Both the position numbers and the translations under genes were made by a program. A stretch of DNA of 56,613 bases from Betaproteobacteria bacterium (GTDB taxonomy: Bacteria > Pseudomonadota > Gammaproteobacteria > Burkholderiales > Burkholderiaceae_C): contig RFVJ01000002.1 in NCBI GenBank assembly GCA_009928125.1, positions 1-56,613 of the forward strand, read 5' to 3'. This document shows positions 1 to 56,613 of the stretch, piece by piece; the first letter of the stretch is position 1; the number at the start of each line of letters is the position of its first letter. Under the pieces are notes generated by a model. The model saw only the letters and a list, made by a program, of their open reading frames with translations, did no database searches and had not been told where the DNA came from.

Positions 1-1
1 T

Positions 2-490
2 TGCGGAGGTGCGACACGCGCTGAATCGGTGTTCAATGGTTTGACCCAATTGCTTGAAGCTGGCACGGCAAATTCAGAGGGGCTGCAAAGCCACGATTGG
101 ATCTTGGTCCATGATGCCGCAAGGTGTTTGATCACATCCGTAGAAATCAATCGCTTGATCGATGCTTGCATCGATGATGAGGTGGGCGGCTTGTTGGCAT
201 TGCCTTTGCCCGATACATTGAAATCGGCCGTCCATGGTCGTGTCAGTCAAACCTTGCCGCGTCAAGACAAATGGTTGGCCCAAACACCTCAAATGTTTCG
301 CGCAGGACAGTTGCATGCTGCACTGAAGGCCAAGCAAGCTGACCATTTTGAAGGCATCACCGACGAGGCCAGCGCCATGGAGATGGCTGGCTTTTCGCCC
401 AAGTTGGTGGTGGGCAGTCCACACAATTTCAAAGTCACTTATCCACCCGATTTCGCTTTGGCGGAAGATTTGCTAGGGAGCAGAACATGA
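2..490 (+). CDS. ispD: 2-C-methyl-D-erythritol 4-phosphate cytidylyltransferase, 5'-truncated by window edge
   Basis: Frame-2 reading [14 protein letters not shown]...[16 protein letters not shown]; overlaps ispF start (ATGA). Confidence 0.9.
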
Positions 491-966
491 CCATTCGAGT
501 TGGTGAAGGTTGGGACACGCATGCCTTGGTTGAAGGCCGTCCCTTGATGCTGGGCGGTGTTCAAATTCCGCACGACAAAGGGCTGTTGGGTCATTCCGAT
601 GCAGACGTTTTGTTGCATGCCATCACCGATGCATTGTTGGGCGCTGCGGGCTTAGGCGACATTGGCCAGCATTTTCCAGACACCGATGCCACCTACAAGG
701 GCGCCAATTCGGTGGTGTTGTTGAAAAAAGCCTACGACCATGTGAAGCAACTGGGCTGGCATTTGGGCAATGTCGATTGCACCATCATTGCCCAAGCACC
801 CAAGTTATCGCCACATCGCTCAGACATTCGATCTGCCATTGCCAAGGCATTGGGCGTACCCGAATCCCATGTCAATGTGAAAGCCAAAACGGCTGAAAAA
901 ATGGGGCCTGTGGGAGAGGGCCTCAGCATGGAGGCCAGGGCCGTGGTGTTGATTCACAAGCCATGA
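487..966 (+). CDS. ispF: 2-C-methyl-D-erythritol 2,4-cyclodiphosphate synthase
   Basis: [60 protein letters not shown] motif. Confidence 0.97.
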
Positions 967-970
967 AGAA

Positions 971-995
971 AAATGCCACCTTCAAGGTGGCATTT
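971..995. terminator. bidirectional hairpin between convergent ispF and SDR gene
   Basis: AAATGCCACC-TTCAA-GGTGGCATTT, 10 bp perfect stem. Confidence 0.7.
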
Positions 996-1005
996 GTTTG
1001 AAAAC

Positions 1006-1776
1006 TCATTGAGCGGCCCAACCACCGTCCATGTTCCAGGCCACGCCGCGAATGTTGTTGCCGGCAGCGGAGCAGAAAAACACCGCCAATTCGCCCAACT
1101 CTTCAGGGGTGGTGAATTGCTTGGAGGGCTCTTTTTCACCCAACAACAATTCAGTGGCAGCTTGGTTGCTCAAGCCCAAAGCTTCGGCTTTGGCATCCAC
1201 TTGCTTTTGAACCAAAGGCGTCAACACCCAGCCAGGGCAAATGGCGTTACAAGTCACACCTGTGGTGGCGTTTTCCAGGGCTGTGACCTTGGTCAATCCC
1301 ACAATGCCGTGCTTGGCAGCCACATACGCCGATTTTTCGGCAGAGCCCACCAAACCGTGCACAGATGCCACATTGATGATGCGACCCCAGTTGGCTTTTT
1401 GCATGGCCGGCAAGACAGCACGCGATGCATGAAAGGCACTGGACAGATTGATGGCGATCACCGCATCCCATCGCTCGACGGGAAAGTTTTCAACGCGTGC
1501 CACGTGCTGAATGCCGGCGTTGTTGACCAAGATGTCTACACGGCCAAATTTTTCTTCTGCAAATTTCACCATGGCCTCGATTTCGGCGGGCTTGCTCATG
1601 TCGGCGCCGTGGTAGGCCACTTTGGCACCCAAAGCCGCAATGTCGGCCTCTGGGCCCGCATGATCGCCAAAACCATTTAAAACGATGTTGGCACCTTGTT
1701 TGGCCAAGGCTTTGGCAATGCCCAGGCCGATGCCACTGGTTGAGCCGGTTACGAGTGCGGTTTTGCCTTTCAGCAT
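1006..1776 (-). CDS. SDR-family 3-hydroxybutyrate dehydrogenase
   Basis: TGSTSGIGLGIAKALA, YVAAKHGIVGLTK, C-terminal GVAWNMDGGWAAQ typical of D-3-hydroxybutyrate dehydrogenases. Confidence 0.85.
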   Translation of the reverse strand: MLKGKTALVTGSTSGIGLGIAKALAKQGANIVLNGFGDHAGPEADIAALGAKVAYHGADMSKPAEIEAMVKFAEEKFGRVDILVNNAGIQHVARVENFPVERWDAVIAINLSSAFHASRAVLPAMQKANWGRIINVASVHGLVGSAEKSAYVAAKHGIVGLTKVTALENATTGVTCNAICPGWVLTPLVQKQVDAKAEALGLSNQAATELLLGEKEPSKQFTTPEELGELAVFFCSAAGNNIRGVAWNMDGGWAAQ

Positions 1777-1871
1777 GGAGTTCTCCGAATGATTTACGAT
1801 GTGCAAAAGTGAATTATGGCGCGACCAGGCCACGTGGGCCTGACAACGGCCAGTCAATCCAAAAAATTTGC

Positions 1872-2528
1872 ATGACTGAACCTGTTCTTGAGTATGTCAA
1901 TTGCCCTCATCCCGAGGGCATGCACCGCATGGCGTATTGGTCCTGGGGCCCCAGCTCGGCCCAGCACGTGGTGGTCTGCGTGCATGGACTGACACGCCAG
2001 GGACGCGATTTTGACCAACTGGCACAAGCCATGGTGGCGGCTGCCGCTGCATCGGGGTCAGCCCCAGTTAGGGTCATCTGCCCCGATGTGGTAGGGCGGG
2101 GCCAAAGTGACTGGTTGCCCGACCCCATGGGATATCAATTCCCCCAATATGCCAGCGACATGCGCGTGCTACTTCAAAGTTTGAACAGCCATCAACCCAT
2201 CGCACGCTTGGATTGGTTTGGCACCAGCATGGGTGGTGTGATTGGCATGTTGTTGGCTGTTCAAGAACTGCCAAGCCCCATCAGCCATTTGATTTTGAAC
2301 GACATTGGTCCGCCAGTTTCTTGGAAGTCCATTCAAAACATGCAAACCTATGTGGGTGAGGTGGGGCACTTTGCCTCTGTGCAAGAGGCTGCCGATGCCA
2401 TGTGGCTCATTTCCAAATCGTTTGGCCCGCACGAAGTGATCACTGTTGACGGTGTGGGGCATGCACCCAGCTTTGTGCATGCAGATCAAATCAGCTGGGT
2501 GTTGTCTTATTTGGGATGGCACACATGA
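1872..2528 (+). CDS. alpha/beta hydrolase with apparent internal in-frame deletion near 2430
   Basis: VCVHGLTRQGRDF, FGTSMGGVIGM nucleophile elbow, GVGHAP catalytic His motif; the region between SKSFGPH and VDGVGHAP is too short for the family. Confidence 0.75.
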   Translation: MTEPVLEYVNCPHPEGMHRMAYWSWGPSSAQHVVVCVHGLTRQGRDFDQLAQAMVAAAAASGSAPVRVICPDVVGRGQSDWLPDPMGYQFPQYASDMRVLLQSLNSHQPIARLDWFGTSMGGVIGMLLAVQELPSPISHLILNDIGPPVSWKSIQNMQTYVGEVGHFASVQEAADAMWLISKSFGPHEVITVDGVGHAPSFVHADQISWVLSYLGWHT

Positions 2529-4714
2529 GTTTGCCCGCGGATGACATCCTGATTCGAGCACGTGCATTTGCCGAACCATTTTTGTCGGGTGAAATTCTCG
2601 ACACGGGTGAAAATTTGCTCGTCCATGCCGATGCGGTCGTGGCCATTTTGGACAGCATGAACAGCGGTGACGATGTCAAGGCGGCGAGTTATTTGGTGTA
2701 CACCTGCCCGCATCTGAGTCGACCGCACGAAGTGATCGCCAAAACGTTCGGTGATGAGTTTGCGTCTCTTGCTGTTGAGACAACCAAATTGGTAGAAGTT
2801 CAGCGCCTGTCACGCTCTGCATCTTCGGCTGCCCAATTGCAAGTTGATCCGCGCGCGCAAACTGAAAATGTACGCAAGATGTTGCTAGCATTTAGCAAAG
2901 ATTTGCGCGTCATCATGTTGCGCTTGGCATCGCGTCTGCAAACGCTGCGCTACTTTGCCAGCAGCAAACAAGCGGTGCCGGCCAGTTTGGCCAAAGAGTC
3001 TTTGCAGGTCTTCGCGCCGCTCGCCAATCGATTGGGTATTTGGGAAATCAAATGGGAATTGGAAGATTTGTCATTCCGATTTTTAGAGCCCGATACCTAC
3101 AAGCAAATTGCCAAATTGCTTGATGAAAAGCGTGTGGAGCGCGAAAGCAACATGCAGCGTTTGCGGGAACAAGTGCAAACCGAATTGGCAGCGCAAAACA
3201 TCAAAGCCTCTGTGCAAGGCCGGCCCAAGCACATTTACAGCATTGTGAAAAAAATGCGCGGCAAGTCACTCGACTTTTCGCAAGTGTTTGACATCCGTGC
3301 CATGCGCATCATTGTGTCCAATGTGGCCGATTGCTATGAGGCGCTCAGCTGGGTGCATTCCAGCTTTTCTCCGATCACCTCCGAGTTTGACGATTACATT
3401 GCCAAGCCCAAGCCCAATGGGTACCAGTCATTGCACACCGTGGTACGTGATGACGCCGGTCGACCCATTGAAATTCAAATCCGCACCCAAGCCATGCACG
3501 ACCATGCTGAGCATGGTGTGGCGGCGCATTGGGCTTACAAAGAGGCGGGTGCCAAGGGTTATGTGGGGGTCAGCGCCAACAGCGATTACGACGCCAAAAT
3601 TGCAGTGTTGCGGCAGCTCTTGGCGTGGGAGCGCGAGATGTCGACAGAGGCTGCAGGGCCAGACGCATCTGCAGAAAAAACGGGTGCAGACCCATCTGCC
3701 GAAGAAACTGCGCTGTTTGACGATCGCATCTATGTGCTCACGCCCAACGCCGCCATTGTGGAGCTGCCCAAAGGTGCGACACCCATCGACTTTGCTTATA
3801 CCGTGCACACCAACTTGGGCCACAGATGCAGAGGTGCCAAAGCCGATGGCGTGATGATTCCTTTGAACACGCCCCTGCAAAATGGACAGACCGTGGAAAT
3901 CACCACCGTGAAGGAAGGCGGCCCTTCGCGGGATTGGATGAACACAGAGCTGGGTTTTTTGGTCAGTCACCGTGCGCGAGCCAAAGTCCGTGCTTGGTTC
4001 AATGCACAAATCACGCACGAGAACATTGCAAAGGGGCGTGAGGCTGTCGAGAAAATTTTGCAACGAGAAGGCAAGACGTCCATCAAGTTAGAAGACCTGG
4101 CTTCAGATTTGGGATTCAAATCGTCTGAGGCCTTGTTTGAAACGGTGGGCAAGGATGAGTTTTCCTTGCGCAACATCGAGGTCTTCTTGCGGCCGCCAGA
4201 ACCCGTGATGCAGCCCGATGATTTTGTGCTGCTCAAAAAATCTCGGGTGGTGCCTCCCAAATCTCAATCGGGTGTGCTGGTGGTGGGCGTCGATTCATTG
4301 CTGACCCAATTGTCCAAATGCTGCAGACCTGCACCGCCCGATGCCATCAGTGGTTTTGTCACGCGAGGCAAAGGCGTCAGCATTCACCGAAATGACTGCC
4401 GCAACTTTCAGTCCTTGTTGACGAAGCACAGCGAGCGGGTGATTGAGGTTCGTTGGGGCGTCCAAAAACCGGGTCAGACGCTGTTGTACCCTGTGGAAGT
4501 TTCTGTAGAGGCGACCGACCGTCAGGGCTTGCTTCGTGACATTTCGGAGGTCTTTGCCAAGGAAAAAATGAACGTCGTGGGCGTGCAGACCCAGTCGATC
4601 AAAGGGACGGCATGGATGACATTCACCGTCGAAGTGGCCGATGCATCCCTCTTGAAGCGGGTGATGCAAAGTGTGAAGTCAGTGTCTGGGGTGGGGCAGG
4701 TGAGACTTTTTTGA
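2525..4714 (+). CDS. relA: RelA/SpoT-family (p)ppGpp synthetase, RelA-type with degenerate HD region
   Basis: FDIRAMRIIV..., YIAKPKPNGYQSLHTVV, TGS domain, C-terminal ACT domain; the HD hydrolase motif is not retained. Confidence 0.9.
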   Translation: MSLPADDILIRARAFAEPFLSGEILDTGENLLVHADAVVAILDSMNSGDDVKAASYLVYTCPHLSRPHEVIAKTFGDEFASLAVETTKLVEVQRLSRSASSAAQLQVDPRAQTENVRKMLLAFSKDLRVIMLRLASRLQTLRYFASSKQAVPASLAKESLQVFAPLANRLGIWEIKWELEDLSFRFLEPDTYKQIAKLLDEKRVERESNMQRLREQVQTELAAQNIKASVQGRPKHIYSIVKKMRGKSLDFSQVFDIRAMRIIVSNVADCYEALSWVHSSFSPITSEFDDYIAKPKPNGYQSLHTVVRDDAGRPIEIQIRTQAMHDHAEHGVAAHWAYKEAGAKGYVGVSANSDYDAKIAVLRQLLAWEREMSTEAAGPDASAEKTGADPSAEETALFDDRIYVLTPNAAIVELPKGATPIDFAYTVHTNLGHRCRGAKADGVMIPLNTPLQNGQTVEITTVKEGGPSRDWMNTELGFLVSHRARAKVRAWFNAQITHENIAKGREAVEKILQREGKTSIKLEDLASDLGFKSSEALFETVGKDEFSLRNIEVFLRPPEPVMQPDDFVLLKKSRVVPPKSQSGVLVVGVDSLLTQLSKCCRPAPPDAISGFVTRGKGVSIHRNDCRNFQSLLTKHSERVIEVRWGVQKPGQTLLYPVEVSVEATDRQGLLRDISEVFAKEKMNVVGVQTQSIKGTAWMTFTVEVADASLLKRVMQSVKSVSGVGQVRLF

Positions 4715-4738
4715 TGCTACAATGCGGGCTGAATTTGT

Positions 4739-4815
4739 AGGCGCGTAGCTCAGCTGGTTAGAGCACCACCTTGACATGGTGGGGGTCGTTGGTTCGAGTC
4801 CAATCGCGCCTACCA
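4739..4815 (+). tRNA. tRNA-Val (anticodon GAC), CCA encoded
   Basis: AGGCGCG/CGCGCCT acceptor, CCACC-TTGACAT-GGTGG anticodon arm, GGTTCGAGTCC T-loop. Confidence 0.95.
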
Positions 4816-4831
4816 ACATTCTCAAAACATC

Positions 4832-4865
4832 AAGCACCCAGTGTCAACTCGCGGTGCTTTTTTTA
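4832..4865 (+). terminator. terminator after tRNA-Val
   Basis: AAGCACC ... GGTGCTT followed by T tract. Confidence 0.6.
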
Positions 4866-6002
4866 CACCCCATTCAAGGTAAACGCTTCGTGCACTGCAG
4901 ATTGCACGCTACCGCCCAATACTGCGCCACCGCCTGCCACATAAATCCAATCGCCAATGGCAACGGCCCCCACAGCATGGCGGGGGGTTGGCATGGCGGC
5001 GTGCGATTGCCATGTGTTGCTGACTGGATCGTAACTTTCCATTTGACCGAAAACGGTTTGTTGGCCAGGACGGTTGATGATGCCGCCTTCACCACCCATT
5101 GCGAAAAACCGATCGCGATAAATCACCAGACCATGTCCTGAACGTGCGGTTGGCAGTGGTGCCAGAAGTTCCCAAGTGTCCTTATCGGGAACATACACAT
5201 GGTGTAAATCCGTGTTGTACTCGAATGTATTGAAGCGCCCACCAATGACATGTATGCGCCCTTGGTAAGCCACACACCCCACATGATCGCGAGCACCAGG
5301 CAGAGCTTTTTTTCGGCTCCATTGATCGGTTTTTGGATCGTAGACTTCATGCCAGCCAACGCTGGCACGTTCTTCTGTGGGTGATGAAGCGCCACCAATC
5401 AGGTGCAGTTTGCCATTCAAGGCCACTGCGGCGGCTGCACCTCTTGGTCTGGGCAGGGGTGCTATGGAGCGCCACTTGTCCTGCGCTACTTCGTAGACAT
5501 AGGCATGGTTGTCTGGATTTCTATTTTGCTCAATGAAGCCGCCAAACGCATAGATGCGACCATCCAAAGAAGCAACAGCCACGTGGTTGGCGCCCCTTGG
5601 AAGCGGGGCTGCCAAATGCCATTGATCAGCTTGCGGTTCGTACACATGGTGATAGCCCCGGTCGACCCGTCCCTCACCATAGCCGCCTATCACATGCAGT
5701 CTGCCTGCCCACTCAGTGGCCCATGCCATTTCACTTCGAGGAATAGGCAAAGATGCACGTGGGATCCATCGTCCTGTGGGCCCTTTAGGCGCAGGGCTGT
5801 TGACAGAGCGTTGTGATTCTTGGTCGGCTGTGAGGTGGTGAGGGACGCCACCTTGAAGTTTGGCATAGGGCTCAGAAGAGGGGTCTGCTTTAGGCAGAGC
5901 AGGATGGTGCGTGCCGTGGTGATGGGCTGTTTGTGCCAGCACTGATTTGGCCATGAGCAAGGAGGATGCACCGAGCACCCACTTTCTTCTGTCAATCGTC
6001 AT
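4863..6002 (-). CDS. kelch-repeat beta-propeller protein with signal peptide
   Basis: Repeated LHVIGGYGEG, IYAFGGF, LHLIGGAS, IHVIGGRF, FFAMGGEGG, IYVAGGG blades; hydrophobic N-terminus. Confidence 0.85.
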   Translation of the reverse strand: MTIDRRKWVLGASSLLMAKSVLAQTAHHHGTHHPALPKADPSSEPYAKLQGGVPHHLTADQESQRSVNSPAPKGPTGRWIPRASLPIPRSEMAWATEWAGRLHVIGGYGEGRVDRGYHHVYEPQADQWHLAAPLPRGANHVAVASLDGRIYAFGGFIEQNRNPDNHAYVYEVAQDKWRSIAPLPRPRGAAAAVALNGKLHLIGGASSPTEERASVGWHEVYDPKTDQWSRKKALPGARDHVGCVAYQGRIHVIGGRFNTFEYNTDLHHVYVPDKDTWELLAPLPTARSGHGLVIYRDRFFAMGGEGGIINRPGQQTVFGQMESYDPVSNTWQSHAAMPTPRHAVGAVAIGDWIYVAGGGAVLGGSVQSAVHEAFTLNGV

Positions 6003-6365
6003 GCTTTGGATCTCCTTGTAAATGGACGTACATGCACACATTCCCTTGATTGTCTGATGTTCGAATCCGACAGCAAGTTGTGAAGATGATAGGGCAGTCA
6101 GTCAGTTTTTCAAGAGGGTGCGCATCGACCAGAGGCTAAGCAGGGGTCAATGCTGCGACATGGTAGCAATGCGTAAAACGTCATGGATCCCGTAAGTGAG
6201 GTACCTGTCAACTGGGCGAACACAATGACGGGAAGTACATTGCTGGGTTCATGCGTCATTGTGTGGGTGCTTGTAAAAGAATGGTGCGCTTAACTTGATA
6301 CACAAGTGCTTTGTTTTATGGTTAGATAAGCGATGTTTGCTGATTCTATTTGAGGTTCTACCTTC

Positions 6366-7727
6366 ATGCCTATGTCCAAACACATCAAGCTCAATGCCTT
6401 CGACATGAACTGCGTCGGCCACATTCAACAGGGCCTTTGGACGCATCCGCGCGATCAGTCCACGCGCTACCTTGATTTGAATTACTGGACCGACTACGCC
6501 AAGCGTTTGGAAGCGGGCTTGTTTGATGGCATCTTCTTTGCCGATGTGGTGGGTGTGTACGATGTACTGGGCTCAAGCCCCGATGCCGCCGTCAAAGGTG
6601 CTGTGCAGGTGCCCGTGAACGATCCCATGATGCTCATTCCGGCCATGGCCAGTGTGACGGAACATTTGGGCTTTGGTGTGACGGCCAACCTCACGTACGA
6701 ATCGCCGTATTTGTTTTCTCGCCGCATGAGCACCTTGGACCATTTAACCAAGGGCCGCATTGGCTGGAACATCGTGACAGGTTATCTCGACAGTGCGGCA
6801 CGCGCAGCAGGACTTTCAGGGCAAACGGCCCACGACGATCGCTACGATTTGGCCGACGAGTATATGGCTTTGGTGTACCAGTTGTGGGAGGGCAGTTGGG
6901 AGGCGGGTGCTGTGTTGGCCGATCGACAACGTGGTGTGTATGCCGATGCTTCCAAAGTCCATTTGGTGCAGCACAAGGGTCCTCAGTACCAAGTGCAGGC
7001 CATGCATTTGGCTGAACCCTCGCCACAGCGAACACCTCTGTTGTACCAAGCAGGCTCTTCTCCGCGGGGATCTCGTTTTGCGGCCACGCATGCTGAGTGC
7101 GTGTTCTTAAATGGTCAAAGTATGCCGGGCGTTAAAACCATTGTGGAGGGCATACGAGGTCAGGCGGTGGCACAAGGTCGATTGGCCAGTGACATTCAAG
7201 TATGGATGGGTGCCACCATCATTACCGCAGCCACCGACAGCCAAGCGCAAGAGAAGTTTGAAGAATACAAACGTTATGCCAGCTCTGAAGGTGCTTTGGT
7301 GCATGCTGCGGCTTCCATGGGCATCGACTTTTCTAAGTACGACATTGACGAGCCCATCGAGACGGGCAAGAGCCAGGCCATTGTGTCTAATGTCGAGGCC
7401 ATGACGCGCGCTGCCGGCCCTCAGTGGACGCGCCGCAAGTTGTTGTCGCAAATGATTTTGGGTAGCCGCCAAGCACCGTGGGTAGGCTCTGCCGAGACCA
7501 TTGCAAATCAGATGATTGAGTGGTGTTTGCAAGCAGACATTGACGGCTTCAATTTGTCACGTACTGTAGTGCCCGAATGCTTTGACGATTTCATTGAATT
7601 GGTGGTGCCTAGGCTGCAAGAATTGGGCGCCTACAAAACCCAGTACACCCCTGGTACCTTTCGCAACAAATTGTTTGGACGCGACAAACTTCCTGCCACC
7701 CACATCGCAGCGAGCTTTCGCCGCTGA
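6366..7727 (+). CDS. LLM-class flavin-dependent monooxygenase (NtaA/SnaA/DszA type)
   Basis: GLWTHPRDQSTRYLDLNYWTDYAKRLEAGLFDGIFFAD ... GRIGWNIVTGYLDSAARAAG ... TPLLYQAGSSPRGSRFAATHAE. Confidence 0.92.
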   Translation: MPMSKHIKLNAFDMNCVGHIQQGLWTHPRDQSTRYLDLNYWTDYAKRLEAGLFDGIFFADVVGVYDVLGSSPDAAVKGAVQVPVNDPMMLIPAMASVTEHLGFGVTANLTYESPYLFSRRMSTLDHLTKGRIGWNIVTGYLDSAARAAGLSGQTAHDDRYDLADEYMALVYQLWEGSWEAGAVLADRQRGVYADASKVHLVQHKGPQYQVQAMHLAEPSPQRTPLLYQAGSSPRGSRFAATHAECVFLNGQSMPGVKTIVEGIRGQAVAQGRLASDIQVWMGATIITAATDSQAQEKFEEYKRYASSEGALVHAAASMGIDFSKYDIDEPIETGKSQAIVSNVEAMTRAAGPQWTRRKLLSQMILGSRQAPWVGSAETIANQMIEWCLQADIDGFNLSRTVVPECFDDFIELVVPRLQELGAYKTQYTPGTFRNKLFGRDKLPATHIAASFRR

Positions 7728-7729
7728 AA

Positions 7730-7884
7730 AAATAATTGGGGTCAGATCAACATTAATTTCTAATCAGTGAGGGCAGAGACAGAGGGGAGCTGAACGATTT
7801 CTGGTACCCCAGTATGAGGAAGCCCCCCTCTGTCTCTGCCCTCACTGATTAACAAAATTAATGTTGATCTGACCCCAATTATTT
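7730..7884. repeat. large hairpin element, copy 1 (conserved outer stem, 18-bp copy-specific inner stem, conserved apical core)
   Basis: AAATAATTGGGGTCAGATCAACATTAATTT(7730-7759) C TAATCA [GTGAGGGCAGAGACAGAG 7767-7784] 43-nt core(7785-7827) [CTCTGTCTCTGCCCTCAC 7828-7845] TGATTA ACA AAATTAATGTTGATCTGACCCCAATTATTT(7855-7884). Confidence 0.97.
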
Positions 7885-7887
7885 GAC

Positions 7888-8667
7888 TCAATCGGCGTAG
7901 CCGGGGTTGGTGCGATCTAGGATGCGCATGTTGGCTTCGAAGTAGAGTCGTTCGCGTTCACCGCGTGGATGGCGATCAGCGCCAGAGGGTGTCAGAACGC
8001 GTTGAATGACATCGTCGCTCAGGATGTTCAAAGCTTTGCCGGTGCTCATGGCCAAAACTTGCGTTTGGCAGGCTTTTTCAAGTTTGTACAGCCGGCGGTA
8101 GGCTTGCGCCACGGTGTCACCTAGGGTGACCACACCATGGTTTTTCATGAACAGCACCGTTTTGTCACCCATGAGTCGTGCCAAGCGTTCACCTTCTTCC
8201 AATGACGATGCGAGGCCCGTGTAGGTATCATCGTAGGCAATTCGGCCATGAAAGAATGCGGCAGTTTGGGTTGCGGGCAGCAAACGGTTGTCTTGCAGCA
8301 TGTTGAGCGCTGTGGCCCAGGGTTGATGCGTGTGCAGTACCACTTTGGCACCGGTGAGTCGGTGCAAGGGGGCATGAATGCTTTGTGCTGAAAGCTCAAC
8401 AACGCCCTGACCTTCAAGGGTTTGCCCCGCTTCATTGAAAATCATCATGTCGCTGGCTTTGGCTTCAGACCAGTGCAAACCAAAAGGCAATACAAAATAT
8501 TGATCCGTGCGTCCGGGCACACAAGCTGTGAAGTGATTGTCGATGCCTTCTTCAAAACCATCTAAAACAGCCATGCGCAGGGCGGCGGCCAAATGGATCT
8601 TGACTTGTTGAACGGCATCGATGTTGCTGGAGGTGTGAAGTGCGTGGACGGTCATGGTGAACTTCAA
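7888..8667 (-). CDS. class II aldolase/adducin family protein
   Basis: HTHQPWATAL metal-binding His motif, MKNHGVVTLGDTVAQAYRRLYKLEKACQ. Confidence 0.9.
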   Translation of the reverse strand: MKFTMTVHALHTSSNIDAVQQVKIHLAAALRMAVLDGFEEGIDNHFTACVPGRTDQYFVLPFGLHWSEAKASDMMIFNEAGQTLEGQGVVELSAQSIHAPLHRLTGAKVVLHTHQPWATALNMLQDNRLLPATQTAAFFHGRIAYDDTYTGLASSLEEGERLARLMGDKTVLFMKNHGVVTLGDTVAQAYRRLYKLEKACQTQVLAMSTGKALNILSDDVIQRVLTPSGADRHPRGERERLYFEANMRILDRTNPGYAD

Positions 8668-8763
8668 AATAGTTTGAACGATGCGCTAAGACTACGTCAA
8701 CTGTCCCAAAATTCAATCGGCATTACCCTAGTGTGAGGCACTTTCATGCGCATGCCCAGGCAC

Positions 8764-9252
8764 TTACTTGTTCTGCTTCCTGAACGCCCAAGGCGGGGTA
8801 GGGGATTTGTCTTTCCATAAGCCAAGGGATTGCGCGCGTGCTGTTGATTCTGCTTGCGCATAAACATCACGGTCCTCTGGGGATTGCTCGTTGGCATATT
8901 GTTTGTAATGCCAAGCCATGCCGCGTTTGATTTGTTCGAGGCAGGCATCTGTTTGGTTCACCAAAATCTTGCCAACCGATCGGCCGTATTTGTCCTTTTT
9001 TTGAACATCGACAAAGACTTCTTTGCCATGGACCATCTCGTGCAGGGATTGTTTTGATTTGTTGCCAAATGCCTGCGCTTTTTCAGGTGCATCAATGCCT
9101 TGCAGCCTGATTATGTGTTGATTCTTTTGGTCATCCAAAAGCGTCACAGTGTCGCCGTCGGCAACGCCAATTACCTTGCCTTGGAGAGTGGCAGCATTCA
9201 AGGCGCCGGCAAGAAGCAGCAATGCACTCCACGTCAGTTTGACCCAAGGCAT
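8764..9252 (-). CDS. secreted thermonuclease-like (SNase) protein
   Basis: GKVIGVADGDTVTLLDDQ...IRLQGIDAPEKAQAFG...DKYGRSVGKI; signal peptide. Confidence 0.9.
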   Translation of the reverse strand: MPWVKLTWSALLLLAGALNAATLQGKVIGVADGDTVTLLDDQKNQHIIRLQGIDAPEKAQAFGNKSKQSLHEMVHGKEVFVDVQKKDKYGRSVGKILVNQTDACLEQIKRGMAWHYKQYANEQSPEDRDVYAQAESTARAQSLGLWKDKSPTPPWAFRKQNK

Positions 9253-9265
9253 TCAGGCATCCTAA

Positions 9266-11530
9266 CTAGAGACGCATGTCGAGCGACAGGTTCAGTTGCG
9301 GTTTGGCGTAACGTTCATTGCGGGTGTAGTCACCGTTGGACAGCAAGTTAAGGGTGCTGCCATTCGGGGGTCCAAATTGCTGAACGCCCGCGCTGGCTGC
9401 TGCTCTGAATGACACGGTGGGGCTTAAAGGCATCAGGGCATAGACATCCAGGCCGCGAGAAATTGTGCGTCTCAACAGCAGTTCAGGCGTTTGCCGTGTG
9501 TCGTACCCCGGCGTCAGGCTCAAGTTGCCGCCCACGCTCAGTGGAAGACCGCTGATGCGCTGGTCAAACCCCAGGTTGGCAGACCATGGTTGCTGGCCGT
9601 CCAGTCGATTGTCTGGGCCTGCCAGTGCAGCGATGCGAGATCTGTAAATGCTCAAGGAACTGCGAATGTTCAATGCTTTGACCTGGCTGAACCATTGAGG
9701 CATCAGATCTGCGGCTCGGCCGCGCAGTTCAAATTCAACGCCGCTGGTGACTGCATCGGAAAAGTTTTGTGGCTGTGAAATCCAACGCGGTGCATTGGCC
9801 CAACTGACTTGACGCAACTCGGTGAGGTTTCTGACGACATTGTTCAAATTGCGATGAAACAAGCCCACACTGAAAATACCGTCGTTGGTCAAATAGTTTT
9901 CATAGGCAATGTCCAAGCCGGTGGCCAGTTCAGGCGTGAGGGCGGGGTTGCCAAGACGGTCGGGTGCCAAGTAAGTGTTGGTGAGATTGGTGTTGGTGTA
10001 GGCACCGTTGATCACGGGGCGAGCCAACAAGGCATTGAGGCCAGGTGCCTTGTAACTGCGCGTCAAACTGGCGCGGACCATGTCTCTGCTTTTGGGATCA
10101 AACTTGTAAGTGACGTGAGCAAGGGGTGACAGCACACTGCTGACATTGGAGACTGGGTTGGATGCATTGGTGCTTTCTGAGGCAATGCGTTCGTTGCGCA
10201 ATCCTAGATAGAGTTGCCATTGGGGTGACAACTCCCACTCGTCTTGTATGTAATAGGCTTGGCGTTGCATTTGCGCTTCGAAGGGTTGGCCTTCAAAACT
10301 GGGCAACAAGGCTTGGCCCCTTGCATCGGTGGTGGTGCGTTGCTCTCGTCTGTTTCTGTTCTCGAGATCCCAACCGGCTGTGAGAGTATGTGCAGTGCCC
10401 AGCAGTTGGCTGTATTTGCCGGCGTGCGTGACAGCATCGTCCAGGTTGTTGGCTGAAGTTTGCAATTGCGTGGCACCTGCTCGCAGATTGCGGAAATCAA
10501 AGGCAGACCTCGATTGCTGGAGACCTGCTTTGATTTCGATGCGCTGATCTTCGCTGAATCGGTTGATCCAAGTGATGTTGCCGCGTCGGTTTTCCCAGTA
10601 ACCGCCTTGAACAGTGTCATCGTCAAAGACAGGCACACCGGCGACAGCGCGATTGACGTAGTCGGTGCGGTAATTCCAATAACCTTTTTGAAAAAAAGTG
10701 GCCAGCGACAAGGTTTGCTCGTCGCTGATTTTGTAGTTCAAGCGCGGCGCAAGGTTATAGCCCCAGCCGTCTGATCTGCTGGTACCCAGTTGTTGTGACA
10801 CTGCAGACAATCCATCTAAACCAGCCATCTTTCGATCGATGATGTTGCGCACTTGCCGGTCCCATTCAAACAAAGAAACAGGCAGCGACAAATTGAAAGG
10901 ACCAGCGGATTCGCTGAGTGAATAATTGAGATTGCCCAACGGCCTGTCAACACCAGATGCCATGCCCACACGCAGCGTACTGAGCGAGCGACGTGAGGTT
11001 TCTTTCAAGATCACATTGATGGTGCCGGCAATGGCTTGTGCGCTTTGATCCGCCGTGGCAGCCTTGATGACTTCAATCCGTTCAATTTGGGAGGGACTGA
11101 GCTGGTCCAAGTTAAAGCCTTGAGGCGCTGGGTCTCCGTTGATCAGAATTTGTGTGTAACCAGCGCCCAGGCCTCGCATGCGAGGGCCGCCTGTGTCCAC
11201 GTTAACACCGGGCAGGCGTCGCAAAAAATCCAAGGTGTTGGTGTCACCGTAACGGTCGAGCTCTTCGCGGCCATAAATCTGTTTGGCCACACTGGCAGCG
11301 CGCCTCAATTCGGTGGAGCCTTGTCGCGCCACAATTTCAACGCGCTGAACAACACTGGGTTGAGTGCCGCTGGTGGTTTCGGTTTGACCACCCATGGCGG
11401 CATCTTGCGCCAACGCGCCCAACGGTAAGCTGAGCCAACACGCGACAGCCAAGCTGGTGGCGCTGAGTGGATGTGAGTCTCGGATTGGAAATACCCGATG
11501 CCTAGGGCTGTGTTGAGAGGGGCATTTCAT
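9266..11530 (-). CDS. TonB-dependent outer-membrane receptor
   Basis: Plug-domain RLPGVNVDTGGPRMRGLGAGYTQILINGDPAPQGFNLDQLSPSQIERIEVIKA; C-terminal aromatic-poor LNLSLDMRL barrel end. Confidence 0.88.
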   Translation of the reverse strand: MKCPSQHSPRHRVFPIRDSHPLSATSLAVACWLSLPLGALAQDAAMGGQTETTSGTQPSVVQRVEIVARQGSTELRRAASVAKQIYGREELDRYGDTNTLDFLRRLPGVNVDTGGPRMRGLGAGYTQILINGDPAPQGFNLDQLSPSQIERIEVIKAATADQSAQAIAGTINVILKETSRRSLSTLRVGMASGVDRPLGNLNYSLSESAGPFNLSLPVSLFEWDRQVRNIIDRKMAGLDGLSAVSQQLGTSRSDGWGYNLAPRLNYKISDEQTLSLATFFQKGYWNYRTDYVNRAVAGVPVFDDDTVQGGYWENRRGNITWINRFSEDQRIEIKAGLQQSRSAFDFRNLRAGATQLQTSANNLDDAVTHAGKYSQLLGTAHTLTAGWDLENRNRREQRTTTDARGQALLPSFEGQPFEAQMQRQAYYIQDEWELSPQWQLYLGLRNERIASESTNASNPVSNVSSVLSPLAHVTYKFDPKSRDMVRASLTRSYKAPGLNALLARPVINGAYTNTNLTNTYLAPDRLGNPALTPELATGLDIAYENYLTNDGIFSVGLFHRNLNNVVRNLTELRQVSWANAPRWISQPQNFSDAVTSGVEFELRGRAADLMPQWFSQVKALNIRSSLSIYRSRIAALAGPDNRLDGQQPWSANLGFDQRISGLPLSVGGNLSLTPGYDTRQTPELLLRRTISRGLDVYALMPLSPTVSFRAAASAGVQQFGPPNGSTLNLLSNGDYTRNERYAKPQLNLSLDMRL

Positions 11531-11625
11531 AGGTGGTCAAGTCTGAACGGTTGCACTGTATCTTAGACAGAATTTGATAATGCCTGCCTGTGAAGGGCTG
11601 TTATCAGCGTTAATCGGGATAGGCT

Positions 11626-12645
11626 GTGGTGGCCATGATGACTAAGATGGGCATGAACAGGGAGACATGGATGTTGAAGAGTCTGAAATTTGTCCGTTTC
11701 AAGTGGATGTGTGTTGCATCTTTCATATGGGTGGGCAGTGCCGCCATGGCGCAGAGTTGGCCCGCCAAACCCATCAAAGTGATTGCGCCATACCCACCCG
11801 GTGGTCCCAGCGATTTGGTCATGCGCACAGCGTCTGAGCGGATTCAAGCCATCTTGAAGCAGCCTATCGTGATTGAAAACCAACCAGGGGCTGGGGGCAA
11901 CATCGGTGCGGCGGCTGTGGCTCGCGCTGCACCCGATGGCTACACTTTTTTGATTGCCACCGACACCTTGCTGACGGTCAATCCGCATGTCTACAAGTCC
12001 ATGACCTTCAAGTTGGACGACCTCAAACCCATCAGTGTGTTGTCTTCCTTCAGCCAAACCTTGGTGTGCAACCCATCCTTGGGCGTGAAAAATTTGAATG
12101 AATTGATTGCCAAATCAAAAACCACGCCCTTGAGTTATGCCTCGGGCGGCGCGGGTGTGCCCGGTCATTTGTCGACAGAATTGTTGTTGAACATGACGGG
12201 CATGCAGATGACGCACATTCCTTACAAAGGTCCGGCGCCGGCCATGCAGGATGTGTTGGCGGGTCAGGTGCCTTGTGGTTTGTTGGCGGGGCCGACTGTG
12301 TTGCCCCATGTGAAGTCAGGCAAATTAACTGCCTTGGCGGTGTCGGGTCATGGCCGTTCGCCTACGTTGCCCGACGTGCCCACCATTGCCGAAGCTGGCG
12401 TGAAAGGCTATGAGGCCGATTTCAGTTTGATTTTATTGGCGCCTCGTCAGGTCCCTGATGAGGTTGTCAATAAATTTCGAATGGCGGTTGTGGAGGCATT
12501 GCGGACGCCAGAAGCTGCTGAGCGCCTCAAGGCCACAGATCAAATCGTGATTGGCAGTACACCTGAAGAGGCTGTCGCCAAGGTCAATAAAGACTTCGCC
12601 AAGTGGGGCACCGTGGCCCGCAAAATTGGCCTTAGCCTGGATTGA
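11626..12645 (+). CDS. Bug/TctC-family tripartite tricarboxylate transporter substrate-binding protein
   Basis: WPAKPIKVIAPYPPGGPSDLVMR...VIENQPGAGGNIGAAAVARAAPDGYTFL. Confidence 0.95.
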   Translation: MVAMMTKMGMNRETWMLKSLKFVRFKWMCVASFIWVGSAAMAQSWPAKPIKVIAPYPPGGPSDLVMRTASERIQAILKQPIVIENQPGAGGNIGAAAVARAAPDGYTFLIATDTLLTVNPHVYKSMTFKLDDLKPISVLSSFSQTLVCNPSLGVKNLNELIAKSKTTPLSYASGGAGVPGHLSTELLLNMTGMQMTHIPYKGPAPAMQDVLAGQVPCGLLAGPTVLPHVKSGKLTALAVSGHGRSPTLPDVPTIAEAGVKGYEADFSLILLAPRQVPDEVVNKFRMAVVEALRTPEAAERLKATDQIVIGSTPEEAVAKVNKDFAKWGTVARKIGLSLD

Positions 12646-12652
12646 ACCAAGT

Positions 12653-12695
12653 GGGGTCAGATCAACATTCATGTTGTGAATGTTGATCTGGCTCC
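12653..12695. repeat. mini-hairpin of the GGGGTCAGATCAACATT family
   Basis: GGGGTCAGATCAACATTCA-tgttg-TGAATGTTGATCTGGCTCC; fully paired as RNA when two G-U wobbles are allowed. Confidence 0.9.
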
Positions 12696-12715
12696 TCTTA
12701 GTTGCTCTGCGACGG

Positions 12716-13597
12716 ATGTCCCAACTTTTAAGTGATACAGCGCGCAATCGCCAAGTAGGCATTGCGCTGGTCACTGTGACCACCTTGATGTTTGCGGTGC
12801 TCGACACCAGTGCCAAATGGTTGGTGCAAACGGTGCCCGTGTTGCAAGTGGTGTGGCTCAGGTTTGTGTTTCACACCTTGTTGACCACCGCCATTTTCAT
12901 GCCTTCGATGGGAGTGGCTTTGTTCAAAATTCACAATCCACGATTGCAATTGCTTCGTGGTGTGATGTTGGCCCTCATGACAGGGTTGAACTTTTTTGCA
13001 TTGCAGTATTTGCAATTGGCAGAAACGGGGGCAGTGCAATTTTCAGTGCCCATATTGATCGCGCTCATTTCCGCTGTGTGGTTGCATGAGCGGCTGGATG
13101 CCAAAAAATGGCTGGCCGTTTGCACAGGATTTGTTGGCGTACTGGTCATCATTCGGCCAGGCAGTCATGGCTTTCATCCCGCTATTTTGTTGAGCATCAT
13201 GAATGCCGTGCTATATGCAGCTTTCAATTTAATGACCCGCCGACTGGCTGGGAGCGATCATCCCATTTCGACCCAACTGGCTTCCGCCACTGTCCCATCT
13301 TTGTTGCTAGCCCCTTTTGCCATTGGGTACTGGGAGACGCCCGCGTCATGGCAAGTTTGGGGTGTCTTGGTTTTGGCGGGTTTAACAGGCGGTTTGGGCC
13401 ACACGGCCTCAGCACTGGCCCATCGATACGCCACAGCTGCGGTGCTCGGCCCCTTTTTGTATCAGCAAATCATTTACATGAGCTTGGGGGGCTGGCTTAT
13501 GTTTGGCCAAATTCCTGACGCTGCTGTTGTGCTGGGGGCGGGCATTGTTGTCCTGAGTGGCCTGTACCTTTTGTGGCGTGAATTCAACACCGAATAA
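12716..13597 (+). CDS. EamA/DMT-superfamily transporter
   Basis: Ten hydrophobic segments; two repeats with ...WLRFVFHTLLTT / LGAGIVVLSGLYLLWRE. Confidence 0.85.
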   Translation: MSQLLSDTARNRQVGIALVTVTTLMFAVLDTSAKWLVQTVPVLQVVWLRFVFHTLLTTAIFMPSMGVALFKIHNPRLQLLRGVMLALMTGLNFFALQYLQLAETGAVQFSVPILIALISAVWLHERLDAKKWLAVCTGFVGVLVIIRPGSHGFHPAILLSIMNAVLYAAFNLMTRRLAGSDHPISTQLASATVPSLLLAPFAIGYWETPASWQVWGVLVLAGLTGGLGHTASALAHRYATAAVLGPFLYQQIIYMSLGGWLMFGQIPDAAVVLGAGIVVLSGLYLLWREFNTE

Positions 13598-13745
13598 TTG
13601 GGGTCAGATCAACATTAATTTCTAATCAAAGGGGTTTAAGGCTTAGGGGGGCTGAACGATTTCTGGTACTCCAGTATGAGGAAGCCCCCCTAAGCCTTAA
13701 ACCCCTTTGATTAACAAAATTAATGTTGATCTGACCCCAATTATT
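13593..13745. repeat. large hairpin element, copy 2
   Basis: AATAATTGGGGTCAGATCAACATTAATTT C TAATCA [AAGGGGTTTAAGGCTTAG 13629-13646] core 13647-13689 [CTAAGCCTTAAACCCCTT 13690-13707] TGATTA ACA AAATTAATGTTGATCTGACCCCAATTATT. Confidence 0.97.
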
Positions 13746-14385
13746 TTTCTATCTCAACCATGATTTCATTGCGCCTGAACATGGGCAAGGTCCAAGGTGG
13801 GTCGTAGCGCGAGAGTTGAGGGGCTCCAATGACTTTGAAGTTTTTTTGCTGCAACCATGCCATCAGTTCATCGGTTTTGCTTTGAACTTTGGCCAGGGTG
13901 TTGAAGCCGGTGTAACTGTGAACGGCCATCAACTTGCCGGGTACTTCTTTGAGCTTCACTTCAGGATTGTTGGGTTGAGGCAAGGTGCTCAGGGTGTACT
14001 GGGCAGGCATCACAAAATGTACTCGCCACAGTTTGGCTTCTCGCATGTCATTGATGACCGCGCTCATGGTGACCGGCGCTGTCATGGCTATTTTTTCAGA
14101 TTGTGGCTCAACCGTGACAGGTGCTGTCATTGCAATTTTGGCGCTGTTGCCAGATTGCGCAGCACGGTTGTTACCAAAAATATAGTCTGCGATGCGACGA
14201 AAACCTTTGTTTGAAGCTTCGTCCATGTCGCCTTCAACCATCGTTTCTGCAACGAGGATGGGTGCGTACTGTCGGACTTCAAAGGGCTCGGACTTCAGGG
14301 TGACTTTGAATGCAGGTTCTTCGATGGCCATGGCTGTTTGCCCCATCATGAAAGTGGTCATCAGAAATAAGGTTCGGAAATTCAT
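13741..14385 (-). CDS. SOUL-family heme-binding protein, exported
   Basis: EEPAFKVTLKSEPFEVRQYAPILVAETMVEGD...KIAMTAPVT repeated motif. Confidence 0.9.
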   Translation of the reverse strand: MNFRTLFLMTTFMMGQTAMAIEEPAFKVTLKSEPFEVRQYAPILVAETMVEGDMDEASNKGFRRIADYIFGNNRAAQSGNSAKIAMTAPVTVEPQSEKIAMTAPVTMSAVINDMREAKLWRVHFVMPAQYTLSTLPQPNNPEVKLKEVPGKLMAVHSYTGFNTLAKVQSKTDELMAWLQQKNFKVIGAPQLSRYDPPWTLPMFRRNEIMVEIEK

Positions 14386-14423
14386 GAGGCCCTCTTTTTG
14401 ATTGTTAATTCAACGAACTGTCA

Positions 14424-15806
14424 TCAGTAAGTCAGTTCTAACACAGTGACATGACCTTGCGAAGCGGGCCAGGTCAATCCTTTCAGGTGTTCTCCGTTGA
14501 ATTCCGCTGCTATGGAACGTTGAGGAGATTCACTCGTTCTCATTCTGACGCTTGAAATGCCTGCCCCCATGCCTGGGACAATACCCGGTATGTCAGATTG
14601 ACCATCCAGTTTCATTCGATCGCGGTTTGCATCAAAGTAGCCTCTGGGCCGCGTCCAGATGACCAGAGCTTGCGGGGTACGTTCCGATGCTGCCAATCGC
14701 TCGGGTCGCAGATGAACAAGGTTGCTTGATCTTGGGAATGGACTCCGGTAGATGTGTGTGGTGGCATAGCCTTCAGCAGTCAATTCAAATTCGTAGGCGG
14801 CGCGCGAGTTGGCCTTGAAGGGACCCCATTGGCCATCAACGGCGATGGTCTTTCGGTGGACGGCAGCACCTTGGCGCTGGCCCGTTTGGGGATCAGTTTC
14901 GTAGACGGCCAACTGGGCACCTTGCAAAGGTAAATTGCTGACAAAGTTTCCGCTGTCGGCTTGGCGTGGGTTCAGCCCCAGGCCAAATACTTTGCCATTC
15001 AGTTCAATCTGCGTTTGCGGAGTGATGTTGTGCAAAGGGGTTTGTCCCGTCAGAAATTGATAGCTGGCGACAAAAGCCTCTGGCGAAAAGGAAGTTTCGC
15101 GGTGATCAATTTGGGGAATCACGACATTGAATGCCCCTTTGAGTTCGGGGCCATCAAACCCAACCATGGTGGCACGTCCCTTCATGCCAATCCAAACGCC
15201 ATCTGGCTGCGCGTACTTGTCGTTGTTGTCAGATCGAATGGTCATCCATTGCGTGGGGCCACAAACCTCATCACCTCTTTCGTTCTTCGGTGCATTGAGT
15301 TGTTTGAGAAATGGGCCAGCGCCAGAAAATTCATTGGCATCGTTCAAACCAGGAACCGCCTGGACGCCGTGGTTGGTTCCGCCGCCGATGATGGCATGGC
15401 TGACGTTTTTTGTACCCCCCGCGTTGCACAGGTAATTGCGAATGGCATTGCCCCCTCTTGAATTGCCGATCAGGATGACTTGTTGGGCACCAGTTTGCTT
15501 CAAGACTTCATCCACTTTGTCCTGGAGTACTTGCATGTGTTCGGTGGTGGAAGTACGCCCAGCTTGCGGTTTGTCATCGGCGTCGCGCGCGAGCGGGTAG
15601 GGAACATCCAATGCGTGAAGCAATTGCGAGGGCCAAGCGTTGGATTCGAAGCGCCACAAGGTGCTTTGCCAAAGTGCAGCGGAGTCGCCGTTGCCATGTA
15701 CAAAAATGACAGGCTTGTAGGACAAATGGGGTGTTGACATGGGCGTTGTACATGCACTCATCAAGAGCCCTGCGAAGGCTAAAAGCCAACCATTCAAATG
15801 ATTCAT
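14424..15806 (-). CDS. putative lipoprotein alpha/beta hydrolase (lipase-like)
   Basis: Lipobox-like LLMSACTT; VIFVHGNGDSAALW; VILIGNSRGGNAIRNYL. Confidence 0.75.
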   Translation of the reverse strand: MNHLNGWLLAFAGLLMSACTTPMSTPHLSYKPVIFVHGNGDSAALWQSTLWRFESNAWPSQLLHALDVPYPLARDADDKPQAGRTSTTEHMQVLQDKVDEVLKQTGAQQVILIGNSRGGNAIRNYLCNAGGTKNVSHAIIGGGTNHGVQAVPGLNDANEFSGAGPFLKQLNAPKNERGDEVCGPTQWMTIRSDNNDKYAQPDGVWIGMKGRATMVGFDGPELKGAFNVVIPQIDHRETSFSPEAFVASYQFLTGQTPLHNITPQTQIELNGKVFGLGLNPRQADSGNFVSNLPLQGAQLAVYETDPQTGQRQGAAVHRKTIAVDGQWGPFKANSRAAYEFELTAEGYATTHIYRSPFPRSSNLVHLRPERLAASERTPQALVIWTRPRGYFDANRDRMKLDGQSDIPGIVPGMGAGISSVRMRTSESPQRSIAAEFNGEHLKGLTWPASQGHVTVLELTY

Positions 15807-15853
15807 GGCTGTGCCGGATGAAATGAGGGGACTACATTCTCTCATTGGCATGC

Positions 15854-15877
15854 AATTAATTGTGATCTGACCCCAAT
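15854..15877. repeat. solo arm of the GGGGTCAGATC element family
   Basis: AATTAATTGTGATCTGACCCCAAT, near-match to the right arm AATTAATGTTGATCTGACCCCAAT. Confidence 0.8.
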
Positions 15878-15880
15878 GAG

Positions 15881-16300
15881 TTAGATCAAGCTCAGGCTTC
15901 CGAGGACCGTGAAGAGCTGGGTGGCATTGATCAATATGGCAGTTTTGTGAATTTTTCTAAATTCAGGAATGGCCATCAGGTTGCTGTTGTCTCGAATTTC
16001 AGCGCCGATTTGTTCCATTTTGGGGATGAATTTGAAGCGGAGCACCAAGGTCAAAGTGGCAATGATGGCAGCTTCAAGGGTCAGCATGGGTTTGGCCGCC
16101 AGTGCGTAACTGAATGTCGCTGCAATGGCCACAACAATCGCAAACTTGAAATAGGTGAGGTAGAAGGACTTGATGAACTTGGCGTCCATGGTGTTGTCGT
16201 GCTTCAAAATGAGCAGGGGGATCGATCCAAACAGAAAATAGGTGGTGACCGCCAGCATGGCCACAGTCAAAAACAGCGCAGCGTGATGGGCATTCAGCAT
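15881..16300 (-). CDS. small integral membrane protein of unknown function
   Basis: 139 aa with four predicted hydrophobic segments. Confidence 0.7.
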   Translation of the reverse strand: MLNAHHAALFLTVAMLAVTTYFLFGSIPLLILKHDNTMDAKFIKSFYLTYFKFAIVVAIAATFSYALAAKPMLTLEAAIIATLTLVLRFKFIPKMEQIGAEIRDNSNLMAIPEFRKIHKTAILINATQLFTVLGSLSLI

Positions 16301-16427
16301 GATTGAGGGTTACTCCTCGTAGCAGTTAACAAAGCGGTGGCTTTAAAATCTATTGCGCTGCAGCAAATTGTGGTTCGTTGTTGCGCCTGTCAATGTTGCA
16401 CCGTTAATTTTGTGAAGAGTCTAAATC

Positions 16428-16952
16428 ATGGCACGTCAATCAGCCAAATCTGCCGCCGACACCACCCGTGGCAAACCCGAGCCCGAGAAGACCGCCAAGG
16501 CTACAAAAACTGCCAATCCCACAGATTCTGCTGAAGTCAAGCCACAACGGGTGATTAAAAAATACCCCAACCGCCGGCTTTATGACACCACAACTTCCAG
16601 CTACATCACGCTGGCTGAAATCAAGCTTTTGGTGATGGAAGGCCAAACATTCGCAGTCAGAGACGCCAAAACGGGAGATGACCTGACCCGAAGCATCCTG
16701 TTGCAGATCATTTTGGAAGAGGAATCCGCTGGCGCGCCCATGTTCACTGAGGCTGTACTGGCCAACATCATTCGCTTCTATGGCCATGCCATGCAAGGCT
16801 ACATGGGGTCTTATTTAGAAAGTAATTTGCAGTCTTTGATGCAAATGCAATCGACCATGGGGCATCAGTCGACCAACATCATGAGCCAAATGCAAGAGCA
16901 GATGCAAAAGCAAACCGCTCAATTTTTCTCTGCTTTGGGTCTGAAGCCCTGA
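16428..16952 (+). CDS. phaR: polyhydroxyalkanoate synthesis repressor PhaR
   Basis: RVIKKYPNRRLYDTTTSSYITLAEIKLLVMEGQTFAVRDAKTGDDLTRSILLQIILEEE. Confidence 0.95.
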   Translation: MARQSAKSAADTTRGKPEPEKTAKATKTANPTDSAEVKPQRVIKKYPNRRLYDTTTSSYITLAEIKLLVMEGQTFAVRDAKTGDDLTRSILLQIILEEESAGAPMFTEAVLANIIRFYGHAMQGYMGSYLESNLQSLMQMQSTMGHQSTNIMSQMQEQMQKQTAQFFSALGLKP

Positions 16953-17005
16953 ATCGATGAGACCAGAGCCGTCTGAGGCGATCGAATTACTGGGACAATA
17001 GCCCC

Positions 17006-18332
17006 ATGAACGAAAATGCTAGCACCGGCCATGGCGCCGCTCCTGATACCGCCTCATCGGTCGCCCCCAAAGTAGGCTTCGTCAGCCTCGGCTGTCCCAA
17101 GGCCCTCACAGACTCAGAGCTGATCCTGACGCAGCTCAGTGCTGAGGGTTATCAAACTTCCAAAACTTTCGAAGGTGCCGATCTGGTGATCGTCAACACT
17201 TGCGGCTTCATTGACGATGCCGTGAAGGAAAGTTTGGACACCATTTCAGAAGCCTTGAACGTCAACGGCAAAGTCATTGTCACGGGCTGCTTGGGTGCCA
17301 AAGAAGCTGAAGGTGGTGGCAACATGGTGCGGGCCATGCATCCCAGTGTGCTGGCGGTCACAGGACCCCACGCCACCCAAGAGGTGATGGATGCTGTCCA
17401 TGCGCATTTGCCCAAGCCCCACGACCCCTTCTTGGATTTGGTGCCCAATGCTTTTGGCGAAGCGGGCCTCAAGCTCACGCCCCGTCACTATGCTTATTTG
17501 AAAATCAGTGAAGGCTGCAATCACCGCTGCACCTTCTGCATCATTCCCTCGATGCGCGGCGATCTCGTCTCACGTCCCATTGGCGATGTCTTGAAAGAAG
17601 CGCAGGCCTTGTTTGAAGGCGGGGTCAAAGAGTTGTTGGTGATCAGCCAAGACACGTCTGCCTATGGCGTTGATACCCAATACCGCATGGGTTTTTGGGA
17701 AGGTCGTCCTGTCAAAACGCGCATGTTGGAATTGGTTCAGACACTGGGTGAAATGGCGCAAAAGCATGGCGCTTGGGTTCGCTTGCACTATGTGTACCCA
17801 TACCCCAGTGTCGACGATATTTTGCCGCTCATGGCCACTGGCTTGATCTTGCCTTATTTGGATGTGCCGTTGCAGCACAGTCACCCCGACGTGCTCAAGC
17901 GCATGAAGCGTCCCGCCAGCGGCGAGAAGAATTTAGAGCGCATTCAAAAGTGGCGCGAAATTTGTCCTCAACTGGTCAGGTTGTTTTGCCTACAGCCCTG
18001 TCAAAGGCGCTACTGCCAACGACTTGCCAGGCATGCTGCCAGAGGCCCTGCGAGAAGAACGGCGTTCACGCTTCATGGCTGTGGCTGAAGAAGTGTCCAT
18101 TCAACGTTTACATCAGCGCGTGGGTGCCACCATGCAAGTCTTGGTTGATTCTGCATCGGCCTTGGGCAAAAAAGGGGGCATTGGGCGCTCGTATGCGGAT
18201 GCGCCAGAAATTGACGGATTGGTTCGTTTGTTACCGCCAGAAAAGATCAGTAAAACCTACAAGGTGGGTGAATTCACGCGCGCTCGGGTTGTGGGCGTTG
18301 AAGGCCACGACCTGATCGCCTTGCCTGTTTAA
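17006..18332 (+). pseudogene. rimO: ribosomal protein S12 methylthiotransferase RimO, interrupted by internal deletion/frameshift near 17977
   Basis: 5' frame: [16 protein letters not shown]...[18 protein letters not shown]; 3' frame from 17979: [18 protein letters not shown]...; the intervening TIRSTFIxGFPGET-type segment is absent. Confidence 0.9.
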
Positions 18333-18434
18333 TTTGCAAGTTCCGCAGAAAAGCATGTCAGACGCCTCAAGGACCGTGAATTTGCAAACGATGTGCGTAA
18401 AAAAAGCCGCATCTCGTGCAGCTTTGTTTAAACT

Positions 18435-18519
<85 letters not shown>

Positions 18520-18536
18520 ATTCAGGAAAAAAAGGA

Positions 18537-20849
18537 TTGTATATCAAAAAAATTAGCCACCCCTCAGGACTGCTCGATGAGATCGAAGGCAGTGTGCAAG
18601 GCCACCGCGACGGACATGGCTTTCTGATTCGTGACGATGGTGATGGCGATATTTTCTTGTCGCCCAACGAAATGCGAGCGGTGTTGCACAAAGACCGTGT
18701 CAAAGTTCGCATCGTCAGACAAGACCGAAAGGGCAGACCCGAAGGACGTGTCGTTGAAATACTGGAGCGTCCCGCGCAGCCCATCATTGGCCGCTTGCTC
18801 AATGAGGGTGGCATTTGGATTGTGGCGCCGGAAGACAAGCGCTATGGCCAAGACATTCTGATTCCCAAAGTGGGCATTGGCGCTGGCAAACCTGGACAGG
18901 TGGTGGTGGTTGAACTGACGGAACCGCCCGCCTTGTTTGGTCAACCTGTTGGACGCGTCAAAGAAGTGCTGGGCGAAATCGATGACCCCGGTATGGAAAT
19001 CGACATTGCAGTTCGCAAATACAGCGTGCCACACGAATTCTCTGCTGCATGTTTGAATTTGGCGCGTGAACTTCCCGACAAGGTTCGTCCACAAGACTCT
19101 CAAGATCGGATCGACCTCACCGACATTCCCTTGGTCACCATCGATGGTGAAGATGCACGTGATTTTGACGATGCGGTGTATTGCGAACCTGCCAAGATTG
19201 GCAAGGCCAAAGGCTGGCGTTTGTTGGTGGCCATTGCCGATGTCAGCCATTATGTTGAAACAGGCAGTGCCATTGACATCGATGCATACGACCGCGCAAC
19301 CAGCGTTTACTTTCCGCGCCGCGTCATTCCGATGTTGCCGGAAAAACTTTCCAACGGTTTGTGTTCTCTGAACCCCGAAGTCGAACGTTTGTGCATGGTC
19401 TGCGACATGTTGATCACTGCCAAAGGTGAGATTCACGCTTATCAGTTTTATCCTGCCGTGATGTACAGCCATGCACGGTTCACCTACACCGAAGTGGCCG
19501 CGATTTTGGCCAACACGCGTGGCCCTGAAGCCATCAAGCGCAAAGCGCGCGTCAATGATCTTCTGAACTTGCACGATGTTTACCGTGCCTTGTTGTCGTC
19601 ACGTGCCGTTCGCGGTGCCGTGGATTTTGAAACCACCGAAACACAAATCATTTGTGACGACAACGGTCGCATCGAAAAAATCGTTCCACGTGTTCGCACT
19701 GAGGCCCACAGGCTGATTGAAGAGGCCATGTTGGCGGCCAATGTTTGTAGCGCTGATTTCATTCAAACCAGCAAGCATCCTGGCTTGTTTCGGGTGCACG
19801 AAGGTCCCACGCCCGAAAAGAAAGATTTGCTGCGCAATTATCTGAAGTCTTTGGGATTGCCCTACACCGTCAGTGACGAGCCCAAGCCCAGCGAGTTTCA
19901 ACACATTGCACAGGCCACCAAAGACCGGCCCGATGCACAGCAAATTCACACCATGCTGCTACGCTCCATGCAGCAAGCCATCTACACCCCCATCAACAGC
20001 GGTCACTTTGGATTGGCCTACGAGGCTTACACGCACTTCACCAGCCCCATTCGCCGTTACCCTGACCTGCTGGTTCACCGCGTCATCAAGGCCATTTTGG
20101 CGCACAAGAAGTACCAGTTGCCAGCACTGCCATTGCCTGGCGAGGCGCATGCCAAGCTCGCGAAGCGTTTGCAGAAAAACAAAGCGGGCGCGCAGATGGA
20201 CGATGCACCTCGCATCAAAATGTCACCAGCCGAACAACAGGCTTGGGAAGCTGCAGGTCTGCATTGCAGTGCCAACGAACGCCGTGCCGATGAAGCCAGC
20301 CGCGATGTAGAGGCTTGGCTCAAATGCAAATACATGCGTGAGCATTTGGGCGAAGAATATTCAGGCGTGGTGACCTCGGCTACCAGCTTCGGAATCTTTG
20401 TCACCCTGGACAATTTGTATGTGGAAGGCTTGGTGCACATCACGGAGTTAGGCGGCGAGTATTTCCGTTTTGACGAAGCACGACAAGAATTGCGAGGCGA
20501 GCGAACCGGCATCCGCTATGCCATTGGCACCCGCGTTCAAATTCAAGTCAGTCGTGTTGACTTGGACGGACGAAAAATTGATTTCCGTTTGGTGAATCCG
20601 GCTGAAGAATTCAGTGCGCGTCAAATGCGTGACAAAGGACCTGGCAAACAAGTTGCTGGTCGCAATGACAAAGTGCGGGGTTCACTGGTGGGCGCAGAAG
20701 GTGCCAAGTCCAAAACGCGTCCTTTCAATGCACGCAAAGCGGAAGGTGGCAAACCCAGTACCCGGCATGGCAAGGTCAGTCCCAAAGGGGCGACCTCCAA
20801 GTCATCGGGCGCCAAGAAGTCCAGTCAATCGCGAAAGAGTCGGCGCTGA
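18537..20849 (+). CDS. rnr: ribonuclease R; start codon uncertain (TTG proposed)
   Basis: VQGHRDGHGFLIRDDG, DIPLVTIDGEDARDFDDAVYCE, YTHFTSPIRRYPDLLVHR, S1 domain, basic C-terminus. Confidence 0.9.
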   Translation: MYIKKISHPSGLLDEIEGSVQGHRDGHGFLIRDDGDGDIFLSPNEMRAVLHKDRVKVRIVRQDRKGRPEGRVVEILERPAQPIIGRLLNEGGIWIVAPEDKRYGQDILIPKVGIGAGKPGQVVVVELTEPPALFGQPVGRVKEVLGEIDDPGMEIDIAVRKYSVPHEFSAACLNLARELPDKVRPQDSQDRIDLTDIPLVTIDGEDARDFDDAVYCEPAKIGKAKGWRLLVAIADVSHYVETGSAIDIDAYDRATSVYFPRRVIPMLPEKLSNGLCSLNPEVERLCMVCDMLITAKGEIHAYQFYPAVMYSHARFTYTEVAAILANTRGPEAIKRKARVNDLLNLHDVYRALLSSRAVRGAVDFETTETQIICDDNGRIEKIVPRVRTEAHRLIEEAMLAANVCSADFIQTSKHPGLFRVHEGPTPEKKDLLRNYLKSLGLPYTVSDEPKPSEFQHIAQATKDRPDAQQIHTMLLRSMQQAIYTPINSGHFGLAYEAYTHFTSPIRRYPDLLVHRVIKAILAHKKYQLPALPLPGEAHAKLAKRLQKNKAGAQMDDAPRIKMSPAEQQAWEAAGLHCSANERRADEASRDVEAWLKCKYMREHLGEEYSGVVTSATSFGIFVTLDNLYVEGLVHITELGGEYFRFDEARQELRGERTGIRYAIGTRVQIQVSRVDLDGRKIDFRLVNPAEEFSARQMRDKGPGKQVAGRNDKVRGSLVGAEGAKSKTRPFNARKAEGGKPSTRHGKVSPKGATSKSSGAKKSSQSRKSRR

Positions 20850-20911
20850 AAAGAGGCCTTCGCGTTTCACCCCATTTTTTCAATTCAAGATTCAAGCAGG
20901 AGACATAATTC

Positions 20912-21676
20912 ATGACACACGCTTCAAAAATTGCCATCGTGACAGGCGCTGGTTCTGGCATTGGCAAGGCAACTGCGTTGGCTTTGCTCAAAGACGGCTG
21001 GTCCGTTGTATTGGCAGGCCGTCGATTGGCTAACTTGGAAGAGGTGGCGGCTGAAGCCAAAGCGATCAACGGTGATTACCAAGTGTTGGCGGTTCCGACC
21101 GATGTCACGCAAGAAGATTCTGTGGCCAATTTGTTTGCGCAATGCGTGAAAACATTTGGTCGTGTCGATTTGCTGTTCAACAACGCCGGCGTTAGCACGC
21201 CGGCCATTCCCATCCATGACCTCAGTTTGGAGATGTGGAAAGGGGTGGTCGACACCAACTTGACGGGCATGTTCTTGTGCATTCGTGAGGCTTTCCGTGT
21301 CATGAAAGATCAAAAACCCATGGGCGGTCGCATCATCAACAACGGTTCGATCTCGGCCACCACACCACGCCCGTTCTCAATTGCCTACACCTCCACCAAG
21401 CACGCCGTCTCTGGCCTGACCAAAACCGCATCCCTCGACGGTCGACAATACGACATCGCTGTGGGTCAAATTGATGTGGGCAACGCTGCAACCCCCATGG
21501 CCATGAAAATGGCCAAAGGTGTGCCTCAAGCCAACTTGGAAATCAAAGCAGAGCCCCTGATGGATGTGGCGTTGGTGGGAACTTCAGTGGTCTACATGGC
21601 CAGCTTGCCACTGGAAGCCAACGTGATGTTCCACACTGTGATGGCTACCAAGATGCCATTTGCGGGCCGCGGATAA
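20912..21676 (+). CDS. SDR-family oxidoreductase
   Basis: [37 protein letters not shown]. Confidence 0.92.
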
Positions 21677-23192
21677 GTGTTGCCAATTTGCCTGCAGTGA
21701 GGGTGGGCAAATCCGTTTCATCTGCTGCCAGTCCGTGTTCAAACACGGCTGTGCAAGCCGCCTGAAATTCACTCAAGCCTTGGGCCATTCGTGCGCCCAA
21801 CAAGCCTGCCAGCACATCCCCTGTACCGCCTGTTGCCAGGCGCGCATTGCCTGTGAAATTGATGACCGGTCCAATACCTGTTTTGGCGATCACAGTGCCA
21901 GAACCTTTCAGCACCACGGTGCACTTCAGATCGTCGGCCAGGGTTTGCGCCGCACTCAGACGATCGTTTTGAACTGAAGCGCGATCGCTCTTTAACAATC
22001 TTGCAGCTTCTAGAGGGTGAGGTGTGATCACAGTTTGGCGGCGTTGATCCGCACGTTGACGCAGCAGTTCTTGGAGCCAAGGGTCTTGTGAAATGGCATT
22101 CAAAGCATCGGCATCCAGAACCAATTGCAAACTTTGTTGCAGTACTTGCGGCAACACTTTGCGCACAGTGACACCACCACCGCAACCGCACACAATCACG
22201 CCAGACTGCAACTTCAATGCGGAAAATTCGCGCTGCATGATTTCAGCCAGTCGCGGGCTTGGCGTTCCAGACTGGCGATCGTTTGCCAAATAACAAACCA
22301 TCACGCGGCCAGCACCTGCATGCAGGGCGGCGGAAGCCGCCAAGTCGGCTGCACCCGTCATACCCATGCCACGGACTTGAACGGTTTCGCCGCCTATGAC
22401 CGCCACATCGCCATAACTGCCTTTGTGGCTGGCGTGTTGCCGCCTCAATTGCGTTTGAGGTCGGCAGTTGATTTGGGCTGATGCTTTGAGATTTTGCTGC
22501 AGATCTTCACTGCCCAAGGTGTCGAGCCAAAGCGTGCCACAAGCATCTCGACCATGTGCCGTCATACAGCCTGGTTTGGCTGTCAAAAGCTGCAGGGTGT
22601 GTTGCGCTTGGATGGCTTGCGGCGCCACCTTCATGTTTTGAAACTGACCTGTGTCGGTATTCAATCCAGAGGGCGTGTCGACGGCTAAAACATCTGCGCC
22701 ACATTGGTAGATGCTGTGAATCCAAGAATGCAATGCTTGCTCGGCTTCTAATTTGGTGGGCTCACATGTGCTTGAACGCAAGCCAATGCCCAGCATGGCA
22801 TCAATGCACAAGTCATGACGACTGACAGCCCCCTGTGCTGGCAGTGTTGCTTGAATGGAAATGCCCAATGCTTTGACTTTGCTCAAGGCCTGCGCTGCAT
22901 CTGAAGGTCGCTGTGCAGAAGGCTGCCAAAGCACGATTCGAACTTGTTGACCCCATTGGTGCAAATGTGCAGCGGCTTCCAAGCCGTCGCCGCCGTTGTT
23001 GCCAGGCCCACAAAAGATCCAATAGCAGGGCGCACAGGGTTTGATGGCCATGGCCAATTTGGCAACTGACAAACCCGCTTGCGCCATCAAGCTGGGACCG
23101 CTGGTGATCCTCGATGTGGCCAAGGCTTCAAGGCGGCGAGTTTGCGCCACATCGAACAATGGCAGGGGTTCTAGCCAGTTGAGTTTTTTCAA
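21645..23192 (-). CDS. nnr: bifunctional NAD(P)H-hydrate epimerase / ADP-dependent hydrate dehydratase
   Basis: [47 protein letters not shown]. Confidence 0.92.
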
Positions 23193-24524
23193 GCAGTCCT
23201 CAATGCTTTTTCAATCGCCAATGAAATGTTCAGCACATCATCGTCTTTCATGGGGCCTTGCCACACCATCAAACTGGTGGGCAATTCGCCGGCATGGTGC
23301 ATGGGCAGTGACAAGGCGCAACCATCGAACATATTGACCACGCTGGTGTTGCGCAACAACAGGCCGTTGGCCGCAAAAAATGCGTCGTCCCTTTCGGCGC
23401 CGGGTGCCACACTGGCCAACGTGGGTCCTTCGATGGGAACAGTGGGAGAAAGCGCTGCATCGACACTGTTGAGTGCCGCTTGCATCCGTGCAATCCAGGC
23501 GACTCGGCCAGCCTGCAAATCCAAATACTCAAAGGCCTTCATGTTGGCGCCCTTCAATATTCGAGCGGCCACACGCGGGTCGTACTGCGATTCGCCTTGA
23601 GCCAGCAAATGTCTGTGCCAGGTGTAGCTCTCGGCCGCACTAAAGCCGCCAGTGGCCAACAGCCCCGCCAGCTCTTTGATTTCATGCAGAGGAATTTCAA
23701 CAATTTGAGCGCCCGCTTGAGACAACTTTTGCAAGCTCACCGGCTGACATGCCGTCCAGCATGAGGTTGGTGGGAACGGCCAAACGATAGCTGGACAGTG
23801 ATCGAGAAGCCCGGGCCACTTTTCGGGAAGCCAAGATCTCATGCGCCAACACAGCATCGCGAACACTGCGTGTCATGGCGCAGGCGGTGTCCATGGTGGT
23901 TGACAAAGGAATGGCACCCACTGTCGGAACCAAACGGGCTGTATTTTTAAATCCCACAATGCCATTCAAGGCAGCCGGGATGCGGATGGAGCCACCGGTG
24001 TCAGAACCCAAGCCGATGAAGGCGGCGCCAGTGGCCACAGAAACGGCAGCGCCAGAGGACGAGCCCCCAGGGACATGACCTTGCCCATTGCTTTGGACGG
24101 CCGTGTCTGTGATCGCGTCCCAAGCCGCTGGCGTACCGTAATGGGGGTTGTTGCCAATGCCAGAAAATGCAAACTCCACCATGTTGGTGCGGCCTAAAAA
24201 AGCACCCCCTGCATGGTTCATTCGGGCCACCACGGGGCAGTCAACCTGCGCAATTGTCGTGCCTTGGAGGACCTTGGAACCCGCCAAAGTAGGGCTTCCA
24301 GCCACATCAAACAGGTCTTTGACCGAGAAAGCCAAGCCTTTGAGTGGGGCATTGACCACGCTAGGTTCCTGTAACAGTGGTGGAATGGGGTTCGTCTCTA
24401 GGGTCAAAAAGACTTTGTCACATGCAGAACTTTGGGCCAAGGTTTGGCTTTTTTCCCATTCGGCCAGAGGGGTGGTCTTTTGAGCAGAGATGGCTTCTAG
24501 GGTGGCAATCAGGTCTGGGCGCAT
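23189..24524 (-). pseudogene. amidase signature enzyme, frame-disrupted near 23736-23750
   Basis: N-part PGGSSSGAAVSVATGAAFIGLGSDTGGSIRIPAALNGIVGFK; C-part LSQAGAQIVEIPLHEIKEL... continues in another frame. Confidence 0.85.
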
Positions 24525-24626
24525 GGCGTGGGGTGTGGCGGTAAAGAGTGTGGAAGGGCTGAAAAAGTGGGTTTTGGGATGCTATACTCGACAGGCTTGG
24601 CAGGAATTTCCCTGCAAGTAAATCGC

Positions 24627-24710
24627 AAACCGGCTCCTTCAAGGTGTTGGTTGTTTGACCTGTGTGCCCCAAGGGCACGCCCAAACAACCGATGTGTGAG
24701 CCGGATTTTA
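24627..24710 (+). ncRNA. candidate structured rpsB 5' leader
   Basis: Nested perfect helices CCGGCTC/GAGCCGG (24630-36/24698-704), GGTTGTTTG/CAAACAACC (24649-57/24682-90), GTGCCC/GGGCAC (24664-69/24673-78). Confidence 0.7.
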
Positions 24711-24733
24711 GACCCAACCTTCGGAGAAACAAC

Positions 24734-25486
24734 ATGTCCGTTACCATGCGCGAAATGCTGGAAGCCGGTGTCCACTTTGGTCACCAAACACGCTTCTGGA
24801 ACCCCAAGATGTCCCCCTTCATCTTCGGTCACCGCAACAAAATCCACATCATCAACTTGGAAAAATCGTTGCCGATGTTCCAAGACGCATTGAAGTTCGT
24901 CAAACAACTCTCTGCAAACCGCGGTACCGTTCTGATGGTGGGTACAAAGCGTCAAGCCCGTGAAACCGTGGCTGCTGAAGCTCAGCGCGCAGGTGTGCCT
25001 TACGTTGACCAACGCTGGTTGGGCGGCATGCTCACCAACTTCAAAACCGTCAAGACTTCCATCAAGCGCTTGAAGGACATGAAAGCTCAGCAAGAAGTTG
25101 GACTCGACTCTTTGAGCAAAAAAGAACAACTCATGTTCAAGCGTGAAATCGAAAAGCTTGAAAAAGACATCGGTGGCATTCAAGACATGGCCACTTTGCC
25201 TGATGCTATTTTTGTGATCGACGTCGGTTACCACAAGATCGCCATTTTGGAAGCCAAAAAATTGGGCATCCCTCTGATTGGTGTGGTGGACTCTAACCAC
25301 TCACCCGAAGGCATCGACTACATCATTCCAGGCAACGACGACTCTTCCAAAGCTGTCACTTTGTACGCTCGTGGCATTGCCGACGCGATCATTGAAGGCC
25401 GTGCCAACGCCGTTCAAGACGTGGTCAATGCAGTGGCTGCTGAAGGCGCAGACGAATTCGTTGAAGTGCAAGAAGCTTCTGCTTAA
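24734..25486 (+). CDS. rpsB: 30S ribosomal protein S2
   Basis: [26 protein letters not shown]. Confidence 0.98.
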
Positions 25487-25501
25487 TGCCCTCTCAACCA
25501 G

Positions 25502-25530
25502 AGAAAAGGGGCTTCTTGCCCCTTTTTTTT
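25502..25530 (+). terminator. Rho-independent terminator/attenuator after rpsB
   Basis: AAAAGGGGC-TTCTT-GCCCCTTTTTTTT. Confidence 0.9.
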
Positions 25531-25606
25531 AACCTGAGTCTCACTGAGTTTTTATCAATTTTTATTTAGTTCGAACCTTAATTCGAAGACGAAACGGAGA
25601 AATCAA

Positions 25607-26500
25607 ATGGCTGCTATTACCGCAAGCATGGTCGCTGAACTGCGCGCTAAAACCGACGCCCCCATGATGGAATGCAAAAAAGCTTTGACCGAAGCCGAAG
25701 GCGACATGGCCAAAGCGGAAGAGTTGTTGCGCGTTAAATTGGGTACAAAAGCTGGCAAAGCTGCTTCACGCGTGACCGCTGAAGGCGTCATCGTTGCCTA
25801 CACAGAAGGCAACACGGGCGCCATGCTCGAAGTCAACTGCGAAACTGACTTCGTAACCAAAAATGACAGCTTTTTGGCCTTGGCCAACGCTGCAGTCAAG
25901 CTGGTCGCTTTGAACAATCCTGCCGACATCGCCGCTTTGGGCGAACTGCCTTACACACAAGACGGTTTCGGTCCAACCCTGGAAGAAGTTCGCAAAGGCC
26001 TCATCGGGAAAATCGGTGAAAACATGAGCTTCCGCCGCTTCAAGCGCGTGGCAGGTGGTGCCCAAATTGCAACCTACTTGCACGGTACACGCATTGGTGT
26101 GTTGGTGGAATATGAGGGCAAAGCCACCGCAGCCAAAGACGTCGCCATGCACGTTGCAGCCATGAAGCCAGTGGCTTTGACCAGCAACGACGTGCCAGCC
26201 GAACTGATCGAAAAAGAGCGCTCAGTGGCCACTGCCAAAGCTGCCGAGTCTGGCAAACCTGCCGACATCGCTGCCAAGATGATCGAGGGCTCCGTGCAGA
26301 AGTACCTCAAAGAAGTGTCTTTGAACAACCAAACCTTCGTTAAAAACGACAAGCAAACTGTTGAGCAAATGCTCAAAGCCGAAGCAACCCAAGTCAAAGC
26401 CTTCACTTTGTACGTCGTGGGCGAAGGCATTGAGAAGAAGGTTGATGACTTTGCGGCCGAAGTGGCTGCCCAAGTGGCGGCTGCGCAAAACGCTGGTTAA
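25607..26500 (+). CDS. tsf: elongation factor Ts
   Basis: [34 protein letters not shown]. Confidence 0.98.
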
Positions 26501-26594
26501 TCTGCCGCTATCAGGGTTAAAACCCGGGTAAACAGGGTCGCCCGAGAGGGCGATTCAACGCTAAACTTGAATCTGTCTTTATGAGGAGCCCGTC

Positions 26595-27317
26595 ATGACC
26601 GTCGCCAAACCAGCCCACAAGCGTATTTTGCTCAAGCTGTCTGGCGAGGCGTTGATGGGCGACGATCAGTTTGGCATCAACCGCGCCACCATTGTGCGCA
26701 TGGTTGAAGAAATTGCAGACGTCACGCGCCTGGGTGTTCAGGTCGCTGTGGTGATTGGTGGCGGCAACATCTTCAGGGGTGTGGCCGGTGGCTCAGTTGG
26801 CATGGACCGTGCCACGGCCGATTACATGGGCATGCTGGCCACCGTCATGAATGCATTGGCCCTGGCCGACACCATGGACAAAGCGGGCCTCACTGCACGC
26901 GTCATGTCAGCCATTGCCATCGAGCAGGTGGTCGAGCCCTATGTCCGTCCCAAAGCCCTTCAATATTTAGAAGAAGGCAAGGTGGTCATTTTCGCTGCGG
27001 GCACAGGCAATCCATTTTTCACCACCGACACCGCTGCTGCTTTGCGCGGCGCAGAAATTGGTGCTGAGTTGGTCCTCAAGGCCACCAAAGTTGACGGTGT
27101 TTACACGGCGGATCCCAAAAAAGACGCTGCGGCCACACGTTACAGCAAAATTTCTTTTGACGAGGCCATTTCACAAAACCTCGGCATCATGGACGCCACA
27201 GCCTTTGCACTGTGCCGCGATCAAAAATTACCTGTCAAAGTGTTTTCGATATTCAAACATGGGGCCCTCAAGCGAGTGGTCATGGGAGAAGACGAGGGCA
27301 CTTTGGTGTATGCCTAA
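26595..27317 (+). CDS. pyrH: UMP kinase
   Basis: [20 protein letters not shown]...[11 protein letters not shown]...TATDYMGML-like. Confidence 0.98.
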
Positions 27318-27365
27318 TTCTTGTACCCGCCAGTGAAGCTGCTTCATTTGGCCTCGGAGAATCTC

Positions 27366-27926
27366 ATGAGCTTAGAAGACATCAAGAAAACCACGCAAAC
27401 CAAAATGGACCAGTCCATTGCGGCTTTCAAAAACAACCTGACCAAAATTCGCACGGGACGTGCCAACCCAGCGATTTTGGACACCATCCAAGTGGATTAC
27501 TACGGCTCGATGGTGCCTTTGTCCCAAGTGGCCAATGTGTCATTGATTGACTCGCGCACCATCAGTGTTCAGCCCTGGGAAAAAAACATGGGCGCCAAGA
27601 TTGAAAAAGCCATTCGCGAAAGCGATCTTGGTTTGAATCCTGCGGCCATGGGGGATTTGATTCGCGTGCCCATGCCGCCCATGAGCGAAGAGCGTCGCAA
27701 GGAAATGACCAAGTTGGTTCGTACCGAAGGCGAAAACGCCAAAATCGCTGTGCGCAATCTGCGTCGTGATGCCAACGAGTCCGTGAAAAAGTTGGTCAAA
27801 GACAAGTTGGCTTCCGAGGATGAGCAAAAACGTTCGGAAGCCGATGTGCAAAAAGTCACGGACAAGCACATTGCAGAAATCGACCAATTGGTCGCTGCCA
27901 AAGAACAAGAGATCATGGCCGTCTGA
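27366..27926 (+). CDS. frr: ribosome recycling factor
   Basis: [31 protein letters not shown]. Confidence 0.98.
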
Positions 27927-27945
27927 GGCCTTGACAACTGTTCAC

Positions 27946-27984
27946 ATGCACCGAATCATTCCATCTCTCAAGAACATCGATTGA
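27946..27984 (+). other. 12-codon ORF at the position where uppS is expected (possible residue of a deleted uppS)
   Basis: ATG CAC CGA ATC ATT CCA TCT CTC AAG AAC ATC GAT TGA between frr and cdsA; no undecaprenyl diphosphate synthase ORF here. Confidence 0.4.
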
Positions 27985-27988
27985 TTCG

Positions 27989-28861
27989 ATGCTCAAGCAA
28001 CGCATCATCACTGCACTGGCCTTGCTGGCCGTTTTGTTGCCAGCCTTGTTTGCCGATTCACCCCAGCCTTTTTTGTTGCTGTCCATCCTCATGATTGGTG
28101 CGGGCGCCTGGGAGTGGGGCAACATGAATGGCATGACCCGACGACAGTCCATTCTCTCTGGCGTCATCTGTGTTGACCTTTGCATTTTTGCTTGGTGGGC
28201 TGGTTGGACCACCTCCACGGATGCTTGGGTATGGTGGATGGCGGGTGCCAGCTGGGTCGTCTTAACGGCTTGGATGCTTCAGCGAGGGGTTCAAGGATGG
28301 GCCTTGTGGCATCGCGATTTGCGTTGGCTTCTAGGGCTCATCATGCTTTGGTTGGCTTGGCTTGCCATGGCGCAAGCCCGCACGGCCAGTGTTCAATTGC
28401 TGTTGTCTATTTTTTGTGTGGTGTGGGCTGCCGATGTCTTTGCTTATTTCTGCGGCAAAGCTTTGGGCGGACGCATCATCCACCGCAAATTGGCGCCAAC
28501 GGTCAGCCCTGGCAAAAGTTGGGAAGGTGCCTTGGGTGGTTTGTTGGGTGTCTTTGTGCTGGCTTGGGTTTGGATGCACCTCGAGCAATCCTATCAATGG
28601 CCAGGTACCAGCTTTTTCACGCACATGATGACGCACGGCCTATTCTGGTGGGCCCTCAGTTTGATGTTCATCACCACCATGAGCGTGGTGGGTGACCTTG
28701 TCGAGTCGCTGGTCAAGCGCAGCGCAGGTGTGAAGGACAGTTCCAATTTATTGCCTGGCCATGGTGGTGTTCTCGACCGCTTGGACGCCTTACTGCCCAG
28801 CTTGCCCATTGCCCTCATGTTGCTGAACTGGCCAACTGCATCAACGGCACTCGCTTTATGA
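27989..28861 (+). CDS. cdsA: phosphatidate cytidylyltransferase
   Basis: C-terminal KRSAGVKDSSNLLPGHGGVLDRLDALLPS signature. Confidence 0.95.
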   Translation: MLKQRIITALALLAVLLPALFADSPQPFLLLSILMIGAGAWEWGNMNGMTRRQSILSGVICVDLCIFAWWAGWTTSTDAWVWWMAGASWVVLTAWMLQRGVQGWALWHRDLRWLLGLIMLWLAWLAMAQARTASVQLLLSIFCVVWAADVFAYFCGKALGGRIIHRKLAPTVSPGKSWEGALGGLLGVFVLAWVWMHLEQSYQWPGTSFFTHMMTHGLFWWALSLMFITTMSVVGDLVESLVKRSAGVKDSSNLLPGHGGVLDRLDALLPSLPIALMLLNWPTASTALAL

Positions 28862-30051
28862 AACAAAACATCACCATTTTGGGTTCAACCGGGTCGATCG
28901 GCACCAACACTTTGGATGTGTTGTCACGTCACCTTGATCGATACCAAGTCTTTGCTTTAACAGCCGCTGTTCAAGTGGAGGCCATTCTTGCGCAATGCGT
29001 CAAATACAAACCGCGCTATGCCGTGATGGCGCAAGAAAGCGCGGGCCGCTTGCTGGCAGATCGCGTCAAGGCCGAGGGTTTGTCGGTTGAAGTTTTGTGG
29101 GGTGCCGAAGCCCTCGACATGGTGGCTTCGCATCCAGATGTTCACGCTGTCATGGCCGCCATTGTGGGCGCTGCAGGTTTGTCTCCGTGCTTGGCTGCGG
29201 CAAATGCAGGCAAACGTTTGTTGCTTGCCAACAAAGAAGCGTTGGTGGTGGGAGGTGAGGTTTTTTTGAGCGCCGTCAAAAAGGGTGGTGCAGTTTTATT
29301 GCCCATTGACAGTGAGCACTCTGCCGTGTTTCAGTCCTTGCCGGAGAATCCCGCAACCTGGGCCGATCGCATTGATCAAATCATCCTGACAGCGTCTGGA
29401 GGCCCCTTCAGAACCAGAGACGTGGCCACGCTGCGCGATGTCACGCCCGAAGAAGCCTGTGCGCACCCCAACTGGGTGATGGGTCGGAAAATATCGGTTG
29501 ACTCTGCAACCATGATGAACAAGGCGCTTGAGGTGATCGAAGCGCGCTATTTGTTTGGTGTGTCGCCTGAACAATTGAATGTGGTGATTCATCCCCAAAG
29601 CATCATTCATTCCATGGTGAAGTACAAAGACACGTCCGTGGTGGCGCAGTTGGGAACACCCGACATGCGCGTGCCCATTGCCTATGGCCTGAGTTGGCCG
29701 GAACGCATCACATCGGGTGCGCAAGGCTTGGATTTTCACAACCTCAAACCCATGACTTTTGAGGCCATAGACGACCATGGCCACGAGGCACGTTTTCCAG
29801 GTTTGAAATTGGCCTGGCAATCACTGAAGGCGGCTCCAGGGACTTGTGCTGTGCTCAATGCAGCCAATGAAATTGCAGTCGAGGCGTTCCTGAACAAACA
29901 AATCAGGTTTGATCAAATCCACCAAGTCAACATGGAAACGTTGGCCAAGGTGGTGCCCGCATCGCCACACAGTTTGAGTGATCTGTTGGCACTGGATGCG
30001 CTCAGCCGTGCGCAAGCGCATGCCTTGCTTGGCCGTATGGGTGGAACTTGA
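28858..30051 (+). CDS. dxr: 1-deoxy-D-xylulose 5-phosphate reductoisomerase
   Basis: ITILGSTGSIGTNTLDV; LLANKEALVVGG; SASGGPF-type motif LTASGGPFR. Confidence 0.97.
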   Translation: MKQNITILGSTGSIGTNTLDVLSRHLDRYQVFALTAAVQVEAILAQCVKYKPRYAVMAQESAGRLLADRVKAEGLSVEVLWGAEALDMVASHPDVHAVMAAIVGAAGLSPCLAAANAGKRLLLANKEALVVGGEVFLSAVKKGGAVLLPIDSEHSAVFQSLPENPATWADRIDQIILTASGGPFRTRDVATLRDVTPEEACAHPNWVMGRKISVDSATMMNKALEVIEARYLFGVSPEQLNVVIHPQSIIHSMVKYKDTSVVAQLGTPDMRVPIAYGLSWPERITSGAQGLDFHNLKPMTFEAIDDHGHEARFPGLKLAWQSLKAAPGTCAVLNAANEIAVEAFLNKQIRFDQIHQVNMETLAKVVPASPHSLSDLLALDALSRAQAHALLGRMGGT

Positions 30052-31192
30052 AAATTCTTTTGAATTGACGGCGCTCGTGCTGACGCTTTTCGCTTTTTTA
30101 TTTGCACTGACACTGCTCATCGCAGTTCATGAGTATGGCCACTACCGCATGGCTGTTGCATGGGGTGTGCCTGTTCTGGTTTTCTCCATAGGCTTTGGCA
30201 AAACGCTTTATCGCTGGCGACCCCAAAATCAGAAGCCGGGCCAGAACACAGAGTTTCGCATTGGCGCATTGCCCCTGGGAGGGTTCGTTCAGATGCTGGA
30301 CAGCAGAGAGGGTGATGTGCCTGCTGCGCAACTTGCATCGGCCTTTGATCGCCAGAGCGTCAAGGCGCGAGCATGCATCGTGGCAGCAGGCCCCTTGGCC
30401 AATTTGTTGTTGGCCGTTGTTTTGTTCAGTGCATTGGCATGGTGGGGTCACCCCAAAATTCTGCCTGTCATTGGCCGAGTTGAGGTCGGTGCGCCCGCCG
30501 ATGTGGCGGGTTTGCAGTCGGGTGATCGCGTCTTGAGAGTGGGCTCGCAAGAGGTCAGGGATGCGCAACACTTAAGGGCCTTGATACGAGGTGATTTCGA
30601 TCCACAGGATGAGGGCAGGGAAAGCAAGGATGGTTCTGGCCAAGACGCCATTTGGGAAGTTGACCGACAAGGTCAGCGTTTGTCATTGGCTGTCAAACCT
30701 GTGCTGATGGCACTGCCGGGTCAGCCTGAAGCCAGCGCCGTCAAGCGGATAGGTGCCGTTGTCGGTGTACCGTCCGACACAGAATGGGTCCAGGCAAGTT
30801 TTTGGGAGGGTTGGGCAATAGGTTTCGGTCAAGTTGTGCAAATCACCCAGATGACCGGCCGGGTGATTGGGCAAATGCTCATCGGGGAGGCTTCTTCGAA
30901 GCATCTCAGTGGTCCTTTGACCATTGCAGAGCAGGCAGGTCAGTCGGCTCAAAGGGGCTGGCCTTCCTATGTGAGCTTTTTGGCGCTGATCAGTGTCAGT
31001 CTGGGTTTGCTCAATCTCCTGCCTTTGCCCATGTTGGATGGGGGGCACCTGATGTATTATCTTTGGGAGTCACTCACTGGCAAACCGGTTTCTGTTGCTT
31101 GGCAGCGGGGTTTGCAGAAAGTGGGTTTGGCTTTGTTGATTGGCGTCATGAGCCTGGCGTTTTTCAATGACCTGACTCGACTCTTTACTTAA
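30041..31192 (+). CDS. rseP: RseP site-2 protease, apparently with only one PDZ domain
   Basis: IAVHEYGHYR zinc motif, AGPLANLLLAV, NLLPLPMLDGGHL; a single PDZ-like segment PVIGRVEVGAPADVAGLQSGDRVLRV. Confidence 0.9.
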   Translation: MELENSFELTALVLTLFAFLFALTLLIAVHEYGHYRMAVAWGVPVLVFSIGFGKTLYRWRPQNQKPGQNTEFRIGALPLGGFVQMLDSREGDVPAAQLASAFDRQSVKARACIVAAGPLANLLLAVVLFSALAWWGHPKILPVIGRVEVGAPADVAGLQSGDRVLRVGSQEVRDAQHLRALIRGDFDPQDEGRESKDGSGQDAIWEVDRQGQRLSLAVKPVLMALPGQPEASAVKRIGAVVGVPSDTEWVQASFWEGWAIGFGQVVQITQMTGRVIGQMLIGEASSKHLSGPLTIAEQAGQSAQRGWPSYVSFLALISVSLGLLNLLPLPMLDGGHLMYYLWESLTGKPVSVAWQRGLQKVGLALLIGVMSLAFFNDLTRLFT

Positions 31193-31201
31193 TTCAAACG
31201 C

Positions 31202-33502
31202 ATGAACTTTCTCCCTCAACAGTTTCGCTTGCAGCCCTTGTGTGTCCTCATTGCAGCGACCCTTGGCAGTCTGTCCGCTTGGGCCATTGAGCCCTTCAAA
31301 TTGAAAGACATTCGCGTTGAAGGTTTGCAGCGGATTGAGTCTGGCACTGTGTTTGCCTCATTGCCTTTTCGCGTTGGCGACATGTACAACGATGAATCGG
31401 GTGCCGCTGCCATCCGCGCTTTGTTTGCATTGGGTCTGTTCAAGGATGTCCGGCTCGATGCGCAAGGCGATGTGCTGGTGGTCATTGTCGAGGAGCGTCC
31501 CTCCATTTCTGAAGTCGAGTGGGTCGGGCTCAAAGAATTTGACAAAGATGTGCTGGTCAAGGCCTTGAAAGAGGTTGGCATTTCTGAAGGACGCCCCTTC
31601 GACAAAGCGCTTGCGGACAAAGCCGAACAAGAACTCAAGCGTCAGTACATCACACGCAGTTTGTATGGCGCTGAGGTGGTCACCACCGTCACCCCTGTTG
31701 AACGCAATCGCGTCAAGCTCACTTTCACGGTGACCGAAGGTGGACCCTCGAAAATCAAAGAGATTCGCATCACTGGCAACCAAGCTTTCTCAGAAGATAC
31801 GCTGAAAGATCAGTTCAATTTGGATGTCGGAGGGTGGCTCAGTTGGTACACCAAATCAGATCGGTATTCCCGTACCAAGCTCAACGCCGATTTGGAAACC
31901 TTGCGCTCTTATTATTTAAGCCGCGGGTTTTTGGAATTCCGCATCGACTCCACTCAGGTGGCCATTTCGCCTGACAAGCAAGACATCTCCATTGCCATCA
32001 ACGTGACAGAGGGTGATCGTTTTGTGGTGTCTGGTGTGAAGCTCGAGGGCAATTATTTGGGCAAGGACGATGAGTTCAAGGCCCTGGTCAAAATTGGACT
32101 GGGTCAGCCTTACAACGCTGAAACGGTGGCCGAAACCACCAAAGCTTTTACCGACTATTTCGGCAAGTTTGGTTTTGCCTTTGCTCGCGTTGATGCACGT
32201 CCTGAAATCGATCGACTCAACAACCGCGTTAGTTTCGTCTTGCAAGCAGAGCCATCACGTCGTGCTTATGTGCGCCGCATCAACGTGGCAGGTAACAACC
32301 GAACTCGCGATGAAGTCATTCGGCGAGAGTTTCGTCAATTGGAAGCAGCTTGGTACGACGGTGACAAAATCAAGTTGTCCCGCGATCGTGTCGATCGTTT
32401 GGGCTTTTTCACAGAAGTCAACATTGACACGCAGGAGGTGCCAGCCACCACCGACCAAGTTGACTTGACCATCAATGTGGTGGAGAAACCGACAGGCAGC
32501 GTGACCCTGGGTGCTGGCTTTTCTTCCACCGAAAAGGTGGCCTTGAGTTTTGGTATTCGACAAGAAAACGCGTTTGGTTCCGGCAATTACCTGGCCACCG
32601 AAATTAACACCAGCAGGTACAACCGCACCATCGTGATCAGTACCACTGACCCGTACTACACGCCTGAGGGTATTTCAAGAACTGTCGACATTTTTCACCG
32701 AACCACGCGGCCATATTTGGGTGATCTGAACGCCTACAGCTTGGTCAGTTCAGGTGCCGGCATGCGTTTCGGTGTGCCTTTCAGTGAAATTGACACTGTT
32801 TACTTTGGTGCCAACCTAGAACAAACTTCCATTCGTCCTGGCACCAACTTGCCCAATGCCTATGTCGAATACATGCAGCAGTTTGGCTACACCAGCAATT
32901 CACTGCCATTGACAGTGGGTTGGGCCCGCGACGGCCGCGACAGTGCTTTGGTGCCAACCCGAGGCATGTTGCAACGCTTCAATTCGGATTTGAGCATGGC
33001 AGGCGATGCCCGCTATGTGCGAACAAATTACCAGATTCAGCAGTACACACCCCTGACCAAAAAGTATACTTTAGCACTCAACGCCGACTTCGGCTGGGGT
33101 CAAGGACTGTCAAACAGACCCTATCCCTTGTTCAAAAACTACTTTGTCGGCGGATTGGGCAGCGTCCGGGGTTTCCAACAATCAACCTTGGGACCGTCGG
33201 ACACCACCAACAGCCTGTATTTGGGTGGCCCCAAGAAAATTGTCATGAATGCAGAAATGTTGGCCCCATTCCCTGGGGCTGGCAACGATCGCACTTTGCG
33301 TTTATTTGCCTTCACGGACGTCGGTCGGGCCTTTGGAGAGCATGAGAAAATCAGCCTGTCTGAGCTCAGATCCTCCTACGGCGTTGGCCTCAGCTGGATT
33401 TCGCCCATGGGCCCACTGCGCTTTTCGTACGCCATGCCGATGCGACGCCAGGTTACGGATAAAATCCAGAGATTGCAATTCCAAATCGGAACTTCCTTTT
33501 AA
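31202..33502 (+). CDS. bamA: outer membrane protein assembly factor BamA
   Basis: POTRA repeats; GLGSVRGFQQSTLGP; C-terminal LQFQIGTSF. Confidence 0.97.
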   Translation: MNFLPQQFRLQPLCVLIAATLGSLSAWAIEPFKLKDIRVEGLQRIESGTVFASLPFRVGDMYNDESGAAAIRALFALGLFKDVRLDAQGDVLVVIVEERPSISEVEWVGLKEFDKDVLVKALKEVGISEGRPFDKALADKAEQELKRQYITRSLYGAEVVTTVTPVERNRVKLTFTVTEGGPSKIKEIRITGNQAFSEDTLKDQFNLDVGGWLSWYTKSDRYSRTKLNADLETLRSYYLSRGFLEFRIDSTQVAISPDKQDISIAINVTEGDRFVVSGVKLEGNYLGKDDEFKALVKIGLGQPYNAETVAETTKAFTDYFGKFGFAFARVDARPEIDRLNNRVSFVLQAEPSRRAYVRRINVAGNNRTRDEVIRREFRQLEAAWYDGDKIKLSRDRVDRLGFFTEVNIDTQEVPATTDQVDLTINVVEKPTGSVTLGAGFSSTEKVALSFGIRQENAFGSGNYLATEINTSRYNRTIVISTTDPYYTPEGISRTVDIFHRTTRPYLGDLNAYSLVSSGAGMRFGVPFSEIDTVYFGANLEQTSIRPGTNLPNAYVEYMQQFGYTSNSLPLTVGWARDGRDSALVPTRGMLQRFNSDLSMAGDARYVRTNYQIQQYTPLTKKYTLALNADFGWGQGLSNRPYPLFKNYFVGGLGSVRGFQQSTLGPSDTTNSLYLGGPKKIVMNAEMLAPFPGAGNDRTLRLFAFTDVGRAFGEHEKISLSELRSSYGVGLSWISPMGPLRFSYAMPMRRQVTDKIQRLQFQIGTSF

Positions 33503-34020
33503 TGAAAACACTTCGCCATTTCTCACAAGTCTGTTTGTTGGCTCTCGGCGCTTTGGGCGCCACTGCTGCCTGCGCCCAAGAATTCAAAATTGGTTTTGTG
33601 AACACCGATCGCATCTTCCGCGAAGCCAGTACAGCCAAAAATGCCCAGGCCAAGTTGGAACAAGAATTTGCCAAACGCGAAAAAGACTTGGTTGACCTGG
33701 GTAACACCATCAAAGCTGCGTCCGATAAATTTGAGCGTGAAGCCCCCACCTTGTCTGAAACGCAACGCAACACGCGTCAAAAGCAGCTGATGGATCAAGA
33801 CCGTGAGTTTCAGCGCAAGCGTCGTGAATTCCAAGAAGACTTGAATACACGCAAGAACGAAGAACAACAAATTGTGATTGAACGTGCAAACCGTGCGGTG
33901 AAGCAAGTAGCCGAAACAGAAAAATACGATGTGATTTTTCAAGAAGCCGTTTACATCAATCCCAAGCACGACATCACCGACAAAGTCATCAAGTCACTTA
34001 ACGCAACCGCCGGCAAGTAA
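33502..34020 (+). CDS. skp: OmpH/Skp-family periplasmic chaperone
   Basis: FKIGFVNTDRIFREASTAKNAQAKLEQEFAKREKDL; position downstream of bamA. Confidence 0.93.
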   Translation: MKTLRHFSQVCLLALGALGATAACAQEFKIGFVNTDRIFREASTAKNAQAKLEQEFAKREKDLVDLGNTIKAASDKFEREAPTLSETQRNTRQKQLMDQDREFQRKRREFQEDLNTRKNEEQQIVIERANRAVKQVAETEKYDVIFQEAVYINPKHDITDKVIKSLNATAGK

Positions 34021-34045
34021 TTGCTGAGCGCACTGGACCTGTGTT

Positions 34046-35041
34046 GTGCTGCAGCTTGGTGACATCGTTGAAGCTTTAGGTGGCAGCCTTCACGGCAGTT
34101 CAGAAATTCTCATCGCACAATTGGCCCCGCTAGAAACGGCGGGTCCGCATGACCTGAGTTTCCTCAGTCACCCCAAATACCAAAACCATTTGAAGCAGTC
34201 GCGGGCGGCCTGCGTCATTGTCACGCCTCAATTCAAAGAATTGGCACTTGAGCGAGGTGCGTGCATCGTTGCCGAAGATCCTTACCATTATTTTGCGCGT
34301 CTGACGCAACTGTGGAAGAAGAAAACCAGATCCGTTTCTGCGCATCGCATTCATCCCAGTGCCGTCATTGACCCCTCGGCCTTTGTTCACGAAACGGCCA
34401 CCATTGGTCCTCTGTGTGTCGTCGAGCAGGGAGCTCGAGTGGGTGCGAATTCGCAACTCAAATCCAGAGTCACACTGGGTGAAAATTGCCACATCGGCGA
34501 GCGTTGCATCGTTCACGCGGGTGTGGTCATTGGTGCCGATGGTTTTGGTTTTGCCTTGCATCAGGGCGCTTGGGAAAAAATTGAACAACTAGGCGCTGTC
34601 ACCATCGGCAACGATGTTGAAATTGGCGCCAACACTTGCATTGACCGTGGTGCATTGCAAGACACGGTGATCGAAGACGGCGTCAAACTCGACAACCTCA
34701 TTCAAATTGGTCACAACGTGCACATAGGCAAACACACCGCCATGGCTGGTTGTGTGGGTGTGGCGGGCAGCGCGCGCATAGGCGCCCATTGCACCGTAGG
34801 GGGCGGTGCCATCATATTGGGTCACTTGAGTTTGGCAGATGGCGTGCACATCTCAGCTGCAACTGTCGTCACCCGCTCCATTCAAAAACCAGGCCAGTAC
34901 ACTGGCTTGTTTCCCATCGATGACAATTCATCTTGGGAAAAAAATGCTGCCAGCCTCAAGCAATTGCATCAACTCCGTGACCGCATCAAAGCGCTTGAGG
35001 CGCTTCGAACTCAGCCCCCCGTTTCAGGAAAATCATCATGA
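34046..35041 (+). CDS. lpxD: UDP-3-O-acylglucosamine N-acyltransferase
   Basis: Left-handed beta-helix hexapeptides; [36 protein letters not shown]. Confidence 0.97.
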
Positions 35042-35478
35042 TGGACATTTATCAAATTCTCAAACAATTGCCACATCGATTCCCCATATTGTTGGTTGAT
35101 CGTGTGTTGGAGATTGAGAAAGGCGTGCGCATCAAGGCATTGAAAAATGTCTCTGTCAATGAGCCTTACTTCACGGGCCACTTTCCTTCACGTCCTGTGA
35201 TGCCTGGCGTATTGATGTTGGAGGCCTTGGCGCAAGCTGCTGCTTTGTTGGCTTTTGACACCATGGGCGAAACACCTGACGAAAACACGGTGTATTACTT
35301 TGCGGGCATTGACGGTGCGCGTTTCAAGCGTCCTGTCGAACCTGGCGATCAATTGATTTTGGAAGTTGAATTGGACCGCATGAAGGCGGGCATATTCAAA
35401 TTCAAGGCACGCGCCAAAGTAGGCGAAGAGATTGCAGTAGAAGCCGAGTTGATGTGCACCATGCGCAAGGTTGCTTGA
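35038..35478 (+). CDS. fabZ: 3-hydroxyacyl-ACP dehydratase FabZ
   Basis: [35 protein letters not shown]. Confidence 0.97.
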
Positions 35479-35490
35479 TGACAGAAGGCT

Positions 35491-36294
35491 ATGACCACCG
35501 TGACTCGCATTCATCCTACCGCCCTCATTGACCCCTCGGCCCAACTGGACAGCAGTGTCACGGTGGGGCCTTACACGGTCATTGGTCCTCATGTGCGCAT
35601 TGATGCGGGCACTTCCATCGCAAGTCACTGCGTGATTGAAGGCCATACCACCATCGGCAAAGACAATCGAATTTTTCAGTTCAACTCTTTGGGTGCTGTG
35701 CCGCAAGACAAAAAATATGCGGGCGAGCCCTGTGAGTTGGTCATCGGTGACCGAAATACCATTCGGGAGTTTTGCACCTTCAACATTGGTTCACCCGGCG
35801 ATACAGGCGTGACCCGACTGGGCAATGACAACTGGATCATGGCTTACGTGCATTTGGCCCATGATTGTGTGGTGGGCAACCACACCATTTTTGCCAACAG
35901 CTCACAATTGGCAGGTCATGTGCATGTTGATGATTGGGTGATCTTGGGGGGCTTTACAGTTGTGCATCAATTTTGCAGATTGGGCGCCCACAGTTTCACT
36001 GCCATGCACTCCTTGCTCTTCGCCGATTTACCACCCTTTGTCATGGCCCAGGGTCAACCAGCGCAAGCACGGTCCATGAACTTTGAAGGTTTGCGCCGAC
36101 GCGGGTTTTCTGCCGAGAGAATTGCCGCAGTCAAAGCCATGCACAAAAGCCTTTATCGCCAGCAACTCACTTTGGCGCAGGCGCAAACAGACATTCAAGC
36201 ATTGACTCAAAAATACCCAGAAGCCCAAGCCGACGTTGACCTGATGCTCAGCTTCTTGCAAGCCACATCGCCCGAGCGCGGCATTGTGAGATAA
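35491..36294 (+). CDS. lpxA: UDP-N-acetylglucosamine acyltransferase
   Basis: [48 protein letters not shown]. Confidence 0.97.
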
Positions 36295-36297
36295 CAG

Positions 36298-37473
36298 GTG
36301 CAACCCTTGTCTGGTCCCTTGCTTCCAAAAGCCCCTGATGGGGCTTTTTCGATGGCCATGGTGGCTGGCGAAACTTCGGGTGATTTGTTGGCGGGCTTGA
36401 TGATGCAGGGTATTCGCGCGCAATGGCCTGATGCCAACTTGTATGGCATTGGCGGTCCCAGAATGCAGTCGCAAGGCTTTCATGCTGTGTGGCCTTCAGA
36501 GAAGTTGGCCGTGCGTGGCTATGTCGAGGTGTTGCGTCATTACCGCGAAATTGTAGGCATCCGCAATCAACTCAAAGCACAACTGCTGGCTCACCCCCCC
36601 CAAGTGTTTGTGGGTGTCGATGCGCCCGATTTCAATCTCGACTTAGAGCGCGATTTGAAACAAGCCGGCATACCCACTGTGCATTTTGTCTGCCCCTCCA
36701 TTTGGGCTTGGCGCGCTGAGCGGATTGAAAAAATTAAACAAAGCGTGGATCATGTGCTTTGCATTTTTCCATTTGAAACGCCGCTGCTGCATCAACATGG
36801 CATTGAAGCAACGTATGTCGGACATCCCTTGGCGCAGGCCATCCCCATGCATGTCGACATGCGCCAGGCGAGACACGAATTGAACCTCGACCCTGAGCGT
36901 CCCGTCGTTGCCCTGTTGCCTGGCAGTCGGGCGTCCGAAATAACCTACCTGGCCGAGCGGTTTTTTCAAACGGCCCAATTGCTAAGCCAGCAGCAACCCC
37001 ATTTGCAATTTGTGTTGCCTGCTGTACCTTCGATGGCGGCCCGTGTTGAGCGTCTTCGCGATCAGACGGGTGCTGCAAATGTTCAAATCTTGAAAGGGCA
37101 GTCGCATGCAGCATTGGCTGCTTGTGATGTCACCCTCATTGCCAGTGGAACTGCTACCCTGGAAGCGGCACTCTTTAAAAAACCCATGGTCATCGCGTAC
37201 AACATGAACTGGCTCAGTTGGCAAATGATGAAGCGCAAAAAGCTCCAGCCCTGGGTGGGCTTGCCCAACATCTTGGCGCAAGAATTTTGTGTGCCTGAGC
37301 TATTGCAAGATCAAGCCACACCTCACAACATGTCGAATGCCGTATTGGATTGGTTGCGCTCGCCCGAGAAAGCCCAAGCCTTGGCAAATCGTTTTGAAGC
37401 CATGCACGCCTCTTTGTTGCGTGACACCCCTGCATTGGCCGCCCATGCGATCCAAACGCTTGTCAAAGCCTGA
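36298..37473 (+). CDS. lpxB: lipid-A-disaccharide synthase; start uncertain (GTG 36298 or ATG 36352/36358)
   Basis: [48 protein letters not shown]. Confidence 0.95.
36327..36349 (+). promoter_or_regulatory. terminator-like hairpin at the beginning of lpxB
   Basis: AAAAGCCCC-TGAT-GGGGCTTTT plus trailing T, 9 bp perfect stem. Confidence 0.65.
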
Positions 37474-38077
37474 GCAAGTCAGTTTGGCTTGGGACACCCC
37501 CGGCTTGTTGGCTGGGGTGGATGAAGCAGGCCGTGGTCCTTTGGCTGGCCCTGTGGTCGCAGCCGCAGTGATCTTGGATGAACTCAAGCCCATCAAAGGC
37601 CTGGCCGACTCCAAAAAGTTAACAGCCAAAACCCGAGCGCGATTGTTTGATGAAATTCGAGCCAAGGCTTTGTGTTTTGCCATTGCTGAAGCCAGCGTCG
37701 AAGAAATCGACAAGCTGAATATTTTGCAAGCGACGATGCTGGCCATGCAAAGGGCTGTGGAGGCCTTGAGGTTGAAGCCAACGCTGGTGTATGTCGACGG
37801 TAACCGATTGCCCATTTTGGACGTACGTGCAGAGGCCATTGTGAAGGGGGATGAAAAAGTGCAGGAAATCTCTGCGGCGTCCATTTTGGCCAAAGTTCAC
37901 CGTGATCGGCTGTGCGAAGACATGCACCATCAATTTCCAGAATACGGCTTTGATGCCCACAAGGGGTATGGCACCGCAGTTCATTTGAAGGCCCTGCAAA
38001 CTTGGGGGGCTACACCTTTTCACCGAAAAACTTTTGCGCCTGTGACGCAAGTGTTGCAAGTGTTTCCGAAATCATGA
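37445..38077 (+). CDS. rnhB: ribonuclease HII
   Basis: [35 protein letters not shown]. Confidence 0.96.
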
Positions 38078-38844
38078 AGCTGATCACGTCGCGCGACAAC
38101 CCTCGTCTGAAAACCATTCGCCGTCTGGCGCTGGATTCCCAAGCCTACCGCAAGCTGGGTTTGGTGTGGATGGAGGGCGATCATTTGTGCAGAGCTGCAT
38201 TGTCAAGAGGCGTCAAGCCCGATTTGGCTGTTTTTTCAGAGTCCATCTGGCAAGTCTCAGAGTTTGAGTGGGCCCAGTGTGCTGAGGAAGTGTGGGTGGT
38301 GTCCGATGATCTGTTCTCGAACTTGAGTGCACTCGATTCACCCTCCAAAATGGGTTTTTTGATGAAGTTGCCAACGCCCCCCGAATTGGATCCACGGGCT
38401 GCAACGGTGGTTTTGGATCGGCTTCAAGACGCTGGCAATGTGGGGGCCATTTTGCGCAGTGCTTCCGCCTTTGGCTTCAAACAAGTCGTGGCCATCAAGG
38501 GGACGGCTGGCTTGTGGTCACCAAAAGTGCTTCGCGCCGGCATGGGCGCCCATTTTGGAATGCGTCTGATGGAATCGGCCAGTGTGGAAGACATCCAAGG
38601 TTTCCAGGTTCCCTTGTTGGGAACCGATGTCCATGAAGGTCCTTTTCTGCATGAATTGATTCAACAAAGCAAGCTGCCAAGCCGTTGTGCTTGGGTCATG
38701 GGCCACGAGGGGCAGGGCGTTTCACCAGAGCTCATGGCGCTTGTGGCTCAAAAGGTTCGCATCGCACAGCCTGGCGGGGAAGAGTCTTTGAACGTGGCCA
38801 CAGCGGCGGCCATTTGTTTGCATGCCAGCGCCACCTCTGGTTAA
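38074..38844 (+). CDS. TrmH/SpoU-family RNA 2'-O-methyltransferase
   Basis: [48 protein letters not shown]. Confidence 0.95.
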
Positions 38845-39023
38845 TGGGTTTTCGTCCAAGCTGCTTCGCTGAACAATTTGAAAAAAACGGGGGTGGCGTA
38901 GGCGTCCCGGCAATGAGACGCGGCTATAATGAGAGGCTTTCCCGCATCAACCTGTACGCACCCGCTCACAACAAGCCATTTCCCTTCAAAAGCAGCCAAA
39001 AAGCCAACCTTTCATGGTGAAGC

Positions 39024-40229
39024 TTGAGCGAGCTGGGGCGTACCCGAACCATTCCGGAGAACCCAGTGCTTTTGTCTCTTCAGGGAACTTTCCCCTCAGC
39101 CATTTTGGCGCTTGCAGACGGCACAGTCTTTGTCGGCAATTCCATTGGAGCCTCAGGCTCCACTGTGGGTGAGGTGGTTTTCAATACCTCCCTCACAGGC
39201 TATCAAGAGATCCTCACAGACCCCAGTTACTGCCAGCAGATCGTGACCCTCACGTATCCGCACATTGGCAACTACGGTGTCAACCCTGAGGACGTCGAAT
39301 CTGACAAAGTCCATGCCGCTGGCCTGATCATCAAAGATCTGCCCATGGTCGCAAGCAATTTCCGATCTTCCGAATCCTTGTCAGCCTATTTGTCACGCAG
39401 TGGCACTGTGGCCATTGCCAACATCGATACCCGAAAACTGACACGCCTCTTGCGTACCAAAGGTGCTCAAAATGGCGCCATTGTGGCTTTGGCTGCAGGT
39501 CAACAAGTAAGCCCCGAACTAAGGGCTCAGGCTGTGCAAGCCGCCAAAACCGCACCGGCCATGGCCGGTTTGGACTTGGCTCAAAAAGTCACTGTGCCAG
39601 CGCCCTACACATGGGCCGAGTCCGAATGGAAGTTGGGCAGTGGCTATGGCCAACAAAGCGCCCCGCGTTTCCATGTGGTGGCTTACGACTTTGGCGTCAA
39701 GAAAAATATTTTGCGCATGCTGGCCGAGCGCGGTTGTAAAGTTACCGTTGTGCCGGCCAAAACGCCGGCAGCCGAAGTGCTCAAGCACAAGCCTGATGGC
39801 ATTTTCTTGTCCAACGGCCCTGGCGACCCAGAGCCATGCGACTACGCCATTGCTGCGGCCAAAGAATTGATTGAAACTGGCATTCCTACGTTTGGTATTT
39901 GCTTGGGTCACCAAATCATGGCCTTGGCCAGCGGTGCCAAAACTTTCAAAATGAAGTTTGGCCACCATGGTGCCAACCACCCTGTCAAAGACCTCGACTC
40001 AGGTCGTGTGTCCATTACCAGCCAAAACCACGGCTTTGCGGTGGACGAAAAATCTTTGCCCGCTAACTTGCGTGCCACACACGTTTCTTTGTTCGACGGC
40101 ACACTGCAAGGTTTGGCTCGCACTGACAAACCTGCGTTCTGTTTTCAAGGTCACCCAGAGGCCTCTCCAGGTCCTCATGACATTGCCTACCTCTTCGATC
40201 GCTTCATCAAACTGATGGAGACCAAATAA
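39024..40229 (+). CDS. carA: carbamoyl-phosphate synthase small subunit; exact start uncertain
   Basis: [45 protein letters not shown]. Confidence 0.97.
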
Positions 40230-40230
40230 C

Positions 40231-43200
40231 ATGCCAAAGCGGACCGACCTTCAAAGCATTCTCATCATTGGCGCTGGCCCCATCATCATTGGGCAGGCCT
40301 GCGAGTTCGACTATTCTGGCGTGCAAGCTTGTAAAGCGCTGCGCGAAGAAGGCTTCAAAGTCATCTTGATCAACAGCAACCCCGCCACGATCATGACCGA
40401 CCCTGCCACAGCGGACGTTACCTACATCGAACCCATCACTTGGCAAACCGTCGAAAAGATCATTGCCAAAGAACGCCCCGATGCCATTCTGCCTACCATG
40501 GGCGGCCAAACCGCCCTCAACTGCGCGCTGGATTTATGGCGCAACGGCGTGCTCGACAAATACAAAGTCGAGCTCATTGGCGCCACCCCCGAAGCCATCG
40601 ACAAAGCTGAAGACCGCTTGAAATTCAAAGATGCCATGACCAAAATTGGTTTGGGCTCTGCGCGTTCGGGCATTGCCCACAGCATGGACGAAGCGTGGGA
40701 TGTGCAGCGCAAAGTGGGTTTTCCCACCGTCATTCGTCCCAGCTTTACGTTGGGCGGCACGGGTGGCGGTATTGCCTACAACCCTGAAGAGTTTGAAACC
40801 ATCTGCAAGCGCGGCTTGGAAGCCTCTCCGACCAATGAACTTCTCATTGAAGAGTCTTTGTTAGGCTGGAAAGAGTACGAGATGGAAGTTGTTCGCGACA
40901 AAGCAGACAACTGCATCATCATTTGCTCTATCGAAAACTTGGACCCCATGGGTGTCCACACAGGTGACTCCATCACGGTTGCGCCTGCACAAACCCTGAC
41001 CGACAAAGAATATCAAATCATGCGCAATGCCAGCTTGGCTGCCAGCTTGGCAGTGCTGCGTGAAATTGGTGTTGACACTGGCGGTTCTAACGTCCAATTC
41101 TCGATCAATCCCAAAGACGGTCGCATGGTCGTCATTGAAATGAACCCCCGTGTGTCACGCTCTTCCGCGCTGGCATCAAAAGCCACTGGTTTCCCCATTG
41201 CCAAAGTGGCTGCAAAATTGGCCGTGGGTTACACGCTGGATGAATTGCGCAACGAGATTACAGGCGGTGCCACACCGGCCAGTTTCGAGCCCAGCATCGA
41301 TTACGTGGTCACCAAGATTCCGCGTTTTGCCTTCGAAAAATTTCCCACAGCCGACAGCCGCCTGACCACGCAGATGAAGTCAGTGGGCTAGGCGTCGATG
41401 GCTTGAACGAAAAAACTCAAGACCGTGAAGTTTTGGAAAAAGAATTGGGTGAACCCGGCCCTGAGCGCATTTGGTATGTGGGTGATGCTTTTGCCATGGG
41501 CCTCAGTGTGGATGAGGTGTTCAACCTCACCAAAATAGACCCTTGGTTTTTGGTCCAAATTCAAGACATCGTGAAGATTGAACTTGAGTTGGAAACAAGC
41601 ACTTTGAAAGCCATCACGGCCGATGAACTTCGCGCATTGAAGAAAAAAGGCTTTTCAGATCGCCGCTTGGCGAAGTTGCTCAAAACCACCGATGAACATT
41701 CGCCCTGTTTACAAACGCGTTGATACTTGTGCGGCAGAGTTTTCAACAGATACGGCTTACATGTATTCCACTTATGAAGATGAGTGCGAAGCAGAACCCA
41801 CCTCCAACAAAAAGATCATGGTCTTGGGTGGCGGTCCAAACCGAATTGGCCAGGGCATTGAGTTTGACTATTGCTGTGTACACGCTGCTTTGGCCATGCG
41901 CGAAGATGGCTACGAAACCATCATGGTCAACTGCAACCCTGAAACGGTTTCTACCGACTACGACACGTCCGACCGCTTGTACTTCACCAACGGGCGTCAT
42001 CGTTCAATACGGTGGTCAAACACCTTTGAAATTGGCCCTTGGTTTGGAGGCGGCTGGCGTGCCGATCATTGGCACCAGCCCCGACATGATCGATGCCGCT
42101 GAAGACCGCGAGCGATTCCAAAAACTGTTACACGAATTGGGTTTGCGTCAGCCGCCCAATGCCACAGCCCGCACAGAGCCAGAAGCTTTAGAAAAAGCCG
42201 CCGCCTTGGGTTATCCCTTGGTGGTTCGTCCCAGTTATGTTTTGGGTGGTCGTGCCATGGAAATCGTGCACGAACAACGCGATCTCGAGCGCTACATGCG
42301 AGAAGCGGTCAAGGTCAGCAACGACTCACCCGTGCTGCTCGACCGTTTTTTGAACGACGCCATTGAGTGCGATGTTGATTGCTTGCGCGATCCCGAAGGC
42401 AAGACCTTCATCGGCGGCGTGATGGAACACATCGAACAAGCGGGTGTGCACAGTGGTGACTCTGCTTGTTCGTTGCCACCTTACAGTTTGAGCACGGCCA
42501 CGGTCAATGAACTCAAACGTCAGTCTGCTGCCATGGCTGGCGCTTTGAATGTGGTCGGTTTGATGAATGTGCAGTTCGCCATTCAGCATGTCGATGGCCA
42601 AGATGTCATCTATGTGTTGGAAGTGAATCCGCGCGCATCACGCACAGTGCCTTATGTCTCCAAAGCCACAGGCATTCAATTGGCCAAGGTGGCCGCGCGC
42701 TGTATGGCCGGTCAAACATTGTCATCGCAAGGCATCACCAAAGAAGTCACACCGCCTTATTTCAGCGTCAAAGAAGCGGTGTTCCCGTTTGTGAAGTTCC
42801 CTGGCGTTGACACCATCTTGGGCCCAGAAATGAAGTCCACGGGCGAAGTCATGGGCGTGGGCAAAACCTTTGGTGAGGCCTTTGTGAAGAGCCAGATGGG
42901 CGCGGGTACCAAATTACCCAGAGAAGGTAAGGTATTTTTGACGGTGAAGAACGGTGACAAATCGCGTGCCGTTAAAGTTGCCAGAGATTTGGTGAGTTTG
43001 GGTTTCCAAATTTTTGCAACCAAAGGCACGGCAGCGGCCATCTTGGCTGAGGGTGTTCCTGTTCAGGCAGTGAACAAAGTCACCGAGGGCCGTCCTCACA
43101 TCGTTGACATGATCAAGAACAATGAAATTGCTTTGGTCATCAACACGGTTGAGGAGCGTCGCAATGCCATTGCAGATTCGCGCGTCATTCGCACGTCTGC

Positions 43201-43327
43201 ATTGCTGGCGCGCGTGACCACATTCACAACCATCGCAGGCGCAGAAGCGGCTGTTGAGGGCATGAAATACATGGACAAACTGGATGTCATTTCTGTACAA
43301 GAAATGCATGCCATGTTGACCGCTTAA
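40231..43327 (+). pseudogene. carB: carbamoyl-phosphate synthase large subunit, disrupted at three sites (near 41387, 41694, 41986)
   Basis: Three successive ORFs match collinear CarB segments: ...LTTQMKSVG / GLNEKTQ...[11 protein letters not shown] / [16 protein letters not shown]...DRLYF / [16 protein letters not shown]... Confidence 0.95.
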
Positions 43328-43345
43328 CATTTCGGAGACAAAGAA

Positions 43346-43822
43346 GTGGCGACCATTCCAATTACCCTGCGCGGTGCTGAAAAGCTGAAGGCAGAACTTC
43401 ACCAATTGAAAACGGTGGAGCGTCCTTCAGTGATCAATGCCATTGCAGAGGCGCGCGCTCAAGGCGACTTGAGTGAAAACGCTGAATACGAAGCTGCCAA
43501 AGACCGCCAAGGTTTTGTGGAAGGTCGCATTCAAGAGGTAGAAGGCAAACTGTCTGCTGCGCAAATCATTGACCCTGCATCTGTTGATGCCGGTGGCCGT
43601 GTGGTGTTTGGTGCCACCGTTGAGTTGGAAGAAGAAAGCACCGGCGAAGTGGTCAAGTACCAAATCGTCGGTGAAGACGAAGCCGATCTTAAATTGGGCT
43701 TGATCAACATCAGCAGCCCGATTGCCCGTGCGCTCATTGGCAAAGAAGAGGGCGATGTGGCTGTGGTGCAAGCGCCAGGCGGCGAGAAACGTTACGAGAT
43801 AGTGGCGGTGTCGTACATCTGA
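43346..43822 (+). CDS. greA: transcription elongation factor GreA
   Basis: [29 protein letters not shown]. Confidence 0.97.
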
Positions 43823-43841
43823 GGACACACCTTCATCCATG

Positions 43842-43871
43842 CAAAAAGGCGTTCTGTTGAACGCCTTTTTT
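43842..43871. terminator. bidirectional terminator between greA and glycosyltransferase gene
   Basis: AAAAAGGCGTT-ctgttg-AACGCCTTTTTT. Confidence 0.9.
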
Positions 43872-44610
43872 ATTCCTTCCAGTGATCGGCCACCCAGAGT
43901 GCTGGCTTGATGAATCGAAATTTTCGATTGCGTTTGCCAGCCAGTGCATCGGGTGGGTTGCATTCGCCGTGGAAAATCACAATGCGCGCATCTTTGGGAA
44001 TGTAGGGCGCGGTCCAGTAATTGCTTGGCCATGGGGGGATGCTGTGGTACTTGAAACTCGGGCACCACTCAGCGGGCCAGTAGGCCAGCTTGCCTTGCTT
44101 GTGCAAAAAGTCAGACAGATAGGCTTGTTCATTTCTGAACTGTTTGCGGATGCTTTCAAAGTTCTCGCGAAAATACGCCAGTACATCGGGGTGAGCACCC
44201 AATTCATATCTGTAAACCGATGAGTTGCCCGTTATGCGCCAGGGGCGCTTGTAGTCGTGAATGATCATGAAGTCACCGGGTGCTTCAAAAAAACCATCCA
44301 TGTTGCCCACGATGACGACATCAACATCTAAGAACAACGCGGTGCCTCGAAGGCCATGCAGGTCTTGTGCAAAAGATGCCAACTTGGTCCAGCCCCTCTC
44401 GGGAATGCCAGGCGGTAAATCCAAAGGTGGAATCGGCAAGCATTGAACCTCACTGCGGATGCCATGGACATCGTCAGTTAGGCAAACCATGTTGAATTCG
44501 CCGCTCAGGTGCCTGCGCACCATGGCGTACAAACGGTTCACGTACTCGGGGCCGTACTTGGTGCCCCATTTCATGCAAATGATGTGGCGTTGAGCAGACT
44601 GCGCAGTCAT
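43870..44610 (-). CDS. glycosyltransferase-like protein
   Basis: ALFLDVDVVIVGNMD DxD-type motif; KRPWRITGNSSVYRYE; VIFHGECNP. Confidence 0.75.
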   Translation of the reverse strand: MTAQSAQRHIICMKWGTKYGPEYVNRLYAMVRRHLSGEFNMVCLTDDVHGIRSEVQCLPIPPLDLPPGIPERGWTKLASFAQDLHGLRGTALFLDVDVVIVGNMDGFFEAPGDFMIIHDYKRPWRITGNSSVYRYELGAHPDVLAYFRENFESIRKQFRNEQAYLSDFLHKQGKLAYWPAEWCPSFKYHSIPPWPSNYWTAPYIPKDARIVIFHGECNPPDALAGKRNRKFRFIKPALWVADHWKE

Positions 44611-44613
44611 GGC

Positions 44614-45087
44614 TTAGGCAAGGTTGCGCTTTTTGATCGACTTTTGCTTGACCTTGGCACGTTTGACTTGACCGCCAGATGTCAGGCGTTGGTTGCCCAA
44701 CACACGCAATGTTTTGACTTCGGGTCGCTGCCCACCACGGCTGCTGTACTTCAAGACCTTAAAATCGCGGGGACCGGCCATGCGATCCTCGGAAAAGGTT
44801 TTTTCCTTTTCAGGCACAGGGCGCCACAGCACCAACAACTTGCCAATGTGTTGAATGGGTGCGGCGCTCAGTTCTTCGGCCAGCTGGTTGAACATGGCTT
44901 CTCGGGCAACACGGTCATCCCCTAAAACACGAATTTTGATCAAACCGTGCGCCTTCAGGGCCGCGTCGGTTTCTTTGACAACGGCTGGAGTGAGGCCATC
45001 GTTGCCAACCATGACAACGGGGTCGAGGTGGTGCGCTTCGGCTCGGTGAACCTTGCGTTGAGCGGGAGTCAATTGAATTTGAGGCAT
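44614..45087 (-). CDS. yhbY: YhbY/CRS1-YhbY-domain RNA-binding protein
   Basis: [49 protein letters not shown]. Confidence 0.93.
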
Positions 45088-45118
45088 GGCGCTATTATCC
45101 CTGCTTGAACGGAAGAAC

Positions 45119-45790
45119 ATGAAAGTAAAAACCAAAAGTAAAAAAGTCAACAAGTCGTGGTTGAACGACCACGTCAACGACCCTTACGTCAAATTGGCCA
45201 AAAAAGAGGGCTACCGTGCAAGGGCGGCCTACAAATTGAAGGAAATCGACGAAACCTTTGGCTTGATCAAGCCGGGTCACCTGGTGGTGGATTTGGGGTC
45301 TGCCCCAGGGGCGTGGAGTCAATATGTGCGCCGACGCTTATCACCTCAGGGGGCTGCCGTTGGCGACTTGAATGGCACCATTTTGGCGGTCGATTTGTTG
45401 CCGATGGAGCCCGTGGAGGGCGTTCACTTCATTCAAGGCGACTTCACGGATGAAGCGGTTTTAGCCCAATTGCAGGCCATTGTGGGGGACCGTCCAGTGG
45501 ATCTCGTGGTTTCTGACATGGCACCCAATTTGTCGGGCATAGACTCTGTGGATGCGGCTCGTATTTCGCACCTTATTGAATTGGCTGTTGAATTTGCCCA
45601 AACGCACCTCAAGCCCCATGGTGCCTTGGTGGTCAAGGTGTTTCACGGTAGCGGCTACAGCCAATTGGTGAAGCTTTTCAAGGATTCTTTCAAGGTGGTC
45701 AAGCCCATCAAACCCAAGGCCTCTCGCGACAAATCGTCCGAGCAGTTTTTGGTGGGAATTGAGCCTAAAAACAGGCCTGTTCCCCTTTGA
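45119..45790 (+). CDS. rlmE: 23S rRNA (U2552) 2'-O-methyltransferase
   Basis: [40 protein letters not shown]. Confidence 0.97.
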
Positions 45791-45919
45791 CTGTTGCTTC
45801 CAAGGTGCGTGAGGGTCAATTTCCCTGCACTTTTAAGGCTTAGTCAAGTGAAATTAGATGTTCTGGGCTTTCAAAAGCCTAGAATGAAGACCAATTAGAC
45901 GATTTGATGGGAGCTCTTC

Positions 45920-47836
45920 TTGAACAACCCCTGGTTTTCCAAGATTGCCGTATGGCTGGTGATTGGCATGGTGCTGTTCACCGTATTCAAACAATTTGAC
46001 AACCGCACCGGTGCGGGAAGTGGCTATTTGGGTTATTCCGATTTCCTCGAAGAAGTCCGCAGTAACCGAATCAAAACGGCCACCATCCAAGAAGGCCAGG
46101 GCGGAACTGAAATTGTGGCCGTCACCACCGACGATCGCCGAATCAAAACAACCGCCACCTACCTTGATCGCGGTTTGGTGGGCGACCTGATCGCCAATGG
46201 TGTCAAATTTGACGTGAAACCTCGCGAGGAGGGCTCATTGCTCATGAGCCTGCTGGTCAGCTGGGGCCCCATGCTGCTGCTCATTGGTGTTTGGATATAT
46301 TTCATGCGGCAAATGCAGGGTGGCGGCAAGGGCGGTGCTTTCAGTTTTGGAAAAAGCAAAGCTCGCATGCTGGACGAAAACGCCAATCAAGTGACCTTTG
46401 CCGACGTGGCCGGTTGTGATGAGGCCAAAGAAGAGGTGAAAGAAGTTGTGGACTTTTTGAAGGATCCGCAACGCTTTCAAAAACTGGGTGGGCGCATTCC
46501 ACGTGGCTTGCTGCTGGTTGGCCCCCCCGGTACAGGTAAAACATTGCTGGCCAAGAGCATTGCAGGCGAGGCCAAAGTACCATTCTTCAGCATCTCAGGT
46601 TCTGATTTCGTTGAAATGTTTGTAGGTGTGGGTGCAGCGCGTGTTCGCGACATGTTTGAAAACGCGAAGAAAAATGCACCTTGCATTATTTTCGTTGACG
46701 AAATTGATGCGGTGGGCCGTCAGCGGGGCGCTGGCCTGGGCGGTGGCAACGATGAACGCGAACAAACCCTCAACCAAATGCTGGTGGAGATGGACGGGTT
46801 TGAAACCAATTTAGGCGTCATTGTGGTGGCGGCTACCAACCGTCCCGACATCTTGGATGCGGCCTTGTTGCGTCCAGGTCGCTTTGACCGCCAGGTGTAT
46901 GTCACCTTGCCCGACATCCGTGGTCGCGAGCAAATCTTGGCTGTGCACATGCGCAAAATCCCAATTGGCCAAGACATGAACCCTGGCGTCATTGCCCGCG
47001 GAACACCTGGCATGAGCGGTGCTGATTTGGCCAACTTGTGCAACGAGGCAGCCCTGATGGCTGCTCGTCGCAACGCGCGCGTTGTGGAAATGCAAGACTT
47101 CGAAAAAGCCAAAGACAAAATTCTGATGGGCCCCGAGCGCAAGAGCATGGTCATGCCTGAGGAAGAGCGACGTAACACGGCTTACCATGAGTCGGGACAC
47201 GCCCTCATTGGCAAGTTGTTGCCCAAGTGCGATCCTGTGCACAAAGTCACCATCATTCCTCGCGGACGGGCTTTGGGCGTCACCATGAGTCTGCCCGAAA
47301 AAGACCGTTACAGCTACGACAGCGAATACATGTTGAATCAGATCAGCATGCTGTTTGGCGGTCGCATTGCTGAAGAAGTGTTCATGAAACAAATGACCAC
47401 GGGCGCCAGCAACGATTTCGAGCGTGCCACTCAAATTGCGCGCGACATGGTCATGCGATATGGCATGACCACCGCCTTGGGCCCTATGGTGTATGCAGAA
47501 AACGAAGGTGAAGTGTTTTTGGGACGTTCCGTTACCAAAACCACCAACATGTCGGAGTCCACCATGCAAAAGGTCGATTCAGAGGTCAGGCGCATCATCG
47601 ATGAGCAGTACAACTTGGCGCGCCGTTTGATTGAAGAAAACAGCGACAAGATGCACGCCATGGCCAAGGCTTTGTTGGAATGGGAAACCATCGACATTGC
47701 ACAAATCGATGACATCATGGCCGGCCGTGAGCCACAAGCCCCCAAAGACTGGACTCCACGCATCCCGCCTTCGGGCAATGACGATGCCGGCGGTACGCCA
47801 GCTGTCAAAGCTGATCCTGAGCCCAATGCGGCCTGA
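45920..47836 (+). CDS. ftsH: ATP-dependent zinc metalloprotease FtsH
   Basis: [53 protein letters not shown]. Confidence 0.98.
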
Positions 47837-47850
47837 TCATTTTTGATGTA

Positions 47851-47879
47851 TGACGGGGCTTCGGCCCCGTTATTTTTTG
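47851..47879 (+). terminator. Rho-independent terminator after ftsH
   Basis: ACGGGGC-TTCG-GCCCCGTTATTTTTT. Confidence 0.9.
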
Positions 47880-47894
47880 GACAGATCACAGCAC

Positions 47895-48743
47895 ATGACA
47901 ACTTCAGTGTGGCAAACCTCTCGATTCAGCATTGACCTGACTCAACCCAAAGTCATGGCCATCGTGAATCTGACGCCTGATTCATTTTCAGATGGGGGGC
48001 AGTACACCCATCTGAAACAAGCCTTGGACCATGCGCAAACAATGTTGGCGCAAGGTGCTGACATCTTGGACATTGGTGGGGAATCGTCACGGCCAGGGGC
48101 GAAGTCCGTCAGCTTGGATGAAGAACTGGCGCGTATCGTGCCCTTTATCAAAGAAGCCTTGCGGTGGCATGTGCCGCTGTCGGTCGACACTGCCAAACCC
48201 GACGTGATGAAAGTGGTGCTGGACATGGGCGTTGACATCGTCAACGACATCTGGGCCCTGCGCCAAGCGGGGGCCGTGGAGGTCGTTTCCCAACATGCCG
48301 GTTGTGGGGTATGCCTGATGCACATGCACCGAGATCCTCAAACCATGTTGGCGCAACCCATGAAGGGTGATGCAATTTCAGAGGTCAAAGATTTTCTGTC
48401 CCAGAGGTTGCAAGTCTTGACGGAGAACGGTGTCGATCCGAGCCGCATTGTTCTGGACCCTGGCATCGGATTTGGCAAAACCTTAGACCAAAATCTCAGT
48501 TTATTGAACCGGCAATCTGAACTCTTGAGTGTGGGGCGCCCCTTGTTGGCCGGTTGGTCTCGCAAAGGTTCACTGGGCAAGTTAACGGCCGTCAATGGCA
48601 TGGTGCCTGAGCCTCAGAACAGGGTCGGTGCCAGCATCAGCGCTGCATTGATGGCTGTTCAAAATGGCGCCTCACTTGTTCGTGTGCACGATGTTTTGGA
48701 AACCGTGCAAGCCTTGCGATTTTGGCAAGCTGCAAAGGCCTAA
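47895..48743 (+). CDS. folP: dihydropteroate synthase
   Basis: VMAIVNLTPDSFSDGG; DIGGESSRPGA; DPGIGFGKTLDQN. Confidence 0.97.
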   Translation: MTTSVWQTSRFSIDLTQPKVMAIVNLTPDSFSDGGQYTHLKQALDHAQTMLAQGADILDIGGESSRPGAKSVSLDEELARIVPFIKEALRWHVPLSVDTAKPDVMKVVLDMGVDIVNDIWALRQAGAVEVVSQHAGCGVCLMHMHRDPQTMLAQPMKGDAISEVKDFLSQRLQVLTENGVDPSRIVLDPGIGFGKTLDQNLSLLNRQSELLSVGRPLLAGWSRKGSLGKLTAVNGMVPEPQNRVGASISAALMAVQNGASLVRVHDVLETVQALRFWQAAKA

Positions 48744-48791
48744 AATAAAGGCAACACTGCACTGACGAGCAGGCCTTTAAAGTAGACAAAC

Positions 48792-50123
48792 ATGACACGA
48801 CGGTATTTTGGTACAGACGGTATCCGAGGCACGGTGGGTCAAGCGCCCATCACGCCAGACTTTGTGATGCGCTTGGCACACGCCGTAGGACGTGTTTTGC
48901 GTCAGACCGATCAACATCCGGTGGTGCTCATCGGCAAGGACACACGCATTTCGGGCTACATGTTGGAGAGTGCACTCGAATCGGGCTTCAATTCTGCGGG
49001 TGTTGATGTTGTCTTGCTAGGGCCTGTGCCAACACCTGCGGTGGCTTACCTCACGCGCGCCCAACGCGCTTCACTGGGCGTCGTGATCAGTGCCAGCCAC
49101 AATCCTTACGATGACAATGGCATCAAATTCTTCAGTGCCAAAGGTGCCAAACTCAGTGACGAGTGGGAAAGCAAAGTGGAAGCCTTGGTGGATGAGCCGC
49201 CCGTTTGGGTGTCTTCGGCCGACTTGGGAAAGGCCAAGCGCCTAGACGATGCGGCTGGTCGCTACATTGAATTTTGCAAGAGCACCTTCAGCAATGACTT
49301 CACCCTCAAGGGCATGAAAATTGTGGTGGATGCTGCCAACGGCGCTGCCTATCAAATTGCACCCAAAGTTTTCCATGAATTGGGTGCGGATGTGATTGCC
49401 ATTGGCTGTTCTCCCGATGGCCTGAACATCAACAAAGGTGTGGGCGCAACGCACCCAGAAGCGCTGGTGGCAGCCGTTCAGCAACACGGTGCCAATTACG
49501 GCATTGCTTTGGATGGCGACGCCGATCGGCTTCAAGTGGTGGACAACACAGGCCGCTTGTACAACGGTGATGAATTGTTGTATTTGATGGTCAGCGATCG
49601 CATTGCGCGTGATGAAGTGGTGCCTGGTGTGGTGGGCACCCTCATGACCAACATGGCAGTTGAACTGGCATTGAAACGCAAGGGCATCGAATTCATTCGC
49701 AGCAAAGTCGGTGACAGGTATGTTCTAGAGGCGCTGCTTGAAAAATCTTGGTTGCTGGGGGGTGAGGGCTCGGGTCACTTGTTGGCCTTGGACAAACACA
49801 CCACAGGCGATGGCCTGATCAGTGCCTTGCAAGTTTTGCAAGCATGCGTCGCCACGGGGCAGACCATGTCGCAATTGTTGGCCGAAGTCACCTTGTTCCC
49901 TCAGGTTTTGATCAATGTGCGCATTGCCAAAGACCAAAACTGGAAAGACAGCCCGCAATTGGCTGCCGTCACCCAAGCCGTGGAGACTGAGTTGGGCGAT
50001 TCCGGTCGTATTCTCATTCGTGCCAGCGGGACAGAACCTTTGGTCCGTGTGATGGTGGAGGCCAAAGATCTGGCGATGGCGAAGCGCTGTGCAGAAAAAT
50101 TGGCTGCAACCCTGCATCAATAA
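48792..50123 (+). CDS. glmM: phosphoglucosamine mutase
   Basis: [37 protein letters not shown]. Confidence 0.98.
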
Positions 50124-50938
50124 ATCAAGCGCTCGGGCTTGATTTCCTGCAGGATGGTGGTGGCAATTTCTTCAATCGATTTGTGCGTGGTTGAAAGCCA
50201 TCGAATGCCAGACCTTCGCATCATGGCTTCAGCGTCGGCCACCTCTTGGATGCAGTTTTGCAAACTGGCGTACTTGGAGTTTGGACGTCTCTCGCTTCGA
50301 ATTTCTGACAAACGCTCAGGGTGGATGGTGAGGCCAAAAATCTTTTTGCGGTGAGGCACCAATGCTGGCGGCAATTGCTTGCGTTCAAAGTCTTCCGGAA
50401 TCAGGGGGTAATTGGCAGCCTTCAGGCCGTGCTGCATGGCCAGGTAAAGGCTGGTCGGTGTTTTGCCGCTGCGGCTGACGCCCACCAAAATCACCTCAGC
50501 AGACTCCAGGTCTCGGCTGGTTTGGCCATCATCGTGCGACAAAGAGAAGTTGATGGCCTCAATGCGGTCGTGGTATTCCTTGCTTTTGCTGGCATCCGAG
50601 AAGCGGCCCACCCGGTGGTGTGACTTCAAGCCCAACTCTTGTTCCAGTGGGTTCACAAAGGTGCCAAACATGTCCAGCAGCATGCCTTTGCAACCCTCCC
50701 GGATGACTTCCAAGACCTCCATGTTCACCAATGTGGTGAACACAATGGGCTTGATGTTCTCAATCTCAGCCGTGTGATTGATTTGGCGGACAGCCTGATG
50801 TGCCTTGTCGACGGAGTCGACAAAGGGCAATCGGACATGCCTTGTTTTCATCTCGAACTGGGCCAAGATGGCGTTGCCAAAGGTTTCGGCGGTGATTCCA
50901 GTGCCGTCGGAGATGAAAAATACGGTTCTATGGGGCAT
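50117..50938 (-). CDS. ppsR: PEP synthetase regulatory kinase/pyrophosphorylase (DUF299)
   Basis: [39 protein letters not shown]; divergent from ppsA. Confidence 0.95.
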
Positions 50939-51092
50939 TGTTGAAATTCTAAGCTTGAAGGCGGGGCGTTGCGTCCTAAAATCACATCCATTATCTACCC
51001 CCCGCTGGCGCTTCAGAATCAATTCCAACAACAAGCAAGATTCTGAGGGTCGGTTCGGGCTGCAATGCCGATTTTTTAACTTTGGAGCTTTT

Positions 51093-53489
51093 ATGTCTAA
51101 CCTTTTTGCAAAGGACGCCTTGGTCGTTCCCTTTGAACAACTTCGAATGACAGATGTCGAGTCTGTGGGCGGTAAAAACGCCAGCTTGGGGGAGATGATT
51201 TCTCAACTGCCAGGCGGTGTTCGTGTACCTACAGGGTTTGCAACCACGGCTTATGCGTTTCGTGCTTTTTTGAAACACGATGGTTTGGTGGATCGCATCA
51301 ACCAAAAACTGGACGCCTTGGACGTTGAAGATGTTCGCGCCTTGGCAACGGTTGGCGCTGAAATCCGTGCCATGGTCGAAGCCCAGCCTTTTCCGGCCGA
51401 TTTGGAAAAAGCCATACGCGATCAATTTGCCGCATTGAGTGCGGGCAATGCACAAGCTTCTTTTGCAGTTCGTTCTTCAGCGACCGCGGAAGATTTGCCA
51501 GATGCCTCTTTTGCGGGTCAGCAAGAAACCTTCCTCAATGTGGTGGGCATTGACGACGTGTTGCACAAAATGAAAGAGGTGTTTGCGTCGCTGTACAACG
51601 ACCGCGCGATCAGTTATCGCGTGCACAAAGGTTTCGCGCATGCCGAGGTGGCGTTGTCGGCAGGTGTGCAGCGCATGGTTCGCTCCGACTTGGGCGCTGC
51701 CGGTGTGATGTTCACCATCGACACCGAAACTGGTTTTGAAGATGTTGTTTTCATCACGTCCAGCTACGGCTTGGGCGAGACGGTGGTGCAGGGGGCCGTG
51801 AATCCTGACGAGTTTTATGTTCACAAGCCCATGTTGGCTGCTGGCAAACAAGCCGTCATACGACGCAACCTGGGTTCTAAATTGATTCAGATGGTTTTTT
51901 CAACCCCTGAAGAAAAGGCCAGTACCGGCAAGTTGGTTCAAACAGTTGACGTTGGCATGGAGATGCGCAACCGTTACTCCCTCAGCGATGCCGACATCAC
52001 CCAGTTGGCGCAATATGCCATGGTCATTGAGAAACACTATGGCCGACCCATGGACATTGAGTGGGGCAAGGATGGCACAGATGGCCTTTTGTACATCTTG
52101 CAAGCGCGACCAGAGACTGTCAAAAGCCAATCCAAGGGCACGGCTGAGTTGCGCTACAAACTCAAAGGCAAGGGCGCGGTCTTGGCTGAAGGTCGGGCCA
52201 TTGGTCAGAAAATTGGCACGGGCCCCGTTCGATTGGTTCACAGCATTGCCGAAATGGACCAAGTTCAAGCTGGCGACGTGTTGGTCACCGACATGACGGA
52301 TCCCAATTGGGAGCCAGTGATGAAACGGGCCAGTGCCATTGTGACCAATCGTGGCGGCCGTACGTGCCATGCTGCCATCATTGCTCGTGAGTTGGGCATT
52401 CCTGCTGTGGTGGGTTGCGGACACGCCACCGAACAATTGAAAGATGGCACCTTGGTCACGGTCAGTTGCGCCGAGGGTGACACAGGTCACATTTACGATG
52501 GATTGCTGGAAATGGAAGTGACCGAGGTGTCACGCGGCACCATGCCTGAGATCGCCACCAAGATCATGATGAACGTGGGCAACCCGCAATTGGCGTTTGA
52601 CTTTGCACAATTGCCCAACCAAGGTGTGGGCTTGGCACGCTTGGAGTTCATCATCAACAACAACATTGGTGTGCATCCCAAGGCCATTTTGGATTACCCC
52701 AACATTGATGCCGACTTGAAGAAGGCTGTTGAATCTGTGGCCCGTGGCCACGCTTCACCCAAAGCTTTTTACATCGACAAAGTCACCGAAGGTGTGGCCA
52801 GTATCGCTGCTGCGTTTTGGCCCAAGCCTGTCATTGTTCGTTTGTCCGATTTCAAGAGCAACGAATACCGAAAACTCATTGGTGGCAGTCGCTACGAGCC
52901 AGAAGAAGAAAATCCAATGCTGGGTTTCCGCGGTGCAGCGCGTTACATCAGCGAGGATTTTGGTGAAGCCTTTGCCATGGAGTGCGAAGCCATCAAGCGC
53001 GTTCGGGGTGAGATGGGTTTAACCAATGTGCAAGTGATGGTGCCCTTTGTGCGAACTTTGGGCCAAGCCGACCGCGTCACGCAATTGCTGGCCAAGCATG
53101 GTCTCAAGCGGGGTCAAGACGAACTCAAAGTCATCATGATGTGTGAAGTGCCCAGCAATGCCATCTTGGCCGACAAGTTCCTTGAGTACTTCGATGGCTT
53201 CTCCATTGGCTCCAATGATCTGACTCAACTGACTTTAGGGTTGGACCGTGATTCGGGCTTGGCGTTGTTGGCGCTCGACTTTGATGAACGTGATTTGGCC
53301 GTGCAAACGCTCATTGCACAAGCCATCAAGGCTTGCTTGAGCCAAGGGAAGTACGTGGGCATTTGTGGTCAAGGTCCTAGCGACCATCCTGACTTCGCCA
53401 AATGGCTGATGGCACAAGGTATCAGTTCGATTTCTTTGAATCCCGATACGGTGGTTGATACCTGGACGCAACTCGGAAAAGTCGATTGA
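51093..53489 (+). CDS. ppsA: phosphoenolpyruvate synthase
   Basis: [46 protein letters not shown]. Confidence 0.98.
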
Positions 53490-55603
53490 ATTCAAACACG
53501 TCCTTTCAGACAAAATACGCCATCTACAAATGGCGTTTGCATCGCAATGTGCTCTTGTTCCTTGCCTTGCTGCTGAGTCTGATGGGCGTCATGGCTTATG
53601 CGGAACATGAGGGCCTCTCAAGGAATTTGATTGGCCCCATTTTTTTGTTCACAACCGTGATGTTGTATGCGTTGATTGGTGTGGCGGGGCGTACCACCCA
53701 TGCTGAAGAATATTACGTGGCGGGTCGCCGCATTCCAGCGTTTTACAACGGCATGGCCACTGCGGCTGATTGGATGAGTGCGGCGTCCTTCATCAGCTTG
53801 GCGGGTGCTTTGTACCTGCAGGGCTTTTCTGGCAGCGGTGGTCAAGCCGGTGGCTTGGCCTATGTAATGGGATGGACAGGCGGTTTTTGTTTGGTGGCCC
53901 TGTTGATTGCTCCGCATTTGCGCGCGATGAATTTGTACACCTTGCCTGATTTTTTCAGTCAACGGTATGGTGGAAAGTGGCCACGTCTGTTGGCGGCATG
54001 GGCTGCAATCTTGTGCTCGTTCACTTATGTTGTTGCTCAAATTTATGGCATTGGTTTGATTGCTTCACGATTGACTGGCGTGCAGTTTGAAATTGGCATT
54101 TTGTTGGGCTTGGGGGGCGTCTTGTTGTGCTCGTTTTTGGGTGGCATGCGAGCGATCACTTGGACACAAGTTGCACAGTACATGATTTTGTTGATGGCTT
54201 TTTTGATTCCAGTGTCTTGGTTGGCCTATCAACAATTGGGCACGCCCTTGGCACCTCTTGCCTACAGTGCACAGTTGTCAAAAATTGCCGAACTTGAACA
54301 GCGACTGATTTCCGATCCTGCTGAAGTGGCCGTGCGCCAAGAATTCCAGATTCGCGCTGAAGCCTACAAAGCGCGCCTTGTCAATGTTGAGCAGTCTTTG
54401 CAGCGAGAGCGAGAGGCCTTGACCCAACGGGTGAGTGATTTGAAATTGCAAAATGCGGAATTCTCTTTGATTGCGCAGGCTCGTCGGGAACTTCAAGCGC
54501 TGCCGCCAAATGCAGTGGTTGCCAAAGAAACATGGCAACGCGCCATGCACGAAAATTACGAAAGAGCCAAGCCTCTCGGCGGCATGCCTTTGCATGGCGC
54601 CGCATTTCAGGGGGATCCCAACGGTACGGCGGATGAACAAGATGTGTTCAACCAGTCGCGCCTGAATTTTGTGGCCCTCATCTTTTGTTTGATGGCAGGA
54701 ACGGCGGGTTTGCCCCATTTGCTCACGCGTTTCTACACGGTGCCCAACGAGGCTGAAGCAAGGCTTTCGGTGGCTTGGTCGCTTTTCTTCATTGCTATTT
54801 TGTATTTGAGCGCCCCGGCCTTGGCAGTCCTCGTCAAATTTGAAGTCATGAACAATTTGGTGGGAAGTCGTATTTCAGAGTTGCCAAATTGGCTCGCCCA
54901 GTGGTCTCGCGTGGACAGTGCATTGGTCGAGGTGGCCGATGTCAATCTCGATGGCATCTTGCAATTTGGTGAGTTGAAGTTGGGCGCTGACGTGGTGATG
55001 CTGGCCAGCCCAGAAATGGCAGGTTTGCCGTATGTCATTTCAGGCCTGGTGGCTGCAGGCGGATTTGCAGCAGCGCTTTCCACAGCGGACGGCTTGTTGT
55101 TGACCATCAGCAATGCGTTTGTGCATGACATGCGCCTTGGCAATCAAAATGGCGTCGAAACAGCCGAGGGCAGGGTGATTTTGTCCAAATTTGCGCTCTT
55201 GGCGGTGGCCATGTTGGCTGCTTTGGTCGCAGCATGGAAGCCTGCCGAAATCCTGGCTTTGGTTTCTGCTTCATTCTCTCTGGCCGCATCGGCTTTCTTT
55301 CCCGGCATGGTCATGGGCATTTTTTGGCGGCGGACTGGCCGACAGGCAGTTGTTCTAGGGATGTTGATGGGCTTGGGTGTGACCATGGCCTACATGATTT
55401 TCAATGCGCCTGCAGTTCGAGCTTTATTTGGACTGGCACCTTCAGGCGGCATGATTGCGGGGATTCAACCCATTTCGGCTGGGATTTTGGGAGTCCCTGT
55501 GGGTTTCTTGGTGATTTGGCTGGCCAGTTGGGTCTGGCCACAGGCCGAGTCCTCTGACGATACGTCCCCTGTGCGCACAGAAAACCCCTTTCCAGGGCTC
55601 TAA
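53486..55603 (+). CDS. sodium:solute symporter family protein (VC_2705-like) with embedded EF-hand-like loop
   Basis: SSS-family TM pattern: [67 protein letters not shown]. Confidence 0.9.
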
Positions 55604-55631
55604 ATCCTGGGCTATAATCGCGGGCTGACCT

Positions 55632-55662
55632 TGCTGCACCCCATCCGACGCTGGGGGTAGCT
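55632..55662 (+). promoter_or_regulatory. candidate S6:S18-type leader motif upstream of rpsF
   Basis: GCTgcaCCCCA-TCCGACGC-TGGGGgtAGC: stem with internal loop and CCG-containing apical loop. Confidence 0.6.
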
Positions 55663-55702
55663 TTTTCAAATACCTTCAAGGTAAAACCCAAAAGGAGTCT
55701 CA

Positions 55703-56068
55703 ATGCGTCATTACGAAATCATTTTGCTGATTCATCCGGATCAGAGCGAACAAGTTCCAGCCATGCTGGAGCGCTACAAAGGCATGATCGTTGCCGGCGG
55801 TGGCAAGATTCACCGTGTCGAAGACTGGGGTCGCCGCCAGTTGGCCTACCAAATTAACAAGTTGGGCAAAGCCCACTACTTGTGCGTGAACATTGAAGCT
55901 GATCAGGCTGTGATGGCCGAACTCGAACACGCCTTCAAGTTCAACGATGCCGTTTTGCGTCACATGACTGTTCTGAAGAAGAAAGCCGAGACAGGCCCAT
56001 CTTCCATGATGAAACAAGTCGAGCGCGAAGAAGCTCGTAAAGCCCAACAAGCCGAATTTGCTGGCTAA
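55703..56068 (+). CDS. rpsF: 30S ribosomal protein S6
   Basis: [29 protein letters not shown]. Confidence 0.98.
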
Positions 56069-56077
56069 TCACATTCG

Positions 56078-56383
56078 TTGTCGGGAGTGACGGAACAAAA
56101 TCACGTTGAATTGACCGCTGGTATCGCTGAGCAAAAAGCAATTCGATACACACCGGCTGGCTTGCCAGTCATTGACTTGGTCCTAGAGCACAGCTCTAGC
56201 ATTCAAGAAGCGGGAACTCTCAGACAGGTCAAAGCCACAGTCAAAGCTGTTGCCATCGGATCTGTTGCAGAGCGAATTCAAACGCAGCCTGTAGGCAGTG
56301 TTTGGAAATTCAGCGGTTTTTTGGCCACCCCCAAAAACGGAAAAAATGTGATTCTGCATATTCAAGAATTCAAGACACTTTAA
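56078..56383 (+). CDS. priB: primosomal replication protein N (PriB)
   Basis: OB-fold SSB-like protein between rpsF and rpsR: NHVELTAGIAEQKAIRYTPAGLPVIDLVLEHSS. Confidence 0.93.
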   Translation: MSGVTEQNHVELTAGIAEQKAIRYTPAGLPVIDLVLEHSSSIQEAGTLRQVKATVKAVAIGSVAERIQTQPVGSVWKFSGFLATPKNGKNVILHIQEFKTL

Positions 56384-56398
56384 TTTTCAGGAGGCCCC

Positions 56399-56613
56399 AT
56401 GGCCACTTTCAAAAAATTCAACAAAGACAAGCGTCCAAAGCGCAACACCCAGTCATTGCTGTTCAAGCGCAAGCGTTTCTGCCGCTTCACAGTCACAGGC
56501 GTCGAAGAGATTGATTACAAAGACGTCGACACATTGCGCGACTTCATCGCCGAAAACGGCAAAATCATCCCCGCACGTTTGACAGGCACACGCGCTATTT
56601 ATCAGCGCCAATT
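56399..56613 (+). CDS. rpsR: 30S ribosomal protein S18, 3'-truncated by window edge
   Basis: [71 protein letters not shown]. Confidence 0.97.

Follow-up and report, generated by a model that had tools for sequence, protein, structure and literature searches.

The window, a stretch of 56,613 nucleotides from a freshwater betaproteobacterium, contains two near-perfect palindromes of 155 bp, at positions 7730-7884 (copy 1) and 13592-13746 (copy 2), both built of 30-bp outer arms, an internal loop in which C stands opposite ACA, 31-bp inner arms and a directional core. Convergent genes flank each copy, encoding an NtaA/DmoA-type monooxygenase and a class II aldolase around copy 1 and an EamA transporter and a SOUL protein around copy 2. 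The outer arms of copy 1 (7730-7759 and 7855-7884) pair at 30/30 positions; each has an A/T-rich end (7730-7737 on the forward strand, 7877-7884 on the reverse strand) that differs from copy to copy but pairs with its partner, and a TIR, GGGGTCAGATCAACATTAATTT, at 7738-7759 (forward) and 7855-7876 (reverse), the same sequence that flanks the Y1 transposase gene on contig C115 of this genome. Inward of the TIRs is the 1x3 loop, with its short strand (C) at 7760 and its long strand (ACA, or TGT when reverse-complemented) at 7852-7854, followed by the inner arms at 7761-7791 and 7821-7851, which pair at 30/31 positions, with a single A.C mismatch within GGGGAGCT, and which include the segment V18 (7767-7784, paired with 7828-7845). 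The stem is capped by a core, or head, CGATTTCTGGTACCCCAGTATGAGG (7795-7819), which also caps unrelated stems and whose inner 4-bp stem covaries; loop, inner arms and head are all given on the forward strand.

Copy 2 has the same layout, with TIRs at 13600-13621 (forward) and 13717-13738 (reverse) and, on the forward strand, loop strands at 13622 (C) and 13714-13716 (ACA), inner arms at 13623-13653 and 13683-13713, paired at 31/31 positions, and a head, CGATTTCTGGTACTCCAGTATGAGG, at 13657-13681. The asymmetry of C against TGT and the shared orientation of the two copies in the window are thus as originally predicted. Folding energies are -110.8 kcal/mol for copy 1 (z -18.5) and -109.8 kcal/mol for copy 2 (z -17.1). 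The window also holds a short intergenic palindrome of two facing, nearly abutting TIRs without a core (GGGGTCAGATCAACATTCATGTTGTGAATGTTGATCTGGCTCC, 12653-12695, forward strand) and a solo TIR end (15853-15874, reverse strand), whereas shuffled sequence gives an expectation of 0 TIR matches by chance. The 18 bp next to the loop had been described as changing completely while remaining paired: every difference between GTGAGGGCAGAGACAGAG and AAGGGGTTTAAGGCTTAG is indeed two-sided (compensated), but just 10/18 columns differ and 8/18 are identical.

The host genome (G000) carries three more full copies (on C413, C323 and C250), many solo ends and 20 occurrences of the exact TIR 22-mer, along with interrupted copies on C236 (L031) and C169 (L030). 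In the two interrupted copies the head has been replaced by a shorter element of about 80 bp, which has the same TIRs but differs in its interior and sits where the core would be; the two cases have a common junction, CTGACAATAAATGGGG. The genome has a single Y1_Tnp gene (C115:1054-1752; 233 aa; Pfam 7e-12, 46 bits against a cut-off of 23), which has an HFH motif and is bracketed by GGGGTCAGATCAACATTAATT, which lies at -43, and by the inverse of that sequence, which lies at +91; in most of the relatives scored, the Y1 gene has GGGGTCAGATC ends near -46/+46. The exact 22-mer is present in 25/91 genomes of the genus, dispersed and often in facing pairs, and the genomes that hold it also have it at their own Y1 gene (e.g. 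G001:696075). Published TIRtrons/TIRYTs consist of long inverted repeats with the motif GGGGWSAS around a Y1/HUH gene (Di Nocera et al. 2013, PMC3733652; PMC6006769), and their transposases are assigned to TnpA-Y1 subclass 2.1 (PMC6006769), as described in the available parts of these accounts. The inverted repeats flanking the present Y1 gene, GGGGTCAG, fit GGGGWSAS, the genome has its Y1/HUH gene, and the TIRs are dispersed, often as facing dimers. Judged by sequence, the hairpin is a TIR element of the TIRtron/TIRYT kind, an assignment made because the Y1 gene has the same ends, the published layout and motif agree, and the 22-mer is dispersed.

Against the NCBI RAYT model NF047646 the transposase scores 77 bits, under the cut-off of 80, and so we regard it as a RAYT relative and not a textbook RAYT. 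A doublet hairpin with compensatory spacer changes, by which REPINs are recognized, is present; the GTAG-type tetranucleotide and short REP hairpin were not found at the ends, which consist of an A/T-rich 8-mer plus GGGGTCAGATC, and no hairpin was seen within the TIR by inspection. A classical DDE-type MITE was rejected, as the border words are inverted complements and not direct repeats (that is, there is no direct target-site duplication). When an empty site was compared for target duplication, the element-less relative (G065, L252) proved to have a rearranged spacer. No plasmid match to the element was found.

The covariation called for by the original prediction was scored by counting paired and two-sidedly changed columns in 24 gap-free elements, with shuffled and slid controls. 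Paired cells amount to 98.8%, two-sided changes occur in 22/57 pairs, and the score of 0.280 compares with 0.085 (sd 0.007) in the shuffled control and at most 0.056 in the slid one. Inner arms differ at 0.74/31 positions within an element and at 8.1/31 between elements. Two-sided variation extends beyond the inner stem: it is found in the TIR itself (T-A to G-C, columns 10/130) and in the 8-9 A/T-rich bases outside it, and mean contiguous pairing of the outer arms is 7.7, against 4.06 with shuffled partners. At three loci (L064+, L165+ and L050-) pairing reaches 14-29 bases into the flanking DNA, which is what extension of the palindrome by fold-back copying would give. At two others (L058, G033:C24; L061, G076:C551), both close to the start of a contig, 57-60 bases of the flanks belong to the palindrome, which may reflect either genuine fold-back copying or a fold-back artefact of assembly.

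The orthologous set comprises 78 cross-genome pairs in 11 groups, with both flanks clearly homologous; the pairs are not independent, since they fall inside groups of common ancestry, and the relatives sampled are mostly MAGs, with some loci assigned to one genome by the length of their contigs. Mean flank identity is 0.85, while stem similarity is only 0.74, not far from the 0.71 seen among unrelated copies; the orthologous stems, though different, are paired again. Relative to the site, 28/78 pairs show an inverted core (the loop unmoved in 11 of them and flipped in 12), and both core orientations are found in at least seven groups. In L073/L078, for example, the flanks are 96 and 93% identical and V is 96% identical, and core and loop are both flipped; in L097/L145 (V 92%) the core is flipped and the loop is not. 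A directional core had been held to argue against arm copying, a claim that these inversions do not support.

Misassembly of palindromes as the source of both flips and stem differences is very improbable. The very long palindromes of L058 and L061 may be fold-back assemblies, but flips and stem replacement also occur among copies from Limnohabitans sp. Rim11 (G032), G006 and MMS-10A-178 (G001), which we take as non-metagenome genomes (G006 solely because it is a single contig). Among the seven orthologous pairs from these genomes, five have the same orientation, with stems that differ and are (nearly) perfectly paired, and two are inverted (L309/L328 and L313/L327); in L313/L327 the core is flipped and the side of the loop relative to the flanks is unchanged.

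A weightier alternative, which we consider possible though clearly short of an even chance, is that a site's whole element is swapped, by recombination between TIRs or by excision and reinsertion, so that stems and orientation are reshuffled with no copying of arms in place. Nearly half of the elements (22/45) resemble some paralogue of the same genome more closely than they do any orthologue, L122/L141 and L062/L153 have stems in common inside a genome, at the same two sites, and L076 has identical stems at two sites. Such swapping does not readily account for two-sided change in the outer arms, beyond the homology of the TIRs, or for inversions at single sites whose stems retain 92-96% identity (L073/L078 and L097/L145). 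Conservation of sites could in part reflect repeated insertion at preferred sites.

Invariance of the 1x3 loop was surveyed by aligning the two arms of each element from the relatives and re-scoring 86 element records. Scripted calls placed the long strand on the 3' side of the core in 49 and on the 5' side in 28, with nine undecided; after these nine were read by eye, the counts became about 51 (3') and about 32 (5'), and the loop was erased in three. The asymmetry is thus kept in about 83/86 records, and the loop is nearly universal; the core is conserved across copies, and both results are in keeping with the original prediction. The side of the loop relative to the core is not fixed, however, and the loop can be erased: L087 and L125 have two long arms and L063 two short ones, while the relatives at the L087 site (L059, L183 and L220) retain it. 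The loop is therefore not strictly invariant, and the argument that loop and core speak against arm copying is not supported. A switch within the inner stem does not touch the loop outside it; survival of the loop is then expected, and is no argument against homogenization.

The mismatches left in the arms are strongly asymmetric between strands. In elements with TIRs, G.T on the core-forward strand outnumbers G.T on the other strand by 20 to 8 (6 clusters against 0), a bias that is modest when these elements are taken alone (p = 0.036); in core hairpins without TIRs the counts are 59 and 8 (22 stem clusters against 1). Copying alone would leave strand-symmetric mismatches, so this bias points to selection on one folded strand; it is probably in folded, single-stranded form that this strand is read. 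The original prediction was right, then, that passive homogenization is not the sole force, selection acting on one folded strand as well, and its interpretation overall is partly supported. The strand-biased G.T intermediates, like the conserved head and loop, would also suit the history that it implied, in which the arms mutate independently, selection on the fold fixes second-site changes and no arm is ever copied. We think this unlikely: it is already disfavoured by the core inversions within conserved flanks, which it cannot yield, and it can produce neither erasure of the loop to two identical arms nor the two-sided changes in TIRs and outer arms.

Tolerance of G.T pairs on one strand could also mark a transcribed hairpin that regulates or protects mRNA, with the head bound as RNA, and placement at gene ends would fit (hairpins without TIRs occur, among other places, between genes of a box operon). 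Orientation toward transcription is even, however (8:8 and 40:37), there is no terminator-like tail, and no Rfam family emerges: five head-bearing loci gave no match at the gathering threshold save a tRNA, and the element and one TIR-less pair gave sub-threshold chance matches of long hairpins, mostly to miRNA models. An RNA function is accordingly a doubtful explanation, if slightly less so than purely compensatory change. Since copies between tandem genes are sense in eight cases and antisense in eight, and 35/60 copies lie between convergent genes, DNA is favoured over mRNA, and on the simplest view the folded strand is read as single-stranded DNA, whether by the transposase or by some other factor.

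The 25-nt head has the form C-GATTT-stem-TACY-stem-YATGA-G and contains a 5x5 internal loop that is nearly invariant: GATTT and YATGA are invariant or nearly so, while the apical stem covaries (C-G/G-C, T-A/C-G/G-C), as do the closing bases. It also tops stems unrelated to those of the element (35 stem clusters), and these TIR-less hairpins usually form divergent pairs 100-300 bases apart, one example being the genus's box operon. Twelve or more genera of a single family carry the head (12/141 of those sampled); no match was found among the sampled genomes outside that family or in viral contigs, and the exact core strings did not appear in the literature searched. Arrays of divergent head-hairpin pairs, spaced about 1-5 kb between unrelated genes, were seen at L230 (G001:C1:826000-838000), L241 (G021:C77) and L278-L282 (G214); G214 has 27 forward and 27 reverse head copies, a REP-dimer-like arrangement, but no Y1 gene with the motif. 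At L232-L247 (gene names read off the protein sequences) head-hairpin pairs lie between boxB and boxA or beside a CoA-transferase-like gene, an intergenic position that they occupy in many genomes of the genus, which suggests long residence.

Three known identities were set aside for the core and its TIR-less hairpins. Cores are not the ends of a second Y1 gene, as the 3.3-kb Y1 loci of four core-bearing genomes of other genera lack them; CGTC REPs have 8-9-bp stems and 4-5-nt loops; and integron attC sites were considered because of the GTTGAGT/GCTCAAC stem ends of some hairpins, in which, by inspection, the boxes are in the reverse layout. The element appears to have captured the head hairpin, and we infer the direction of this capture. 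Tentatively, and with the balance of probability somewhat against it, the head may be a new strand-specific structured motif, recognized as a folded single strand by a putative factor and carried, in divergent pairs, by stems that can be exchanged for one another throughout a single betaproteobacterial family; a TIRYT element would have captured this motif, and would spread it and allow it to flip.

Considering these observations together, we favour, with reasonable though not full confidence, a non-autonomous TIRYT element with a captured head, whose arms are copied by template switching, whose copies exchange stems, and whose fold is under selection. The hairpin would be mobilized, now or formerly, by the chromosomal Y1/HUH "TIRYT" transposase carrying GGGGTCAG... 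inverted ends. Template switching at replication would copy the arms from each other and so mainly keep their complementarity, turning one-sided mutations into two-sided ones; a switch falling in the inner stem would invert the core and usually spare the loop, which lies outside that segment. Selection keeping the core-forward strand foldable would leave mostly core-forward G.T wobbles as the surviving one-sided changes. Template switching would explain the two-sided changes, the core inversions, the erased loops and the pairing of flanking bases. Exchange of stems between copies can mimic change in place, and both processes probably contribute. The element offers a natural record for telling apart fold selection and arm copying, two easily confused causes of perfect palindromes: separate processes are tracked by the loop, by the directional core and by the strand-biased mismatches, and many species have these sites occupied. 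It also cautions that covariation in an inverted repeat does not in itself prove selection for an RNA or DNA structure.

With TIRtrons/TIRYTs (PMC3733652; PMC6006769) it shares a Y1/HUH gene within long GGGGWSAS inverted repeats and dimers dispersed genome-wide, and it differs in its variable inner stem, 1x3 loop and captured head, an interior not described in the available parts of those accounts. REPINs, or RAYT-linked REP doublets (Bertels and Rainey 2011, PMC3116915), similarly form one long hairpin from an inverted doublet, with conserved ends, a variable spacer with compensatory changes and one transposase gene with the same ends; the present element is longer, lacks a GTAG-type foot, ends in GGGGTCAG TIRs and has a transposase below the RAYT equivalog cut-off. 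Template switching between inverted-repeat arms is reported to homogenize arms and invert spacers (PMC8604942), and there too arms are made identical and the spacer is inverted among relatives; that account concerns short repeats in yeast coding genes, whereas the present case is a bacterial element that is dispersed, has inner arms of 31 bp and bears its loop outside them.
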